Below are positions 1 through 60,133 of a DNA stretch of 60,133 bases, piece by piece. The translations under genes and the position numbers were made by a program. The notes under the pieces were generated by a model. It did no database searches, was not told the DNA's origin, and saw only the letters and a list, made by a program, of their open reading frames with translations. This stretch comes from Syntrophorhabdus sp. (GTDB taxonomy: Bacteria; Desulfobacterota; Syntrophorhabdia; Syntrophorhabdales; Syntrophorhabdaceae): contig JAAYAK010000272.1 in the NCBI GenBank assembly GCA_012719415.1, positions 1-60,133 of the forward strand, given 5' to 3'. Position 1 is the stretch's first letter; the number at the start of each line of letters is the position of its first letter.

Positions 1-290
1 CAGTGGAACTGGAGATTCCCGTCAAGCTCGTGCAGCAGCTTCTCGCGGAGCTCGGGACCGCTGGCCTCGTCGTCGAGGTGGCGACGGGACGGCGGGGCGA
101 CTTTGCGTTCCAGCCGGCCAGGTCGATAGAGGATATGACCTTGAGGGACGTTCTCGACGCGTATGAGCAGCGCGGTGAAGTCTTGCCTCCCGCGGGGTCT
201 GAAGAGGCGGAGAAGATCTCTCTCTGCCTGAAGGCCATATCCGATGCCGCCGGCAATTCGGCGGGAAACGTGAAAGTGAAGGACATCTGA
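1..290 (+). CDS. C-terminal fragment of a BrkB/YihY-type protein (winged-helix tail), cut by the window edge
   Basis: An open frame enters from the left edge and stops at 290, so only about the last 95 residues are present. The piece has no membrane segment. It looks like the winged-helix tail found at the C-terminus of some YihY/BrkB proteins: a helix near IPVKLVQQLLAELGTAGLV, then a wing-like stretch with FAFQPARSIEDMTLRDVLDA. The next gene is itself a YihY-family membrane protein without such a tail, which fits a tandem pair. The family call rests on recognised sequence style only. A stand-alone small DNA-binding-like protein starting at the GTG at position 3 is the alternative. Confidence 0.45.
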   Translation, partial: VELEIPVKLVQQLLAELGTAGLVVEVATGRRGDFAFQPARSIEDMTLRDVLDAYEQRGEVLPPAGSEEAEKISLCLKAISDAAGNSAGNVKVKDI

Positions 291-304
291 CCCTCCGGAC
301 CGCC

Positions 305-1180
305 ATGGAAAGACACGCAAGGATAGGGAGACTTCTGCGAAGGACGGGCAAGGCCCTGGGCCTTCTCTGGCAGGCCCTGGTGAGGTTCTATGATGACAAC
401 GGTTTCTTCCTGTCGTCGGGTGTCACCTTCAACATCTTCATCACCCTGATACCCTTCATGTTCCTCGTTCTGGCCGCGGTGGGGAGCTATCTTCACAGCG
501 ACCAGGAAGTGCTTGCCCACATACGCGTCTATCTGAAGAACGCCGCGCCGACGATGGACCCGAAGATCATGAGCAACCTCATGGACGTCATCGCGAGGCG
601 TCAGGCGCTGGGTCTTCTCGGGTTTGCCGGATCGGTATGGTTCTCCACATGGTTCTTCGCTTCTCTCCGGGTGGCCCTCAATATCGTTTTCAAGGTGGCA
701 AGGCCACGCGGGATCATACATGCCTTCAGCGTCGACCTTCTCATGGTCGGCGCGGTGGGGACCCTTTTTCTCATGAACATGGCCCTTAGCTCCCTCTTCG
801 CCCTCCTGCAGGGCCATGCGGGCTCGTTCCTCGTCCTTGCCCGGCCTGCCATCCAGGTGACGTTGAGGTACCTGCTTCCCTTCTTTCTCACCTTTTGCGT
901 GTTCTGCCTGGTCTACAAGGTGATCCCCGACGAGGTGATATGCTTCAGGTCCACCCTCAAGGTCGCCCTCTTCACGAGTCTGTTCTGGGAGGCGGCAAAG
1001 CACCTTTTCGCGTGGTATGTCGGCAACATAGCCCAATACTCGCTCTTTTACGGTTCCTTGAGCACCCTCGTCGTCTTTGTCCTGTGGATTTACTATTCCG
1101 CAACGATCTTTGTTGTTGGAGGCGAGTTGCTCTATCTCCTGGAAAAGGAACGGAAGGCCCTGCCGGCAGCGGCGGCCTGA
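305..1180 (+). CDS. YihY/BrkB family inner-membrane protein
   Basis: A 291-residue integral membrane protein with about six hydrophobic segments (roughly residues 37-60, 98-120, 143-168, 183-205, 213-235, 250-275). The last contains the family-typical stretch LSTLVVFVLWIYYSATIFVVGGEL. YihY/BrkB proteins were once mis-called ribonuclease BN; their transport role is still uncertain. The ATG at 305 lies 15 bp after the preceding stop, so the two probably share a transcript. It ends with a short Ala-rich tail and lacks the winged-helix extension seen in the upstream fragment. Confidence 0.85.
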   Translation: MERHARIGRLLRRTGKALGLLWQALVRFYDDNGFFLSSGVTFNIFITLIPFMFLVLAAVGSYLHSDQEVLAHIRVYLKNAAPTMDPKIMSNLMDVIARRQALGLLGFAGSVWFSTWFFASLRVALNIVFKVARPRGIIHAFSVDLLMVGAVGTLFLMNMALSSLFALLQGHAGSFLVLARPAIQVTLRYLLPFFLTFCVFCLVYKVIPDEVICFRSTLKVALFTSLFWEAAKHLFAWYVGNIAQYSLFYGSLSTLVVFVLWIYYSATIFVVGGELLYLLEKERKALPAAAA

Positions 1181-1312
1181 CGGGTGTTGCCAGGACGTCC
1201 TCCGTTCAGGGGCAGACCGGACATGGCCCGGTGCGAGGATTCAGGAGGGCTGTCCCACATCCTGCCCCCGGGGGTTGTCCCCGGGGACCTGGAGAGCGGG
1301 GAAAATGCGGGT

Positions 1313-1897
1313 TCAGACGTTGTTGGCGAAGGCGGCAAGCTCTCTCGACATTCTTTTGAGGGAGTCTGTCATATCGATGTAGAGATACGAGGCCTGCGGC
1401 ATGCACACGCCCGTTATGAGACGATTCTGGTGGACGTGGTCGAATTCGTCTATCATCTTCGTGACCTTGTCCAGATTGCTCTGTATCTGGTTCTTCAGCA
1501 CGGGGTTCTTCGTGAAGCAGTAGTCCTTCACATCCGTGAATTCAGCCCCGACGGCGACCATGAGCTGCTTTATCTCATCAAGGGCCTTGTCCGTGAAGAG
1601 TATGTTGGACTCGACCTTTATCTCCATCTTGTCGAGAAGACTGTCGAGTGCCAGGGCGACACGCTGGAGGTGGGGAAGGGCCATCAGGAACTTCTGTTCG
1701 GCCCCGGTCTTCTCCTTCTGTTCCACGAGCTTCTCTATCCCGGGAAGACGCTCTTTCAGGGAATCCCTGAACTTCGTCCGGCTCTCCCTGAGGAGGTTGA
1801 TCTTTTGCTTTACGAAACCCCTGTATATGTCGTTCAGGATCGGTACTGTCTCTTCGAACAGGTTGCATATGCGTTCAGTCATCTCTCGCTCTTCCAT
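1313..1897 (-). CDS. PhoU-like helical protein
   Basis: A 194-residue, soluble, almost wholly helical protein rich in charged heptad-like stretches, without signal peptide or membrane segment. The helix-bundle style and the ending YLYIDMTDSLKRMSRELAAF resemble PhoU-like/DUF47 proteins that modulate phosphate transport or signalling; no single motif proves this. The ATG at 1897 has a good ribosome site (aggaggagagcac). It is divergent from the Nudix gene and has its own predicted sigma-70 promoter. Function remains tentative. Confidence 0.5.
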   Translation of the reverse strand: MEEREMTERICNLFEETVPILNDIYRGFVKQKINLLRESRTKFRDSLKERLPGIEKLVEQKEKTGAEQKFLMALPHLQRVALALDSLLDKMEIKVESNILFTDKALDEIKQLMVAVGAEFTDVKDYCFTKNPVLKNQIQSNLDKVTKMIDEFDHVHQNRLITGVCMPQASYLYIDMTDSLKRMSRELAAFANNV

Positions 1898-1934
1898 GTG
1901 CTCTCCTCCTCCGTTATTTTGTTGTCTTGCATGT

Positions 1935-1963
1935 TATATAGCATAGGAACGTTTTCTTGTCAG
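1935..1963 (-). promoter_or_regulatory. Sigma-70 type promoter of the PhoU-like gene
   Basis: Reading the minus strand, a -35 box CTGACA (1963-1958) and a -10 box TATATA (1940-1935) are separated by exactly 17 bp. Transcription would begin about 30 bp upstream of the ATG at 1897. Both boxes match the consensus at most positions. Confidence 0.5.
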
Positions 1964-2033
1964 CGACATACCGCAGGGGGGTGGTATGGGCACCCGGCTT
2001 GTATCCGGTCCCTTCCCGTGATATGGTAGCTTC

Positions 2034-2477
2034 ATGACACCCGTGGCCGGTACACAGAAGAAGCCTTCACCTCAGGTGGTCACCGCGGCGGTGATCGAGA
2101 AGGACGGACTCGTTCTCATCGGGAAACGGAAGCGAGGCAAGCGTTTTGCCGGGAACTGGGAGTTTCCCGGCGGCACCCTCGAGAAGGGAGAAACGCCGGA
2201 GGAATGTTTGAGGCGGGAGCTTCGGGAAGAACTGGACCTCGACGTCGAAGTGGGAGAGCTTTTCTGCTCAGCCACGGCCGATTACACCCCGGGATGGACG
2301 GTGAGGCTGCTGGCATACAGGGCGACGGTTATCTCGGGCACGTTTTGCCTCAACGACCACGAAGAGATACGATGGGTGAGACCGACAGAACTTGCCGGCT
2401 ACGATTTCCCCGATGCGGACAGGCCCGTGGTGGAGAAGTTGGTCGGTCTTCACGGAAGGCGTGACGAGGCGAAATGA
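2034..2477 (+). CDS. Nudix hydrolase, MutT-like (8-oxo-dGTP diphosphatase type)
   Basis: This 147-residue protein carries a complete Nudix box, GX5EX7REUXEEXGU, around residues 44-66 (GGTLEKGETPEECLRRELRE...). The start VTAAVIEKDGLVLIGKRKRG and the box position are those of MutT-type enzymes that hydrolyse oxidised nucleoside triphosphates such as 8-oxo-dGTP to the monophosphate. Substrate cannot be fixed from sequence. The stop overlaps the start of the next gene (ATGA at 2474-2477), so the two are translationally coupled. Confidence 0.85.
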   Translation: MTPVAGTQKKPSPQVVTAAVIEKDGLVLIGKRKRGKRFAGNWEFPGGTLEKGETPEECLRRELREELDLDVEVGELFCSATADYTPGWTVRLLAYRATVISGTFCLNDHEEIRWVRPTELAGYDFPDADRPVVEKLVGLHGRRDEAK

Positions 2478-3469
2478 CCGAAAGGCAGGATGGCATGCGC
2501 AAGACAGCGACGAGAGTACTGGTGGCAGGCGCCGCACTGGTCCTCGTCCTCTTCATCATCTTCATGATCAACCAGACAGTTTCTCTCGTCGCGCTGGGGG
2601 ACCGCGTCCATCCGCTTGTGGGTGACGTTGTTCTGTGGGTCCTCGTAGTCTTCTATGCCCTGTGCGTCATCGTGCCCGTGTACCTCTTCTTCACGATGCC
2701 GGCGCCTCTTGTCCCACCCCGCAGCGAGATCTCGCCTGAATTTCCACGGTATCTCGGGGAGGTGGCCAGGAGGCTCGGGCGAAACCCTCACGTCGGCAGG
2801 ACCGTTACGGCCTCACGGGAGGACGTGGAGAACGCCCTGGGGGAGCTTGGCAAGAAGGCTGATGACATCATGAAAGCGGCCGCGGGTCGAATATTCGTCA
2901 CAACGGCCATATCTCAGAACGGCAAGCTCGACGGCCTCATCGTGCTTTTTGCCCAGTCGAAACTGGTTTTTGACATTGCCCGCATCTACTATCAGCGTCC
3001 TACCATCCGCAACCTTCTCTATCTTTACGCGAATGTTGCCGTTATGGTCTTTTTTGCCAGCGAGGTGGAAGACATGGACCTTACCGGGATCGTCCAGCCC
3101 ATACTGACGGGGGTTCTTGGATCCGCCGCGGGGGCGATACCCGGTTTTCAGGTGGCGAGCATGATACTCATCAGCTCCGTCATATCCGGGTCATCCAATG
3201 CATTTCTCACCCTGAGGGTGGGGGCGATAACAAAACAGTATTGCAGATCCCTTGTCGTGCCGACGAAACGGACAGTCCGCCGCCAGGCAACTTTGGAGGC
3301 GACAAAAATGCTGGGTTCCATCGTGACCGAGGGGACAAAGAAGGTGTACGACGCGATATGGACGTCGTCGAAGAACAGACTGGGGACTGCCATCGACGAT
3401 ATCGGGACCTACGCGAAGAGGATCTGGATGAGACTGGGCGGCGAGGGGCCGAAAAGCGCTCCGCCCTAG
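2474..3469 (+). CDS. DUF697/YcjF-like membrane protein
   Basis: A 331-residue membrane protein. Two hydrophobic segments lie near residues 12-35 and 50-73, followed by a soluble linker (about 80-140). A DUF697-like region (about 145-280) has the helical pattern ITQ/QNGKLDGLIVLFAQSKLVFDIARIYYQRP and a glycine/alanine-rich hydrophobic segment. DUF697 proteins such as YcjF are inner-membrane proteins of poorly defined role, often beside GTPases. It is coupled to the Nudix gene by an ATGA overlap; the functional link is unclear. Confidence 0.7.
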   Translation: MTERQDGMRKTATRVLVAGAALVLVLFIIFMINQTVSLVALGDRVHPLVGDVVLWVLVVFYALCVIVPVYLFFTMPAPLVPPRSEISPEFPRYLGEVARRLGRNPHVGRTVTASREDVENALGELGKKADDIMKAAAGRIFVTTAISQNGKLDGLIVLFAQSKLVFDIARIYYQRPTIRNLLYLYANVAVMVFFASEVEDMDLTGIVQPILTGVLGSAAGAIPGFQVASMILISSVISGSSNAFLTLRVGAITKQYCRSLVVPTKRTVRRQATLEATKMLGSIVTEGTKKVYDAIWTSSKNRLGTAIDDIGTYAKRIWMRLGGEGPKSAPP

Positions 3470-3846
3470 AAACTGCCTGTATTCCCCGCGCCTGCTTTCT
3501 TCATCGAACATGAACCATTGAAGGTCGATCCCCTCTCGATGACGATGCCGGGAGAGGTGATATTGCCGTTATGGACGGCCGTCTCTTCCAGCACGACCTG
3601 CTCGTCGGCGTAGACATCGCCGTTGATCTCGCCGCGGGACACGAGGGTCTTCGTCCGTATGGTGGCGGTGACCTTCGCGGATGGTCCCACGGTCAGGACG
3701 CCTTCGGAGATGATCTCACCCGAGAAAACACCTTCGATCATGAGCGAACTCTTGAACGTGACCGTCCCCTGGACCTCGAGATCGCTGGCAAACACCGTTC
3801 CGGCCTTTTCATCCTTGCTTGAAGCGGTTGAAGCTACGTACGCCAT
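3466..3846 (-). CDS. Bactofilin (polymer-forming cytoskeletal protein)
   Basis: 126 residues, with the central part (about 15-110) built of short beta repeats of the bactofilin type, e.g. GTVTFKSSLMIEGVFSGEI, GVLTVGPSAKVTATIRTKTL and SRGEINGDVYADEQVVLEET. Bactofilins polymerise without nucleotides into membrane-associated filaments that scaffold cell-wall or envelope machinery. No peptidase or other partner gene lies next to it. The last bases overlap the end of the convergent DUF697 gene (3466-3469). Confidence 0.88.
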   Translation of the reverse strand: MAYVASTASSKDEKAGTVFASDLEVQGTVTFKSSLMIEGVFSGEIISEGVLTVGPSAKVTATIRTKTLVSRGEINGDVYADEQVVLEETAVHNGNITSPGIVIERGSTFNGSCSMKKAGAGNTGSF

Positions 3847-3965
3847 TCTTTCCTCTTTCCGTTCATGTATTTTCTACTCTATTTCCCCTGCCTGACGGGA
3901 AGGTTGTACATTGTGAGCGTATATCTTACCAGATGTTGCCGAAAAACGCGAAATTAAATCTCCTC

Positions 3966-4163
3966 GACGGCGGAGACCGTCGCATGTCGCATGTCGCAGG
4001 TCACACGTCGCAGGTCGCGGGTCACAGGTGGCAAAAAAGAGACCGCGAAAGTGCACATGGCATGTCAACAGAACTGTCGACCCGGCAGCAAACCTTTTCG
4101 CCTTTAGACCTGTGACGTGAGACCTGTGACGTGCGACGTTTTTTACCTGTGACCGTCTTCACC
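3966..4163. repeat. Intergenic inverted-repeat element 1 (word: gtcgca / ggtcaca)
   Basis: This element fills most of the gap 3847-4158. Left arm (about 3975-4032) is a run of 7-mer words such as gtcgcatgtcgcatgtcgcag and ggtcaca. The right arm (about 4109-4152) carries the reverse complements (cctgtgac, cgtgcgac) and ends gaccgtcttcacc. The core includes aaaggcgaaaagg and ctgccgggtcgaca when read on the minus strand, which recurs in element 3. The stop TGA of the TIGR04076-like gene sits inside the element end (GGTGAAGACGGTC on the minus strand). Confidence 0.7.
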
Positions 4164-4434
4164 TTTTCTTCCTTTCCAATTCCAGGGTGACCACGTTGGC
4201 GGCGTCGGGGCACTGGACCTCTATCCTGTCGCCGTTCCACCAGGGGAGACTGCCGCCGAACTGGAACGTTTGCAGTTCGGGGAAGATGCTGTGGTAGAAG
4301 AAACCGCACAGACCGGCGGGGTTGTGACAGCTCAGCTCGAAGGTGTCGCCCGGCCTATGGCCGGCGCTGCAGCTTCCCTTCGTCTCGACGACGGTTGCCG
4401 TTACCCTGTACCCGATGCCAGGATCCTTTGCCAT
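4159..4434 (-). CDS. TIGR04076-like small protein
   Basis: A 91-residue soluble protein with four cysteines, including Cys-Ser-Ala-Gly-His near residue 22 and Cys-Pro-Asp near residue 75. The pattern GHRPGDTFEL - GLCGFFYHSIFPELQTFQFGG - IEVQCPDAANVV matches the TIGR04076 family, which is uncharacterised and common in anaerobes. The cysteines could bind metal, but this is inference. It ends at a repeat element. The upstream 130 bp before the YchF gene contains no clear promoter. Confidence 0.65.
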   Translation of the reverse strand: MAKDPGIGYRVTATVVETKGSCSAGHRPGDTFELSCHNPAGLCGFFYHSIFPELQTFQFGGSLPWWNGDRIEVQCPDAANVVTLELERKKR

Positions 4435-4566
4435 ATGGATCGACCTCCTTCCTCATGGTATGGCCTGCCTCATTCGATCGGAATGCCTTATTACCTATCA
4501 TACAGATATTCCGGAAATACGCAACGGTTAGTGAACGCGCCTGAGGGAGGAAACGTTCCGGGGTCC

Positions 4567-5619
4567 TCAGGCTCCGGCCCGTATGGAGATGATGTCCCCG
4601 TCCTCAACGATGTATGTCTTGCCCTCGAGGCGCCAGACCCCGGCCTTCTTGCACTCGGCCATGCCGCCGTATTTCATGAAATCAGCGTAGGAGACGGTCT
4701 CGGCGCGGATGAATTTGGAAGCCAGGTCCGTGTGGATGGCCCCGGCCGCCTCCTGGGCGTTGATTCCCCTGCGGATCGGCCACGCCCGGCATTCATCATC
4801 TCCCACGGTGAGAAAGGAGATAAGGCCCAGGGTGTCGAAGGCAAGGCGTATCATGCGGCCCCTGATGGATTCCTTGACGGAGAACTCCTCCATGAAGGCG
4901 GCGCGCTCCTCGTCCTCCATCATGGCCAGCTCGCACTCCAGGCTGGCGCAGACGTGGATGACGGGGCAGCCCTCCATCTTCCCGGTTCCCCCCTCTTGGC
5001 CGGCCGTCCCGCCTATGGCGTCCTCGGAGCAGTTGACGGCGATCATCATGGGTTTTTGGGAAAGGAACCTGAAACCCCTGAGCGCCTTTTCGTCGCCAGC
5101 CGGGAGTTCGAGGGTCCTCAGCGGTTTGCCTTCACCCACGTGGGCGAGGCATTGCTCAAGGAGCTTTTCCTCCAGGAGAAGCGCCGTATTCTCCTTCTTC
5201 CCGGCCTGCTTTTTGATACGCTCGATGCGTCCTTCGATGAGGATCATGTCGGCCAGGATGAACTCGCTCATTATGGCGTTGAATTCTTTCTCCTGTTCCG
5301 CCGCCGTGGCCCCCTCAAAACCATTCAGGGTAAGGATGAAGGCGTCGCTCATGCGCATCTTCTGCAGGGTCTTCGCGTTTATGGTGGAATCCTTGACGTT
5401 GCCCTCCGATATGGCGACGGTGTCGGCAAGCTCTATCCGCGCGTAGGTGGTCTTCTTCGGTCTGTAGATCCTCGACAGCTCGTCAACGCGCGCGTCGGGA
5501 ACGTCGATGGAGATGATGTTGTCCCCGTCGGAGAACCCCCGCGCGCTCTGAACGCCGCTTAAGGCCTGGAAAAGCGTGGTCTTGCCGGAGAGCGCCGGCC
5601 CAATGACGGAAATGTACAT
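4567..5619 (-). CDS. YchF-like GTPase/ATPase, divergent
   Basis: 350 residues, close to YchF length (about 363). The P-loop reads GPALSGKTTLFQALSG rather than the usual GLPNVGKS form. The NxxE-type nucleotide motif is present as VNCSEDA, as in YchF proteins, which bind ATP in place of GTP. The C-terminal about 80 residues (AGAIHTDLASKFIRAETV ... GKTYIVEDGDIISIR) form a TGS-like domain. YchF/Ola1 proteins bind ribosomes and act in stress responses. Because a canonical housekeeping YchF may exist elsewhere, this could be a paralogue. Confidence 0.75.
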   Translation of the reverse strand: MYISVIGPALSGKTTLFQALSGVQSARGFSDGDNIISIDVPDARVDELSRIYRPKKTTYARIELADTVAISEGNVKDSTINAKTLQKMRMSDAFILTLNGFEGATAAEQEKEFNAIMSEFILADMILIEGRIERIKKQAGKKENTALLLEEKLLEQCLAHVGEGKPLRTLELPAGDEKALRGFRFLSQKPMMIAVNCSEDAIGGTAGQEGGTGKMEGCPVIHVCASLECELAMMEDEERAAFMEEFSVKESIRGRMIRLAFDTLGLISFLTVGDDECRAWPIRRGINAQEAAGAIHTDLASKFIRAETVSYADFMKYGGMAECKKAGVWRLEGKTYIVEDGDIISIRAGA

Positions 5620-5769
5620 CCTCTTCTCCCCTGTCTCATATCTCAGGAAGCCACCGCGGCCCGACCACCGGTTGTCATGGGATTGTACCGCTGACCTTGA
5701 ACGCCCGTAATGCTAACCTGCGTCATTATTATACTGTAACGGGCGTTAAAAGGAAACAGCCACGCACAC

Positions 5770-5915
5770 AGGCACACGGGGAAAGACGTGCTCGGGCCAG
5801 CCCTGCGGACAAACGGGAACAGGGGGAGACGGTCCTGTTCCGTCTTCTCCTGTTCCCGTTTGTCTTTACCCCGTATGCTCGTTTGCGCGTCAGCGCAGAC
5901 CCGTGAGCCCGTCTA
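5770..5915. repeat. Intergenic inverted-repeat element 2 (word: gggaacagg)
   Basis: In the 293-bp gap between the YchF and YifB genes, acaaacgggaacagg (from 5811) faces cctgttcccgtttgt (ending at about 5865) with a short loop, giving a stem of about 24 bp with two mismatches and internal agacgg/ccgtct. An outer pair, acggggaaagac and gtctttaccccgt, extends the stem. The stop of the YifB gene (TAGACGGG on the minus strand) lies at its right end, the same placement as in the other elements. No gene is visible in the gap. Confidence 0.6.
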
Positions 5916-7445
5916 CGTTACCAGTCTCTTGTCGAGCGCGCGGTATCTGATCGCTTCCGCCACATGTGTCTCGGCTATGGCTTCGCTTGCGTCGAGGTCG
6001 GCTATTGTGCGGGCCACCTTGAGGATGCGGTGGTAGGCACGGGGTGAGAGGGCCCATTTGTCGACCGCGGCTTCGAGCATTGTCAGGGCGGGAGGGTCGA
6101 GGCGGCAGTGTTTGCGTATGGTTCGGGCGGACATCTGGGCGTTGGCGTGGATGTTTTTCCCGTTGAAACGGTGTATCTGGACGGTGCGGGCCCCGGCAAC
6201 CCTTTCGCGGATGGCGGCGGAGGGTTCTTCGGGGCGGTCGCGGGATAGTTCCCCGATGTTGACGGGAGGGACCTCTATGTGAATGTCTATCCTGTCGAGA
6301 AGGGGGCCGGATATGCGGGACCGGTACTTGTAGATCTGGGAGGCCGTGCAGGTGCAGGAGCGTTTGGGGTCGCCGAAGTGTCCGCAGGGACAGGGATTCA
6401 TGGCCGCGACGAGCATGAACCTGGCAGGGAAGGTGATAGCGTGGTTCACGCGGGAGATTGTGACGTTACCATCTTCCAGGGGCTGACGCAGGGCGTCGAG
6501 GACGTGGCGGTGGAACTCGGGGAACTCGTCGAGGAAGAGGACGCCGTTGTGGGCGAGACTGACCTCGCCGGGCCGCGGAATGTGTCCGCCCCCGATGAGG
6601 CCGGCATCGGATATGCTGTGATGTGGGGAGCGGAACGGCCGTGTGGTTATGAGGGCCTTGTCGGGGCCCAGAAGGCCCGCAATGGAGTGGATCTTCGTGG
6701 TCTCCACGGCCTCGGCGTAGCCGAGACGCGGCATGATGGTGGGGAGACAGCGCGAAAGCATGGTCTTGCCCGATCCGGGAGGTCCGACCATGAGGATATT
6801 GTGTGCCCCGGCGGCTGCCACCTCGAGGGCCCTCTTGGCTTGCCCCTGGTCCCTGATGTCGGAGAAATCAACGTCGTCGCATGCCGCGGCGCCCCCCATG
6901 TCACACTCGTTCCCCGCGAAGGTGAGGAGTTCCCCCTCTCCCTTGAAGTAGTGGAAGATCTGGAGGAGATGGTCGGCCCCGAGGACGGTGATGTCCCTCA
7001 CCACGGAGGCTTCCCTGCCGTTGCCCACGGGAACGACGATGGCGCCCATGCCTTCCTGCCGGGTGAGAAGGGCCACGGGGAGAATACCCCGGACGGGTTT
7101 CACGGACCCGTCGAGGGAAAGCTCGCCCGCTATGAGATGGCCTTCGAGCGCCTCCATTTTCAGGGCCCCCATGGCGGCGAGGATGCCGACGGCGATGGGC
7201 AGGTCGAAGGACGAGCCTTCCTTGCGGACATCGGCAGGGGCGAGATTGACGGTTATGCGGTCCCCGGGGAACTCGAAGCCGGCATTCTTTATGGCGGACC
7301 TGACCCGCTCCTTGCTCTCCTTCACCGAGGCCTCGGGCAGTCCGACGATAGTGAACGCCGGCAGTCCGTAGGCGATATCCACCTCCACATCGATCTTTAT
7401 CCCGTCGATCCCGTAAACGGTAGCAGTGGGAATGCGTGCGATCAC
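5913..7445 (-). CDS. yifB: YifB/ComM family Mg-chelatase-like AAA+ ATPase
   Basis: 510 residues, the normal length. An N-terminal ChlI-like Lon-protease-fold domain (about 1-180) is followed by an AAA+ domain with Walker [13 protein letters not shown] (about residue 218) and Walker [10 protein letters not shown], and by a C-terminal Mg-chelatase domain (about 400-500). ComM is a hexameric helicase that promotes branch migration during integration of transforming DNA; many non-competent bacteria keep YifB with unknown role. The GTG at 7445 has a good ribosome site (ggaaggaggtatgct). Confidence 0.92.
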
Positions 7446-7568
7446 AGCATACCTCCTTCCATGATATGCGGACGAAAGCGTCCGCTACCATGTATTACTT
7501 CTCGTGAAACATAAAGTGCGCGGAAAAGTGCGAATTGCCGGCAACCTGGCAGGGGCGTGATACGGTCT

Positions 7569-8684
7569 TTACTGTTTCTTCCCGAGCGCCTTCGCTATCT
7601 GCCGGACTTCCTGGGCCCGGGAGGCGTCGCAGATGAGGATGCCGTTCTTTGAGGCGACTATGACGAGGTCGGAGACGCCGAGGGTGGCGACGGGCGTGGC
7701 ATCTGTGAGAATGACGCAGTTGGTGGTGTCGACGGAAAAGGTCTTTCCACGAAGGATGTTCCCTGTGGTGTCCCTGGGGAGGACGCGCAGAAGGGAGGTC
7801 CAGGTACCGACGTCATCCCATGTGAAAAGGGCTGGAACCATGAGAACGTTCTTTGCTTTTTCCATCAGGCCGTAGTCGATCGACAGCCTCGGGAGGCTGG
7901 CGAATATGGCGTCCGCGGCGTGCGTGTCGCCTGCGGCAAGGGTCTTTCGGAACCTGAGGAGGCCGGAGTGGAGGTCGGGCATATGATGCTTTAGCCCTTC
8001 GAGGAGAACGCGGGCGCGCCAGACGAAGATGCCGGCGTTCCAGAAGTAAGCGCCATCCCTGAGGTAGCGGCGGGCCTTCGGCAGATCTGGCTTCTCGACG
8101 TAGCGGGCCACCTCGAAGCAATCAGCATCCCGCGGTGCCGAGATCTTCCTGCCTGTCTTGATGTAGCCGTATCCCGTCTCCGGCCGGGCGGGAGGGACAC
8201 CGATGGTGACAAGGTGGTCGCCGCGGCAGGCAGCCTTCACCGTTTCCCGGATGCAGCGGGAAAAAGCGGCAGTGTCGGGGACGTAGTGATCGGAAGGCAG
8301 AACGACCATGACGGCATCGGGGTCACGCCCGTGCAGCATCATGGCTGCCAATCCCACGCAGGGTGCGGTGTCCCGGCCGACGGGCTCGATGATGAAATTG
8401 CCGTGAGACAAACGGGGGAGACACTTCTTCGCCGCCGGAAGATGCTCCCTGCCGAGCACCACGAAGATGCGGTCAAGGGGAACTACCCTGCGGGCCCTCT
8501 CGACAGTGAGCTCTATGAGCGTCTTCTTCCCGGTGATGGAGACGAAGGGTTTGGGCACGAGTCCGGTGCTCTGAGGCCAGAAACGCTCTCCCTTGCCTCC
8601 CGCCATTATCACGAAGTACGTGTTGTCAGAAGCCCTTCTCTTTCGGGATGTTCCTTTTCCTGCCGCTGTCTCTTTCCTTTTCAT
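7569..8684 (-). CDS. manC: Mannose-1-phosphate guanylyltransferase
   Basis: 371 residues with the nucleotidyltransferase signature VIMAGGKGERFWPQS (about residues 26-40) and the family motifs PKPFVSITGKKTLIE, EPVGRDTAP, LPSDHYV and GYGYIKTG. It forms GDP-mannose from mannose-1-phosphate and GTP for glycan or LPS synthesis. It lacks the C-terminal isomerase domain of bifunctional AlgA-type enzymes. The N-terminal about 20 residues are basic and low-complexity. It is the last gene of the purE operon, 15 bp after the sirtuin gene. Confidence 0.9.
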   Translation of the reverse strand: MKRKETAAGKGTSRKRRASDNTYFVIMAGGKGERFWPQSTGLVPKPFVSITGKKTLIELTVERARRVVPLDRIFVVLGREHLPAAKKCLPRLSHGNFIIEPVGRDTAPCVGLAAMMLHGRDPDAVMVVLPSDHYVPDTAAFSRCIRETVKAACRGDHLVTIGVPPARPETGYGYIKTGRKISAPRDADCFEVARYVEKPDLPKARRYLRDGAYFWNAGIFVWRARVLLEGLKHHMPDLHSGLLRFRKTLAAGDTHAADAIFASLPRLSIDYGLMEKAKNVLMVPALFTWDDVGTWTSLLRVLPRDTTGNILRGKTFSVDTTNCVILTDATPVATLGVSDLVIVASKNGILICDASRAQEVRQIAKALGKKQ

Positions 8685-8699
8685 GGCGCGCCAACCCTT

Positions 8700-9434
8700 T
8701 CAAAGGTGTTTGAGTATCTCGGGGAGGATCTCCGAAGCCGTGCCCTTGAGAAAATGGTCCGTGATGGATGAGGTGAAAGGCGTCCTTTCGACGTTTATCT
8801 CCACGATGACGGCACCCTTCGATTTCGCGCGATAGGGTATGTCGGCGGCGGGGTAGACGACGCCCGACGTGCCTATGATGAGCATGACCTTGCACGTGTT
8901 CGCCTCTTCATTGGCCCTCGCCATCTCCATCATGGGAATGCCCTCGCCGAAGAAGACGACATCGGGTTTCAGGGCCGCGCCGCACCTGTCGCACCGCGGA
9001 TAGGGGTGGACGGTGGCTGCGTCCGGCGTGAAGGGCAGGCGCGTGTGGCAGTGCATGCATACGAGCCACCGGTGATTGCCGTGGTACTCGATGACGTTGC
9101 TGTTGCCGGCCTCCTGGTGGAGGCCGTCCACGTTCTGGGTGATGACCGCCTTCAGGTAACCCATCTCTTCGAGCCTGCCCAGGGCGCGGTGCGCCTCGGA
9201 GGGGGCCGACGCGAATACCACCTCTGCCATCTCCCGCAGCATCACCCAGACCTTCTCTGGTTTGCTCACGAAGGAGCTTATCTCGGCATACTCCATGGGG
9301 TCGTACTTCTCCCACAGGCCCTGGCCGCCGCGGAAGGCCGGTATGCCGGCATCAACGGATATCCCGGCGCCGGTGAAGGCCACGACATATTTTCGCTCCC
9401 TGATGATGTCCGCTATCGCGCCAGAGTCTTCCAT
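8700..9434 (-). CDS. cobB: NAD-dependent protein deacylase, sirtuin (CobB type)
   Basis: 244 residues. Sirtuin motifs are complete: GAGISVDAGIPAFRG (NAD binding, about residue 21), TQNVDGLHQEAG, catalytic His in EYHGNH, and a zinc site of four cysteines (CMHC near 130 and CDRC near 150). It removes acyl groups from lysines, consuming NAD. The ATG at 9434 is chosen because it has ggagggcaaa just before it and lies 13 bp after the upstream stop; the frame stays open further upstream but that stretch is low-complexity and antisense to good coding sequence. Confidence 0.92.
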   Translation of the reverse strand: MEDSGAIADIIRERKYVVAFTGAGISVDAGIPAFRGGQGLWEKYDPMEYAEISSFVSKPEKVWVMLREMAEVVFASAPSEAHRALGRLEEMGYLKAVITQNVDGLHQEAGNSNVIEYHGNHRWLVCMHCHTRLPFTPDAATVHPYPRCDRCGAALKPDVVFFGEGIPMMEMARANEEANTCKVMLIIGTSGVVYPAADIPYRAKSKGAVIVEINVERTPFTSSITDHFLKGTASEILPEILKHL

Positions 9435-9447
9435 TTTGCCCTCCACC

Positions 9448-10425
9448 TCAGCCCGCTTTCCAGCCTTTGTTGATGTCCCTGAAGGCCGGGATGACGCCGA
9501 ACCCGTCCGCCTTCTTGATGGCCCTCTTGATGGCCTCGGAAAGGACGAACTCGGCGAGGACGCCGACCTTGTTGATGTCCGCCTCGATATCTCCCAGGGA
9601 GAGGGCGAAGACAAGGTCCCCGTCGAAGGTGGTGTGGACGGGATTGATCGTCTTTATGAGACCCCCCTGGGCCATCTGCGCGACCTTGGTGATATCCCTC
9701 TTGGTGAAGCTTGCATTCGTGGCGACAACACCGAGCGTTGTGTTCACGATCCCGAACTGCTTCTTCACAATGCCCTGCTTCAGACAGTTGGTCGTGTTGG
9801 CGAATTCGAGACTGTCTCCGGACTTTCTCAGACCGGCTATGATCTTGCCCGTCACATTGTCGATGATATCGCCGAAGGCGTTGACGACAACGAGGGCGCC
9901 CACCTTGAGACCGTCGGGCATGGCGACGCTGCATGTCCCCAGTCCGCCCTTCATGGCGCGGGAGATCTCGAAAAGCTTGCCGACGACCGCTCCCGTCCCG
10001 GCGCCCACGCTTCCTTCGGCGACCTCTTCGCCGGCGTTGAGACAGGCCTCGTAGCCCATCTGAGCGTTGGGACGGATCCTGTGGTCGCCGAAAAGAAGGT
10101 CGAAGATGACGGCCGTGGGGACTATGGGGATGCGGGTTATCCCCACATCGAAACCAACGCCCTTTTCCTCCAGGTAGCGCGATACGCCCGATGCCGCGTC
10201 GAGGCCGAAGGAGCTTCCGCCGCACAGGAGGATAGCGTGCACCTTCTCAACGATGTGGCCCACGTTGAGCGCGTCCACCTGCCGCGTTCCGGAAGCGCTC
10301 CCGCGAACATCGATCCCGGCAACGGCGCCCTCTTCACAGAGTATGACGGTACACCCCGTCCGACCCGTGAGGTCGGTGGCGTGCCCCACCTTGATGCCCG
10401 GAATATCAGTTATGGAATTGAACAT
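9448..10425 (-). CDS. P1 family peptidase (DmpA / S58)
   Basis: 325 residues with the hallmarks of P1/DmpA aminopeptidases: an N-terminal IPGIKVGHATD, the glycine-rich LLCGGSSFGLDAASGV, GAGTGAVVGK, and the NTTLGVVATNA segment near residue 235, which holds the Thr/Ser nucleophile region released by self-cleavage in this family. Members hydrolyse N-terminal residues or beta-peptides. It sits between purE and the sirtuin gene with gaps of 30 and 13 bp and has an aaaggtgat ribosome site. The exact nucleophile was not assigned. Confidence 0.88.
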   Translation of the reverse strand: MFNSITDIPGIKVGHATDLTGRTGCTVILCEEGAVAGIDVRGSASGTRQVDALNVGHIVEKVHAILLCGGSSFGLDAASGVSRYLEEKGVGFDVGITRIPIVPTAVIFDLLFGDHRIRPNAQMGYEACLNAGEEVAEGSVGAGTGAVVGKLFEISRAMKGGLGTCSVAMPDGLKVGALVVVNAFGDIIDNVTGKIIAGLRKSGDSLEFANTTNCLKQGIVKKQFGIVNTTLGVVATNASFTKRDITKVAQMAQGGLIKTINPVHTTFDGDLVFALSLGDIEADINKVGVLAEFVLSEAIKRAIKKADGFGVIPAFRDINKGWKAG

Positions 10426-10455
10426 GGATGATCACCTTTCGCTGATGAGCTTGTG

Positions 10456-10956
10456 TCAATTGCCCAGTTTGTTCCGAATATTCAGGGATTTCTGCTCGTT
10501 TTCCCGCTTGAGGTCCTTCTTCAGTTCTATCAGCGCCTTCGCAATGGAGTCGTACTTGATGGAGAGTATTTCGCAGGCCAGTATCGCCGCGTTCCTGCCG
10601 GCGTCGATCCCGACGGAAGCCACGGGGACTCCCTTGGGCATCTGGACTATGGAATAGAGCGCGTCCTTTCCCTTGAGGATGCCGCCGCTCGCAGGAACCC
10701 CGATGACGGGCAATGTAGTGTGGGAGGCGATGACGCCCGGCAGGTGAGCGGCCATCCCCGCAACGGCGATGATGACCTCGATGCCATCCTCGCGGGCACC
10801 CCTGGCGTAGGTCACCGTTTTCTCGGGGTCCCGGTGTGCCGACGAGATATCGATCATGTAGGGAACACCCGTTTTCTTGAGGAAGGCGAGCCCCTCCTCG
10901 ATGATGGCGAGGTCGCTGTCGCTGCCGAGCAGGACCAAAACCTTTGGTTTTTCCAT
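10456..10956 (-). CDS. purE: N5-carboxyaminoimidazole ribonucleotide mutase
   Basis: 166 residues. Contains LLGSDSDLAI, the SAHRDPEKT active-site segment with the conserved His, and GMAAHLPGVIA and VIGVPASGG substrate motifs. PurE converts N5-CAIR to CAIR in purine synthesis. The ATG at 10956 (MEKPKVLVLLGS) is preferred over one at 10992, since ggagggg lies just before it and the family starts here. No purK is adjacent. It is the first gene of the minus-strand operon reaching to 7569. Confidence 0.92.
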   Translation of the reverse strand: MEKPKVLVLLGSDSDLAIIEEGLAFLKKTGVPYMIDISSAHRDPEKTVTYARGAREDGIEVIIAVAGMAAHLPGVIASHTTLPVIGVPASGGILKGKDALYSIVQMPKGVPVASVGIDAGRNAAILACEILSIKYDSIAKALIELKKDLKRENEQKSLNIRNKLGN

Positions 10957-11100
10957 ACCTGCCCCTCCAACCCCGGTCTTTCTTGTCACCATGATCTGTA
11001 ACTAATACCACATTTTAGCGGGCGAATACATCCGTTTTGTTCGTTCTTCCCCGATGGTCGTTGTCTTTTTCCCGCGAATATGCGAATCATAATAGCATAG

Positions 11101-11781
11101 ATGCAGAGAACGGACACGATGAAGGCGGTTCCCCTTTTTGAGGGCCTTTCGGACAGGCAGCTCGAAAGCCTGTCCCGCGCCTTTCCTCGGCGCTCCTACG
11201 GTGCTGGCGAAACCATCTTCAGAGACGGGGAGCCCGCCGAAGGCTTCTATATCCTCCTTTCGGGAAGGCTGAAGATATACAAGCTCTCGATGGAAGGAAA
11301 AGAGCAGATCCTGCACATCATCGAGGCCGGTGAACCTTTCGCGGAGGTGGCGCTTTTCTCGGAGACCACCTTTCCCGCCTATGCCGAGGCGATCAGGGAG
11401 AGCGAGGTGATGTTCTTTTCGCGAAAGGCCTTCCAGCAGCTTGTCCGGGACGACCCCTCCATCATAATGAACATGCTCGCCATCCTGTCCCAGAGACTCA
11501 AGTATTTTACCCGCCTCGTGGAGGACCTGTCTCTCAAGGAGGTTCCCCAGAGACTTGCCGCGTATCTCCTGTTCCTTGCCGAAAGGGAAGGCTCGCCGCA
11601 GGTATCGCTCGGGATATCGAAGGGCCAACTGGCAAGCCTCCTCGGAACCATACCGGAGACCCTTTCGCGCATCACGGCGAAAATGGCGGGACAGGGACTC
11701 ATCGCGATGCAGGGACGACGCATCACCGTAGTCGACCGCAACGGCCTTCAGGCGCTTGCCGATGGGATGAAGGGACTGTAA
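11101..11781 (+). CDS. Crp/Fnr family transcriptional regulator
   Basis: 226 residues: a cyclic-nucleotide-binding-type beta roll (about 15-130, with GETIFRDGEPAEGFYILLSGRLKIY), a dimer helix, and a C-terminal helix-turn-helix (about 150-215, with ISKGQLASLLGTIPETLSRI). No FNR-type N-terminal cysteine cluster is present, so it is not an iron-sulfur FNR. The ATG at 11101 has no obvious Shine-Dalgarno sequence; the ATG at 11119 is an alternative start. The selenopeptide locus lies downstream on the same strand, separated by a repeat element and its own promoter. Confidence 0.88.
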   Translation: MQRTDTMKAVPLFEGLSDRQLESLSRAFPRRSYGAGETIFRDGEPAEGFYILLSGRLKIYKLSMEGKEQILHIIEAGEPFAEVALFSETTFPAYAEAIRESEVMFFSRKAFQQLVRDDPSIIMNMLAILSQRLKYFTRLVEDLSLKEVPQRLAAYLLFLAEREGSPQVSLGISKGQLASLLGTIPETLSRITAKMAGQGLIAMQGRRITVVDRNGLQALADGMKGL

Positions 11782-11783
11782 AA

Positions 11784-11930
11784 GAACTGTCTCAAGTCTC
11801 AGGTCGCAAGTCTCAGGTTCAAAGGCCAAAAAGATCCTCTGCCGGGTCAACAATCGTGTTGAAAACCGATCCCCCTCCACCGTCTTTCTTTGACGACCTG
11901 CGACCTGCGACCTGCGACCTGCCCGGGAAC
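11784..11930. repeat. Intergenic inverted-repeat element 3 (word: gacctgc / caggtcg)
   Basis: Directly after the regulator stop (TAAAAGAACTGTCTC) come words such as aagtctcaggtcgcaagtctcagg. A core, caaaggccaaaaagatcctctgccgggtcaacaatcgtgttga in short, closely matches the core of element 1. The right arm is four copies of gacctgc (about 11892-11920). The core ends ccaccgtctttcttt, which also recurs in element 5. Confidence 0.65.
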
Positions 11931-11939
11931 GGGGGTGGG

Positions 11940-11967
11940 TTGACCTTTGCTTATAGCCTGCTATAAT
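11940..11967 (+). promoter_or_regulatory. Sigma-70 promoter of the selenopeptide locus
   Basis: TTGACC (11940-11945) and TATAAT (11962-11967) with a 16-bp spacer are near-consensus. Transcription would start about 11974, leaving a leader of roughly 53 nt before the ATG at 12027. Confidence 0.7.
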
Positions 11968-12026
11968 TAATTCCATGCATGTGATTCACGATTCTTATCC
12001 GACGAGGAAAAGGAGGTGAGAAGCAC

Positions 12027-12149
12027 ATGAAGAAGGAGACGGAAAAAAGGACACTCGAGAGGGAGGCCTCGTTCTGGCACGGCATCAAGAAGGCCCTCAT
12101 AAAGGACACCACGAAGAGATGCCACAAGTGAAAAAGCTGAAAGGGTTGA
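12027..12149 (+). CDS. Putative selenocysteine-containing RiPP precursor peptide
   Basis: A short ORF starts at ATG 12027 behind a very strong ribosome site (aaaaggaggtgag). It encodes 34 residues up to a first in-frame UGA (12129-12131): a charged, helical leader-like part containing SFWHGIKKALIKD, ending TTKRCHK. Two more in-frame UGAs follow at 9-base steps (12138, 12147). Read as selenocysteine, the end becomes C-HK-U-KS-U-KG, a (Cys/Sec)-X-X repeat. A hairpin almost identical to the E. coli fdhF SECIS apex lies at the right distance. A radical SAM/SPASM maturase follows. Radical SAM maturases paired with Sec-containing peptides were reported by Haft and Basu (2011). Which UGAs are decoded and which terminates is unknown. 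Confidence 0.65.
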
Positions 12150-12168
12150 CGTTGCAGGTCTGCAACGT
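12149..12168 (+). promoter_or_regulatory. Bacterial SECIS-like hairpin
   Basis: ACGTTGCA - GGTC - TGCAACGT forms a perfect 8-bp stem with a GGTC loop (12157-12160). The segment TTGCAGGTCTGCA is identical to the apex of the E. coli fdhF SECIS. The loop begins 25 nt after the first UGA and 16 nt after the second, both inside the 16-37 nt range used for bacterial SECIS. The unpaired U of the fdhF stem is not present, because both Us pair here. Confidence 0.7.
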
Positions 12169-12175
12169 GAGCGTG

Positions 12176-12219
12176 AAAGGCAGTGAGGGCCAGGATGCCG
12201 TCCTTACTGCCTTTCTTTT
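12176..12219 (+). terminator. Attenuator-like hairpin between precursor and maturase
   Basis: aaaggcagtgagg (12176-12188) pairs with ccttactgccttt (12202-12214), with one G-U pair, and is followed by ctttt, giving an intrinsic-terminator shape. It lies between the peptide and the maturase start and would lower maturase relative to precursor expression, as is common in RiPP operons. Confidence 0.55.
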
Positions 12220-12230
12220 GGGTGATGCCG

Positions 12231-13307
12231 ATGAGGTCCATCGCTGAGAACGCCTTCGATTTCTTTGTCCAGATGCACCTGACCGAGAGATGCAACCTGG
12301 CCTGTACCCACTGCTACCAGGAGGGAAGCCCGGGGAAGGAAATGACCCTCGAGGAGATCGGCAGGGGCCTCGCCGACATTTCCGATACCGTCCGAAGCTG
12401 GTCGGAGACGTACGAGATACCCTTCGCCCCGAGCTTCAACGTGACCGGCGGCGAACCCTTCCTTCGAAAAGACCTTCCCGATATATTGCGGGGTATATCC
12501 CGATATGGGTTTGCCTCCTATCTGCTCACCAACGGGACCCTTGTGGACGGGGCAAAGGCGCGGATGCTCGCCGAACTTGCCGTCCGGGGAGTGCAGGTGA
12601 GCGTGGAGGGGCCGGAGGAACTGCACGAAAGGATTCGCGGAAAAAATAGTTTTTCCGCCGCCATGCGGGGGATCGGTCACCTTCTCGATGCCGGTATAAC
12701 GGTCACGATGAACGTGACCCTCTCCGAATTGAACGGGGATTCTTTTCCCGATATCGTGGCGATCGCCGCCGGCGCAGGCGTGCAGCGCCTCGGTTTCTCG
12801 AGGCTCGTGCCCTACGGGAGGGGTTCGGCCCTGTCGGGCAGGATGCTTGGCAGGGAAAGGTTGAGGAGGCTCTACGAAGAGATACTCTCACTTGCCGTCC
12901 CCGGCCTCGAGATCACAACGGGGGACCCCCTGGCGGCACAGCTCGCGGACGGCCGTGGCGGGATGGATCCCGACGCGCCTGCCCTGGGGGGATGCGCGGC
13001 GGGGATATCGGGGATCACAGTGCTTCCCGACGGGACGTTCACACCCTGCAGAAGGATAGGCATCCCCATCGGCAATATCCTGAAGGATGGTCTCAGGGAG
13101 GTGTGGGCGAATTCGGAGGTCCTCGCCGCCCTTCGTGACAGGGACTCTTACAGCGGGAAATGCCGCACCTGTGCCCGATGGGCGGGGTGCCGCGGGTGCC
13201 GGGCCATCGCATACGCCTGTTCCCTCTCCCGGGGCGGGAAGGACTTTCTGGGGGAGGACCCGCAGTGTTTCCTGGAAACAGCTCCAGGTTCCAGGCCTCA
13301 GGTTTGA
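12231..13307 (+). CDS. Radical SAM/SPASM peptide maturase (selenopeptide-associated)
   Basis: 358 residues from ATG 12231. A CX3CX2C cluster motif (C21, C25, C28 in ERCNLACTHCYQ) binds the SAM [4Fe-4S]. FNVTGGEPFLRKD gives the GGE motif. The C-terminal SPASM region (about 255-345) has at least eight cysteines (CAAG, PCRR, CRTCARWAGCRGC, CSLS, QCF) for auxiliary clusters. The start is placed after the attenuator hairpin; earlier in-frame GTG/ATG codons (12183, 12195) lie inside it. The last residues, APGSRPQV, are encoded by a repeat element. It probably modifies the upstream 34+ residue peptide. Confidence 0.88.
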   Translation: MRSIAENAFDFFVQMHLTERCNLACTHCYQEGSPGKEMTLEEIGRGLADISDTVRSWSETYEIPFAPSFNVTGGEPFLRKDLPDILRGISRYGFASYLLTNGTLVDGAKARMLAELAVRGVQVSVEGPEELHERIRGKNSFSAAMRGIGHLLDAGITVTMNVTLSELNGDSFPDIVAIAAGAGVQRLGFSRLVPYGRGSALSGRMLGRERLRRLYEEILSLAVPGLEITTGDPLAAQLADGRGGMDPDAPALGGCAAGISGITVLPDGTFTPCRRIGIPIGNILKDGLREVWANSEVLAALRDRDSYSGKCRTCARWAGCRGCRAIAYACSLSRGGKDFLGEDPQCFLETAPGSRPQV

Positions 13308-13580
13308 GGCTGAAGGCCGGGAAACGGAGACATCCCACATCTGTTCAAAACAGATCTACGGCAACGCATATGCTGACTCTCGGGAGCAAACCAAGGTAAC
13401 AAAAATAACCAATAATCAAATTCCAATGACCAATGAAAAGGATAATGACCAATTTACCAATAACCAATTGAACAAAGGGAAAGGCACAACGGACTGCCTG
13501 TATCGTTTTTGGTTATTGGTTATTGTCTGTTTGTCTGGTTATTGGAATTTGGTCATTGGTCATTATTTTCCGTCTTGTAT
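13284..13580. repeat. Intergenic inverted-repeat element 4 (words: ccaggttccagg; aaccaataa / ttattggtt)
   Basis: The left part (13284-13312) is made of ccaggttccaggcctcagg words and encodes the end of the maturase. From about 13402 come words aaccaataatc, ccaatgacc and aataacc. The right arm (about 13507-13580) carries ggttattggttatt, ggttattgg and ggtcattggtcatt, ending ttttccgtctt. Arms of about 60 nt are imperfect reverse complements. The C-terminus of the PerM-like gene is encoded within the right arm. No gene lies in the 245-bp gap. Confidence 0.7.
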
Positions 13581-14623
13581 TTTTCCTCTTCGGAATACCG
13601 GAAGATTTCGAAGACGGAGATGAAGAGAGCGAGGACGAGGGGGCCCAGGATGAACCCTATGAAACCGAAGAACTTGATACCCCCGAGGATGGCGAAGAAT
13701 ATGGCGACCGTGGGCATCTTCATCTTGCCCTTGATGATGAGCGGCCTCAGAATGTTGTCAACGGAGCTTATCGCAAGAACTCCGACGAGAATGAGGATGA
13801 CACCTTTCAGATACTGTGCCTGAAAGAAGAGATAGATGACGATAGGGCCCCAGACGATGAAGGTGCCAACCACGGGAATGAAGGACGAGACGAACATGGC
13901 AAGGCCCCAGACCATGGGGGAGTGGATGCCGAGAAGGGCAAAGGTGATGCCGCCGATGATCGCCTGCGACATGGCGACGACGACACCTCCATAGATGGTG
14001 GAGATGACGATGTCCTTTGTCTGCTGGAGGAGCCGCGAGCGCTGCCGTTGGGAAAAGGGCATGAAGCTCTCCAGCTTTTCGATGAGGGCGGGACCATCCT
14101 CGAGAAAGAAGAAGGTGCACAGGAAAATGAAAATGAAATTGATGCCGCCTGTGACGATATTGCCGAAACCCGTCTTTATGAGACCCGTGGATGCCTTGGC
14201 CACGTTGAGAATGCCGTGGGTGACGGCTTCGTAGAATTCCACTTCCGTCATGCGGAGGATAACGAGGAGTTTCTGGACAAAGGTGTTGACCACCGGGTGG
14301 CCGAGAAAGCTCTGGAGCAGGTTGCTCTCGGTTCCCTGGAGGCGGTTCACGAGAGAGACCGTCTCCAGGGTCAGAAGATAGGCGAAATAGGAGAAAGGCC
14401 CGATGATGATAAGGAAGATGGCGAGGAGCGTGAGCACCGATGCGACCGCCCTGTACCTCACGTACCTCAGGATAAAGGCGTAGAAAGGATAGAAGACGAG
14501 AGAGAAGACGACAGCCCACATGATGGGGGATAGAAAGGGGTCGAGGATCCTGTATGTCAGGTACCCGAGCACCGCGACGATGAAGATGAGGACGAGATCG
14601 TAAAACCTGTTGCCCGTGATCAT
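13553..14623 (-). CDS. AI-2E family transporter-like (PerM) membrane protein
   Basis: 356 residues with about seven to eight membrane segments. The family pattern is clear: an N-terminal hydrophobic pair (5-40), a soluble middle (about 90-190), and the C-terminal LGIHSPMVWGLAMFVSSFIPVVG, LRPLIIKGKMKMPTVAIFF and GGIKFFGFIGFILGPLVLALF blocks. Members include PerM, the AI-2 exporter TqsA and Na+/H+ antiporters, so the substrate is open. The last few residues (TENNDQ) come from repeat element 4, which implies the original C-terminus was altered. Confidence 0.85.
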   Translation of the reverse strand: MITGNRFYDLVLIFIVAVLGYLTYRILDPFLSPIMWAVVFSLVFYPFYAFILRYVRYRAVASVLTLLAIFLIIIGPFSYFAYLLTLETVSLVNRLQGTESNLLQSFLGHPVVNTFVQKLLVILRMTEVEFYEAVTHGILNVAKASTGLIKTGFGNIVTGGINFIFIFLCTFFFLEDGPALIEKLESFMPFSQRQRSRLLQQTKDIVISTIYGGVVVAMSQAIIGGITFALLGIHSPMVWGLAMFVSSFIPVVGTFIVWGPIVIYLFFQAQYLKGVILILVGVLAISSVDNILRPLIIKGKMKMPTVAIFFAILGGIKFFGFIGFILGPLVLALFISVFEIFRYSEEEKYKTENNDQ

Positions 14624-14640
14624 TGGTCCGCCCGAAAAGA

Positions 14641-14676
14641 CATAAGGCTGTCCCCTCCCCGGGGGACAGCCTTAAT
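14641..14676 (-). terminator. Strong hairpin between the YtxH and PerM-like genes
   Basis: aaggctgtcccc and ggggacagcctt form a perfect 12-bp stem around a short C/G loop. Read on the minus strand it follows the YtxH stop and is trailed by ATGTCTTTT. It lies 27 bp after the YtxH gene and before the PerM-like gene, so it may terminate or attenuate transcription. Confidence 0.5.
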
Positions 14677-14702
14677 GAGTGATGTCAGAGATTGATGGCG
14701 CT

Positions 14703-15005
14703 TCAACCCTGTTTTTCTCTTTCGTAAGCTTCCTTCCCGGCCTCCACGGCCTTGCCGATGATGTTCTTCTCCTTGTCGAGGAGTTCCTTGCCCCTGTCGA
14801 CGAGGCCCGATGCCTTGCCCTTCACCTGGCCCACATAATCCTCGGCCCTGTCTCTGGCGTCCTCGGCGAATTCCTTGATCATCTTCCTCGTTTCCTGTCC
14901 CGTCTTCGGCGCCGTGAGCAGTGCCACGCCCGCGCCGATTATTCCGCCGATGAAGAAAGAGAGAAGAACCGTACCCGCACTGAAACCGCTGTCCTGCTGT
15001 CCCAT
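14703..15005 (-). CDS. YtxH-like small membrane-anchored protein
   Basis: 100 residues: one glycine-rich membrane segment (about 11-30, LLSFFIGGIIGAGVALLTAP) followed at once by the typical KTGQETRKMIKEFAEDARDRAE amphipathic helix and a charged coiled tail. This is the YtxH/general-stress architecture, thought to be envelope-stress linked. It is 16 bp downstream of a DUF948 gene, a pairing seen often in bacteria, so the two probably work together. Confidence 0.82.
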   Translation of the reverse strand: MGQQDSGFSAGTVLLSFFIGGIIGAGVALLTAPKTGQETRKMIKEFAEDARDRAEDYVGQVKGKASGLVDRGKELLDKEKNIIGKAVEAGKEAYEREKQG

Positions 15006-15021
15006 ACATTACCTCCTTTTT

Positions 15022-15417
15022 TTACTGCCGCGTTCCGCCCTTTGCGCAGACGTTTCTCAGAAAATAACCTATGCCCGCCTTGATCCCGGCTTTCAATCCC
15101 TGTGTTTCGCTGACCGACGCCTGAGCCGCGTTCTTCACCGCGAAGCTTACCTGTTCCACGGCCTCTCCGACACTTCTCACGGAGCCCGAGAGATACCGGA
15201 TATCGTCCGTCAGGGTGCCGACGTCATCGGTGATCTTCCTGACGCTCTTCAAGGTCGCCTGCAACTCGTCCAACGCCGGTCGGAGACTCGTTTCCGTGGT
15301 CTCCACGAACCTCTCCAGCGAGGCGATGGTCCTCTTGAGATTCAGTATCATATAAACGACGTACACAACGAGAACAACTGCCGCCAGGGTTATGATACCC
15401 AGAAAGATGTTGTTCAT
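15022..15417 (-). CDS. DUF948-like membrane-anchored coiled protein
   Basis: 131 residues with a single N-terminal membrane segment (about 4-24), then a long helical region (25-110) of the DUF948 type (LEELQATLKSVRKITDDV-like pattern), and a short C-terminal GIKAGIGYFLR. No enzymatic motif. It is the first gene of a two-gene operon with the YtxH gene. Its function is unknown. Confidence 0.75.
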   Translation of the reverse strand: MNNIFLGIITLAAVVLVVYVVYMILNLKRTIASLERFVETTETSLRPALDELQATLKSVRKITDDVGTLTDDIRYLSGSVRSVGEAVEQVSFAVKNAAQASVSETQGLKAGIKAGIGYFLRNVCAKGGTRQ

Positions 15418-15534
15418 GACACCCCCTCTTTGTCGGGACCGACCGCGGAGCAGGATACGTATGCTATGCCTTATCCCGTGAACGAACTCTGTACATTATA
15501 ACCACTCTGATACCGTAAGACAAGGTTTCGGAAA

Positions 15535-15726
15535 GAAAAAACCGTTTCAGGTTCCACGTTTCAAGTTTCAGGCAAGAGACATGAGAACCGTTTCAGGGAT
15601 AAAGACCGGTCCCAGGTTCCAGGGAAAGATAAGAAACCTTTACAGGTGTTGACAGCCCATCCCTTTTCACGGTCTTTCTCTGGTAACCTGAAACGGTCTT
15701 CTTTTCTTGAAAGTTGAAACCGTCTG
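15535..15726. repeat. Intergenic inverted-repeat element 5 (word: ggtttcag / cctgaaac)
   Basis: This occupies much of the 402-bp gap 15418-15819. The outer arms are accgtttcaggttccacg ... cttgaaagttgaaaccgtct. A nested pair, gaaccgtttcaggg and taacctgaaacggtcttctttt, encloses a core ending gtgttgacagcccatccctt ttcacggtctttctct in two parts, which matches the core of element 3. The rest of the gap (15727-15807) holds no recognisable gene. Confidence 0.65.
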
Positions 15727-15819
15727 TCCATATAATAAGGCAACAAAAAAGCAGGTTGTGGTCACGTGTCCCTGTCGCCCACGGCTCATTACCCATTACC
15801 TGTCTCCAAGGAGGATGTG

Positions 15820-16365
15820 ATGAAGAGTGCGGTTATCCTTTTCGGGAGTCCCCGGAAGAAGGGCAACACCGTAGAACTGGCCCGGGCGATGTCGGCCGTG
15901 TTGAAGGACAGGGGTTGGGGTGTACGGATGCTCTATCTCAATGACCTCAATATCCGGCCCTGCCAGGGCTGTTATGTCTGCCTGCCAGGGGGCGTCTGCA
16001 AGATAAATGATGACATGAAGGATGTCCGCAAGTACATCATGGAATCGGACCTCATCATTTACGCGACACCGATCTACTGGTTCGGCCCCTCGGGGCAGCT
16101 CAAGCTCGTCATGGACCGGTCCATCGCCTTCATGGACGAGAGCTATGGGTCCCGCATAGAGGGAAAGAAGGCCGTCACCCTGACGACCTTCGCCGACGAG
16201 GACATGGACTCCTGCCGTCCGGCGATCGACATATTCCGGAAGACCTTCGACCTTCTCAAGGTCGCCTACGCGGGACAGGTCAACGCGCCGGGTTGCCAGA
16301 CGGAAGGAGGCGTCAGACAGGAGTACATAGACAAGGCAAGGACCCTCGCCGAATCGCTGGCATGA
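15820..16365 (+). CDS. Flavodoxin-fold NAD(P)H-dependent FMN reductase family protein
   Basis: 181 residues. N-terminal FGSPRKKGNTVELA is the FMN phosphate-binding loop. IRPCQGCYVCLPGGVCKINDDM is the cysteine-rich segment typical of the iron-sulfur-flavoprotein/NADPH-dependent FMN reductase group. TPIYWFGPSGQLKLVMDR is the next conserved block. It likely transfers electrons through FMN. The ATG at 15820 has the ribosome site aaggagg. The end overlaps the next start (ATGA at 16362-16365), so it may serve the PP-loop enzyme or share its substrate. Confidence 0.82.
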   Translation: MKSAVILFGSPRKKGNTVELARAMSAVLKDRGWGVRMLYLNDLNIRPCQGCYVCLPGGVCKINDDMKDVRKYIMESDLIIYATPIYWFGPSGQLKLVMDRSIAFMDESYGSRIEGKKAVTLTTFADEDMDSCRPAIDIFRKTFDLLKVAYAGQVNAPGCQTEGGVRQEYIDKARTLAESLA

Positions 16366-17093
16366 ACATCCGCGGCCCCTTCTACTTTATCACCAAGAAA
16401 ACGGGCAAGGCCATCTGGGACTACAAGATGATCTCCGACGGGGACAAGGTCATCGTGGCCGTTTCCGGCGGCAAGGACAGCCTGTGTCTTCTCAAGATCA
16501 TGCAGGAGCGGCTCAAATTCGTGCCCATCGACTACGAGCTCATCGCCTGTCACGTGGACATGGGTTTCCCCTGGGTCAACGCGGACGTGCTCGCCGACTA
16601 CTTCGAAAAGGAAGGTCTTTCCTACATCATCGCCAGCCCCCCCGGGGACTGGACGGGAGACATCGAGAACCTCGACTGCTTCTGGTGCAGTTGGAACAGG
16701 CGCAAGGCGGTCTTCGACCTCGCGGGGGACATCGGGGCCAACAAGATCGCCTTTGCCCACCACATGGACGACATCATCGAGACGATGCTTCTCAACCTCT
16801 TCTTTCAAGGCGAGATCGGTACCATGATGCCCTACCAGGAGATGTTCGACGGCGAACTGGCCATAATCCGCCCCCTCGCCTACGTGGAAGAGAAGGAGCT
16901 CACCCGTCTCGCGACGATCCTTAACCTGCCCGTCATCGCCTCGGAATGCCCTCGCGGCGACGTCTCGAAGCGCAGCCTCATGAAAGGCATAGTTGCCGAC
17001 CTCAAGAAACACAACCGCAACGTGAAGAAGAACATCTTCCGAAGCCTCGCCAAGATCCGTCAGGAATACCTGCCGGAAAAAGCACCAAAATGA
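16362..17093 (+). CDS. TtcA-like PP-loop tRNA 2-thiolation family protein
   Basis: 243 residues. The PP-loop AVSGGKDSLCLL (about 34-45) binds ATP. The CxxC pair in DCFWCSWNRR (about 103-112) and the later Cys in ASECPRGDVSKRS give the three-cysteine set for the TtcA [4Fe-4S] cluster. TtcA thiolates C32 of tRNA. The length is short compared with E. coli TtcA (about 311), like many anaerobe paralogues, so the tRNA target is unproven. It is translationally coupled to the flavodoxin gene. Its TGA stop is fused to a repeat element. Confidence 0.8.
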   Translation: MNIRGPFYFITKKTGKAIWDYKMISDGDKVIVAVSGGKDSLCLLKIMQERLKFVPIDYELIACHVDMGFPWVNADVLADYFEKEGLSYIIASPPGDWTGDIENLDCFWCSWNRRKAVFDLAGDIGANKIAFAHHMDDIIETMLLNLFFQGEIGTMMPYQEMFDGELAIIRPLAYVEEKELTRLATILNLPVIASECPRGDVSKRSLMKGIVADLKKHNRNVKKNIFRSLAKIRQEYLPEKAPK

Positions 17094-17236
17094 AGACGGT
17101 TGCAGCCGCTTGAGCCGCTTGAGCGTTTAGAGACAACTTTCTTTAAATACCGTCCTACGGGGTCCCGGGATGATGGGGATTTTGGCTTTTAGCGTTCAAG
17201 CGGCTCAAGCGGCTCAAGCGGTTTAAACCGTCTTCA
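17091..17236. repeat. Intergenic inverted-repeat element 6 (word: agccgcttg / caagcggct)
   Basis: A clean example. TGAAGACGGTTgcagccgcttgagccgcttgagcg on the left and cgttcaagcggctcaagcggctcaagcgg on the right, ending tttaaaccgtcttca. The core contains aaagaaagttgtctct on the minus strand, shared with element 7. Both flanking convergent genes end exactly at the element: the TtcA-like TGA and the DUF2752 TGA are each followed by AGACGGTT. Confidence 0.8.
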
Positions 17237-17635
17237 CCCCAGTGCCGGCAGCAGCCTGTCGAATACCCAGAAGGTGATGACGAGGCCGAGGATGACCGCG
17301 TAGGCGCGCGGCAGGACGGACCGGATGCCTGTCGGTATCCTTTCCAGCCAGCGGCGCGGCAGGATGCTTGCCGTGACGAGGGCGATCAGGAAGAAGGAAA
17401 AGGGGTTGTAGAGGAGGGCGTCGGAGGGGTTGCCAGCGATGAGGCAGAGGATGGCGCGGGTCATGCCGCAGCCGGGGCAGGGGATGCCCGTGAGAAGCTC
17501 GAAGGGACAGAAGACGGGAAGGACCCCCGCGAGCGTGCCGAAGGGCAGGATGCCCGTCGCGTGCACAACGGCGAGGACAAGAAGAAGAAGGGCAAAGGCT
17601 GAGGCCATCTTTCGGGGGATGAGGTGGTGGTCCAT
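17234..17635 (-). CDS. DUF2752 membrane protein
   Basis: 133 residues from ATG 17635. Three hydrophobic segments (about 12-32, 68-88, 105-128). The diagnostic PCPGCGMTRAILCLIAGNP segment with two cysteines identifies DUF2752, a family of unknown function often near zinc-ribbon membrane proteins. The start lies 1 bp after the upstream stop, so the two genes form an operon. A longer frame from 17665 would overlap the neighbour. Confidence 0.8.
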   Translation of the reverse strand: MDHHLIPRKMASAFALLLLVLAVVHATGILPFGTLAGVLPVFCPFELLTGIPCPGCGMTRAILCLIAGNPSDALLYNPFSFFLIALVTASILPRRWLERIPTGIRSVLPRAYAVILGLVITFWVFDRLLPALG

Positions 17636-17636
17636 C

Positions 17637-18215
17637 TTATTTGCCGAAAAACTTGTTGATCTCATTCTGCTGTATCGCGTCGGTCACGATGTTGAGGCCG
17701 ATTATCGTAAGGATGAGGCTTAAGACCGGCAGGTCCTTGGACCTCAAGTAACCGCGTGAATCCTGGGCCTCCACGATGCCCTGGGCCATGTAGTACTCGT
17801 AGTAGATGTGGTAGAGACCGCATGTGATGAGCGTCAGGAAGAACCAGAGCCAGAAGCTGTATCTCTCCTGTCCGAGGAGGTGATTGATGGCGCGCATCTG
17901 CCGGGCCTGCCAGAAGAACCAGTAGATCCCGCAGGTTATGACGGAGAGGATGACATCGAGGGCGATGTTCGATGTGAGGGTTCCCGACGGGGGCTCGGAG
18001 AGAGGGGGTTGAGACATCCTCCCCTGGTTCACCTCCCCCTGCGGGGCGCCTATGGACTTCCCGCAGGCGGAGCAAAACAGGGACCCGGGGGCGATCTGGA
18101 TTCCGCAATGAGGACAGACGGTTATCCCCGAGCCGGAGGCACCGAACTCCTTTCCGCATTTTATGCAGAATCGTGATCCCTCGGGGCTTTCGTTGCCGCA
18201 CCTCTCACAGCGCAT
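17637..18215 (-). CDS. Double zinc-ribbon protein with DUF4234-like membrane domain
   Basis: 192 residues. Two zinc ribbons open the protein: CERCGNESPEGSRFCIKCG (about 3-21) and CPHCGIQIAPGSLFCSACG (about 34-52). A linker follows, then a DUF4234-like membrane part with ITCGIYWFFWQARQMRAIN and ITCGLYHIYYEYYMAQ repeats (about 80-185, three segments). The function is unknown, probably a membrane scaffold or sensor. It is the first gene of the pair with DUF2752. Confidence 0.8.
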   Translation of the reverse strand: MRCERCGNESPEGSRFCIKCGKEFGASGSGITVCPHCGIQIAPGSLFCSACGKSIGAPQGEVNQGRMSQPPLSEPPSGTLTSNIALDVILSVITCGIYWFFWQARQMRAINHLLGQERYSFWLWFFLTLITCGLYHIYYEYYMAQGIVEAQDSRGYLRSKDLPVLSLILTIIGLNIVTDAIQQNEINKFFGK

Positions 18216-18420
18216 GATGTACCTCCTCCTGAGTTTTCCCGATTGTACCAGCGGTGCAGGGAATTGTAAAGCGCGAGTGGAGGGCCGCGATGAGTCCCCC
18301 GATGGGGGGTGATATTCGAGAATGGTCTAAAGTTTGAGGTGATTATCACGATAAACCAAGTTAGATACCGCACCTTACGAGCCATTCAGCGAAACACCAA
18401 TAATCTGGAAAGGGTGAACC

Positions 18421-19638
18421 ATGATCAAAAGTCTCAAGATCGGCACCAAATTCATGCTTTTCATCTCCGGCGTCATCACCGTCTCCGTGATCATCACGGC
18501 GCTGACCTGCCTCGGCGTTCTTTACATGGGAATGCCGCAAAGTGATTTTCTCGCGGCATTCAACCGTATTGTGCTCTTTGTGGCTGCCATCGCCGTCACA
18601 CTCATCACTGCCGTGAGCGTCATGTCTTTCTTCTACATGCGCAGGAAACTCACGGTGCCCCTCGGCGAGTGTGTCGAAGCGGCGCGACGGCTGTCGGAAG
18701 GCAATCTGGCGGTAGACATAAGCGTGCGCGGCGACAACGAGACGGCCCTGTTGCTGGAGGAGATGCAGAACATGGTCCTCCGCTGGCGGGCCGTTGTCCA
18801 CGAGGTCAAGGAGGCGGCGGACCAGATGACAGGTGAAAGCCGCCAGCTCAGCATCCATGCCGGCCAGATGAGCAACGGTTCCTCGCAGCAGGCGGCAAAG
18901 TCCTCACAGGTTGCCTCATCGGCGGAGGAGATGGCGCAGACCATCGTCGACATTGCGAGAAACACAAGCGACATAGCTGCGTCGGCGAGCACGGCCGTCA
19001 GTATCGCCAGGAGCGGCGCCGACGTGGTGAGCCGATCCATTGAGGAGGTAAAGAGCATCGCCGAGGTGGTCAGAAGGTCGGGCCAGATGGTGGAATCGCT
19101 GGGGAGACGATCTGAGCAGATCGGTGAGATCGTGGGGCTGATCAACGAGATCGCCGACCAGACGAACCTTCTGGCCCTCAACGCCGCCATTGAGGCCGCG
19201 CGGGCGGGAGAGGTGGGCAGGGGATTTGCTGTCGTCGCCGAAGAGGTGAAGAAGCTTGCCGAAAAGACGGCCGACGCCACCCTGGAGATCGGCCAGACGA
19301 TCGACGGAATGCGCGCGGAGGTCGAGAACGCGACGAGGGCCATGGAAGAGGCCGGTGTGAAGGTCGGGGCCGGCGTGGAGCTTGTCTCACGGACGGGCGG
19401 GTCGCTGGGGGAGATCGTCAGCAGCGCCGAGGGCCTTCAGACCATGGTCACACAGATAGCCTCCGCGACGGAACAGATGTCCGCCGCGTCGGAAGAGATC
19501 AATCGTGAAATCGTCCAGATAGCCGCGGTAACGAACGAGACCTCGGCAAGTTCGGAGGTGACGGCAGCTTCGGCATCGAGCCTCCTGGAACTGTCCGGTC
19601 GACTGCAGAACCTGATGGGCAGCTTCAGGATAAAGTGA
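18421..19638 (+). CDS. Methyl-accepting chemotaxis protein with minimal periplasmic domain
   Basis: 405 residues: two membrane segments (about 10-36 and 47-73) separated by only about ten residues, a HAMP-like region (75-125), and a full signalling domain with the hairpin tip [31 protein letters not shown] (in two halves around residue 245). With no periplasmic sensor, input must come from the membrane, HAMP or a partner. It has no chemotaxis neighbour genes. The stop TGA is fused to repeat element 7. Confidence 0.9.
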
Positions 19639-19738
19639 AGACGGTTTCAGGTTCCACGTTCCAGGCTTAAAGAAAGTTGAACATTCTAAGGTCTTTGACT
19701 TGAAACCTGGAACCTGAAGCCTGGAACGGTCTTTTCTA
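19636..19738. repeat. Intergenic inverted-repeat element 7 (word: caggttcca / tggaacctg)
   Basis: TGAAGACGGTTtcaggttccacgttccagg on the left; cttgaaacctggaacctgaagcctggaacggtctttt on the right. The core ttaaagaaagttgaac is shared with element 6. The stem with flanking AAGAC.../...GTCTTTT has the form of a bidirectional intrinsic terminator between the chemoreceptor and the convergent ArsA-type gene. Confidence 0.75.
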
Positions 19739-20716
19739 CGTGAAGAGGTGGCCTATCATTCTGTTCAGCATGGGGCCGCCCTTCACCTCGGTCTCCAGCA
19801 GGGGTATGGTTGCCCTCACCCCGTCGCCGAAGATGTTCCATATCTCTTCCATGTGCTCGTCCTGCATCTTGACGCGATGGTGGACGAACTCCGCCGCGTC
19901 GGCGCCCACCTGTTCTTTCTGGATGATGCCATTGACGACGACGCCGCCGACGGGGATGCCGAACTCGAGGAACCAGTTTATGAAGCGGGTGATGACGGCG
20001 ATGGGGAGGCTTTCGGGCAATGTCACGAAGAAGAACGCCGTCAGGGCGTTGTCCGTGAGCAGCGACTGGGCCCGCGCCATCCTGTCTTTGAAGCTCAGAA
20101 GGTACTCCATGAGAGGGTCCTGCTCCTCCTTTTTGGAGAAGGAGAGCATCTCCCGGAGCGACTTGGCTTCCTCCCTGCTCTTGAGCATCTTGTCGACCCA
20201 GAGCGAGTAGACCTTCGACATGCCGAGCAGCCGGCGGGCGTTGGCCGTCGGAGCCGTGTCGAAAACGTAGAAGTCGTATTCGTCCTTGAACATGATGTCC
20301 GTCATGTTCTCGAACATGGCCGATTCCTCGAAGGCGGGGTTCATCGTCGCAGACTCGACGAACTCATCGGCCTTGGTCGTGATGTCTGCGAACTTGAGGA
20401 ACCAGTTTATCTTCTCCCTGATCTCCTGCTTGGACCTCTCTATGGTGTCCTTCGTGTCTATCTCGAAGGCGTGGCAGAGGGCCTCGTCGCAGACGACGGC
20501 CGTTTTGCCGAAGACGTCCTGCCCGAGGAGGTTCGACAGGCTATGGACGGGGTTGGTGGAGGCCAGCAGGGTCTTCTTCCCCTGTTTTGCCGCCCAGAGC
20601 GCGGCGGTCCCGGCCATGACGGTCTTGCCGACGCCGCCCTTACCGCCGAAGAAGATGTATTTCAGACCGGGATGGTCCTGCATGAACTTGGTCATGTTTG
20701 TTGTTATCTGGCCCAT
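19736..20716 (-). CDS. ArsA-family ATPase (first of a pair)
   Basis: 326 residues with the deviant Walker A FFGGKGGVGKT (about 22-32), the DTAPTANARRLL switch region (about 153) and the A-loop-like Asn/Pro segment STNPVHSLSN. A single ArsA half-domain, like Get3/bacterial homologues. These ATPases insert or chaperone membrane proteins or act in arsenite extrusion; no arsenic genes are near. It is last in the operon with cstA and the second ArsA, 15 bp apart. I infer a role tied to the CstA transporter. Confidence 0.85.
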   Translation of the reverse strand: MGQITTNMTKFMQDHPGLKYIFFGGKGGVGKTVMAGTAALWAAKQGKKTLLASTNPVHSLSNLLGQDVFGKTAVVCDEALCHAFEIDTKDTIERSKQEIREKINWFLKFADITTKADEFVESATMNPAFEESAMFENMTDIMFKDEYDFYVFDTAPTANARRLLGMSKVYSLWVDKMLKSREEAKSLREMLSFSKKEEQDPLMEYLLSFKDRMARAQSLLTDNALTAFFFVTLPESLPIAVITRFINWFLEFGIPVGGVVVNGIIQKEQVGADAAEFVHHRVKMQDEHMEEIWNIFGDGVRATIPLLETEVKGGPMLNRMIGHLFT

Positions 20717-20731
20717 TGAAGAATCCCTCCC

Positions 20732-21712
20732 TTAACCAAACATGGTGTTTGACAGCTTCTCGATCATCTCGAGACCGGTGACGTCCCGTTCCATCTCGGG
20801 GACCCAGGCGTGTATCTGGTCCTTGAAGACCTCGTCGATCACCTTCAGGTAATGGTCCTGCATCTCGATGCGATGCTTGAGATAGTCGGGGATGTTCTGC
20901 CCTTTCAGCTCGGCGGGGAGGACCCTGTTGACGATGTAGCCGCTTAAAGGCACGTCGAACTTCGCGAAAAGGTCGGCGGCCTTGAGGGTGTCGTTGATGA
21001 TCATCTCCTCGGGGGTGAGGACGAAGAAGAACGCCGTCTTCTGCTTGTCCGTCAGGATGCTCGATGACTTGTTGATGCGGTCCTTGATGTAGAGGAGTTC
21101 ATTGAGAATGGCGTCCTCGTCGAGGTCCTTGTCCCTGCGTATCGTCGCGGCCACCTGGTCGTACTCGCGCATCTGCTGGCGAAGACCGGTGATCTTCCCT
21201 ATCCAGGCGTCGTAGACGGAGGCCATGCTGAGATAGTAGAGGGCGTGGCCGAGGGGCACGAGATCGTAGATATAATAATCGTAGCCGCCCTTGACGACGA
21301 TGTCGACGACCTCGTCGAAGATGGCGCTCTCTTCCATGGCCGGCTCCGCGGCCGCGGCCTGGATGTAGCTCTCGATCTCCTCGGGTATCTTGTCCATGCC
21401 GTACATGTCGAGGATCTTCTGACGGATCTCCTGCTGGTATTCCCTGACGCGGTGGTCCGCGTCGATCTCCTGCGCGTACAGGTTGGGCATGATCTCCGTC
21501 GGGCCCTTGCCGAAGATATCCTTCTTGAAGATATCGCTTAAGGATGCCTGAGGATCGACGGAAAAGACGAGCACCTTCTTCCCCTGTTTCGCCAGGTAGT
21601 AGGCGGCTGCGGCGGAAAACGTGGTCTTGCCCAGGCCTCCCTTGCCGCCGAACATGATGTAATGCCTGTCCGGATACTGTTCGAATATTTTTGCCAGTGA
21701 AATGGGAACCAC
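20732..21712 (-). CDS. ArsA-family ATPase (second of a pair)
   Basis: 326 residues, a diverged sibling of the downstream gene: Walker A MFGGKGGLGKTTFS (about 21-34), SVDPQASLSDIF, DLVPLGHALYYL in place of the usual DTAP-type switch, so nucleotide signalling may differ. Two half-size ATPases encoded side by side suggests a heterodimer. Start is GTG at 21712 (MVPISLAKIFEQYP). It lies between the small cory-CC-star-like gene (81 bp) and the first ArsA gene (15 bp). Confidence 0.85.
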   Translation of the reverse strand: MVPISLAKIFEQYPDRHYIMFGGKGGLGKTTFSAAAAYYLAKQGKKVLVFSVDPQASLSDIFKKDIFGKGPTEIMPNLYAQEIDADHRVREYQQEIRQKILDMYGMDKIPEEIESYIQAAAAEPAMEESAIFDEVVDIVVKGGYDYYIYDLVPLGHALYYLSMASVYDAWIGKITGLRQQMREYDQVAATIRRDKDLDEDAILNELLYIKDRINKSSSILTDKQKTAFFFVLTPEEMIINDTLKAADLFAKFDVPLSGYIVNRVLPAELKGQNIPDYLKHRIEMQDHYLKVIDEVFKDQIHAWVPEMERDVTGLEMIEKLSNTMFG

Positions 21713-21793
21713 CCCCTTGTTTTGAGTTATGCTGGATCCTTCAAGCCTTCATCCGACACAGGCTCGCGTGCCATGCGATCTGCCGCCGAGGCC

Positions 21794-22075
21794 TCATGCC
21801 AGGGCGTCCGTCAGGTCCTTCTCCCGGAGCATCCTGCGCTTCCAGGTGGATATCTGGGGGACAACGTAGGGCAGGAGCCTCAGCGAATAGTACGGCGGCA
21901 AGATAGGCACCCCGAGCATGTCACCCATGGTGATGAGGATGAACAGGTGCTCCATGCTTGCCCGCGATTTCAGGGCGAAACGCGCGGAGTCGTGTGCCGC
22001 GACGCCGTAGACGAACTCCTTCACCGCCCCGAAGAAACCACCTTTCTTCTTCTCTTTTCCTTCTTTTTCACCCAT
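21794..22075 (-). CDS. Small cory-CC-star-like protein between cstA and ArsA genes
   Basis: 93 residues, basic Lys-rich N-terminus (MGEKEGKEKKKGGFFG), a helical middle, and one weakly hydrophobic segment containing MGDMLGVPILPPYYSLRLLPY. This fits the small cory-CC-star family that sits beside cstA and paired ArsA ATPases; the function is unknown. The gene context (53 bp after cstA, 81 bp before the ArsA pair) supports a subunit or maturation role. The family assignment is by context and style, not motif. Confidence 0.6.
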   Translation of the reverse strand: MGEKEGKEKKKGGFFGAVKEFVYGVAAHDSARFALKSRASMEHLFILITMGDMLGVPILPPYYSLRLLPYVVPQISTWKRRMLREKDLTDALA

Positions 22076-22128
22076 GTTCCTTATATCTCCTTAATGAGGA
22101 TGGGGTTGCGCCCCCTCATCCTGGTATC

Positions 22129-23820
22129 TCAGGCCCCGGCCGATTCGGCCAGCTTTCCGTTCTTCAAGGCCCGGTATTTGTTGAATGCCTTGACTCCCTC
22201 GATGCCGAGGATGATCGCCGCGACGACGAGGAATATGCCCACGAGCCCCATGAGGGTGTTGCCTATGAGGGCCTGACCCTTCACGGCCCCCGTGAGCACC
22301 TTGTTGAGGAGGTTGTAGGACGTGTAGAGCAGGGCGGCGATGGTCGTGATGAACATGAATATCATCGGCCACAGGGCCCAGGAATAGGACTTTCCTTCCG
22401 ACATGAGCCACGCTGTGATCAGCATCAGCGCAAGCGATGCCATGAGCTGATTGGCGCCTCCGAAGAGCACCCACAGGTACTGCCACCATCCGGTGAGGAC
22501 AAGGACGATGCCGAGGATGCTGGCGATGAAGGTGCCCACGTGGGCGTTGCGGAAAACGGGATGCCAGCCGGCGAGAAGCTCCGACGTGGCGACCCTCATG
22601 AAGCGCACGACAAGCTGCATGATCGTGATCGCGAGGACCACCATCATGACACTTCCGTAGGACCTGCCTATATCCGTGGGAAGCCCCACGGCGTTGAGGA
22701 ACTTCGCCACGCCGGCCGCGAAGACCCCTCCGGGGCCGAGTTTGATGGCCGCCCCGTAATCGGCGGGGGAGGCGTATATGGTGCCGGCTATGATGAGGGC
22801 GAAGGCCGCCAGCATCATCTCGACGAACATGACGCCCGCGCCGACAGGCCGCGCGTCCAGTTCGTTCTCAAGCTGCCGTGCCGTGCCCGAGCTCGACACG
22901 ATGCTATGCCAGCCCGAGATCGCCCCGCAGGCTATGGTGACGAACATGATGGGCCAGACGGGGCCGATGGGGATCGAGAAGCTCGTGACGGCGGGCAGGG
23001 TGAAGTCGGGGTGCAGGATGAAGATCCCGATGATCCCGACGAAAAGGCCGATGAAAACGATGTAGGCAGCGACGTAGTTGACGGGCAGTGCGAACTTCCA
23101 GATGGGCAGGACAGCGGCAAAATAGCAGAAGACGAAGGCCGCCACCGCCCACAGGAGCCGGCTGTTCGACAGCGTCTCGCCTATTATCTGATTCGAAGGT
23201 GCCACGGTGCCGACCCAGATGCCGGCCATTGCGATGATGACGGTGACGATCGTCGTGAGGATGATGTCCCGTTTCCACCTGTAGATCATCTGTCCGGCGA
23301 CGATGCCGGCAACGGTCAGGAAGAGCCATGCCATGGGTGCCGGTTTCAGCCGTATGGCAGTATCGACGACAACGTTCCCGAAGGCGCCGGCGATGAGGAG
23401 GAGGTAGAAATAGACGAAGGAGAGGAGGATCGTCCGTGCCCGGGGGCTTATGAGCTTGTGGCTCAAGCCTCCGAAAGAGGCGCCCTCGTGGCGCATGGCC
23501 ATGATGGCGCTCCCGTAGTCCTGGACCCAGCCGATGAAAAAGGTCCCCAGCAGTATCCAGACGAGAGCCGGGAGCCAGCCCCACTGGATGGCGATGATGG
23601 GGCCGATGATCGGCCCGGCGCCGGCGATCGATTTGAACTGGTAGCCGAAGAGGACGTTCTTGCTCGTGGGCATGAACTCCACGCCGTCCATGTACATCTT
23701 GGCGGGTGTTGCCTTCTTGGGGTCCGCCTTGATGACCTTCCTGTCGATGTACCCGGCATAAAGGCGGTAGCCCACAAAGAACACGACCAGACTGATTATC
23801 AGGACAACCACTGAGTTCAT
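22129..23820 (-). CDS. cstA: Carbon starvation protein A (peptide/pyruvate transporter)
   Basis: 563 residues with about 14-16 membrane segments. The CstA pattern includes VLFGYQFKSIAGAGPIIGPIIA (around residue 60), GWVQDYGSAIMAMRHEG and SGWHSIVSSSGTARQLENE. CstA imports peptides or pyruvate across the inner membrane during carbon limitation. The ATG at 23820 has cacggaggtgaacat. It heads the operon cstA - small protein - ArsA - ArsA and is divergent from a hybrid sensor kinase, which may regulate it. Confidence 0.93.
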   Translation of the reverse strand: MNSVVVLIISLVVFFVGYRLYAGYIDRKVIKADPKKATPAKMYMDGVEFMPTSKNVLFGYQFKSIAGAGPIIGPIIAIQWGWLPALVWILLGTFFIGWVQDYGSAIMAMRHEGASFGGLSHKLISPRARTILLSFVYFYLLLIAGAFGNVVVDTAIRLKPAPMAWLFLTVAGIVAGQMIYRWKRDIILTTIVTVIIAMAGIWVGTVAPSNQIIGETLSNSRLLWAVAAFVFCYFAAVLPIWKFALPVNYVAAYIVFIGLFVGIIGIFILHPDFTLPAVTSFSIPIGPVWPIMFVTIACGAISGWHSIVSSSGTARQLENELDARPVGAGVMFVEMMLAAFALIIAGTIYASPADYGAAIKLGPGGVFAAGVAKFLNAVGLPTDIGRSYGSVMMVVLAITIMQLVVRFMRVATSELLAGWHPVFRNAHVGTFIASILGIVLVLTGWWQYLWVLFGGANQLMASLALMLITAWLMSEGKSYSWALWPMIFMFITTIAALLYTSYNLLNKVLTGAVKGQALIGNTLMGLVGIFLVVAAIILGIEGVKAFNKYRALKNGKLAESAGA

Positions 23821-24027
23821 ATGTTCACCTCCGTGTTGCGTTGGAATGGTGTTGTGCGTTCACATGCTGTCGCCACATCTTTCTTGTGTTCTGGTTTACC
23901 TTATTCTCCTCCTATAAGAACCATTTTGCAATAAAGAAATTATGGTGTTAAGCTGTTATACTGTCCCGCGTGACCATTCTTGTCCTTTTCGCGTTCACCG
24001 TCTATAATTGTGTCAGGAGAGGTGCAG
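23821..24027. other. Divergent regulatory gap cstA / sensor kinase
   Basis: A 207-bp gap that must contain the promoters of both divergent units. It is AT-richer than its surroundings (for example 23931-23965). I see no confident -35/-10 pair, sigma-54 site or long palindrome. Confidence 0.4.
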
Positions 24028-27000
24028 ATGGCAGAAGACAGAACACGCCGGGTCACATCCTCGCTTGTCAAGCCCCTGATCGCCATCATGGTCCTCGCGT
24101 GTCTTTTCGTAGGAGTGTTCCTCGTTGTCACCCAGTATTACAGCAACACCCTCTTTGAGGGTGTCGAGAGGGAGTACCGCCAGGGCCTCATCAACACCGT
24201 TTCCGTCGCCCGCAACATCATAGAGCCGACACTTGCAAAGGTGCGTTCCGGGGAGATAAGCCGCGAGGAGGCTTTGCGTCGGATACGGCCCGTCGTCCGC
24301 GCCATGACGTACGAGGACCGCAACGGAAAGAACTACGTCTTCATGTCGTCCTACGATGGTATCATGCTGGTCCAGCCCTACGAGCCGGTCAGGGAGATGA
24401 CGAACCAGTGGGACCTCCGGGACGTCAGGGGGACGTACATCATCAGGGAACTGGTCAGGGCCGCCAGAGAGCGCCCGGAGGGGTCCTTTGTCCGGTACCA
24501 CTACTATACGCTTCCCACGGTTCACGATGTTCAGGAGAAGCTTGCCTACGTGGTCGGGTTGCCCGAGATAGGGTCCTACATCGGTACGGGCATCTACATG
24601 AGCACCGTCCTCGAGGATCAGCGGAGGATAGTGGCAAAGATGAGATACGTCTCCATATGGCTTCTGATCATGTTCCTCGTGCCCGTTTGCGTCGCCGCCC
24701 TTATCGTTCTCAACAGGAACAGAAGGCTCCTCGACGAAAGGGAGAATCGAGCGAGGGCGGAAAAGAGCCTGGCGGAGAGCGAAGCGAAATACCGTTCCAT
24801 CTTTGAGAACTCTGTCATGGGTATCTTCCAGTCGTCGCCGGAGGGCCGGGTCCTCGGGGGCAATCCGGCCTTCAGCCGCATACTGGGCTATGCCTCCCCG
24901 GAAGAGATGGCGGAGGCCCTGACCGATGTCACCCGCCAGTTATACGTCACGCCCGGTGACCGGGCCAGGTTCCGGGGTGCTCTGGAGCAACAGGGCTACG
25001 TCGAGGGGTTTGAGACCGAGTTCTACAGGAAGGACGGGACGAAGGTCTGGGCGTCGGTGAATGCCCGCGCCGTCAAGGACGGTGACGGGAAGATCGCGTA
25101 CTACGAAGGCACCGTGGAGAACATCACGGAACGCAAGAGATCGGAGGAGGCCCTGCGCACGAGCAGGCTCCAGCTGTCGCAGGCGATGGACCTCGCGAGC
25201 ATTGTCTACTGGGAAGTTGACCTTCCGGAGGAGATCTTTGTGTTCAACGATCCCTTCTATGCCTTTTGCGGCACCACCGTCGAGCGTGAGGGAGGGTACC
25301 GGATGACGAGGGAGGAGTTCGCGGTGCGCTTCCTCCCCCCTGAAGAGTGGCCCTTGTTCCACGGGATGGTTGAGAAGAACAGGACCCTGGAGGATGCCGC
25401 CTGGTTGCCCGCCGACTTCGAGCACCGCATCATCCGTCGCGACGGGAAAGTGAGGAATGCGCTCGCGCGGACGAGGATCGTGAGGGACGACGAGGGCGTG
25501 GTCCTGAAGATATACGGGGCGGTCCAGGACATAACGGACCGAAAGATTGCCGAGAGGGCCCTCGTCGAATCGGAGGAGAAGTACCGGAATGTCGTCGAGA
25601 ATTCCCTGATCGGTTTCTATATCGTACAGAACGGACTGTTCCGATACGTGAACAGGCAGTTTTGCGAGATCGTCGGATACAGCTATGACGAGATCGTCGA
25701 CAGGCTGGGTCCGCTCGACATCACCCATCCCGGCGACCGTGATATGGTGGCGGAGAACATTCGGAAGAGGGCGGCCGGAGAGGCGGAACGCATCGAGTAT
25801 GATTTCAGGACGGTCAGGAAAGATGGCAAGGTCGTCAACCTGAGGGTCATCGGGGCCACCACCCTGTTTCAGGGCGAGAAGGTGCCTTCGGGGAGCATCA
25901 TAGACGTGACGAGGGAGAAGACCCTGGAGGATCAGCTTCTCCACTCCCAGAAGATGGAGGCCGTGGGCACGCTGGCGGGAGGTATCGCGCATGATTTCAA
26001 TAATATCCTCACCGCCCTGGTGGGGTATGCAGACCTCCTGAGAATAAGTATGAGCGACGAGACCCTGCTGGCATACGTGGACCAGATACTGTCCGCCTCG
26101 CAGAAGGCGACGGATCTCGTGCGGGGCCTTCTGGCCTTCAGCAGGCAGCAGGCCATCATCCTGAACCCCGTTGGCATAAACAGCATCGTGAGAAGGACCG
26201 AAAAGCTCCTGAGAAGACTTGTCACGGAGGATATCGAGGTAAAGATCTCCCTCGCCCCCGAGGAGATCGTCATCACCGCCGATACCACCCAGATCGACCA
26301 GATACTCTTCAACCTTGCCACCAACGCGAGGGACGCCATGCCGGGCGGGGGGACCCTCGCCATAGAGACGCGGGCGGTGGAGCTCACCGAAGACTTCCGT
26401 CATCTCCACGGATACGGCCAACCCGGGAGGTACGCCCTTCTTTGCGTTTCCGACACCGGTGTGGGTATGGACAGGAAGACGGGGGAGAGGGCCTTCGAGC
26501 CCTTCTTCACCACCAAGGAGGTGGGGAAAGGTACGGGGCTCGGGCTTTCTACGGTCTACGGGATCGTGAAACAGCATGACGGGTACATCTCTCTGTACAG
26601 CGAACCGGGCAAGGGAACGACCTTCCAGATCTATCTGCCCATCGCGAAAGGCGCCGGCAGGGAGGAGGAAGCGCTCCCGCCCATGGTCGAGGGAGGTCAT
26701 GAGACAATCCTTGTCGCGGAGGACAACGACATGGTCCGGGAACTGATCTGCCAGGTTCTCGCCCGCTACGGGTACACCACTGTCAAGGCCATCGACGGGG
26801 CCGACGCGGTTCAACAGTTCAGGAAGGCCGGCACCGTCGATCTCCTCATCCTCGATTCCGTGATGCCGGGAATGAACGGGCGGCAGGTATACGACGAGAT
26901 ACAGAAGCTGAGGCCCGATATCAGGGTGATCTTCACAAGCGGCTATACCAGGGACGTCTTTCTCGACAAGGGTATCGGGGACGGTGATCTCGACTTCCTC

Positions 27001-27075
27001 CAGAAACCGATCTTGCCCGACGTTCTTTTGAAGAAAGTGAGGGAAGTGCTGGGCGACAACAGGGATACCGGTTGA
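24028..27075 (+). CDS. Hybrid sensor histidine kinase (Cache-PAS-PAS-PAS-HK-REC)
   Basis: 1015 residues from ATG 24028 (ribosome site ggagaggtg). Two membrane segments (about 14-36 and 203-224) frame a single-Cache sensor (NGKNYVFMSSYDGIMLVQPYEP region). Then three PAS domains (about 255-370, 380-505, 515-630), HisKA with phospho-His in GGIAHDFNNILTALVGYADL, HATPase (N-box NLATNARDAMP, GTGLGLSTVYGI), and a C-terminal receiver with Asp in DLLILDSVMPGMNG. It probably senses small carboxylates or similar ligands outside the cell. Divergent to cstA; no separate response regulator is adjacent. Confidence 0.92.
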   Translation: MAEDRTRRVTSSLVKPLIAIMVLACLFVGVFLVVTQYYSNTLFEGVEREYRQGLINTVSVARNIIEPTLAKVRSGEISREEALRRIRPVVRAMTYEDRNGKNYVFMSSYDGIMLVQPYEPVREMTNQWDLRDVRGTYIIRELVRAARERPEGSFVRYHYYTLPTVHDVQEKLAYVVGLPEIGSYIGTGIYMSTVLEDQRRIVAKMRYVSIWLLIMFLVPVCVAALIVLNRNRRLLDERENRARAEKSLAESEAKYRSIFENSVMGIFQSSPEGRVLGGNPAFSRILGYASPEEMAEALTDVTRQLYVTPGDRARFRGALEQQGYVEGFETEFYRKDGTKVWASVNARAVKDGDGKIAYYEGTVENITERKRSEEALRTSRLQLSQAMDLASIVYWEVDLPEEIFVFNDPFYAFCGTTVEREGGYRMTREEFAVRFLPPEEWPLFHGMVEKNRTLEDAAWLPADFEHRIIRRDGKVRNALARTRIVRDDEGVVLKIYGAVQDITDRKIAERALVESEEKYRNVVENSLIGFYIVQNGLFRYVNRQFCEIVGYSYDEIVDRLGPLDITHPGDRDMVAENIRKRAAGEAERIEYDFRTVRKDGKVVNLRVIGATTLFQGEKVPSGSIIDVTREKTLEDQLLHSQKMEAVGTLAGGIAHDFNNILTALVGYADLLRISMSDETLLAYVDQILSASQKATDLVRGLLAFSRQQAIILNPVGINSIVRRTEKLLRRLVTEDIEVKISLAPEEIVITADTTQIDQILFNLATNARDAMPGGGTLAIETRAVELTEDFRHLHGYGQPGRYALLCVSDTGVGMDRKTGERAFEPFFTTKEVGKGTGLGLSTVYGIVKQHDGYISLYSEPGKGTTFQIYLPIAKGAGREEEALPPMVEGGHETILVAEDNDMVRELICQVLARYGYTTVKAIDGADAVQQFRKAGTVDLLILDSVMPGMNGRQVYDEIQKLRPDIRVIFTSGYTRDVFLDKGIGDGDLDFLQKPILPDVLLKKVREVLGDNRDTG

Positions 27076-27155
27076 CCCGCGAGTGATCGTCCGTCATGCC
27101 CGTCCTTTCCAGAGAGCGCTACTGTTTTGCGCGTCAACAGCGTGAAGGGAGAGGG

Positions 27156-27198
27156 TTGCGCCTGGCGGAACCTGTATTATACTTACCTGTAAGGTAAG
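27156..27198 (+). promoter_or_regulatory. Possible promoter with overlapping palindrome
   Basis: TTGCGC (27156-27161), 16-bp spacer, TATACT (27178-27183). The -10 is overlapped by CTTACC-TGTAA-GGTAAG (27182-27198), a possible operator or transcript 5' hairpin. It would drive the structured element that follows at once. Confidence 0.35.
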
Positions 27199-27207
27199 CT
27201 TGCCTCG

Positions 27208-27288
27208 CCACTTTGGTCCGAAGGGTTCCGGTCCCCAACCGGAGTGAAGGCGCCCCAGCCTTCACCACCCTTCGCCAAGGTGGTTTTT
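27208..27288 (+). ncRNA. Putative structured RNA: three-way junction with U-run
   Basis: A long stem pairs ccactttggtccgaaggg (27208-27225) with cccttcgccaaggtgg (27268-27283). It encloses two adjacent hairpins: TCCGGT-CCCCA-ACCGGA (27227-27243) and GTGAAGGC-GCCCCA-GCCTTCAC (27244-27265). A TTTTT run follows (27284-27288). Both inner loops share CCCCA. The shape suggests a discrete small RNA on the plus strand of about 100 nt, or an elaborate terminator after the kinase gene. I do not recognise the family. Confidence 0.4.
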
Positions 27289-27297
27289 GTTGTGATC

Positions 27298-27978
27298 CTA
27301 TTTTGTTGTTCCGTCACTCCATGTTGCGCCCGCGAACTCGGCATTATCCAGTTTGGCACGAGATAGGTCCGCACCGGTGAGATTCGCCTCGCAGAGATTC
27401 GCACCGGTGAGATTCGCCTCACTAAGGTCCGCACCGGTGAGGTCGGCCTCGAAGAGGTCCGCGCGGGCCAGATAAGCACGGGAGAGGTCCGCGCGGGTGA
27501 GGATGGCATCCGTAAGGTCCGCGCGTGCGAGGATGGCGTCGGTGAGGACAGCGCCGGACAGGTCTGTATTGGACAGGTCTGTATTGGACAGATTGATGCC
27601 GGCGAGGGTAGCGCGAATCAGATTGGCTTCGGAGACATTGGCGCGGACGAGATTGACATCGGACAGATCCGCCTCGGACAGATCCGCCCGGGCAAGGTCC
27701 GCGCGGGCCATGTATGCTCGGGAGAGGTTGGCTCGGGAGAGGTTGGCGCCCGAAAGGTCGGTCCCGGTCAAGCGGGCGTCAAAGAGATTCGCCCCGGACA
27801 GGTCCGCGCGAGTGAGGTTGGCACGGGACAGATCCGCCCCGGCAAGGTTCGCCCCGGCAAGGTTCGCCTCAGAGAGGTTTATGCCGGAGAGGTCGGCACA
27901 TTCCCCACCCTCGTCTACCGACAGCCATTGTTTGTGTCTCAGCAGGACCTCTTTCAGTTCTTCTTTTGTGATATTCAT
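27298..27978 (-). CDS. Pentapeptide-repeat protein
   Basis: 226 residues; from about residue 28 to 218 almost every fifth position follows the A(D/N)LXX pattern (e.g. LAGANLAGADLSRANLTRAD), about 38 units, predicting a right-handed quadrilateral beta helix. Some such proteins (Qnr, MfpA) mimic DNA and protect gyrase; most have no known role. A short N-terminal helix (TKEELKEVLLRHKQWL) precedes the repeats. Ribosome site gagggagtcct. There is no quinolone-resistance context, so function is open. Confidence 0.9.
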   Translation of the reverse strand: MNITKEELKEVLLRHKQWLSVDEGGECADLSGINLSEANLAGANLAGADLSRANLTRADLSGANLFDARLTGTDLSGANLSRANLSRAYMARADLARADLSEADLSDVNLVRANVSEANLIRATLAGINLSNTDLSNTDLSGAVLTDAILARADLTDAILTRADLSRAYLARADLFEADLTGADLSEANLTGANLCEANLTGADLSRAKLDNAEFAGATWSDGTTK

Positions 27979-28375
27979 AGGACTCCCTCATGGATGTGTA
28001 CGAACAGAGATACTACTAATCAACGAAACATTTATCAAATGAATTCGGCTGGACGATTGTTTTCCCGCACCCCCCATGCGCCCCCGAAACACATCGGAGG
28101 GAACATTCCTGAAATGCCGAGATGCCACCTGATCTGTCAGGTCGCGCGCTAATCTGTCAACGTATCGAGATCGTGCCCATTTGCCCTGATGGGGCATGAT
28201 CGCCGTTCCGGGAAACAGGGTGTCTTCTCCTTTAAGCAACAAGGGAGCGTCTATAAAGGAGATTCTGGTTTTGCAGGGGCGCCTGCTGCCACCAGCGGAA
28301 GTGGACCGTCTCACCGGAACAGGTCAATATTGACATGGTCACTGGTCGCGGATATCATGTGAAACAGGTACCTTC
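27979..28375. other. 397-bp intergenic region before the sigma-54 activator gene
   Basis: No gene is supported. One notable site is the 12-bp palindrome GTCAATATTGAC (28323-28334), about 45 bp upstream of the activator start. It resembles the CAATATGTTG half of the operators found downstream of the activator, so autoregulation is possible. Confidence 0.35.
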
Positions 28376-30355
28376 GTGAACAAAAGAAAGTGTGCTGACC
28401 CTTTTGAGCAGACGGCATCGAGAGAGCGACTGGAATTCGAAAGATTCCTGGCCGATCTTTCTGCGAGATTCGTTTCCCTCCACCCTGAACAGGTCGACAA
28501 CGAGATAAACAACGCATTGAAGGGGATATTACGGTTCTTCAGGATCGACCGGTGTTCCCTGCTGCGGCGCCTGCCCGTCAAGACGCTATGCATGGTCACC
28601 CATAATGCCGATGTCTCGGGTGATTCGCCGTATCCCGTCGCGGCCCCGCTGCCTACCTCGCTTTTTCCCTACTTTAACCGCAAACTGGCAGTGGAGCGGG
28701 AAATAATCGCCTTTTCGTGCCTCGACGACCTTCCGGAAGAAGCCGCCCCCGATAAACGGTGGCTCCAGGAGTGGAATGTCCGCTCCGGTCTTTACATACC
28801 GATAGCTTCCCTCCAGTCGTCCACGGAGTACACGCTCGGCATAAGCTCGGGCGAGGATGGCCGGACATGCCCGGAGGAATACGTCCCGCGGTTGCGTATG
28901 CTGGGGGAGCTGCTTGTGAATGCCCTCGAGCGAAGCATGGCGGAGCAGGCCCTGCGTGAAAGCGAGGAGCGCCTGAGCCTTGCGGCATCCGCCGCCGAAG
29001 CGGGGCTCTGGGTCCTCGATAAGGAGAAGGGTCTGATCTGGACAACCCGAAAGCTCTGGGAGCTGTTTCGCCTTGATCCCGATGAGAACGCGGGGTTTGA
29101 AGGGCTTCTCAATGCGGTACACCCCGACGACCGGCGAAGGATCAGCGAGCGGATACGGGAAAGTTTCGAGAAGAACGAGGCCTTCGAAATAGACTTTCGG
29201 GTGGTGCGTCCTGACGGGGGCTTCTCCTGGATATCTTCCCGGGGGAACCTGTCGTCGGACGGGTCGGGACTCTCGCAGCTTCTCATGGGTGCGTCCGTTG
29301 ACGTGACGGAGCGCAGGCAGATGGAGGCGGAGCTCCGGGCGAACCTGGAAGAGATCGGGCGGCTGAAGCTCCAGTTGGAGAAAGAAAACCTCTATCTCCG
29401 GGAAGAAATAAAGGCGGGTCTCGGTTTCGAGAAGATCGTCGGGAAAAGCGACGCGCTCAATTACGTTCTTTTCAAGGTCAGGCAGGTAGCCCCGACGGAC
29501 GCGACGGTGCTCATTCTGGGCGAGACGGGCACCGGCAAGGGAATGGTGGCCCATGCCATCCACGAAATGAGCGCCCGCAGGGAACGCCCGATGATCACCG
29601 TGAACTGCGCCGCCCTTCCGGCAAATCTCATCGAGAGCGAACTCTTCGGCCGCGAAAAAGGGGCCTTTACCGGGGCCCATGCAAGACAGGTCGGCCGTTT
29701 CGAACTCGCGCACGGCGGGACGCTCTTCCTGGACGAGATCGGTGAGATGCCCCTGGAGCTGCAGACGAAGCTCCTCAGGGTCCTGCAGGACGGGAAGTTC
29801 GAAAGGCTCGGCAGCCCTCAAACCATTGAGGTCGATGTCAGGGTGATCGCCGCGACGAGCCGCGACCTCAAGGATGATGTCGCGAACAGGCGATTCCGTG
29901 AGGACCTTTTCTACCGGCTCAATGTCTTTCCCATCTCCATCCCGCCCCTGAGGATGCGGCGGGACGACATCCCCCTGCTTGTCCGGCACTTCGTGGACAA
30001 GCATGCCCGGAAGATCGGCAGAAGGTTCGAGACGATCCCGAAGAATACCATGAAGGCCCTGCAAAACCAGTCCTGGCCGGGGAACGTGAGGGAACTGGAA
30101 CACGCGATCGAGAGGGCCGTCATCACGAGTCCCGGTCCGCTATTGCAGCTTGCGGACGGGCTCGAAACACAGGTTTTCCAGGAGAGAGAGGATTCCCTTA
30201 AGGGGCTCGACGCGATAGAGCGGGAGCACATCCTCAAGGTACTCGGCGAATCCGGCTGGAAGATAGACGGCCGGGGCGGTGCCGCCTCCCTTCTCGGGCT
30301 TCACCCGAGTACGCTGCGGTTTCGCTTGAAAAAACTGGGGATCAAGCGTCCGTAA
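28376..30355 (+). CDS. Sigma-54-dependent activator (GAF-like, PAS, AAA+, HTH)
   Basis: 659 residues. A GAF-like N-terminal sensor (about 20-190), a PAS domain (about 205-320), a coiled linker (320-350), the AAA+ domain (about 355-590) with Walker A GETGTGKG, the sigma-54 contacting loop GAFTGA and Walker [11 protein letters not shown], and a C-terminal Fis-type helix-turn-helix (about 612-656, [18 protein letters not shown]). No phosphorylatable receiver, so it likely responds to a small ligand. Starts with GTG 28376. Operators and a -24/-12 promoter lie just downstream, so it should activate the sulfatase operon. Confidence 0.92.
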
Positions 30356-30365
30356 AGAGCAAAAC

Positions 30366-30415
30366 CTCAATACATTGCTCTCAACATGTTGCGGAAACCT
30401 CAATATGTTGAGAGC
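30366..30415 (+). promoter_or_regulatory. Tandem operators / enhancer for the sigma-54 activator
   Basis: Three copies of CTCAAYAYRTTG: CTCAATACATTG (30366-30377), CTCAACATGTTG (30380-30391) and CTCAATATGTTG (30399-30410). The outer two-thirds also form an inverted repeat, gctctcaacatgttg / caatatgttgagagc (30377-30415). They lie about 90-135 bp upstream of the -24/-12 promoter, the normal place for an enhancer. Confidence 0.7.
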
Positions 30416-30500
30416 TTGCCTTTCAGCACCATTTATCGATATTCAACAATACCCCCATGGAATCAAGACGTTGACCGCGGTGTGACCGGGCCAGGCTTTC

Positions 30501-30516
30501 CGGCACGCGTATTGCC
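30501..30516 (+). promoter_or_regulatory. Sigma-54 (-24/-12) promoter
   Basis: CGGCACGCGTATTGCC matches the GG-N10-GC consensus (TGGCACG-N4-TTGC) with GG at 30502-30503 and GC at 30514-30515, exactly 12 bp apart. Predicted transcription start about 30527. Confidence 0.8.
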
Positions 30517-30533
30517 AGTGTGAAGGACGCACG

Positions 30534-30896
30534 ATGAGGGTCACATTTGTGAAACTTACGATCGAGATGAAGGCCAATCCGGGCAAGTTCCAGGAATTGC
30601 ACCAGACACTCGAGGCACTCCTCCCCATGATACGCGGGCAGAAGGGGTGTCGGGATTGCCGGATCAGCCGGGACATTGAAGATGAGGAGGTCCTCACCCT
30701 TGCGGTCGACTGGGATGCCCGGGAGGACCTTGAACAGTATGTGGGATCTGAAGACGGAAGCGCGCTTCTCGGGGCCATTGAACTGCTCAGCGAAACGTCG
30801 AGGGTTGCCATGGGCAGGGACCTGTCGTGGGAGGGAATCGAGGCCTTGAAAAAAATGAGGAAGAAAACGCAAGAGATCAAACGGCAGAGATCATGA
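30534..30896 (+). CDS. ABM-domain (antibiotic biosynthesis monooxygenase fold) protein
   Basis: 120 residues with the ABM ferredoxin-like fold: FVKLTIEMKANPGKFQELHQTLEALLP, then PMIRGQKGCRDCRISRD and a VDWDAREDLEQYV strand-helix. Many ABM proteins are small cofactor-free oxygenases or stress factors, so the reaction is unknown. It is the first gene after the sigma-54 promoter. Because transcription should start near 30527, only 7 nt before this ATG, translation may instead begin at GTG 30549, which has gaggg 8 nt upstream. Confidence 0.75.
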   Translation: MRVTFVKLTIEMKANPGKFQELHQTLEALLPMIRGQKGCRDCRISRDIEDEEVLTLAVDWDAREDLEQYVGSEDGSALLGAIELLSETSRVAMGRDLSWEGIEALKKMRKKTQEIKRQRS

Positions 30897-30957
30897 TCGA
30901 TGCATCAGCGCCGGGGAAACTCGAACACGGCCCGGCGGCAAGAAGGAGAATAGGGTG

Positions 30958-31794
30958 ATGAAGATAACAGGCATTTTGTCGTCAGTATCCATGATATTTC
31001 TTGTATGTGTGACCTTTCTGAGTCCTTTGGCTCACGGGCAGACAACCGCGCCCGGTGCGGGCAAACCCGCAAAAGGCGGCAGCGGCGGCGAATGGAATTT
31101 CACCGTAGCGCCTTACATGTGGGCCGTCAGCATGCACGGAAAGGTTACCGTCGGCGATTACAGCACGTCATCTTCCATGTCCTTCTCGGACATCATGAAG
31201 AACCTTGAGGTCGGCGGGTTGATGCACATGGAAGCGCGAAAGGGCAGGCTCGGGTTCTTTGCCGACCCCATATACCTGAAGATGAGGGAGGACAAGACGC
31301 TCACAGCGGTATCGAGCGGCTCGGCACAGCCTTCCACGAGAGATATCACCGCCACCGTGGAAACGTGGCTCGTCGAATTCGGGGTCATCTACCAGGCCGG
31401 CAAGTGGCAGCTGGGCGATAGGGACAGCGCCAGGTCGGCCTCTCTTGACGTGTACGGGGGCGGCCGCTACTGGTACATGCACAGCAGCCTCGACACGAGC
31501 GGGCCCGAAAACCCCACCAGCTCCGTGGATTTTACGGACCCGATGATCGGCCTGTCCTTCAATACGAACCTCACCGAGAAGGTGGTCCTCAACCTGAGGG
31601 GCGATATCGGGGGTTTCGGTGTGGGTTCCGATTTCAGCTGGAGCGCCGCGGCCCTCGTCGGATACCGTTTCACCCCGGGCATAACCGGTTTCCTGGGCTA
31701 CAGGGCACTCTACCTCGATTACAAGACCGCTCATTCCCCGAGGTTCAACGTGACGATGCAGGGCCCGATAACGGGGATCCAGTTCGCCTTTTGA
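30958..31794 (+). CDS. Outer-membrane beta-barrel protein
   Basis: 278 residues with a Sec signal peptide (1-27, hydrophobic core then AHG-Q cleavage), a Gly/Lys-rich linker, and alternating aromatic/hydrophobic strands such as WNFTVAPYMWAVSM, LDVYGGGRYWYMHSSLDT and TGFLGYRALYLDYKT, ending in Phe (IQFAF), as expected for an outer-membrane barrel. It may admit substrate to, or scaffold, the sulfatase encoded next. ATG 30958 is used (aaggaga ribosome site); GTG 30955 is also possible. Confidence 0.8.
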   Translation: MKITGILSSVSMIFLVCVTFLSPLAHGQTTAPGAGKPAKGGSGGEWNFTVAPYMWAVSMHGKVTVGDYSTSSSMSFSDIMKNLEVGGLMHMEARKGRLGFFADPIYLKMREDKTLTAVSSGSAQPSTRDITATVETWLVEFGVIYQAGKWQLGDRDSARSASLDVYGGGRYWYMHSSLDTSGPENPTSSVDFTDPMIGLSFNTNLTEKVVLNLRGDIGGFGVGSDFSWSAAALVGYRFTPGITGFLGYRALYLDYKTAHSPRFNVTMQGPITGIQFAF

Positions 31795-31871
31795 GGCCAA
31801 CCGGATGGCGAGTGGAGGATCGGCCCGGTCATGTGGACGGGCAAAGAATATAGAAGGAGGGAAAAGGGACC

Positions 31872-34313
31872 ATGAAACAGAAGGAATGTGTACGGCAGAT
31901 AGCAAAAGCGCGGGGCAGCGGTCCCCTGGTGGCAGTCAGTTCCGTGGTGGCGCTGGGGACATTGTTCGGCGGCATCGCGTCATCACAGGAAGTTCTGCCA
32001 GCGCCGCCTCAGCAGTTCAAGGGGCAGATAGGACTCACCACGAAAGATTCGAAGTCCGATTTTCCAGTACCGGTCCATGCACCAAAGGGGGCGCCAAACA
32101 TCGTTCTCATTATCCTTGACGACGTGGGCTTCGGGGCATCCAGCACCTTCGGAGGGCCATGCGACACGCCTACCCTTGACCGATTGGCGAAAAACGGCCT
32201 GCGCTACACACAGTTCCATACCACGGCACTCTCGTCGCCCACGCGCGCATCGCTGCTCACCGGCCGCAACCATCACTCGGTCCACACCGGGACCATCATG
32301 GAGACGGCGACGGGATTCCCCGGCTACGACAGCCTGATGGGCAGGGACACCGCGACGATCGCCGAGGTCCTCAAGCAGAAAGGCTGGAACACCTCCTGGT
32401 TCGGGAAGAACCACAATGTGCCTGATTGGCAGACCAGTCAGGCCGGACCATTCGATGTCTGGCCCACGGGGCTCGGGTTCGAGCACTTTTACGGGTTCAT
32501 AGGCGCCGAAACGGATCAGTGGAGACCGGCAGCCTTTGAAGGGACGAGGCCCATCGAGCCGTACCTCGCAAACCCGGACTATAACTTCGATTATGACATG
32601 GCGGACCAGGCCATAAAGTGGGTACGCAACCAGAAGGCCGTTGCACCTGACAGGCCGTTCTTTCTCTACTATGCCCCCGGGGCCACCCACTCACCGCACC
32701 ACCCGAGAAAGGAATGGATAGCGAAATACAAGGGCAAGTTCGACCAGGGCTGGGACAGGGTACGGGAGGAGACCCTGGCACGGCAGAAGAAGCTGGGCAT
32801 CGTCCCTGCCGACACCCAGCTCACGAAACGCCACGCCGAATTGCCGGCCTGGAATTCCCTGAGCGCCGACGAGAGGCAGCTTTTTACCTACATGATGGAA
32901 GTGTACGCAGGCTTTCTCTCGCAGACAGACCACAACGTCGGCCGTGTCCTTAACGCCATTGAGCGGATGGGGCAGCTCGATAACACGCTGGTCATCTACA
33001 TTTGCGGCGACAACGGCGCCAGTGTTGAGGGCAATATCGGGGGCTCATTCAACGAGATAGCCTCCCTGAACGGGATCCCTGAGAACTTGAAACAGATGCT
33101 GGAGCGCAAGGACGACCTGGGCACGTGGAAGACGCACAATCACTACCCGGTGGCCTGGGCTCATGCGATGAACGCACCCTTTCAGTACGCGAAGCAATAC
33201 GCCTCGCACTACGGCGGCACCGCCAACGGCATGGTCATCTCCTGGCCTGAGCGCATCAAGGACAAGGGCGGCATCCGGTCTCAATGGCACCACATCATCG
33301 ACATCGTGCCGACGATACTGGAGGCAACCCGTATCGAGCAGCCTTCCGCGGTCAACGGAGTGGCGCAGAAACCCATCGAAGGCGTAAGCATGCTTTACTC
33401 CTTCAACAATGCCAAAGCGCCTTCCACGCGCCTGACCCAGTACTTCGAGATGTTCGGCATGCGCGGCATCTACCACGACGGCTGGGTGGCCTGCACCACC
33501 CCGGTAACACCCCTCGGTGATTCACGTGACCCGAAGCAGGACGTCATCAACGGTTATAACTGGGAGCTCTACAACGTGGCGAAGGATTTCAGCGAGGCGG
33601 TCAACGTTGCCGGCGAGTATCCCGAAAAACTTCACGACCTTCAGTTGCTGTTCTACGCGGAGGCCGCAAAATACAACGTCCTGCCGCTGGATAACGCCAG
33701 GTTGCCGCGGATGGACGTGTCCATCCGCCCGAGCCTCACGCGCGGACGTACGGAGTTCACGTATTCGGGAACGATCACGCGCATCCCGGAAGGGGCGGCG
33801 CCGGATCTGAAGAACAAGTCATTCCGCATCACCGCCGACGTCGTCCTCCAAAAGGGCAACGAAGAGGGGATCATCGTCACTCATGGGGGGATCAGCGCGG
33901 GGTACGCGTTGATGTTCGAGTCCGGCAAGCCGGTCTTTCACTACAACTTCGCCAACATCGAGCATTACAACATTGGCGGCAGGGAAGCCCTGAAACCGGG
34001 CAGGCACAACGTTGTCTTCGACTTCCTGCATGACGGCGGAGGCGTCGGCAAGGGCGGCACCGGAACGCTCAGCGTGGACGGCAAAGAGGTCGCCCGGGGG
34101 CGGATCGAAAAGACCGTTCCCTTCCGCCTGTCCCTGGACGAGACCTTCGACGTGGGCGAAGACACGGGCACGCCTGTCAGCCTCTCCTATGACGTGCCGT
34201 TCAGGTTCACGGGCACCATTGAGAAAGTGGTCGTGAGACCTGGTGAATCCAGGCTCTCCGCCGGCGACAGGAAGAAAGTGCGGGCAAAAGAGGCAAAGAT
34301 AAAAGCTGATTGA
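31872..34313 (+). CDS. Arylsulfatase-type periplasmic sulfatase (Ser-type)
   Basis: 813 residues. Sec-type signal (about 1-39, VVALGTLFGGIASSQ). Alkaline-phosphatase-fold sulfatase with metal-binding LDDVG (82-86), and the formylglycine motif S121-S-P-T-R125 followed by ASLLTGR; the residue modified to formylglycine is Ser121. Metal site ICGDNGASVEG near residue 380. A long C-terminal beta-rich part (about 600-790) makes it larger than simple arylsulfatases. Ser-type sulfatases require a radical SAM maturase, encoded next. Substrate sulfate ester is unknown. Confidence 0.92.
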   Translation: MKQKECVRQIAKARGSGPLVAVSSVVALGTLFGGIASSQEVLPAPPQQFKGQIGLTTKDSKSDFPVPVHAPKGAPNIVLIILDDVGFGASSTFGGPCDTPTLDRLAKNGLRYTQFHTTALSSPTRASLLTGRNHHSVHTGTIMETATGFPGYDSLMGRDTATIAEVLKQKGWNTSWFGKNHNVPDWQTSQAGPFDVWPTGLGFEHFYGFIGAETDQWRPAAFEGTRPIEPYLANPDYNFDYDMADQAIKWVRNQKAVAPDRPFFLYYAPGATHSPHHPRKEWIAKYKGKFDQGWDRVREETLARQKKLGIVPADTQLTKRHAELPAWNSLSADERQLFTYMMEVYAGFLSQTDHNVGRVLNAIERMGQLDNTLVIYICGDNGASVEGNIGGSFNEIASLNGIPENLKQMLERKDDLGTWKTHNHYPVAWAHAMNAPFQYAKQYASHYGGTANGMVISWPERIKDKGGIRSQWHHIIDIVPTILEATRIEQPSAVNGVAQKPIEGVSMLYSFNNAKAPSTRLTQYFEMFGMRGIYHDGWVACTTPVTPLGDSRDPKQDVINGYNWELYNVAKDFSEAVNVAGEYPEKLHDLQLLFYAEAAKYNVLPLDNARLPRMDVSIRPSLTRGRTEFTYSGTITRIPEGAAPDLKNKSFRITADVVLQKGNEEGIIVTHGGISAGYALMFESGKPVFHYNFANIEHYNIGGREALKPGRHNVVFDFLHDGGGVGKGGTGTLSVDGKEVARGRIEKTVPFRLSLDETFDVGEDTGTPVSLSYDVPFRFTGTIEKVVVRPGESRLSAGDRKKVRAKEAKIKAD

Positions 34314-34335
34314 GACTCCGACCCTTTTTCCCCGG

Positions 34336-34376
34336 TATATCCCCCACCCCCTTCACCCGGGGGTGGGGGATATGGT
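34336..34376 (+). terminator. Strong hairpin between sulfatase and maturase
   Basis: atatcccccaccccc and gggggtgggggatat form a perfect 15-bp stem with a 6-7 nt loop. There is no U-run, and the maturase ATG follows 10 bp later, so it is more likely a processing or attenuation hairpin, keeping maturase below sulfatase, than a full stop. Confidence 0.45.
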
Positions 34377-34386
34377 ATAGAGTACC

Positions 34387-35682
34387 ATGAGCACGTACAA
34401 GGCAAAGACTGAAGCGTCCCATGTGAGCCCTGAGGCGGGCATCCACGTGGTGGCAAAGCCCACAGGGCCGCTGTGCAACCTTAACTGCGAGTATTGCTTC
34501 TACCTTGAGAAGCAGGCGCTGTTCGGGGCAGGCGAGAAATACCGGATGTCCGATGAGGTCCTGTCCCGCTTCATCACGAGCTACATCACCTCGCAGCCAA
34601 CCCCTCTCGTCGAATTCGTCTGGCAGGGCGGAGAGCCGACCCTTACGGGGGTCGACTTCTTCAAACGTGTCATTGAGCTTCAGAGGCCTTTCGTCGGGAC
34701 GAAGACCATAACCCATTCACTTCAGACCAACGGGACGCTCCTCACTGACGAATGGTGCGCCTTCCTGAAAGAACACGATTTCATGGTGGGCATCAGCCTC
34801 GACGGCCCGAGAGAGATCCATGACCGGTATCGTCGCGACCATGAGGGGAACGGAACGTTCGACAGGGCAATGCGGGGATTGAGATTACTGCAAAAACACC
34901 GGGTCGACTACAACATAATGGCCTGCGTTGCCGGGGAGACAGCGAAGCATCCCCTCGATGTCTACCGGTTCTTCAGGAATGAAGGCGTCGAGTTCATCCA
35001 GTTCACGCCGATCGTCGAGCGGATGCCTGGCGAGGACAGCAAACAGCTTGGTCTGCGCCTCGCAGGGCCAGCATCGCTTGACAAAGAAGAAGGCGAGACC
35101 GGGGTCACCCCCTGGACGCTTGTCCCCGGGGAATACGGCGACTTTCTCATCTCCATTTACGAGGAATGGGTCCGCAATGATGTGGGCAGGGTTTTTGTCA
35201 TGAACTTCGAGTGGGCGCTGAACGCCTGGATCGGGAACCCTTCACCCGTCTGCGTCCACGCCGACCGGTGCGGCCGATCGCTCGTCGTGGAGCACAACGG
35301 CGATGTCTACGCCTGCGATCATTCCGTCTATCCCGAGTACAAACTCGGTAACATCAAGACCGACACGCTGGCGGAAATGGCGGCCCGATCGCTCCAGTCG
35401 GGATTCGGGACCAGGAAAGAGACGGCCCTGCCCCGCTGGTGCAGGGAATGTGAGGTCCTCGCGGCATGCAGGGGCGCCTGCCCCAAGCACCGCTTCGCGA
35501 CCACCTTCTACGGTGAACCGGGGCTTCACTATCTCTGCGAAGGGTACAGGAAGTTCTTCCTTCACATCAGGAAATACTGCCACGCCATGACCCAACTCCT
35601 GGAAAACGGCCTCCCCGCCTCACGCATCATGGACGCCTTCAAGGGCCCTCTCGTGATCAAACGACAAACTGCGAAGGGATAG
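34387..35682 (+). CDS. Anaerobic sulfatase-maturating enzyme (radical SAM/SPASM)
   Basis: 431 residues. CX3CX2C at C30, C34, C37 (GPLCNLNCEYCFYLEK), the anSME signature. WQGGEPTLTG gives the GGE-like SAM site. The SPASM end holds seven or more cysteines (CVHADRCGRS, CDHSVYPEYKLGNI, CRECEVLAACRGACPKHR). It oxidises Ser or Cys of sulfatases to formylglycine without oxygen, and its partner Ser-type sulfatase is directly upstream. Confidence 0.94.
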   Translation: MSTYKAKTEASHVSPEAGIHVVAKPTGPLCNLNCEYCFYLEKQALFGAGEKYRMSDEVLSRFITSYITSQPTPLVEFVWQGGEPTLTGVDFFKRVIELQRPFVGTKTITHSLQTNGTLLTDEWCAFLKEHDFMVGISLDGPREIHDRYRRDHEGNGTFDRAMRGLRLLQKHRVDYNIMACVAGETAKHPLDVYRFFRNEGVEFIQFTPIVERMPGEDSKQLGLRLAGPASLDKEEGETGVTPWTLVPGEYGDFLISIYEEWVRNDVGRVFVMNFEWALNAWIGNPSPVCVHADRCGRSLVVEHNGDVYACDHSVYPEYKLGNIKTDTLAEMAARSLQSGFGTRKETALPRWCRECEVLAACRGACPKHRFATTFYGEPGLHYLCEGYRKFFLHIRKYCHAMTQLLENGLPASRIMDAFKGPLVIKRQTAKG

Positions 35683-35980
35683 CCGGCCCCGCCTGACCTG
35701 TTCCGAAGGGTCTCCTCGCCGGCATAGTTAGCCGCCTTCAAGGTGTCAGATTGAGAACCTCTAAGCGAAGTTATCAAGCCCAGTCCAGAAATCAAGAGGC
35801 GAGGAAACCACCACATATTCACGAGGGATCGCTTCTCTCGCGTGTCATGGCGAAAACGGAATCCATCGGCGACCGCAAGACCTGGCGAGTGCGGTCTGTG
35901 ACCCAGCAGTTGAATGTTTCAGGCAAACATGGAAGAGATGCGAGATTTGCGGGAGGGACCCGGGGACCCGGTAATATGCT
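35683..35980. other. 298-bp gap between convergent units
   Basis: A convergent gap between the sulfatase maturase and the PagL-like gene. I see no supported gene; a frame of 79 codons (35751-35990) lacks a ribosome site and has no protein character. No clear terminator was found for either unit. Confidence 0.4.
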
Positions 35981-36553
35981 TCAGAAATAGAGCCCCAGAG
36001 ATAAAGTGACTGAATCGATTCCTTGATTGTGTCTGTTGAGACCAGCGTTCGAGACGTGGTGTAATCGGGCGGCGATGAAATAGTCCTTGAACGGGCCCGA
36101 TAAGAATTCAGCTCCTATCCCGAGTTGAGGATTGAAATTCAGTGTTGATCCCTGGTCTTCAACCTTGAAATCCGTGTAAATGACGCCTATGCCGCCTTCG
36201 ACGTAAGGCCTTACAGTTGCGGTCGTCAGCGTATCGAGGTAATAGAGCGCAAACATGCCGCCGGAAATGATCGCCCGCGTGTTGGGCCGTGTGGTGATGC
36301 CCGGGCTCAACTCTATTTTGAACCGGAGCTGCTCGGGTGCTGCGTGGGGCCAAACCCTGTCGTAGTCGAAAAGGGCGATACCGGTGAGGGCAAGGAATGA
36401 GGTTTCGGAGTTGGGATTGAAGGTATTCGCACAGGTGACGGCAAGGCCGTAACGGGTGGGCTCATAAGCCGCCGAAATGTCGTCGGCAAGAAGAGGCCCA
36501 CCGGTTACGGCCAAAGCAAACATTATACAGAGGATCAGCCTGACCAACTTCAT
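35981..36553 (-). CDS. pagL: PagL-like lipid A 3-O-deacylase
   Basis: 190 residues, signal peptide (1-23, cut near LLA-DD) and an eight-strand barrel pattern ending in Phe (LSLGLYF). Near the C-terminus the active-site block LHHVSNAGLNRHNQGID (about 164-180) matches the PagL His-Ser pair (HxSN...). PagL removes the 3-O acyl chain from lipid A in the outer membrane. It closes the minus-strand lipid cluster, 34 bp after a lipoprotein gene, which suggests lipid A remodelling accompanies the product. Confidence 0.75.
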   Translation of the reverse strand: MKLVRLILCIMFALAVTGGPLLADDISAAYEPTRYGLAVTCANTFNPNSETSFLALTGIALFDYDRVWPHAAPEQLRFKIELSPGITTRPNTRAIISGGMFALYYLDTLTTATVRPYVEGGIGVIYTDFKVEDQGSTLNFNPQLGIGAEFLSGPFKDYFIAARLHHVSNAGLNRHNQGIDSVTLSLGLYF

Positions 36554-36587
36554 GGTGCGCTCCGGGCCAACATCATAAGGATGCCCG

Positions 36588-37190
36588 CTATTGCCCGTCT
36601 TGCGGCCCGAGATATGGCTTTTCAGAATCAGGTTTTGCGTTCCATTTCTCGATGTACTCTACTCTCTTGGACTGAATGCTCCTCGCGTTGTCCTTCGCCC
36701 AGGCTTGAGTGTCGGGTGTGCTTTCAACGAGTTCACAACTACTGAACCATTCTTTAAACTCCTCCGAAGAGAGCTGGCTCTTGCTGACAGGCCGCAAGGA
36801 GAACCGGGCTTTCCACACCCCAAGCCTCGGGGTGACCAGCGCGTAATAGATCTTGCCGGATTCCAGGTCAGCTCTCATAAAGTCGCCGCTCTCACCGGTT
36901 ACCATGAACATATGCTTGCCCGGATTGGTCTTATAGAGTACCTTTTTCTTTGCGGAAACGATACCGATGACTTTGTTCTCGCTATCCGTAATATCAAAAA
37001 CGGCCGAGTCTATGGCGTAACCAAGACCGGACGGACGCATGAAGACTATAAGCGACTGATCCTCGTCCGGCCGGTACTGATCGGACCTCTCCTGGGCCAG
37101 CCTCATGTACTTGCTGGAACCGGCGCAACCGGCAAGAAAGAAGCCGGACACGACCAGTATGACACATAGTACCACGCTTATCTTTCTCAT
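36588..37190 (-). CDS. Lipoprotein of unknown function
   Basis: 200 residues from ATG 37190 (ribosome site aggaaag). A lipoprotein signal with lipobox LAGC at residues 19-22 (FFLAGCAGSS), then a DUF2846-like beta domain (SLIVFMRPSGLGYAIDSAVFDI, GKHMFMVTGESGDFMRADLESGKIYYALVT). The frame extends further upstream but those residues lack protein character. Lies 22 bp after the ketosynthase-like gene and before the pagL-like gene in the lipid cluster. No precise role is visible. Confidence 0.7.
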   Translation of the reverse strand: MRKISVVLCVILVVSGFFLAGCAGSSKYMRLAQERSDQYRPDEDQSLIVFMRPSGLGYAIDSAVFDITDSENKVIGIVSAKKKVLYKTNPGKHMFMVTGESGDFMRADLESGKIYYALVTPRLGVWKARFSLRPVSKSQLSSEEFKEWFSSCELVESTPDTQAWAKDNARSIQSKRVEYIEKWNAKPDSEKPYLGPQDGQ

Positions 37191-37212
37191 CCACTTTCCT
37201 CCTGCATCTTTA

Positions 37213-38340
37213 TCAGGTATTTCTGAACACCCCATCGTGTTCCCCATCGCTGCTGCCGATTGTGACGAATCCAGACCAGCCTGAACCATCGCTCTTGACA
37301 CATGCAATGCGCTCCCCCCCAGGGACATGCTCATTGCCTATGATCTTTGCTCCGGGTCCTTTGACATGATGACCCGGGGAAGCGAAATATCTTCTTCTTT
37401 TCATGGCGAGGGCGGCTATCGCCATATCAAAGGCTTGACCCGTGGGAAGGCTTCCATATAGCGGAGTGTAACAGGCGATAGGTGAAGGCCCCGAAAGGAA
37501 GCGTCCGTAAGAGGCTGCACACTCCCTGTGTCCATCGGCAGCGAGAAAAAGGATTGTTTCCCTACCCGCCGCACGTGCAGCATCCCTGGTCTTGTCGAAA
37601 TGGATATCTTCTATGAGGGCATAACCCGGGACGCGATCCCCGCGGGACAATACAAAAAATGCTGCTCCCTCTCCCGGGATGGCGCTCTGAACATCAAGAT
37701 CAAGGGGGTTCATCCCGGAGACCCCCGCCGTATCCCCGAAAAAGCGATAGCGGCAGTACCCCAGGACATCGCAGTATTCATCCACGGCGCCGAAAAGAAC
37801 GGAGTCAACCATCTCCTCCTGGAGCCAGCACCGCGCCGTAAGAAGCGCCGACGGAACAGACATCCCGAACTGGCTGACGGTAAGCCCCGGCCCCGTTATG
37901 CCGAGAAGCATGGAAACGTGCGCGACGGCCGCGTTGTGAACGGAGCTTGAGAAGTGGGTAGGTGAAGAAAGACTGTCGCCTCCCTTAATGAAGGAATCGA
38001 GAAAGGTAAAGGTGGTACGGCTTGCGCCGTAACCGGTGGCAATAATGACGCCCATCCTTTCCTTTGCGGGATCGGTTATGCCGGCGTCCCGAAGTGCCAG
38101 GAATGACCCCAGGAGGGCCATCCTGGAATAACGACCGATTCGCCTGAGGGCCTTTTTGCCGGTAAAATCCTCGAGAGTCGATGTATCTGCCAGAAAAGCG
38201 GGCATATCAACGTGCCCCGTCTCCGTCTTGACGGAAACGATCCCGGGCAGGCACTCTCCCCTTGTCGCCGCCGCCGCCAGGGCATCGATGCCGCACCCGA
38301 AACCGCCGATTGCACCGACCCCGCGGATAACGGGTTTCAT
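37213..38340 (-). CDS. Cysteine-less ketosynthase homologue (chain-length-factor type)
   Basis: 375 residues with the thiolase fold of FabF, but the nucleophile segment reads GLTVSQFGMSVPSALL in place of the TxxxACxSG pattern, so the active Cys is missing, and the Lys/His motif is also lost (YGSLPTGQAFDMAIA). Such proteins act as chain-length factors paired with an active ketosynthase. It overlaps the active ketosynthase gene upstream by ATGA (38337-38340), as expected for a KS-CLF pair. It could instead shape substrate binding. Confidence 0.78.
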   Translation of the reverse strand: MKPVIRGVGAIGGFGCGIDALAAAATRGECLPGIVSVKTETGHVDMPAFLADTSTLEDFTGKKALRRIGRYSRMALLGSFLALRDAGITDPAKERMGVIIATGYGASRTTFTFLDSFIKGGDSLSSPTHFSSSVHNAAVAHVSMLLGITGPGLTVSQFGMSVPSALLTARCWLQEEMVDSVLFGAVDEYCDVLGYCRYRFFGDTAGVSGMNPLDLDVQSAIPGEGAAFFVLSRGDRVPGYALIEDIHFDKTRDAARAAGRETILFLAADGHRECAASYGRFLSGPSPIACYTPLYGSLPTGQAFDMAIAALAMKRRRYFASPGHHVKGPGAKIIGNEHVPGGERIACVKSDGSGWSGFVTIGSSDGEHDGVFRNT

Positions 38341-39539
38341 GACGTCCCCTCCTCCACCGACAGCACCAGGGCGGCGTTGTGACCGCCGAAGGCAAGGGAT
38401 TCCGACAGGGCAACGGTGCCTTTGAGCGTTGTAGCGCATCGCACGGGAGATGCGGGCAGATCCGGGTCCGGCGACTCAAAACCGATGCTTTGCGGTATCC
38501 TGCCTTCCTCGAGGCATGCCACGGTGAAAGCCGCTTCGATGGCACCCGCTGCACCGAGAGCGTGCCCCGTACATCCCTTTGTGGACAGAAAGGGGACCTC
38601 GGGGAGCATGTCGCTCAGCACGATGGACTCAACACGATCGTTGTCTTTCGTACCCGTGCCGTGGGCGTTGACAAAGGAGATATCGTGGGAGGAAATGCCG
38701 CTCGTGCGGAGGGCTTCCCCGATAGCCCGCCTCAATCCCTGTCCATCGGGATGCGGGGCGGTAAGATGATGCGCGTCGCAGGAGGCACCATAGCCAAGGA
38801 CAAAGGCACGAGGGCGTCTTGCGGCGCCGTGCCTGAGGGGTGCGGCTTGAAGGACCAGCATTGCGGCGCCTTCCCCCAGATTGAGACCCCTTCGATGGAG
38901 GTCGAAAGGCCTGCAGAAGGAGCTGTCGGTGATCATAAGGGACACGAAACCATTGTAGCTCACGTGGCAGAGTTCATCCGCTCCTCCAGCCAGAACGACG
39001 TCACACAGACCGGACCGAATCCACAGCGCCCCAACCCCGATGGCATCCGTGCCGGAAGAACAGGCATTCACGATTGTCTGGCAGGGACCGGTAAGACCGA
39101 ACTGCCTGGCGACTGCCGCGGCGGGATTGCCGTTAAGAAAACCTGTAATGGGCGCCATGTCCGGCTTCTCGCCCTCGCTGTAGCGGCGATAGAAGACTTC
39201 GTCGTTCATGGCGCTGCCGACCGTTGTCCCCACACACACACCCACGCGCGGGGAGCGCAGGATTTCCCTGTCAAGTTCCGCGTTGGTCATGGCCTCCATG
39301 GATGCGGCAAGAACGAGCCTGTTGGTACGCGACGTGCCGGCGGTCCCCGACCCGGGGGCTATCCAGTCTTCAGGCACCTCGAAAACCGGATAGGATATGG
39401 AATGACCATGGCGAAAACCCCTGGGCGGCAAGGGCTTTGTCCTTCCGGCGAAAAGAGTATCCGTGCATTCCGGAAGATTCCTGCCTGGAGCGCATATACA
39501 GCCGATTCCCGTTATGGCAACACGGGGGCACCCGTTCAT
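38337..39539 (-). CDS. Beta-ketoacyl-ACP synthase (active site intact)
   Basis: 400 residues. Active Cys160 in VNACSSGTDAIG, His in VNAHGTGTKDND, and Lys/His in STKGCTGHALGAAGAIE. FabF-like condensing enzyme that extends an ACP-bound chain with malonyl-ACP. It is flanked by an ACP gene (1 bp overlap, TAATG) and by the cysteine-less homologue, so these three probably form one module. Confidence 0.9.
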   Translation of the reverse strand: MNGCPRVAITGIGCICAPGRNLPECTDTLFAGRTKPLPPRGFRHGHSISYPVFEVPEDWIAPGSGTAGTSRTNRLVLAASMEAMTNAELDREILRSPRVGVCVGTTVGSAMNDEVFYRRYSEGEKPDMAPITGFLNGNPAAAVARQFGLTGPCQTIVNACSSGTDAIGVGALWIRSGLCDVVLAGGADELCHVSYNGFVSLMITDSSFCRPFDLHRRGLNLGEGAAMLVLQAAPLRHGAARRPRAFVLGYGASCDAHHLTAPHPDGQGLRRAIGEALRTSGISSHDISFVNAHGTGTKDNDRVESIVLSDMLPEVPFLSTKGCTGHALGAAGAIEAAFTVACLEEGRIPQSIGFESPDPDLPASPVRCATTLKGTVALSESLAFGGHNAALVLSVEEGTS

Positions 39540-39790
39540 TATGCGGTCCTCTCCTCAACAAACACGGCCAGCGTGTTGATCGATTGAAAGGCAACGCGGC
39601 CTTCTTCAAGACTTTTTATCTCTATGCCAAAATGTTTTTCGAGGATAACGACGAGCTCGACGGCATCGAGGGAATCGAGACCGAGCCCTTCCCCGAAAAG
39701 TGGCATATCGTCATCGATCTCCTCGGGTGTGATCTCTTCGAGGTTCAACTCACTAACGAGGAGGTGTTTCAGCCGCTCCTGAAATGTCAT
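39539..39790 (-). CDS. Acyl carrier protein
   Basis: 83 residues from ATG 39790 (ribosome site aaagg); GTG 39799 is an alternative. Phosphopantetheine Ser in EGLGLDSLDAVEL (about 40), with the acidic helices typical of ACP. It carries the growing chain for the ketosynthases encoded downstream. This is one of two ACPs in the cluster, the other at 53052, and such specialised clusters often use separate ACPs for starter and extension. Confidence 0.9.
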   Translation of the reverse strand: MTFQERLKHLLVSELNLEEITPEEIDDDMPLFGEGLGLDSLDAVELVVILEKHFGIEIKSLEEGRVAFQSINTLAVFVEERTA

Positions 39791-39838
39791 TTGGTTCACC
39801 TTTCCACTATTTGAATTGATTTGTACGAATCCGGTTCT

Positions 39839-40750
39839 TCACCACATATTGTAAAAATTGAAGAACTGGTAAGGGTGTTCCGCGGTATATGCCTCGAGGG
39901 CGCGGACGTAACGCTGAACGCCGGCGGCGAGGGCTTCTTTCGTCCCTTCGGGACGGATCGTTTCGGGAATGGCTATGGTGTATTCGGACAATCCGGACCT
40001 GTGAGTGAGGAATACAGCGACAGGTGCGCCCATAGCCGCGGCAATCTTGAAGGGACCCAGGGGGAAGAGCGCCTTTTCCCCCAGGAACTCCACGCTGACA
40101 CCCCCCTTCGGGCTGCCTGCCATCCTGTCACCCATGATGCAGACCACCTCGGATCTTTTGAGCGCCTGGATCATTTCGATAACGGCCGCCATGTAATCCG
40201 TGGGGTCGATGATGGTGCAAGGGAAACCTTCCCCTCCGTGCTCGAGGTAGTGGATATCGATATCCTCCCTGTCCTGTTCTACCAGGAGGTTAATGGGGGC
40301 GTTGAGGAACTTGAGTGCCGGCATGACTGCCTGCCAGCAACCGACATGAGAGGTAAGCAGTACAAGTCCTTTCCCCTCTCCGAGGACTTTGAGAAGCTCC
40401 TGGCCGGCAGGAAATGCATGGGACAAGGACCCGTAACCTCGGATGCCTATCGCGGCCCTGTCGATGAGGGCCTTGCCGAAGTTATAGTAGAGGCGCCAGC
40501 AGTGAAAGGGCATGACGTAAGGAGAATCTCCCTTGAACCTTTTCGTGAGGTATGGGTATGTCCTTTCACGTATCGAAGGCCTGCAAAGGGTGTAGTAGAG
40601 GGTGACAAAGGCAAGAAGCACATATGCGGGGACTCTCCCGCCGCAACGAATGAGACAATAGAAGATATCGTGCTGCCTTCGCGAACCGATGGAGCGGCTT
40701 GTCCACTTCTTTTCGCGCGGCGAAGCCGAACTATTGTCAGGCGGTTTCAT
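39839..40750 (-). CDS. LpxL/HtrB-type lysophospholipid acyltransferase
   Basis: 303 residues from ATG 40750. One membrane segment near residues 35-55. The catalytic block reads LTSHVGCWQ, so the usual HX4E/D acidic residue is Gln, and a later MGDRMAGSPKGGVSVEFLG segment is typical of LpxL-like enzymes. In polyene-type clusters such enzymes attach the acyl chain to a glycolipid. The Gln may lower or alter activity. It overlaps the end of the glycosyltransferase gene by about 14 bp. Confidence 0.78.
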   Translation of the reverse strand: MKPPDNSSASPREKKWTSRSIGSRRQHDIFYCLIRCGGRVPAYVLLAFVTLYYTLCRPSIRERTYPYLTKRFKGDSPYVMPFHCWRLYYNFGKALIDRAAIGIRGYGSLSHAFPAGQELLKVLGEGKGLVLLTSHVGCWQAVMPALKFLNAPINLLVEQDREDIDIHYLEHGGEGFPCTIIDPTDYMAAVIEMIQALKRSEVVCIMGDRMAGSPKGGVSVEFLGEKALFPLGPFKIAAAMGAPVAVFLTHRSGLSEYTIAIPETIRPEGTKEALAAGVQRYVRALEAYTAEHPYQFFNFYNMW

Positions 40751-41906
40751 ATTTCCGGTGTTTGAGAAGGTTCGCAAGGATGTAAACGGCAACGCCGATG
40801 ACAAGACCCAGTATGGGCCCGACCACAAGGGACCCTATGAACCATTCCAGGATCCTTTCCAATCCCTGATACCCCAGCGTCTGAAACGACACTTCCGTAA
40901 GGAACCTGCCATGGCGGATATAGTATCCCACCTCGATGCACACGGCAGGTACGATGGGAGGCATGCAGAGCTGGCCGGCGCCGAGGGCTGCGAACTTGTT
41001 GAACCTGAAGAAGCTTGCGGCAAAGAGGATCGTAATGGTCTGGCATGCGATGAGGGGAAGACAACTCAACAAGACACCAAGACCACTCGACATTGCGAGT
41101 TCTTCCGGGGAAGAGTGCCGTATGAGAAGGGTTCTCAGGGACCGGACGGGATGGAGGGCAGTGATCTTTCCCATGTCATCCTTTAACGGCATGAATCTCC
41201 TGTGCGGAATGGGCAGGAAGGAACGGATGGTGAGACGGGCGTGAAGGATGCTCAGGCTCAGGTTGTCCCGGAGTGCATGGAAATGGGAGACTCGCTCTTC
41301 CCGCGCCGGATAATAGACGGAAACGGGTATTTCCCTGACCTCGATGCCGGCCCATAGGGCCTTTACGAGCACCTCCACCTCAAAGGAAAACCTCTTCTCA
41401 CGGAGGGTAAGCCACCTGAGGAGGGCCACGGGGTAGGCCCTGAATCCGCTCTGCGTATCATTCAGGGATGTTCCCGTCTGGATCCTGATCCAGAAATTGG
41501 AAAACTGCCTGCCAAAACGGGAAGAGAAAGGCACCGTCTTGTCAAAGTCCCTATTGCCCACAATGATGGCGTCGGGGGTCTCATTGATGGCGGAGATGAT
41601 TCTTGGGATGTCGTCAGGCGAATGCTGACCGTCGGCATCAATGGTGATGACATGGGTCATCCCCAGTTCCTGCGCAACGCAGGCCGCCGTGAGGATTGCC
41701 GCTCCTTTGCCCCGATTTCTTTCGTGGCGGACAATCCTGATGCCGGGGCTTTCGAGGAGATCCGAAGCCCTGTCCAGGCTTCCATCGTCAATGACAAGAA
41801 TGTTGCTGTGGAATGCAAGGGATTCCTTCACGACTCCGGGCAAAGTGTCGGGATTGTTATAAACGGGGATGACAACGAGGACCCTGACAGGTCTTTCTTT
41901 TTCCAT
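40737..41906 (-). CDS. GT2 glycosyltransferase fused to DUF2062
   Basis: 389 residues: a GT-A family 2 domain (about 5-225) with VVIPVYNNPDTLPGVV, the metal-binding IDADGQHSPDDI and TQSGFRAYPV, then a DUF2062 membrane domain with two or three segments (about 275-380). The fusion is typical of glycosyltransferases in aryl-polyene-type clusters, which transfer a sugar to a lipid anchor. It is 17 bp after the radical SAM gene and overlaps the acyltransferase start. Confidence 0.85.
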   Translation of the reverse strand: MEKERPVRVLVVIPVYNNPDTLPGVVKESLAFHSNILVIDDGSLDRASDLLESPGIRIVRHERNRGKGAAILTAACVAQELGMTHVITIDADGQHSPDDIPRIISAINETPDAIIVGNRDFDKTVPFSSRFGRQFSNFWIRIQTGTSLNDTQSGFRAYPVALLRWLTLREKRFSFEVEVLVKALWAGIEVREIPVSVYYPAREERVSHFHALRDNLSLSILHARLTIRSFLPIPHRRFMPLKDDMGKITALHPVRSLRTLLIRHSSPEELAMSSGLGVLLSCLPLIACQTITILFAASFFRFNKFAALGAGQLCMPPIVPAVCIEVGYYIRHGRFLTEVSFQTLGYQGLERILEWFIGSLVVGPILGLVIGVAVYILANLLKHRKYETA

Positions 41907-41923
41907 ATTGACGGTGCCGGTCG

Positions 41924-43378
41924 TCAGGAACCGGCGATCCTCCTCGAGGTTCTGGCGAAATTGACGAAGCTCAGGATGCCCGCGATAAACCGCTTCCAGC
42001 TGTCGGGCGACCGCCAGATCATAGAGATGTAACCGATGAGTATTCTCGGTCGCATGAAATGTTTGCGGTAAAATAGTGTAAAAAGCTTCTCAAGGGACCT
42101 TCTCGTCATCTCTTTCGGGACAAAGAGAAAATGCATGCAGTCCATCTCCTCCCACTTTTCCTCAAAAGCGCCCAGTTCGTGGACATTCCGATAGATGGGC
42201 GTACCGGGGAAAGGAGTGAATTTGGATATATTGATATCATTGATGGGCAGCGAGAATACGAAGTCCATGCTCTTCTTGATACTGGAGCGCGTCTCTCCGG
42301 GCAGGCCCATCATCAGAAGACCCTTGACCCGAATATCCGCATTCCTGATAAGGTGGATCTTTTCCGTGAGCATCCGGAGATCCGCGTTCTTTCGGTGCAT
42401 AGACAGAAGTCCTTCGTCGCCGGTCTCGATTCCGAGGCTGATCATCCAGCAACCGGCCCTCTTCATCAGGCGCAGGAGGTCCAGGTCGACATGTTCGGCG
42501 CGGGCAGCGCAATTGAAGGTCATCCCCAGCGGGGCGTCGATCATCATCCGGGCGAACTCAACAACTCTTTGCCGGTTGAGCGTGAACTGGTCGTCATACA
42601 GATTGACGTGGCGGATCTTAAACCTCTCTTTCAGATATTTCAGGTGCTCGTACAGATAAGAAGCCGAGTTGTACCGGAAGGTTTGTCTGAAGACAGACCT
42701 GTCACAATAGCTGCAGGAGTAAGGACAACCCCGGCTCGTGACGCAGCTGGTGTTCGGTGTGCCGGGATAATTGAACAAGGGGAGTTTGTAGATATGGGGA
42801 AACCCGTCCAGTTTCTCATAGGATGGAAAAGGAAGGGTGTCCAGGTCAAGCCCGTCACTTCGATACCCGGTAAAACAGGGTTGCCCCCCCTTTTCCCTGT
42901 ATGCCAGGCCCTTTATATCGGAAGATTCGTCCCCGTTTCGTTCGATGAGCTCACCGAATGTCTCTTCGCCCTCGCCAACCACCGCGAAATCAATAACGGG
43001 GAAATCTCTCAGGGATCTTTCCTTCAGAGCGCTCACGTGAGGCCCGCCGAAGACGACCTTCGTTTTGGGTGCAACGCTTTTCGCTAATGCGGCCAGTCGG
43101 ACACCGTCAAGGAAACTCGACGTTGTGCAGCTGAAACCGACAAAAGCGGGGCGTTCCGAAAGGATGTGATCCCTGATGACCCTTTCCGAATCGGGCATTG
43201 CATAGCAATCGACTATGCGGGTCGTTATCCTTCTCGCCTCGAGATAGGCGGAAATGCTCGCAAGTCCCAGAGGCGGCATGATATTGGCCTTTCGGGAAAT
43301 GTCCCGGTCGGCCATCCTGTCGCTGTAGCCAAGGGGATGAACGAGGAGGACGTTGGATCTGATACCGTGGGGACCCAT
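41924..43378 (-). CDS. B12-binding-type radical SAM enzyme (third of three)
   Basis: 484 residues from ATG 43378. The N-terminal part has the cobalamin-domain fold of this class (MPPLGLASISAYLEAR; KVVFGGPHVSA; VVGEGEETF), and the radical SAM core has C218, C222, C225 (SRGCPYSCSYCDR). DxHxxG, the base-on-B12 signature, is not evident. Class-B enzymes methylate or cyclise unactivated carbons, e.g. HpnP. It is consecutive to two other such genes. An alternative start at 43411 overlaps the upstream stop. Confidence 0.85.
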   Translation of the reverse strand: MGPHGIRSNVLLVHPLGYSDRMADRDISRKANIMPPLGLASISAYLEARRITTRIVDCYAMPDSERVIRDHILSERPAFVGFSCTTSSFLDGVRLAALAKSVAPKTKVVFGGPHVSALKERSLRDFPVIDFAVVGEGEETFGELIERNGDESSDIKGLAYREKGGQPCFTGYRSDGLDLDTLPFPSYEKLDGFPHIYKLPLFNYPGTPNTSCVTSRGCPYSCSYCDRSVFRQTFRYNSASYLYEHLKYLKERFKIRHVNLYDDQFTLNRQRVVEFARMMIDAPLGMTFNCAARAEHVDLDLLRLMKRAGCWMISLGIETGDEGLLSMHRKNADLRMLTEKIHLIRNADIRVKGLLMMGLPGETRSSIKKSMDFVFSLPINDINISKFTPFPGTPIYRNVHELGAFEEKWEEMDCMHFLFVPKEMTRRSLEKLFTLFYRKHFMRPRILIGYISMIWRSPDSWKRFIAGILSFVNFARTSRRIAGS

Positions 43379-43383
43379 AGAGC

Positions 43384-44727
43384 TTATTGACCGGAAAGGA
43401 GTTTTGTCCACAAGAAACCGCGGAAACCGAACGTGTTGAGGACCCGTAATCGTGCATTTGCCCTGGATGGCGGAAAGAGCCGGTCTCTCCTTCCGCCGAA
43501 GGACTCCCCGATCTTTTGGTTCATCAAAGGTGTGTCTATCTCGGGCGAATAGTAGAACGCCGGTTTCAACAGTTCATTGTCGCATGAGAGGACTCCATCG
43601 GCAATTGCCTTTCCGTGAAGGGGTGTTCCGGGAAGAACACGGATACCCGAAAAGGCCAGCACGATACAGCCCGTGAGCCGTCCTATGTTATCGAGCCCTT
43701 CCGCCACGGTCTCCATGGACTCGCCGGGGCATCCGAACATGACGTAGTGGATGCAGGGAATCTTCTCCCGGGCACAGGCATCGTTAAAGGCGATGGCATC
43801 GGAGAAACCGAAGCCCTTGTTCAATCCCGAAAGCGCAATATCGCTCGCCGCGTCGGTGCCAACCTCGATCGCCGAAAGGCCTGAGCGTTTCAAGAGGAGG
43901 ATCTCTTCCCGGGAAATGGCCTGCGGGCGAAAAAAAGCGGACCATTCAACCCGGATGTCCCTTTGTATGAGTTCTTCAGCGATGGAGAGGTAGTTGCTTT
44001 GCGGTTCATTGAAGATGGAATCCGTGAAAAAGATGAATCTTACGCCGAAGTCCATGGCGAGACGTTCCACTTCATCGGCGACGGACCCGGGATCTTTGCA
44101 GCGAAGATTGCCGCCTTCTATCGCGGGGTAGGGGCAATAGGCGCAACTATGCATGCAGCCGCGCTTTGTCTGTACGCCGATGACGCCGCCCCGATTCACA
44201 TAGGAACTGACGAGGCCGCCTTGCCAGAGCGGGTGGTTCCGTTCGGGGTCGGCAAAAGACCCATCGCCCATGCGGTATATCCCGCCCTTTGCTGTGCCCG
44301 CCTCAATGTCCTCGATGAGTGCCGGGAAGGAGTCCTCTCCTTCGCCGGCAACACCATGATCTGCGCCGAGATAGTCGAGCATTGCCTCGGGCATGATGGA
44401 AAATGCCGGTCCTCCCAGGACTATCGGGGCAGGGGTGATTCCTCTTACGGCCCTGATCAGTGTGCGGTCGCGATCGAGACTCCATTTTTCCGCGTCGGTG
44501 GAGTCGGTGGTGTCTATATTGCGTATCGAAATGCCGATAACATGGGGTTGGAAAGAGCAAATTGTGTCAAGCAGCTCTTTGGTTGACCCTTTGGCCTCAA
44601 AAAGATCGAATTGTCCTACCCTGTGCCCGTGTGCGCGCAGGGCCGCCGCCATCGATGCCATGCCCAGGGGGTAGACGGGGTATGGCTCCGAGTAGGTGTT
44701 CGGGGAGACCAGAAGGACGTCACTCAT
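43384..44727 (-). CDS. B12-binding-type radical SAM enzyme (second of three)
   Basis: 447 residues from ATG 44727. N-terminal Rossmann/B12-like domain (MSDVLLVSPNTYSE; IVLGGPAFSIMPEAML; GVAGEGEDSFPAL) and the radical SAM motif at C191, C195, C198 (KRGCMHSCAYCPYP). No SPASM cysteines. The gene overlaps the upstream radical SAM gene by 8 bp. It probably alkylates or cross-links a chain intermediate of the cluster product. Confidence 0.85.
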   Translation of the reverse strand: MSDVLLVSPNTYSEPYPVYPLGMASMAAALRAHGHRVGQFDLFEAKGSTKELLDTICSFQPHVIGISIRNIDTTDSTDAEKWSLDRDRTLIRAVRGITPAPIVLGGPAFSIMPEAMLDYLGADHGVAGEGEDSFPALIEDIEAGTAKGGIYRMGDGSFADPERNHPLWQGGLVSSYVNRGGVIGVQTKRGCMHSCAYCPYPAIEGGNLRCKDPGSVADEVERLAMDFGVRFIFFTDSIFNEPQSNYLSIAEELIQRDIRVEWSAFFRPQAISREEILLLKRSGLSAIEVGTDAASDIALSGLNKGFGFSDAIAFNDACAREKIPCIHYVMFGCPGESMETVAEGLDNIGRLTGCIVLAFSGIRVLPGTPLHGKAIADGVLSCDNELLKPAFYYSPEIDTPLMNQKIGESFGGRRDRLFPPSRANARLRVLNTFGFRGFLWTKLLSGQ

Positions 44728-45994
44728 GCATGTCGTCCTTGCCGGCGTTCGCAGGGTGCCGCCTCTTGTGGCCCTCATATCTGCGGTAGGTGCCGTCGGC
44801 GATCTCCTTCTTTATGACCTTGCGGAAAAGTTCTCCCATTTTCAATTGATACCCGCCGCTTTGATAAAAGGTGTCCCAGGCGTAGAAGTAGAGTTCCTGC
44901 AGTCGTTCCGGTGTCATGTGCCTGGGCTGGAAGACGACGGTATCCGCGGTGTAGTCAAGCCAGTTGTTGCTCAGGACCCTGTTTTCAGCCTCGAGCTTCG
45001 CCCGGATGGGAGAGTGGGGATAGGGAGTGAGAATCGTGAATTCCGCCATATCGACGCCGATTTCCTGGATGAAATCGACAAGCCGCTTGATATAGTCCTC
45101 GTCATGGTCATCGGTCCCCAGTATTATCGTTCCCTCAACCCCTATTCCGTGGTCCTTGAGGCGCTTCACCCTGTTTCTGATCGTTTCGGATGTGTCGAAG
45201 ATGGCTTGATAGACATACCAGCATCCCGCCTCGGCCGCGAGGGACAGTATCCTGTCATCGTCGATGATGGGGTGGCTTACCCACTTTTTCTTGAGAGGGG
45301 CCATGGCGGTGAACAGATCGATCAACCATTGACGGTTCTGGGCGAGGGAGTTGTCCACGAGAAAAAGGCGGTTGTTCGGAATCGATTCCATCTCCTCCAA
45401 TACCCTGTCAAGAGGCCGGGGTCTGAATTGTCGCCCTCCGAGGAAACCGACGCAGCAGGGAAAGCAGTTGAAACGGCAACCCCGGGATGCGTGGACAAGG
45501 TCCACCATCTGGACGCCGCGATAGTTGTAAAGGCTCCTGTTCAGCAGATCGCGCCGTGCCGTACCGACAAGGTCGATGGCCGGACGGTTCTCCAGGTGAT
45601 CGTACACGCGTTTGAGGCGACCCGCCTTCAGGTCCTCGATAACCTCGGGAAAACGATCCTCCGCCTCGCCGATGAAAACGGAATCGGAGTGACCGGCGAC
45701 CTCCGGGGCGTGGAGCGTGGCTGCAATGCCGCCGAATATAACGGGGACACCCCTTCTCCGGTACTGTGCTGATATCTCGAAGGCCCTGGGGAGTTGGCTG
45801 GTGAGCATCACCGACATTGCGACGATATCCGGCGTATCGTCGAAAGCATGCCCCTCGACGTTCTCGTCGATGAAGGTGATGTCGATCTCCTCCGGGACAG
45901 TCGCGGCAAAGACCACCGGTCCGTGGGGCGGGAGGTTGAAAGGGGTCTGCCTTTTGAGCTTCGGCCACCGCGGATAGATCAAGTCCATTCTCAT
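44720..45994 (-). CDS. B12-binding-type radical SAM enzyme (first of three)
   Basis: 424 residues from ATG 45994. N-terminal B12-domain-like part (MDLIYPRWPKLKRQTPF; VPVIFGGIAATLHAPEVA; IGEAEDRFPEVIEDL), then a radical SAM motif at C173, C177, C180 (SRGCRFNCFPCCVG). The start overlaps the upstream ketosynthase-like gene by ATGA (45991-45994), so it is made together with the ketosynthases. Confidence 0.85.
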   Translation of the reverse strand: MRMDLIYPRWPKLKRQTPFNLPPHGPVVFAATVPEEIDITFIDENVEGHAFDDTPDIVAMSVMLTSQLPRAFEISAQYRRRGVPVIFGGIAATLHAPEVAGHSDSVFIGEAEDRFPEVIEDLKAGRLKRVYDHLENRPAIDLVGTARRDLLNRSLYNYRGVQMVDLVHASRGCRFNCFPCCVGFLGGRQFRPRPLDRVLEEMESIPNNRLFLVDNSLAQNRQWLIDLFTAMAPLKKKWVSHPIIDDDRILSLAAEAGCWYVYQAIFDTSETIRNRVKRLKDHGIGVEGTIILGTDDHDEDYIKRLVDFIQEIGVDMAEFTILTPYPHSPIRAKLEAENRVLSNNWLDYTADTVVFQPRHMTPERLQELYFYAWDTFYQSGGYQLKMGELFRKVIKKEIADGTYRRYEGHKRRHPANAGKDDMHE

Positions 45995-46728
45995 GATCGT
46001 GCCCCCGCGCCGGTCGGGCCATCGATGCACATACGGACAAGAGAGAGGACGGAGTCGACCCGTCTTCCGTTAAAAGAAACCTCTCCTTCCTCATTCCAGT
46101 CTATCTCGCCATATGCCTTCGGTGCCGCTATCCTGCCGTTGCGGCGCCTCAGGAGAGCGAAGATGGAACCTGCAGGGTGTTCTTCATCGGCACCCAGGGC
46201 GCCGGTACCTTCCGTGTTGCACATTCCCGCAAGCATGCTGCTGCATTCACCGCCGATGATGGAGGCAATGGCGAAACGTACCGAGGCCATACCCGTCAGA
46301 GGGTTTTCGTACACGGCAAATGCGGCGCCCGCGAGCCCGAAATGGATTGCTGCTTCCCCGAGGAAGGCATTGGGCAGAGTGTACGCAAAAAGGTTCGGGC
46401 TTGCCAGATGGCCCCCGGCGGCAATGACGGTATCGAAATAGTCGGCATCCGTGTGGAGGCACCCGGTGATGGTGGAAGAGATTATCCCCACATTCCGTTT
46501 CCTCTTCCACAGGTCGAGACCGCCATCCTTGAGTGCAAGCGAGGCGGCGGCGAGACCGCACCTGGAGTAATCATCAAGCCTTCCGAACCGTGGCAGGGGC
46601 CTCGCAAGAAACGCTTTGCGTGCAATACGGGGAAGGGTGCCGGAAAGTTCCGGTGGCGTGTCGAAATCCCGTCCCCTTCCCGTGCCGCCAGGCGTGACCC
46701 AGCCTATACCGGTGAGGAGCACACTCAT
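45991..46728 (-). CDS. Short cysteine-less ketosynthase-like protein (chain-length factor, Ketoacyl-synt_2 type)
   Basis: 245 residues, half the length of a ketosynthase, matching the short chain-length-factor-like family of aryl-polyene clusters. The region where the nucleophile would stand reads FGLAGAAFAVYENPLTG, without Cys. It overlaps the intact ketosynthase gene upstream by ATGA, giving a second KS plus CLF-like pair. Confidence 0.75.
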   Translation of the reverse strand: MSVLLTGIGWVTPGGTGRGRDFDTPPELSGTLPRIARKAFLARPLPRFGRLDDYSRCGLAAASLALKDGGLDLWKRKRNVGIISSTITGCLHTDADYFDTVIAAGGHLASPNLFAYTLPNAFLGEAAIHFGLAGAAFAVYENPLTGMASVRFAIASIIGGECSSMLAGMCNTEGTGALGADEEHPAGSIFALLRRRNGRIAAPKAYGEIDWNEEGEVSFNGRRVDSVLSLVRMCIDGPTGAGARS

Positions 46729-47858
46729 GGGTCAGAGCTCCTTTTCAGGATGAGGACCGCGCTAATCCCGCCGAAACCGGAATTCGTGACCATTAAGTGA
46801 TCACCCGATATCGGCGTCGGCTCTCGTGTGACGAAATCCCGAGCGGCGGCCTCGGGTTCTTCGAGTCCCACGGTGGGCGGGAGGAGCCTCCTCCTGAGGA
46901 CCTCTGTCGCTATGACGGCCTCTATGCCCCCGGCGGCCCCGAAGGTGTGGCCGATGGCCCCTTTTACCGAGTATGCGGGAGGGACTCTGCCCGAGAAGAA
47001 CCTGTGGAATGCCTTTATTTCCATCGCATCATTCCGGATGGTTCCCGTTCCGTGGGCGCTGATGCCGGCTATCTCCTGTTTCTCCAGGGACGCCCTTTTC
47101 AAGGCGCTGTGCATTGCGTTACACAGGCCTCGGCCGTCACGGGCCGGCGCAGTGACGTGAAAGGCGTCGTTTGCAACTCCCCAGCCCGCAATCTCGGCAA
47201 CGGGACGGATGAAGTGTTTCTCCGCCAGGGCGCCGCTCACAAGGTGGATGAACGCGGCGCCTTCCCCCAGGGAAAGCCCGGCGCGCGAGCGGTCAAAGGG
47301 CCGCGCCCGGTCGGGTGAGAGCACCTGGAGGGCGGAAAACCCCGAAAAGACGAACTCGGTTATTACATCGGCACATATCACAAGGACCGATTTCTCCATA
47401 CCCGCCGCGATCAACGAGGCCCCTTGCGCGATAGCCACGGTCGCAGAGGCGCAGGCGGCGCTGACATTGACGGAAGGCCGTGGGATCCCGAGCGTGCGGG
47501 ATACCCTTTTGCACAGGTCGCCCGGGAGAGTGCCAAGTCCATCCGGCACGGTTCCCCGTTTGTATCTTTCGAGAGAATCGATCCCTGCCTTCGTGGTGCA
47601 GGTGGTCAGGAGTGTATCCGGCGGTGGTGGAGGTACACTCTTCAGGAGAGGATCGAGAAGATCATACACCAAAGGATGCCCGTTCGGGGAGAGGCCTTCG
47701 ATGGAAGCAGCCGTCCGGGCCCGGTACTGCCCCACAGGGAAACGGGTAACCTCCGTCAAGGCGGATAGGCCGGAGAGAAGAGCCCCGTATGTCTCCTTGC
47801 CCGTCGCACCGAGGGCGGTTATGGCATCGCACCGGGCCAGCACGACAGCATTTTTCAC
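46725..47858 (-). CDS. Beta-ketoacyl-ACP synthase (active site intact)
   Basis: 377 residues. Cys136 in VSAACASATVAIAQGA, His in SAHGTGTIRND, Lys and His in SVKGAIGHTFGAAGGIE. It elongates the ACP-bound chain, and its partner is probably the short cysteine-less homologue that overlaps its end. Its start overlaps the thioesterase gene by ATGA (47855-47858). Confidence 0.9.
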   Translation of the reverse strand: MKNAVVLARCDAITALGATGKETYGALLSGLSALTEVTRFPVGQYRARTAASIEGLSPNGHPLVYDLLDPLLKSVPPPPPDTLLTTCTTKAGIDSLERYKRGTVPDGLGTLPGDLCKRVSRTLGIPRPSVNVSAACASATVAIAQGASLIAAGMEKSVLVICADVITEFVFSGFSALQVLSPDRARPFDRSRAGLSLGEGAAFIHLVSGALAEKHFIRPVAEIAGWGVANDAFHVTAPARDGRGLCNAMHSALKRASLEKQEIAGISAHGTGTIRNDAMEIKAFHRFFSGRVPPAYSVKGAIGHTFGAAGGIEAVIATEVLRRRLLPPTVGLEEPEAAARDFVTREPTPISGDHLMVTNSGFGGISAVLILKRSSDP

Positions 47859-48316
47859 CTTAGCCTTCCCTCTTTCCAGCGCAGGAGAAAGTCTTCGTAG
47901 AATCGAGGCGGTATAAGAAGGAGATTGTTATTGAGGTCCAGCATCACCTGTACGGAATATCCCCTTGTCGTGACCTCGCCCCTGCTGTTTCTGATGGTAT
48001 ACTCAAAATTGATGCGGGCCGCCTCGGACCACCTGAGTATCCCGTCGATGGTGATATCTTCCTGAAAACCTATAGGCAAAAGAAAGTCGGTGTGAAAGAT
48101 CCTGAGCGGGGCTACGGTTTCGTTTCGGTAAAAGTCCATGTAGCCGATACCGTATTTCTCCCCCACCGCGGCCCTCGCATCCTCAAAATAGCTCGAATAT
48201 CGGCCGTGCCAGACGATTCCCAGGGGGTCCGTCTCTTCAAACCGAACCCTTCTTTGAACCGTTACCACCAGAGGCTCGGGATCTTCTTTCTCATTGGTGA
48301 AGTAAGGTTTTACCAT
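47855..48316 (-). CDS. Hotdog acyl-ACP/acyl-CoA thioesterase (4HBT)
   Basis: 153 residues with the 4HBT motif ETDPLGIVWHGRYSSYFEDAR (in two parts near residue 30), which includes the catalytic Asp and the GIVWHxRY loop. It could release the finished chain or edit stalled acyl-ACP. The gene lies between the ketosynthase and a hotdog dehydratase gene in the cluster. Confidence 0.85.
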   Translation of the reverse strand: MVKPYFTNEKEDPEPLVVTVQRRVRFEETDPLGIVWHGRYSSYFEDARAAVGEKYGIGYMDFYRNETVAPLRIFHTDFLLPIGFQEDITIDGILRWSEAARINFEYTIRNSRGEVTTRGYSVQVMLDLNNNLLLIPPRFYEDFLLRWKEGRLR

Positions 48317-48335
48317 CTGCTTTGTACTCCCTTTT

Positions 48336-48728
48336 TCATGACAGCGGACTCTCGGAACAGGTGAAGACGATAGTTGAAGCGGTTTTACCTGCCACTTTCA
48401 GCCGGGCGTCAATGACAGACCGATCTGGCTTCTGAAGTTCGCGGTATGAAGCTTCCACCTTCAAGCCCGGCGTGATTTCCATCTGGAATTTTGCCTTTTC
48501 TATGGTCTGAATGCTGAGCGTGAGGCCCTTTGTCTCTTCGACAATGGACTTGACGAGAATGATCTGCATGAATGCGGGGAGGATGGGAAACCCGGGGAAA
48601 TGTCCCGAGAAACCGACAAAATCGGGGGTGAAACAGTAATGACGGGAGTACCAGCCTTCCCGGGACCTCCCGATCTCATCGAGGGCGCACCTCGCGACTG
48701 CCGCCGCCAGGGAATGCTGGCCTTTCAT
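48336..48728 (-). CDS. FabZ-like 3-hydroxyacyl-ACP dehydratase
   Basis: 130 residues from ATG 48728, which overlaps the exporter stop (ATGA). The motif FSGHFPGFPILPAFMQI (about 40-56) is the FabZ/FabA-type His active site in HFPGxPILP. It would remove water to give trans double bonds in a polyene-like chain. A second dehydratase-like gene lies at 51784. Confidence 0.8.
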   Translation of the reverse strand: MKGQHSLAAAVARCALDEIGRSREGWYSRHYCFTPDFVGFSGHFPGFPILPAFMQIILVKSIVEETKGLTLSIQTIEKAKFQMEITPGLKVEASYRELQKPDRSVIDARLKVAGKTASTIVFTCSESPLS

Positions 48729-51109
48729 GCCGATTCCGACGGACCTTTCCCATAAAATGCCGGGATCACGAAGACCGCCGCGGGGATTGCTCCGCACATC
48801 CCGAGGAAAACCGTGACCCCTATGGAGTGCAGCGACGGGTGGCGGGCGATCATAAGTGAACCGAGGCCCACGAGACTCGTCGATCCGCTCAGGACGACGG
48901 CAAGGATGGTGTCCTTGTCGACGCTGCCCGTGACCCGGCTCACCATGAAGATCCCGAGGTCCACGCCGAGACCTATCACGAGGATCGTCGCAATTATATT
49001 AAAGATGTTGAAATCGATCCCGCAAAGACCCATGGTGCCGAACATGAAGACCATTCCTGTCGCGACGGGAATGAGCGCAAGGAGAACCTTCTTGACGTTC
49101 CTGAAGAAGAAAGCGAGGGCGGCGACCATCACCAGAGACGAGAAAAGTATATACCGGAAGAAGTTGTCTGTCATCGCCCGGCTCATGGACTCGCTAAAGC
49201 GTTTCTGGGATATGAAGACCGCGCCGTCGGGCGATTGCCGCCCGGCAAAAAAGCTCGACGCGCCATCGGTGTCAGGCAGGTATGTCAGGACCCGGTACCC
49301 TTCGGCGTCCTTCTGAATAAACGATTCGAAAAGATCGCCCAGACCGGCCGCCCTGTATGTTTCAACGTTGATCATGGCTGGTTTTTGCGTAAGTCGCGCA
49401 AAGAACGCGGAGAACACCCCGGGGTTGAATCCCAGTGAATTGCTTTCCGTTGAGATCAGATCCCGCACCTTGTTTCTCTTCGCCTCAGACCACAGATCGC
49501 TCCAATTCCTCCAGGAGGCCTCCTGTGTCGCCGATGACGGAAGGACTGGCGCTATGCTCTTGATCTCACCGGGGGGAAAGGTTCTTCGAAGAGCTTCATA
49601 AAGGCGGTCGTTCTTTGCCAGTGCGCCCTCCAGACTGGGGGCCTTGACGAGGGCCATGCCGTGAGACCTGAAATCGCCGAAGACCCTCTGAAGCCCCTCC
49701 TCTGTCTTCCTGATCTCCTCGGACACCATCCTTACAGCCCGCATATCACCGTTGAAATTCAGGTTGGTCATCTGCCAGCCGCAAAGGGCCATGGAGAGTA
49801 GCCATATGACTATGATGATCTTTCTGCGGAACCCATCCATCGGCGCACGCTGCGGAACCGTCTCGACCAGCCGGGACCCTCCAGCCGGGACAAAGTGGGG
49901 AAGGACGACAAGGGAGAGTATGAGGGAGACGGCTATCCCGATCATGGAGAAATATGCGATCTGTCGTTGCCCGGGAAGATCGGAAAGGAACAATGTCGCA
50001 AAGGTCGCCATTGTGGTGATACCGCTGATCAGGACCGGACGTGCGACAGATGCTATGAAACGCCCCGGGTCCCTCCTGTTGCGGAGGGAAAAATACACGT
50101 ATATGGGATAATCGTCTGAGATCCCCATGAGAACGGAACCGAATGCAATGGTCATGGCGGATATGGTCCGGTCGGCAAGGGCAACGACGGCCGTGGCGAC
50201 GGCGACCACTATGAGAGGGACGAAGTAGACGAAAACCGCCCGCCAGTTTCTCATAAAGGCAAGCAAAAGGACCAAGATCGCAACAGAAACGGTGGTGAAA
50301 ATGGCAAAAAGATCCTTTCGCACCGTTTCGGAGTTTATTGCGGTGTATAGATGGCCGCTTAGAAAAGACGCTGTTATCCCTGCCGGTAGATATTCCTTGA
50401 TGAGGCCGCGCAGGGAATTGCCGAGTTTCACGGAGCCGCGGGAATCGGTTATCTTCACCGGGGTTTGGGCTATCATGAGAAGATGCTTCCCGTCGGGAGA
50501 GACAAAGTGGTTGTCCCTGACATCCACTCGTCCCAGGAAGTTGAGCGAGCTGAGCTTTGTGAGCCCTGACGCATAGAGCCTCAAGGGGTCTTCCTGGAAA
50601 AGCGCCTTCATCATCCACCCTTCGGGTGTCTCAAGGCTGCCCCGGAGAGCTTGAAGCTCCCTGCGAATGCCGTCGGCGCCGAGGCGCTTCTTGAGGTTCT
50701 CTATGTCGCCTTCGGTCGCCATGAGCGGCGCGGCCCTGGAGAAAACAAGGGCGACACCCGCAGGGTCGGGGATACGTACCCCTGTGACGACACGATCGAA
50801 AAGCGGCGGTTTCATCTGAGAAGCCAGTCTATCTGCGGAATCGATGAGTTCCCTGCGAGGCACATCATCGTTTCCGCTCAGATGAATGAAGACCTTTTCC
50901 ACAAAAGGTGCGTTCCTCAGATACTGGAAATCGCGGGTCACGGCCGGGTCCCTGTCGGGAATCATGGCGCCGATGTCCTCGCCGAGCTTGATGTTGGAGA
51001 GGGCGATGACAGTGAGGACGACGATGGCAAGAACGGTGCAGAAAAGGATCCTCCTGTGTGACGAGAGTCTGGCAAAAGATGTCGAGAATAGCGTAAGGAG
51101 AGACTGCAT
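48725..51109 (-). CDS. MMPL/RND-family exporter
   Basis: 794 residues with two halves, each with a large periplasmic loop and a cluster of about six membrane segments (N-terminal 20-40, 255-410; C-terminal 430-450, 635-785). Asp/Gly-rich GSVLMGISDDYPIYVYFSLRNR and GLGVDLGIFMVSR hold the proton-relay aspartates of RND transporters. It most likely extracts the lipid product from the inner membrane and hands it to the LolA-like protein encoded 5 bp upstream. Confidence 0.9.
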   Translation of the reverse strand: MQSLLTLFSTSFARLSSHRRILFCTVLAIVVLTVIALSNIKLGEDIGAMIPDRDPAVTRDFQYLRNAPFVEKVFIHLSGNDDVPRRELIDSADRLASQMKPPLFDRVVTGVRIPDPAGVALVFSRAAPLMATEGDIENLKKRLGADGIRRELQALRGSLETPEGWMMKALFQEDPLRLYASGLTKLSSLNFLGRVDVRDNHFVSPDGKHLLMIAQTPVKITDSRGSVKLGNSLRGLIKEYLPAGITASFLSGHLYTAINSETVRKDLFAIFTTVSVAILVLLLAFMRNWRAVFVYFVPLIVVAVATAVVALADRTISAMTIAFGSVLMGISDDYPIYVYFSLRNRRDPGRFIASVARPVLISGITTMATFATLFLSDLPGQRQIAYFSMIGIAVSLILSLVVLPHFVPAGGSRLVETVPQRAPMDGFRRKIIIVIWLLSMALCGWQMTNLNFNGDMRAVRMVSEEIRKTEEGLQRVFGDFRSHGMALVKAPSLEGALAKNDRLYEALRRTFPPGEIKSIAPVLPSSATQEASWRNWSDLWSEAKRNKVRDLISTESNSLGFNPGVFSAFFARLTQKPAMINVETYRAAGLGDLFESFIQKDAEGYRVLTYLPDTDGASSFFAGRQSPDGAVFISQKRFSESMSRAMTDNFFRYILFSSLVMVAALAFFFRNVKKVLLALIPVATGMVFMFGTMGLCGIDFNIFNIIATILVIGLGVDLGIFMVSRVTGSVDKDTILAVVLSGSTSLVGLGSLMIARHPSLHSIGVTVFLGMCGAIPAAVFVIPAFYGKGPSESA

Positions 51110-51114
51110 TCCGG

Positions 51115-51777
51115 TCAGAAGATATCTCTTGGGAGAATCGCGTTAAGGTCCGTGTTTTCGAAAGCAATCACGGTTGAATCCCCTCCCCGCTCGTTGATCC
51201 TCACGGAACGGAGGCGGCTGAGATCATCGGAAAACCTCAGAACGATGGAACGTATGTACTTCTTTTCCTGAGGGGAAAGGGGATCGAGGGCCAGAGTTGT
51301 GTTGCCGTCCCCGGTTACGGTGATCCGATAGCGTTTTTCAATCCAGGCGATATCGGCGCGGGCCCAGGCAAACACCTGCTCGACGGTTGACCGTATTGCG
51401 GGTTCCCGCGAAAGCTCAAAAGGTTCGGAACGGTCGGGGTTTCCTATCCAGCGCCTCGTCTTTTCACCATTGACGACAAAACCTGCGGGACCCGGTTTTG
51501 AGATCTCCCATCTCAGGCGGTCCGGCTTTTCGTAGAAGAAGGACCCTTTGGATATAATGGGCTCCTTGAGCATTGCCGTGTATCGTGTCTGAACGTAATC
51601 GCTCCGGATCGTCTTGATGAGCAGGGTGTTGTGCGAGATGGTGCTTAGAATTGCGAGTTTGTTGCCTTTCGAGGGGGCAGGGACAGGGGCGCTGTCCTGG
51701 GCCTCGCAGAAGCAGGGGGTCAGGAAAAGGAAGGCAAGCATTGGGATAATAAAAAGCGTGCGACGAAATGGCCTCAT
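51115..51777 (-). CDS. LolA-like periplasmic lipid carrier
   Basis: 220 residues, signal peptide (1-26, FLTPCFCEA-QD), then an open beta-barrel LolA fold with YVQTRYTAMLKEPIISKGSFFYEKP and RLRWEISKPGPAGFVVNGE. Related proteins in aryl-polyene clusters are thought to ferry the lipid across the periplasm. The downstream gene is the MMPL exporter, so the two probably act in sequence. It is a specialised LolA rather than the lipoprotein carrier of Lol transport, as no lolCDE is near. Confidence 0.85.
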   Translation of the reverse strand: MRPFRRTLFIIPMLAFLFLTPCFCEAQDSAPVPAPSKGNKLAILSTISHNTLLIKTIRSDYVQTRYTAMLKEPIISKGSFFYEKPDRLRWEISKPGPAGFVVNGEKTRRWIGNPDRSEPFELSREPAIRSTVEQVFAWARADIAWIEKRYRITVTGDGNTTLALDPLSPQEKKYIRSIVLRFSDDLSRLRSVRINERGGDSTVIAFENTDLNAILPRDIF

Positions 51778-51783
51778 TGCCGG

Positions 51784-52221
51784 TTATCTCCCTTCCGGAA
51801 GCCAGACGACGATATCACCGGATGCGATCCTGTCACCGTCGCACGTAACGGTGCCTTTCCCGAGCGTGAATTCGCCGATCTCTCCCGAATTGACGATGGA
51901 CACAAGGAGCCTGCCCCCGGGCTTTGCCCTCCCGGATACCTGGAGATCATTGATCTTCACCAGATAGCCCTTCTTTATCGGTTTGCCCCGGACGAGGTCG
52001 CTATAGCCCTTAAGTGCCGCGAAGGATTGTGCCAGGAGTTCCACCATGACGGCCTCTTCAAGGTATCCGTCTGCATTCACGAAGATCGTGTTCTCCCCGA
52101 TGGTCGATTCAACCGTCCCCGCCCCGTCTTCATAAGAGACCAAGTTTTCCACGAGTCTCATGACCGACCGATGAGGGATCAGCCGCTCGACGGGCAAAGG
52201 CAATGCAAGATCGGGAATCAT
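51784..52221 (-). CDS. ApeP-like hotdog dehydratase
   Basis: 145 residues, with the ApeP-type pattern LIPHRSVMRLVENLVSYEDG and the glutamate block NADGYLEEAVMVELLAQSFAALKGY. Related dehydratases act with the KS-CLF pair in polyene chain building. Together with the FabZ-like protein this gives two dehydration steps. Overlaps the upstream acyltransferase gene by ATGA (52218-52221). Confidence 0.75.
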   Translation of the reverse strand: MIPDLALPLPVERLIPHRSVMRLVENLVSYEDGAGTVESTIGENTIFVNADGYLEEAVMVELLAQSFAALKGYSDLVRGKPIKKGYLVKINDLQVSGRAKPGGRLLVSIVNSGEIGEFTLGKGTVTCDGDRIASGDIVVWLPEGR

Positions 52222-53003
52222 CCTTCTCTCAGCACCCGGGAGATCGTGTCGGCCATGACGCCTTTTGTATGCTTGCGAAGCCCCATATGGGCCTCAGACC
52301 CTTCAAAACAGGCCGGGTCTATGGGCGCCAAGGCTTCGAGGCGGATCGTGGTCGGCCTCATCAGCCAACTGCCGGGTGGCAGTAACCTGTCGGTTCCGGT
52401 TATGCACAACGGAAGGATTCTTGCCCCGGTTTCACAGGCGAGCTTGAAGGGCCCCGAAAAAAAACGCTGAAGGCGGCCATCCCGGCTTCTGTGGCCCTCG
52501 GGGAAGAAAAGCACCGAGCCTCCCCCGGCCAGGATTTGCCTGCCCGCAGACACTGTCTGCGTCCAATCGCCGCTTTCCACATTAATATAGCCTGCCAGTC
52601 TCATGAAGGGAGCATACCAGAACATCTTGAATGGCCAGGCGCGGACCGCGAAAGCTATATCATGGAGGGGCAGGAGCGCCATGCAGTATGTATCGAAGAA
52701 GGAGCGATGGTTTACCACGATGACATAAGGCGGTTCCAGATCGAATTCGTCAAAACCCACCCGTTCGAATCGGACAAAAGGGGACATCAATGCCAGCCAG
52801 CCCTTGCCGTAGAGCCATATGAAAAGACGCATGATGCGGTCGTTCCGCCAGCGGGTAATGCCCTTGAAGCATGCAAAAAGGGGCACAAAGAACACAATCC
52901 CCGCCACCGTCCACAGGGCGATCATGCTATAGACAGCCAGAGACATGGCAAGAGAGGAGATAGAAAACCGGCTGGTATCCTCAAGAGATATGGCGTTCTC
53001 CAT
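52218..53003 (-). CDS. PlsC-like 1-acylglycerol-3-phosphate acyltransferase
   Basis: 261 residues from ATG 53003 (ribosome site tgagg nine bases upstream); earlier start codons lie at 53018 and 53030. Two hydrophobic segments near residues 15-45. Catalytic HX4D is NHRSFFDTY, and FFPEGHRSRDGRL gives the second PlsC motif. It may acylate a lipid anchor or glycan carrier with the cluster product. Confidence 0.85.
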   Translation of the reverse strand: MENAISLEDTSRFSISSLAMSLAVYSMIALWTVAGIVFFVPLFACFKGITRWRNDRIMRLFIWLYGKGWLALMSPFVRFERVGFDEFDLEPPYVIVVNHRSFFDTYCMALLPLHDIAFAVRAWPFKMFWYAPFMRLAGYINVESGDWTQTVSAGRQILAGGGSVLFFPEGHRSRDGRLQRFFSGPFKLACETGARILPLCITGTDRLLPPGSWLMRPTTIRLEALAPIDPACFEGSEAHMGLRKHTKGVMADTISRVLREG

Positions 53004-53051
53004 GTTCGGCGACCTCATCGGATGCGGCACCGTTGAAGCCGGACGTACGGT

Positions 53052-53306
53052 CTATTGCATCGAGTGGAGTTTGCCGAGCACGTAGTCATGGATCTGGCCA
53101 AGGGTGATTATTTCCCTGATCGCCTCTTCTTCCCGTATCTTGAAATTGAACGACTTTTCGAGGACGATCACCATGTCGACGCGATCCAGGCTGTCGAGGC
53201 CGAGATCATCGTGCAGGTGGGCCTGGGGAATCATCTGCGCCGGCTCTAACTCAAACTCGTCTACCAGGGACGTATTGATCCGGGAAATCACCTCTGTTTC
53301 AGTCAT
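53052..53306 (-). CDS. Acyl carrier protein (second)
   Basis: 84 residues with DDLGLDSLDRVDMVIVL, the Ser of which takes the phosphopantetheine. Acidic helices and length are normal. It overlaps the ketosynthase gene upstream by 8 bp and lies next to the PlsC-like gene. Two ACPs in one cluster suggests separate roles, such as extension and transfer. Confidence 0.9.
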   Translation of the reverse strand: MTETEVISRINTSLVDEFELEPAQMIPQAHLHDDLGLDSLDRVDMVIVLEKSFNFKIREEEAIREIITLGQIHDYVLGKLHSMQ

Positions 53307-54528
53307 CTTTATATTTCCTTAGTATAATTGAAGAGTTAATTCCGCCGAGAGCAAAGTTGTTCTTTAGTGCATAGACTACTTCGGCGGTTTCAGATCCTGT
53401 TACATGCCTGATATTGTCGCACAACGGGTCAGCATTGTCCAGATTGAGAGTGGGAATAAGCCTGCCCCGGTTCATCATTGCGATCGTCGCTATGATCTCG
53501 AGGGCTCCCGATGCTGCCAGGGTGTGACCAAGATGGCCCTTGAGACTGCTCACCGGGACATTCTTCCCGAAGACCGCCGCGATGGCGGCGCATTCGGCGA
53601 TATCGCCCTGGATGGTACCTGTGGCGTGGGCGTTTACATAACCTATCTCATCCGCCCCGACACGGGCATCGGCGAGGACCCCCGCGATGCACGATTCTAT
53701 CGACTCTGCATCGGGTTCGACGATGCTTTTGGGGTCCGACAGAGTTGAGAAGCCTGCGATCTCCCCCAGGATTGTTGCCCCGCGTTCCCTGGCGGAATCA
53801 AGGGACTCAAGGAGCAGTATCCCGCAGCCTTCCGCGCATACCACCCCATCGCGGTCCCGGTCGAATGGGCGGGGGGTCTTCGATGGCCTGTCGTTATACT
53901 TCACGGAAGATGCATTTATGATGTCGAAGGTTGCCGCAGTCAGGGGATGAAACTCGTCTGCTCCGCCGCAAAGCATCATCTCCTGTTTTTTGAAGGCAAT
54001 TGTTTCATATGCCAGGCCTATGGCCTGACAGCTCGTCGAACAGGCCGCCGAGGGCGCCATCACCCTTCCGGACACTCCCAGGGCCTGGGCGACATTCGAC
54101 GCGCAGGAATGGTTCATTATCTGGAAAAAGAAGGTTGACCTGGTGCTATCGATACTTGCCGTGGAGATGAAGTCCCTGTAGAATTCATTGGTGGCTATGG
54201 GGCTGCCGATCGTTGATCCGATGGCGAGCCCGAACTGACCGCTCCCGTACTGCAGGGGTGTCACATGTCCCTGCAGGGCCGCTTCCTGGCTTGCCAGGGT
54301 TGCGTATATGGACATCTTCGACATGGACCGCCGGAATCTGCGGGGAATCTCCCTGGCGTCCATGTCAGGGACCAGGGCGCCGACACCAGTTCGTATGCCA
54401 CCGACCTGTGCAAGCTCGGGTACCCTGCGAACCCCGCTTTCGTTTGCGGCGAGAGCCTCGATGAGTCTGTCGATCCCCCTGCCAAAAGGGGATACGGCCC
54501 CCATACCGGTAATCACGACCCTTCTCAT
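53299..54528 (-). CDS. Beta-ketoacyl-ACP synthase (active site intact)
   Basis: 409 residues. Cys163 in PSAACSTSCQAIG, His in NAHATGTIQGD, Lys/His in SSLKGHLGHTLAASGALE. FabF-like and complete. It overlaps the ACP and the FAD-oxidoreductase genes (ATGA at 54525-54528), so the three are co-translated. Its substrate range is unknown. Confidence 0.92.
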   Translation of the reverse strand: MRRVVITGMGAVSPFGRGIDRLIEALAANESGVRRVPELAQVGGIRTGVGALVPDMDAREIPRRFRRSMSKMSIYATLASQEAALQGHVTPLQYGSGQFGLAIGSTIGSPIATNEFYRDFISTASIDSTRSTFFFQIMNHSCASNVAQALGVSGRVMAPSAACSTSCQAIGLAYETIAFKKQEMMLCGGADEFHPLTAATFDIINASSVKYNDRPSKTPRPFDRDRDGVVCAEGCGILLLESLDSARERGATILGEIAGFSTLSDPKSIVEPDAESIESCIAGVLADARVGADEIGYVNAHATGTIQGDIAECAAIAAVFGKNVPVSSLKGHLGHTLAASGALEIIATIAMMNRGRLIPTLNLDNADPLCDNIRHVTGSETAEVVYALKNNFALGGINSSIILRKYKDD

Positions 54529-56012
54529 ATATACGCCCTCAGTTCTTTTCGTAGTTTTTCATGCCCTACAATGCACCCGGAAGCAACGAACCCCGAAATG
54601 GCAGCCCCGAGTATCCCCGGGGCCGTAACCGCCTGCCCGGCGACAAAGACCTTGTCGATCTTTGTCATCGGCATGGGGTTGTATTGTCCGGATTTATGTT
54701 TTACCCCGTAGAGACCGCCGGTGGGGTTGTTGGTGAACCCCATGAAGGTAAAGGGTGTTGCCGATTCAACAATCTCCATGTTGTTGTGAAGTTCGGGGAT
54801 CGAATTTTCCACATGGGCCGCGAGACGACGCGTCGCTTCCCCCTTCCACCGGTCGTATTGCTGCCGGCCGGCTGGAAGACCCTGTGCCCTGAAGATGCGA
54901 TCCCGTGTGTTGGGATAGGGGGAGATCACGATGACCCCGGCCTCGTACTTGTCGTTTCTTCGGGGCCCGCCGGAGATGAACAGGGGGTTTTGCTCTATGT
55001 TGGTATTGCCGGCGACAGCAGGGTATAGGGCGCTGGGCATGTGGAAGATGTTCGAGCGGGAGAGTGTTTCGGCGGGTTTCTTACACGTTCCGAAAAGGGA
55101 GATTGCCGACGAAGTATCCTCCAGGGTTTTCAAGTGGTCCCGCAAGGCAGGGCGGAAGGCCCATTCGGGCAGTATGTCGACCAGATACGAGGGGTGGACG
55201 GTGCAGACGACGCCGCCGCACGGTATGGTTTCCCCGTTTTCCAAACATACTCCCGAGATGGAGCGGTCGCCAGCCCACGCCAGCCCCGTTGCCCCCCGTC
55301 CGCAATAGATATCGGTTCCCAGATCCCCGAGCCTTTCTTCAAAGAACCTCGCGAGGCTTGCTCCGCCACCCACTATGGCGTGCGAGGAACGATAATAGGG
55401 CACCACTACGCCGGCGTGGTTTGTTATGGGTACTTCGCAAGGGGACACACCGTGGAGGAGGCAGTGTGCGGAAAGCACACACTTTAGGAGCGTGTTGGAG
55501 GTGAGCCCGTCCAGGACTTGTTGAAGGGTGGGTTCGTGGACGCTGAAGGGAAGGAGGTTTTCCGGCATTTCGCTTTCAAGGTCCATATAAGGCAACCGCC
55601 GGCAGGCCCGCGTGATAATGGACAGATATCCATCGATAGCACCTTTTTCGCCGGGAAAATCACCGAGCAGACGCTGCCGAAGCGCTTCCAGGCCAGAAGG
55701 GAAGGAAAATTCAAATGACGGCTCGCGAATACGGAGGATATCAAACCCATCGGGGTCGAATGGGACCTTTTCGAGACTCTCCGACAGTCCGAGATATTTC
55801 AGGATCACATCGAGGGGCCCTTTGTCCTCCAGGCCGCCCGCATAGTGGAAGCCGGTGTCGAAGAATTTTCCGTTGCGGGAAAAGCCCCTGATTGTTTGGG
55901 CGGACTCCGGGGCCTTTTCCACGATGGCCGTGCGGTAACCGCTCTTTGCGAGGATGATCGCAGAGACCATGCCGGACACGCCGGCGCCTATGATGATCCA
56001 GTCATATTTCAT
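54525..56012 (-). CDS. CrtI-like FAD-dependent desaturase/oxidoreductase
   Basis: 495 residues from ATG 56012. N-terminal FAD-binding Rossmann IIIGAGVSGMVSAIILAKSGY followed by AIVEKAPESAQTIRGFSR, and a C-terminal KIDKVFVAGQAVTAPGILGAAISG signature, both typical of phytoene desaturase-like enzymes. They introduce or isomerise double bonds in long hydrocarbon chains. It lies in the fatty-acid cluster rather than with carotenoid genes, so it probably acts on the chain product or its intermediate. CrtI-like enzymes are also among ladderane candidates. Confidence 0.85.
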   Translation of the reverse strand: MKYDWIIIGAGVSGMVSAIILAKSGYRTAIVEKAPESAQTIRGFSRNGKFFDTGFHYAGGLEDKGPLDVILKYLGLSESLEKVPFDPDGFDILRIREPSFEFSFPSGLEALRQRLLGDFPGEKGAIDGYLSIITRACRRLPYMDLESEMPENLLPFSVHEPTLQQVLDGLTSNTLLKCVLSAHCLLHGVSPCEVPITNHAGVVVPYYRSSHAIVGGGASLARFFEERLGDLGTDIYCGRGATGLAWAGDRSISGVCLENGETIPCGGVVCTVHPSYLVDILPEWAFRPALRDHLKTLEDTSSAISLFGTCKKPAETLSRSNIFHMPSALYPAVAGNTNIEQNPLFISGGPRRNDKYEAGVIVISPYPNTRDRIFRAQGLPAGRQQYDRWKGEATRRLAAHVENSIPELHNNMEIVESATPFTFMGFTNNPTGGLYGVKHKSGQYNPMPMTKIDKVFVAGQAVTAPGILGAAISGFVASGCIVGHEKLRKELRAYI

Positions 56013-57235
56013 CGGGAAAAGTCGAGAACGATGCAGGAATTGGTCCCGCCGAACCCGGCGGAATTGCACATCACCTTTTGTGGCGCCCGCTCCACCGTCT
56101 CCGTTGCAATATTGAGACGAGCCGAATGCTCATCGGGATTCTCGAAGTTTATATTGGGCGCCATGAAACCGTTCATAGCCATGATGACGCTGTAGACCGC
56201 CTGTGCGGCACCGGACATCCAGAGTTCGTGACCTGTCATGGATTTCAGGGAGGAGACAAGGGGGGTCTTCGGGCCGAACACCGTGGTGATGCCCTGGGCC
56301 TCAACGGCATCGCCGACAGGGGTGGAGGTTGCGTGTGCACATATGTAATCGATGTCACCCGGCACAAGGTTTGCGCCTGCCAAAGCCTTCCGCATGACCG
56401 ACACCAAACCCTCCCTGCTCGGGACCGAAAGGGAGTGACCGTCTGAGGAAAAGGCGTAGGATCTTATCTCCCCCAGGATCGGCGCATCCCTTTTCATGGC
56501 AAGGTCGTATCGCTCGAGCACTAACGCCGCGGAGCCGCCGCTTGGCACCAGACCGTCCCGGCTGCGGTCAAAGGGGCGGCTTGCCTGACCGGGCCTGTCC
56601 ATTTTCGTCGAAAATGCGCCGAGGGCATCAAAGCTGCACATCGATTCCCAGCTGATCTCCTGAGCCCCACCGCAGATCACTCGTTCCTGACGTCCCATCG
56701 CGATGAGATCGGCTGCTTGACCGATGGCGTGACCGCTGCTTGAACAGGCGGAGCTTATCGACCAACAGGCGCCCCGCGTCTTGAAAAGGGTGTTGAGGTT
56801 CATGGTGATCGTTGACGTCATGGAACGGAAGATGAGTCCGCTGCCAACGGAGCGAGTGTCGCCCTTTTCCCGGACGAGGTTCACCTGCTCGGCCGCGGAA
56901 ACACAACTTGAATCGCAACCGAATATAAGCCCCGTTTCTTCATTCTGAATATCCTTCGTCTCGAGGCGTGACATCTCGAGCGCCTGCGTCGAAGCGGCGA
57001 AGGCATGCACGGCGAAATCAGGCATCGTCTTCAGCTGTTTCTTCGAAAGATATTCTTGTGAGGGGAAATCCCGGATCATACCCGTGAGAGGACTTCTGAA
57101 CCCCATTTCGGCCCTTTTCTTATCCACGGTGATCCCCGATCTTCCTGCACGGAGGGAACCGCAGACTGCCGCTATGTCATTTCCCAGACAACTTATGATG
57201 CCGATTCCCGTGATGGCAACACGGTAGAAATTCAT
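56009..57235 (-). CDS. Beta-ketoacyl-ACP synthase, FabB-like (active site intact)
   Basis: 408 residues. Cys164 in ISSACSSSGHAIGQA, His in CAHATSTPVGD, Lys/His in SSLKSMTGHELWMSGAAQ, a pattern closer to FabB than to the other three ketosynthases. Overlaps the CrtI-like gene by ATGA (56009-56012). It would perform another elongation or the first condensation. Confidence 0.9.
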   Translation of the reverse strand: MNFYRVAITGIGIISCLGNDIAAVCGSLRAGRSGITVDKKRAEMGFRSPLTGMIRDFPSQEYLSKKQLKTMPDFAVHAFAASTQALEMSRLETKDIQNEETGLIFGCDSSCVSAAEQVNLVREKGDTRSVGSGLIFRSMTSTITMNLNTLFKTRGACWSISSACSSSGHAIGQAADLIAMGRQERVICGGAQEISWESMCSFDALGAFSTKMDRPGQASRPFDRSRDGLVPSGGSAALVLERYDLAMKRDAPILGEIRSYAFSSDGHSLSVPSREGLVSVMRKALAGANLVPGDIDYICAHATSTPVGDAVEAQGITTVFGPKTPLVSSLKSMTGHELWMSGAAQAVYSVIMAMNGFMAPNINFENPDEHSARLNIATETVERAPQKVMCNSAGFGGTNSCIVLDFSR

Positions 57236-57249
57236 GTGAGATTATCCTT

Positions 57250-58200
57250 TTAAGAAGAGTATTTGTCTGACGGGACTGGCAATGAAAAGGACGATGTCAG
57301 CAAATCTCCGAGGAAGTCCCTGTATGCCAGTCTCAAAGGCCCAAGAACGAATTGCGAGGCAAGACGCGCTATGTATCCTCTGTATTTGCCAAAATATATC
57401 CCGTAGAGACTGGCGCGCAGCGACCGGTGTTTGACGATGGAAGAGTTTGTTCCTTCAGGATGAGATTCATAGGGATGGCAAAAATAGTTGAAGGGCATAC
57501 CTTTCCTGTTGAGACGCCTGTAATATGCGATCTGAATGCTTACAGGCGCATAGGCGCAGAACAATCCACCGTTGAAACAGACACTGTGCTGGAACAGAGG
57601 GAGGGTCGTGACCGGAATAACAGCCAGGGAACCTTCGTACAGGAAAGGTGCCATGTCGCCCGGGTCGCGTCCGAGATAGCTCAGCAACTGTGGCCGTGCG
57701 GTATGATCTATGGCGTAACCCAGATCGATCAATTCGTCATAAGCCCACGATGTTCTTGGGGTAATGTTCCAGTTGGGGGCCTTATACGTGAAGATCGGCA
57801 AGGAGAGTATGTGTTCGAGTGTAGCCTTGCTCTTTCGCGCGTCCTCCCGGAATCTCTTGCGGTGCAGAAGATCCGATCCTCTGTGGCTGTAGCCGTGGGC
57901 CGCGATCTCATGGCCGGCATCTGCAATAGACTTGACGAGGGACGGAAAACGTTCGGCTACATGGCCCGGCACGAACATTGTCGAGGTGATTCTGAGAGCT
58001 TCAAGGAATTCGAGGAGGCAATAAGTCTCCTTTTCCACAAGATAGTGGTGAGAACCTCTCTTTCCGGCGCGAATGTCCAGATTATAGGCAAGGTCGTCGA
58101 TATCGAAGCACAGGGCGTTCACTGTGGGATGATCGACTGCCCAGGGAAAAGAACACTGTTCGAGGCTTCCTCCATGAACGGTTTTCGCCGGTGTTTTCAC
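57250..58200 (-). CDS. Polysaccharide deacetylase (NodB-type)
   Basis: 316 residues from GTG 58200, whose codon overlaps the TGA of fabG. NodB features: CFDIDDLAYNL with a metal-binding Asp pair near the start, HEIAAHGYSHRG as the H-x3-H zinc motif (about residue 100), and a KAPNWNIT segment where family members have R-x-P-x-W. It would remove an acetyl group from a sugar, such as the amino sugar on a glycolipid. Substrate unknown. Longer upstream reading is antisense-like and dropped. Confidence 0.8.
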   Translation of the reverse strand: MKTPAKTVHGGSLEQCSFPWAVDHPTVNALCFDIDDLAYNLDIRAGKRGSHHYLVEKETYCLLEFLEALRITSTMFVPGHVAERFPSLVKSIADAGHEIAAHGYSHRGSDLLHRKRFREDARKSKATLEHILSLPIFTYKAPNWNITPRTSWAYDELIDLGYAIDHTARPQLLSYLGRDPGDMAPFLYEGSLAVIPVTTLPLFQHSVCFNGGLFCAYAPVSIQIAYYRRLNRKGMPFNYFCHPYESHPEGTNSSIVKHRSLRASLYGIYFGKYRGYIARLASQFVLGPLRLAYRDFLGDLLTSSFSLPVPSDKYSS

Positions 58201-58925
58201 CTGTAAATCCCGCCATTCACGGATATTACCTGTCCGGTGATGTAAGAGGCTCGGTCGGAGCAGAGGAAACTGACCACCTCTGCCACCTCCATGGGGCTGC
58301 CCAGGCGACCGAGCGGAATCGAAGCGAGTATCTGTTCTCTTGGCAGGGCTCTTGTCATCTCCGTCTCTATGAAACCCGGTGAGACGGCGTTCACAAGGAT
58401 GTTCCTCCTGGCGATCTCCACTGCCAGTGACTTTGTCGCTCCGATCAATCCGGCCTTCGCCGCGGAATAGTTGACCTGCCCCCCTACGCCGCTCTGGCCC
58501 GATGTCGATACGATATTTACGATGCGTCCCTTTCTTTTCCTCAGCATGCCGGTCACAACCGCTTTTGTGACGAAGAAAAACCCGTCGAGACTTGTCGAGA
58601 GAACATCGTTCCATTCGGCATTGGTCATCCAGGCAAGAAGCGCGTCTTTGTTCAACCCTGCGTTGTTGATGAGGGCATAAGGAATCTCCTTTTCAAGGAG
58701 AGGCTCCAGGGCGACGGCCACTCCGGCTGCCTCAGCAACATCAAAGCACAGGAGTCTGCAGCCCCCTCCCTGTTCACTGACCTTTTCAGCGACGGATCGA
58801 GCCCCATCATGATCGGTACGATAGTTCAGCCAGATATCGAATCCGTCCCGTGCCAGAGTCACTGCAATCGCGGCCCCGATTCCCTTGCTGCCCCCTGTTA
58901 CGAGGGCTATCGGTCTTGATCCCAT
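58197..58925 (-). CDS. fabG: 3-oxoacyl-ACP reductase (FabG type)
   Basis: 242 residues, short-chain dehydrogenase. TGGSKGIGAAIA is the NADPH-binding loop, NNAGL the structural motif, and Ser in IVSTSGQSG with NYSAAKAG the YxxxK catalytic pair. It reduces the beta-keto group made by the ketosynthases. It overlaps the deacetylase gene by four bases (58197-58200) and lies 15 bp after the lipoprotein gene. Confidence 0.92.
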   Translation of the reverse strand: MGSRPIALVTGGSKGIGAAIAVTLARDGFDIWLNYRTDHDGARSVAEKVSEQGGGCRLLCFDVAEAAGVAVALEPLLEKEIPYALINNAGLNKDALLAWMTNAEWNDVLSTSLDGFFFVTKAVVTGMLRKRKGRIVNIVSTSGQSGVGGQVNYSAAKAGLIGATKSLAVEIARRNILVNAVSPGFIETEMTRALPREQILASIPLGRLGSPMEVAEVVSFLCSDRASYITGQVISVNGGIYR

Positions 58926-58940
58926 TGCGTTTCTCCGGCA

Positions 58941-59534
58941 TCACCGTCCGGCATTCACTACGTTGCCGGCGGCATTGAACTCTATGGGTATAGCACGGAA
59001 GCGGTTTGTCCAATAGTACCAGGTGTTGTCACCAAGCGAGGGGGTCCTGTGTGGCGCCGGGTACCCAAGGGCTATCCTGATCCCGTCTTTTGTCATGCCA
59101 TTATAGGCCCTTCCTTCCTTTATCCCCTTTTGATCGACGGCTGAAAAGCGATCCAGCTTCGTCGGCTCAGCGGAGGTGATCAGCTTGAAATACTGTTCGG
59201 GGCTCATTTTGACACTACTTTCATCCAACTCGAACAATATCTCCTTCCCGGTATTCTGGACAATAATGGTCATACCCCTTCTGAAATCTCCCATCGTCAC
59301 GAGGGTGTTGACGGGTATCACGATATGTCCCTTTCCGGGGTTTGTCCAATTTGCATAGGATGCACGATATTCGCCGGACTTATCATGGTGTTGGACGTGG
59401 ATGTTGTTCTTCAGGTAAACGGCGTTCGCCGTGGCCTGATATACAGGAGATCCTGTAGTCCTGCAACCCACGAAGGCAGGAAGAAAAATTACCGCACAAA
59501 GCAAAGCAACCAAACCTCTTTTCAGGAGCACCAT
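58941..59534 (-). CDS. Lipoprotein with BamE/SmpA-like C-terminal part
   Basis: 197 residues; signal with lipobox FVGC at residues 21-24 (LPAFVGCRTT). The mature part is beta-rich, and its end (GMTKDGIRIALGYPAPHRTPS ... WYYWTNRF) resembles the GMT...ALGxP pattern of SmpA/OmlA (BamE-like) domains. It has a strong ribosome site (taggaggtaactggca) and is the first gene of the long minus-strand operon. It could help place the product in the outer membrane; this is inference. Confidence 0.7.
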   Translation of the reverse strand: MVLLKRGLVALLCAVIFLPAFVGCRTTGSPVYQATANAVYLKNNIHVQHHDKSGEYRASYANWTNPGKGHIVIPVNTLVTMGDFRRGMTIIVQNTGKEILFELDESSVKMSPEQYFKLITSAEPTKLDRFSAVDQKGIKEGRAYNGMTKDGIRIALGYPAPHRTPSLGDNTWYYWTNRFRAIPIEFNAAGNVVNAGR

Positions 59535-59875
59535 TGCCAGTTACCTCCTAATTTAAAGTGTAAGCTACCGCCCATACGTCGAACCGCCTAACGCTGGCGC
59601 CGCGACGTCGAGATGGTTCCCGTCCCGGCATGGCAGCGGGCAGGCAAGAACCGTTCATCAAGGATACTACTTTTATTGTGCAGAAAAGTGAGCCTTTCGA
59701 ATTGAACTATAATATAAAACAGTAGATTTTTCTATAGAGAATATGAGGGTTCTTGTTCCGGGAAGACGGTTTAAAAAGACTAACGCAACGGAACATTGAC
59801 TGCACGGCAGAAGCAATCGGAACGGGAAGATAGACGAACAGGTCAGACTTGAGCAATGCCCGGAATGCCTTGAAG

Positions 59876-60016
59876 GTGAGAGAGCGTGTGATACGGGAAT
59901 CAGTCTGGTGTTTGTGGCTGTCTCTCTCGCTGCTATTGACCGCCTGCGTATACGCTCAACACTCGATATGCGGATATCGCGGATATCGGGGACGCTCCAA
60001 AGAAACCGATTCCTGA
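59876..60016 (+). CDS. Possible small lipoprotein
   Basis: 46 codons from GTG 59876, or from GTG 59888 with aaggtgagag as ribosome site. A hydrophobic run ends in a lipobox-like LLLTAC (WCLWLSLSLLLTAC), then a short tail with YRGYRGR. The lipobox is the only support; the opposite strand has an equally open frame, so only one may be real. Confidence 0.25.
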   Translation: MRERVIRESVWCLWLSLSLLLTACVYAQHSICGYRGYRGRSKETDS

Positions 60017-60133
60017 GAAGTAACCGCCCTTTTCTATAATAGAATCTCCCATCCTGTTCAACGCTGTCTCGTCAGAGACGGACGCACCGTCTTTATCGCC
60101 ATCGCGACCGACCTCTCCGTATATGCGACAAGC
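59933..60133 (-). CDS. Possible C-terminal end of a gene entering from the right edge
   Basis: Read on the minus strand, a frame is open from the window edge to TAG at 59933 (66 codons). It contains EKGGYFSGIGFFGASPISA near its end. If real it is the 3' end of a gene located upstream of the lipid cluster on the same strand. I do not recognise it, and third-position GC is lower than in neighbouring genes. Confidence 0.25.
   Translation of the reverse strand, partial: ACRIYGEVGRDGDKDGASVSDETALNRMGDSIIEKGGYFSGIGFFGASPISAISAYRVLSVYAGGQ

Follow-up and report, generated by a model that had tools for sequence, protein, structure and literature searches.

Layout of the locus

The window, that is, the whole stretch of DNA analysed here (60,133 nucleotides), is one contig of a 3.7-Mb draft genome that is 99% complete and consists of 329 contigs; its closest named relatives at the locus described below are Syntrophorhabdus MAGs. 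The locus consists of a short gene with in-frame UGA codons, a hairpin of the SECIS type, a second hairpin resembling a terminator and the gene of a radical SAM/SPASM protein, referred to here as the maturase. The features are collected in Table 1.

Table 1. Features of the selenopeptide-maturase locus, with positions in the window
Feature	Position	Strand	Basis
Sigma-70-like promoter with extended -10 (TTGACC-16-TATAAT with TG)	11940-11967	+	pattern match, relatives
Strong Shine-Dalgarno sequence of the peptide gene, AAGGAGGTGA	12010-12019	+	read directly
Predicted selenopeptide gene, MKKETEKRTLEREASFWHGIKKALIKDTTKRCHK-U-KS-U-KG-stop, 40 aa	12027-12149	+	sequence, homologous loci
UGA position 1, read as Sec; UGC in L076 and L081	12129-12131	+	homologous loci
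UGA position 2, read as Sec; UAA in L075	12138-12140	+	homologous loci
Stop codon of the peptide gene, TGA here, replaced by TAA or TAG in roughly half the homologues	12147-12149	+	homologous loci
SECIS-type hairpin, 8 bp, GGUC loop	12149-12168	+	folding, spacing, covariation
Strong terminator-like hairpin between peptide and maturase genes, AAAGGCAGUGAGG...CCUUACUGCCUUU + CUUUU	12176-12219	+	folding
Radical SAM/SPASM maturase gene	12231-13307	+	domains, alignment with relatives

From its ATG the peptide gene runs through 34 sense codons, ending ...KRCHK, before the first UGA is reached; the two codons read as selenocysteine (Sec) are 35 and 38. The original prediction, made from the window alone, had described a 34-codon reading frame with a near-consensus promoter and a strong ribosome site, in-frame UGAs at 12129, 12138 and 12147, and a perfect 8-bp hairpin with an apex identical to that of E. 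coli fdhF and a loop 25 and 16 nt behind the first two UGAs. All of these are present. The promoter scores 11 matches out of 12, against an expectation of 0.3 such sites per shuffle, and its counterpart is similar in the Syntrophorhabdus relatives L017, L018 and L028. It was also suggested that ordinary gene calling overlooks a gene that reads as 34 aa, and this one has apparently been missed, since callers stop at the first UGA.

The combination of UGA-6-UGA with a hairpin has a single occurrence in the 60-kb window, 100 shuffles gave none, and Rfam gives no meaningful match in 11700-12400. For the maturase, the ATG at 12231 is kept in relatives; the in-frame alternatives are ATG 12225 and GTG 12183. 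A long terminator-like stem, differing in sequence, also stands behind the hairpin in most of the 21 folded loci having room for it.

Two further features lie upstream. Short tandem repeats (GTCTCAAGTCTCAG, CGACCTGCGACCTG) occupy 11789-11921, just 5' of the promoter, and similar repeats are seen in L017 and L018. The gene immediately 5' of the locus (11101-11781) encodes a Crp/FNR-type regulator, and its adjacency to the peptide-maturase pair is not kept in the other loci compared.

Reading of the UGA codons and the shared hairpin

Peptide genes with the same layout can be read in 70 loci of Desulfobacterota and Nitrospirota relatives, nearly all of them just 5' of a maturase gene. Across these 70 loci, which are related, so that the counts are not independent (collapsing them leaves 46 distinct 27-nt cores), the first position carries UGA 68 times and the Cys codon UGC twice; the second carries UGA 69 times and UAA once, with no Cys variant among the 70. 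When Cys codons are left out, UGA is found in 137 of 138 readings over both positions. At the terminal codon, in contrast, TGA (34 loci), TAA (24) and TAG (12) interchange among homologues, and codon 12147 is therefore a real stop, whereas the first two positions, with their conserved UGA/UGC, are unlike stops. The UGA/UGC conservation that the original prediction had looked for at three positions is thus seen at the first two and is missing at 12147. Of the several Sec residues it had considered possible, two stand; a third, at 12147, is ruled out because half of the homologues have TAA or TAG there.

An in-frame UGA aligned with a Cys codon in a homologue, one test for a selenoprotein, is found at position 1 (the UGC of L076 and L081); a Cys-only homologue in a Sec-less organism was not found among the genomes searched. 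One genome, G743, has two peptide-maturase pairs, of which L081 has Cys for the first Sec and L075 has UAA for the second.

The peptide itself is conserved on both sides of the first UGA. The core has the consensus C-x-K-U-K-(G/S)-U-K-(S/T/G)-stop, and the leader, rich in lysine and glutamate, contains K-(T/A)-L-x-x-E-A-x-F-W, or more loosely K-x-L-x-x-E-A-x-F-W. Codons between and after the UGAs vary while the residue is kept: AAG or AAA for Lys, GGC, GGT or GGG for Gly, and for Ser both AGC/AGT and TCC/TCG/TCT, which are two or three positions apart. Of the pairwise differences, a share of 0.47 is synonymous in the proposed frame, compared with 0.32 and 0.20 in its two alternatives, and a value of 0.47 was reached by none of 200 column shuffles (null mean 0.32). 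As judged from this comparison, the reading of UGA 12129 and UGA 12138 as selenocysteine codons, with exactly two Sec residues in the peptide, is well supported.

The hairpin, ACGUUGCA-GGUC-UGCAACGU, has a folding energy of -10.9 kcal/mol, and one of 200 shuffles is as good. A published model of bacterial SECIS elements specifies a 3-9 nt loop, a stem of 4-16 bp, G within the first two nucleotides of the loop, a distance of 16-37 nt and an energy of -7.5 kcal/mol or lower (PMC13188914); with its 8 bp and with a loop that follows UGA2 by 16 nt and UGA1 by 25 nt, the hairpin in the window agrees with the model in every respect for both codons. Its 13-nt apex, TTGCAGGTCTGCA, is identical to that of E. 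coli fdhF; of 5426 E. coli genomes, 5368 have a match to a 39-nt fdhF probe that includes TTGCAGGTCTGCA, with fdhF as the annotation. The fdhF spacing of 18 nt is similar to that of UGA2 here, but the hairpin described here would serve two UGAs, and it sits at or behind the stop codon.

In 69 of the 70 loci there is a hairpin whose loop has G within its first two nucleotides (loops GGUC, GGUCN, GGUU, GGUG, GGGC, AGGU and UGGAU). The loop follows UGA2 by 15-17 nt and UGA1 by 24-26 nt in 56 of 66 distinct cores, the choice of loop boundary shifting these spacings by one (15-18 and 24-27 nt). The stem covaries: the loop-closing pair is A-U, C-G or U-A, pairs 4 and 5 are U-A or C-G, and pair 6 is G-C or A-U. 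The covariation score is 0.254, compared with 0.151 in shuffles, and slid structures score far worse. Homologous loci with ordinary stops and no conserved hairpin, which would have counted against the original prediction, are thus not what is seen.

Some loci depart from this pattern. In eight, the loop is more distant, 22-38 nt after UGA2; in six of the eight (L022, L023, L041, L042, L093 and L104) an extra small stem, perhaps a structural spacer, can be drawn by eye between the UGA and the hairpin. L043 (genome G507) has the conserved peptide and both UGAs without a proper hairpin at the usual place, for which decay or a different SECIS is a possible explanation. In L075, L076 and L081, AAATGATT makes a stop codon in frame with the peptide overlap with the ATG of the maturase gene, and the hairpin falls within the first codons of the maturase.

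The maturase, its distribution and the selenium machinery

Both domains expected of a radical SAM/SPASM protein score over the Pfam cut-offs in the maturase (PF04055, 75.6 bits; PF13186, 39.6 bits), and in alignment A1 the CxxxCxxC motif and seven SPASM cysteines are invariant; by domains and cysteine motifs alike, it belongs to this class. No specific NCBIfam model passes its cut-off, the best sub-threshold scores being those of AhbD (147 bits, cut-off 500), ACGX (137, cut-off 400) and GeoRSP (131, cut-off 400). The best matches among solved structures are SkfB (6efn), PqqE (6c8v), 5wgg and anSME (4k37), which share the radical SAM core and the SPASM domain but match in sequence with only 43-85 bits. 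SPASM enzymes with small partner peptides of this kind often modify the partner.

A first scan with the maturase gave nine loci, and genomes were afterwards searched with profiles. The maturase is found in 7 of the 148 genomes searched from the phylum of the window, in 17 of 395 genomes of the phylum of a Geobacter locus (a set that overlaps the 148 in genomes) and in 59 of 396 sampled genomes (about 15%) of the phylum of a Nitrospirota locus; several Desulfobacterota lineages carry it. Searching the 148 genomes with an RNA model of the peptide core (R1) returns the seven maturase-positive genomes and one more, whose match is near a contig end. Eleven maturase-positive genomes have no adjoining peptide; R1 matches elsewhere in 10 of them, and nine of these unlinked matches read as the same peptide. 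As a rule there is one unit per genome. No conserved neighbourhood beyond the pair is seen in 31 loci compared, where only the maturase recurs and other shared genes occur in at most four; likewise, no dedicated transporter, protease or immunity gene is conserved with the unit. Linkage and co-occurrence suggest that peptide and maturase form a functional pair.

For the machinery of Sec insertion, selA (567 bits) and selB (393 bits) are both found over cut-off in the source genome. A genome devoid of selA, selB and selC would have spoken against the original prediction, and this is not the case; the search it called for was successful for selA and selB and unsuccessful for selC. The tRNA-Sec gene was not found in the 329-contig draft with Rfam (whose first look scored part of the candidates), ARAGORN or DNA similarity, which may reflect an assembly gap, and it was not detected in the three closest relatives searched. 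It is present in G097, a genome of the same family, and in four other carriers. Both the source genome (G000:C279:2353-2379, L180) and its relative G149 (G149:C98:115998-116025, L179) contain a piece of the 3' end of tRNA-Sec, 27 and 28 nt long, respectively, with the rest of the tRNA absent. These pieces resemble the remnant left by an element integrated at selC, which may serve as an integration site in these bacteria.

More broadly, selB is over cut-off in 13 of the 15 first carriers examined. In the Nitrospirota set it is over cut-off in 37 of 40 maturase-positive and 11 of 40 maturase-negative genomes (Fisher P 1e-9, uncorrected for relatedness of the genomes). The three maturase-positive genomes without such a match are possibly incomplete assemblies.

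A candidate two-gene unit and its alternatives

With a probability of about 0.86, we read the locus as a two-gene unit of the RiPP type, in which a precursor with two Sec residues is made via a shared hairpin, the maturase modifies its Cys/Sec array, and the product is more likely a cofactor than an antibiotic. SelB would decode UGAs 12129 and 12138 as Sec with the help of the one downstream GGUC hairpin, and translation would end at the next stop to give a 40-residue precursor: a conserved leader followed by the C-terminal core C-x-K-U-K-(G/S)-U-K-x, an array of Cys/Sec-x-x. With the strong terminator after the precursor, transcripts of the precursor would be many and those of the maturase few. 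The adjoining radical SAM/SPASM enzyme would then modify the array, the likeliest product being a thioether or selenoether crosslink, or a heterocycle of the thio/selenazole or oxazole type. A housekeeping redox or metal-binding peptide cofactor seems likelier than an antibiotic because the unit is single-copy as a rule, comes with no transporter, protease or immunity gene and is conserved across phyla. Gene structure, assignment of the Sec codons, hairpin conservation and co-occurrence with selB and with the maturase are supported by the sequences compared; from these we infer the enzymatic modification of the core, its chemistry and the biological role, the role being the weakest step of the explanation. 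Tentatively, and with rather less confidence than even odds, the product can be pictured as belonging to a new, widespread class of selenium peptide cofactors: two Sec residues, separated by only two others and inserted via one SECIS, would be joined to the adjacent Cys through crosslinking or cyclisation by a dedicated SPASM enzyme, giving a selenium-containing redox or metal-binding centre that serves basic metabolism in anaerobic Nitrospirota and Desulfobacterota.

It could be supposed instead that the first UGA is an ordinary stop, so that the peptide has 34 residues and ends in C-H-K, and that what follows is an untranslated regulatory RNA such as an attenuator or leader. A strong hairpin and a terminator do come next, and tRNA-Sec is missing from the source draft; yet this supposition is very improbable given the near-invariant UGA (137 of 138) ahead of a stop that varies freely among TGA, TAA and TAG, the Cys codon at position 1 in two homologues, the conservation of downstream residues through AGY/TCN serine changes and the co-occurrence of selB with the maturase. 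There is about as little room for the idea that one UGA is decoded efficiently while the other mostly terminates, making the two-Sec product a minor one. UGA2, at 15-18 nt from the loop in most loci, is indeed nearer to the fdhF spacing of 18 nt than UGA1 at 24-27 nt, and UGA1 is the codon replaced by Cys in L076 and L081. Against this, a stop at UGA1 blocks UGA2, so both need decoding for the conserved core to be made; 24-27 nt is within the published range of 16-37 nt (PMC13188914); and L075 retains UGA1 alone.

The UGAs might also encode Sec in a peptide that works as made, for example in redox chemistry or metal binding, with the radical SAM enzyme acting on some other substrate. This we consider unlikely. 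A C-x-x-U motif is typical for selenoproteins with a redox function (PMC13188914), and in 11 maturase-positive genomes the peptide does not adjoin the maturase; however, co-occurrence is near-perfect with the unlinked cases included, the peptide is laid out as leader plus core, its end overlaps the maturase start codon in L075, L076 and L081, and the SPASM domain is typical of peptide maturases. Modification of the peptide by its neighbour stays the preferred reading.

The closest known system is the thio(seleno)oxazole RiPP SbtA/SbtM (selenobacteriocin, TIGR04081/TIGR04082), which likewise combines a short Sec precursor, a SECIS directly 3' and a radical SAM/SPASM partner (PMC11002830). On a Cys substrate SbtM produces a thiooxazole, and with Sec substrates it gives the same loss of four hydrogens (PMC11002830). 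The core here, CxKUKxUKx, differs from the SGUG motif listed for selenobacteriocin. Membership of SbtA/SbtM is ruled out: the maturase scores 115 bits against TIGR04082 (cut-off 350), and the precursor, whose core lacks SGUG, gives no match to TIGR04081 up to E 10. The peptide has no match in Pfam or NCBIfam either. A Sec peptide with a radical SAM/SPASM maturase, as originally predicted, is well supported as a pairing by homologous loci, hairpin and selA/selB, and it falls outside the characterised SbtA/SbtM family. In the sources searched we found no literature on the present family, and our verdict from the sequences is that it probably represents a new family of the Sec-containing radical SAM RiPP type, distinct from SbtA/SbtM.

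In the literature covered, SbtA/SbtM is the one characterised family of Sec-containing RiPPs; the present precursor would be a second, unrelated-looking one with its own maturase subfamily, and a lead towards a selenium-bearing peptide product that is new. Its notable trait is a single hairpin shared by two Sec codons that are nine nucleotides apart, and a unit so small, with about 40 residues, two Sec and one hairpin, would make a handy test of one SECIS serving two UGAs. In an inventory from 2026, which covers 119 families of prokaryotic selenoproteins, selenobacteriocin (SGUG) is the only entry of such a type, and none has C-x-x-U-x-x-U in a peptide of about 40 residues (PMC13188914). The CxxU selenoproteins of that inventory (its Table 1) share the Cys-x-x-Sec motif with the peptide described here, but most of them are single-Sec redox proteins.
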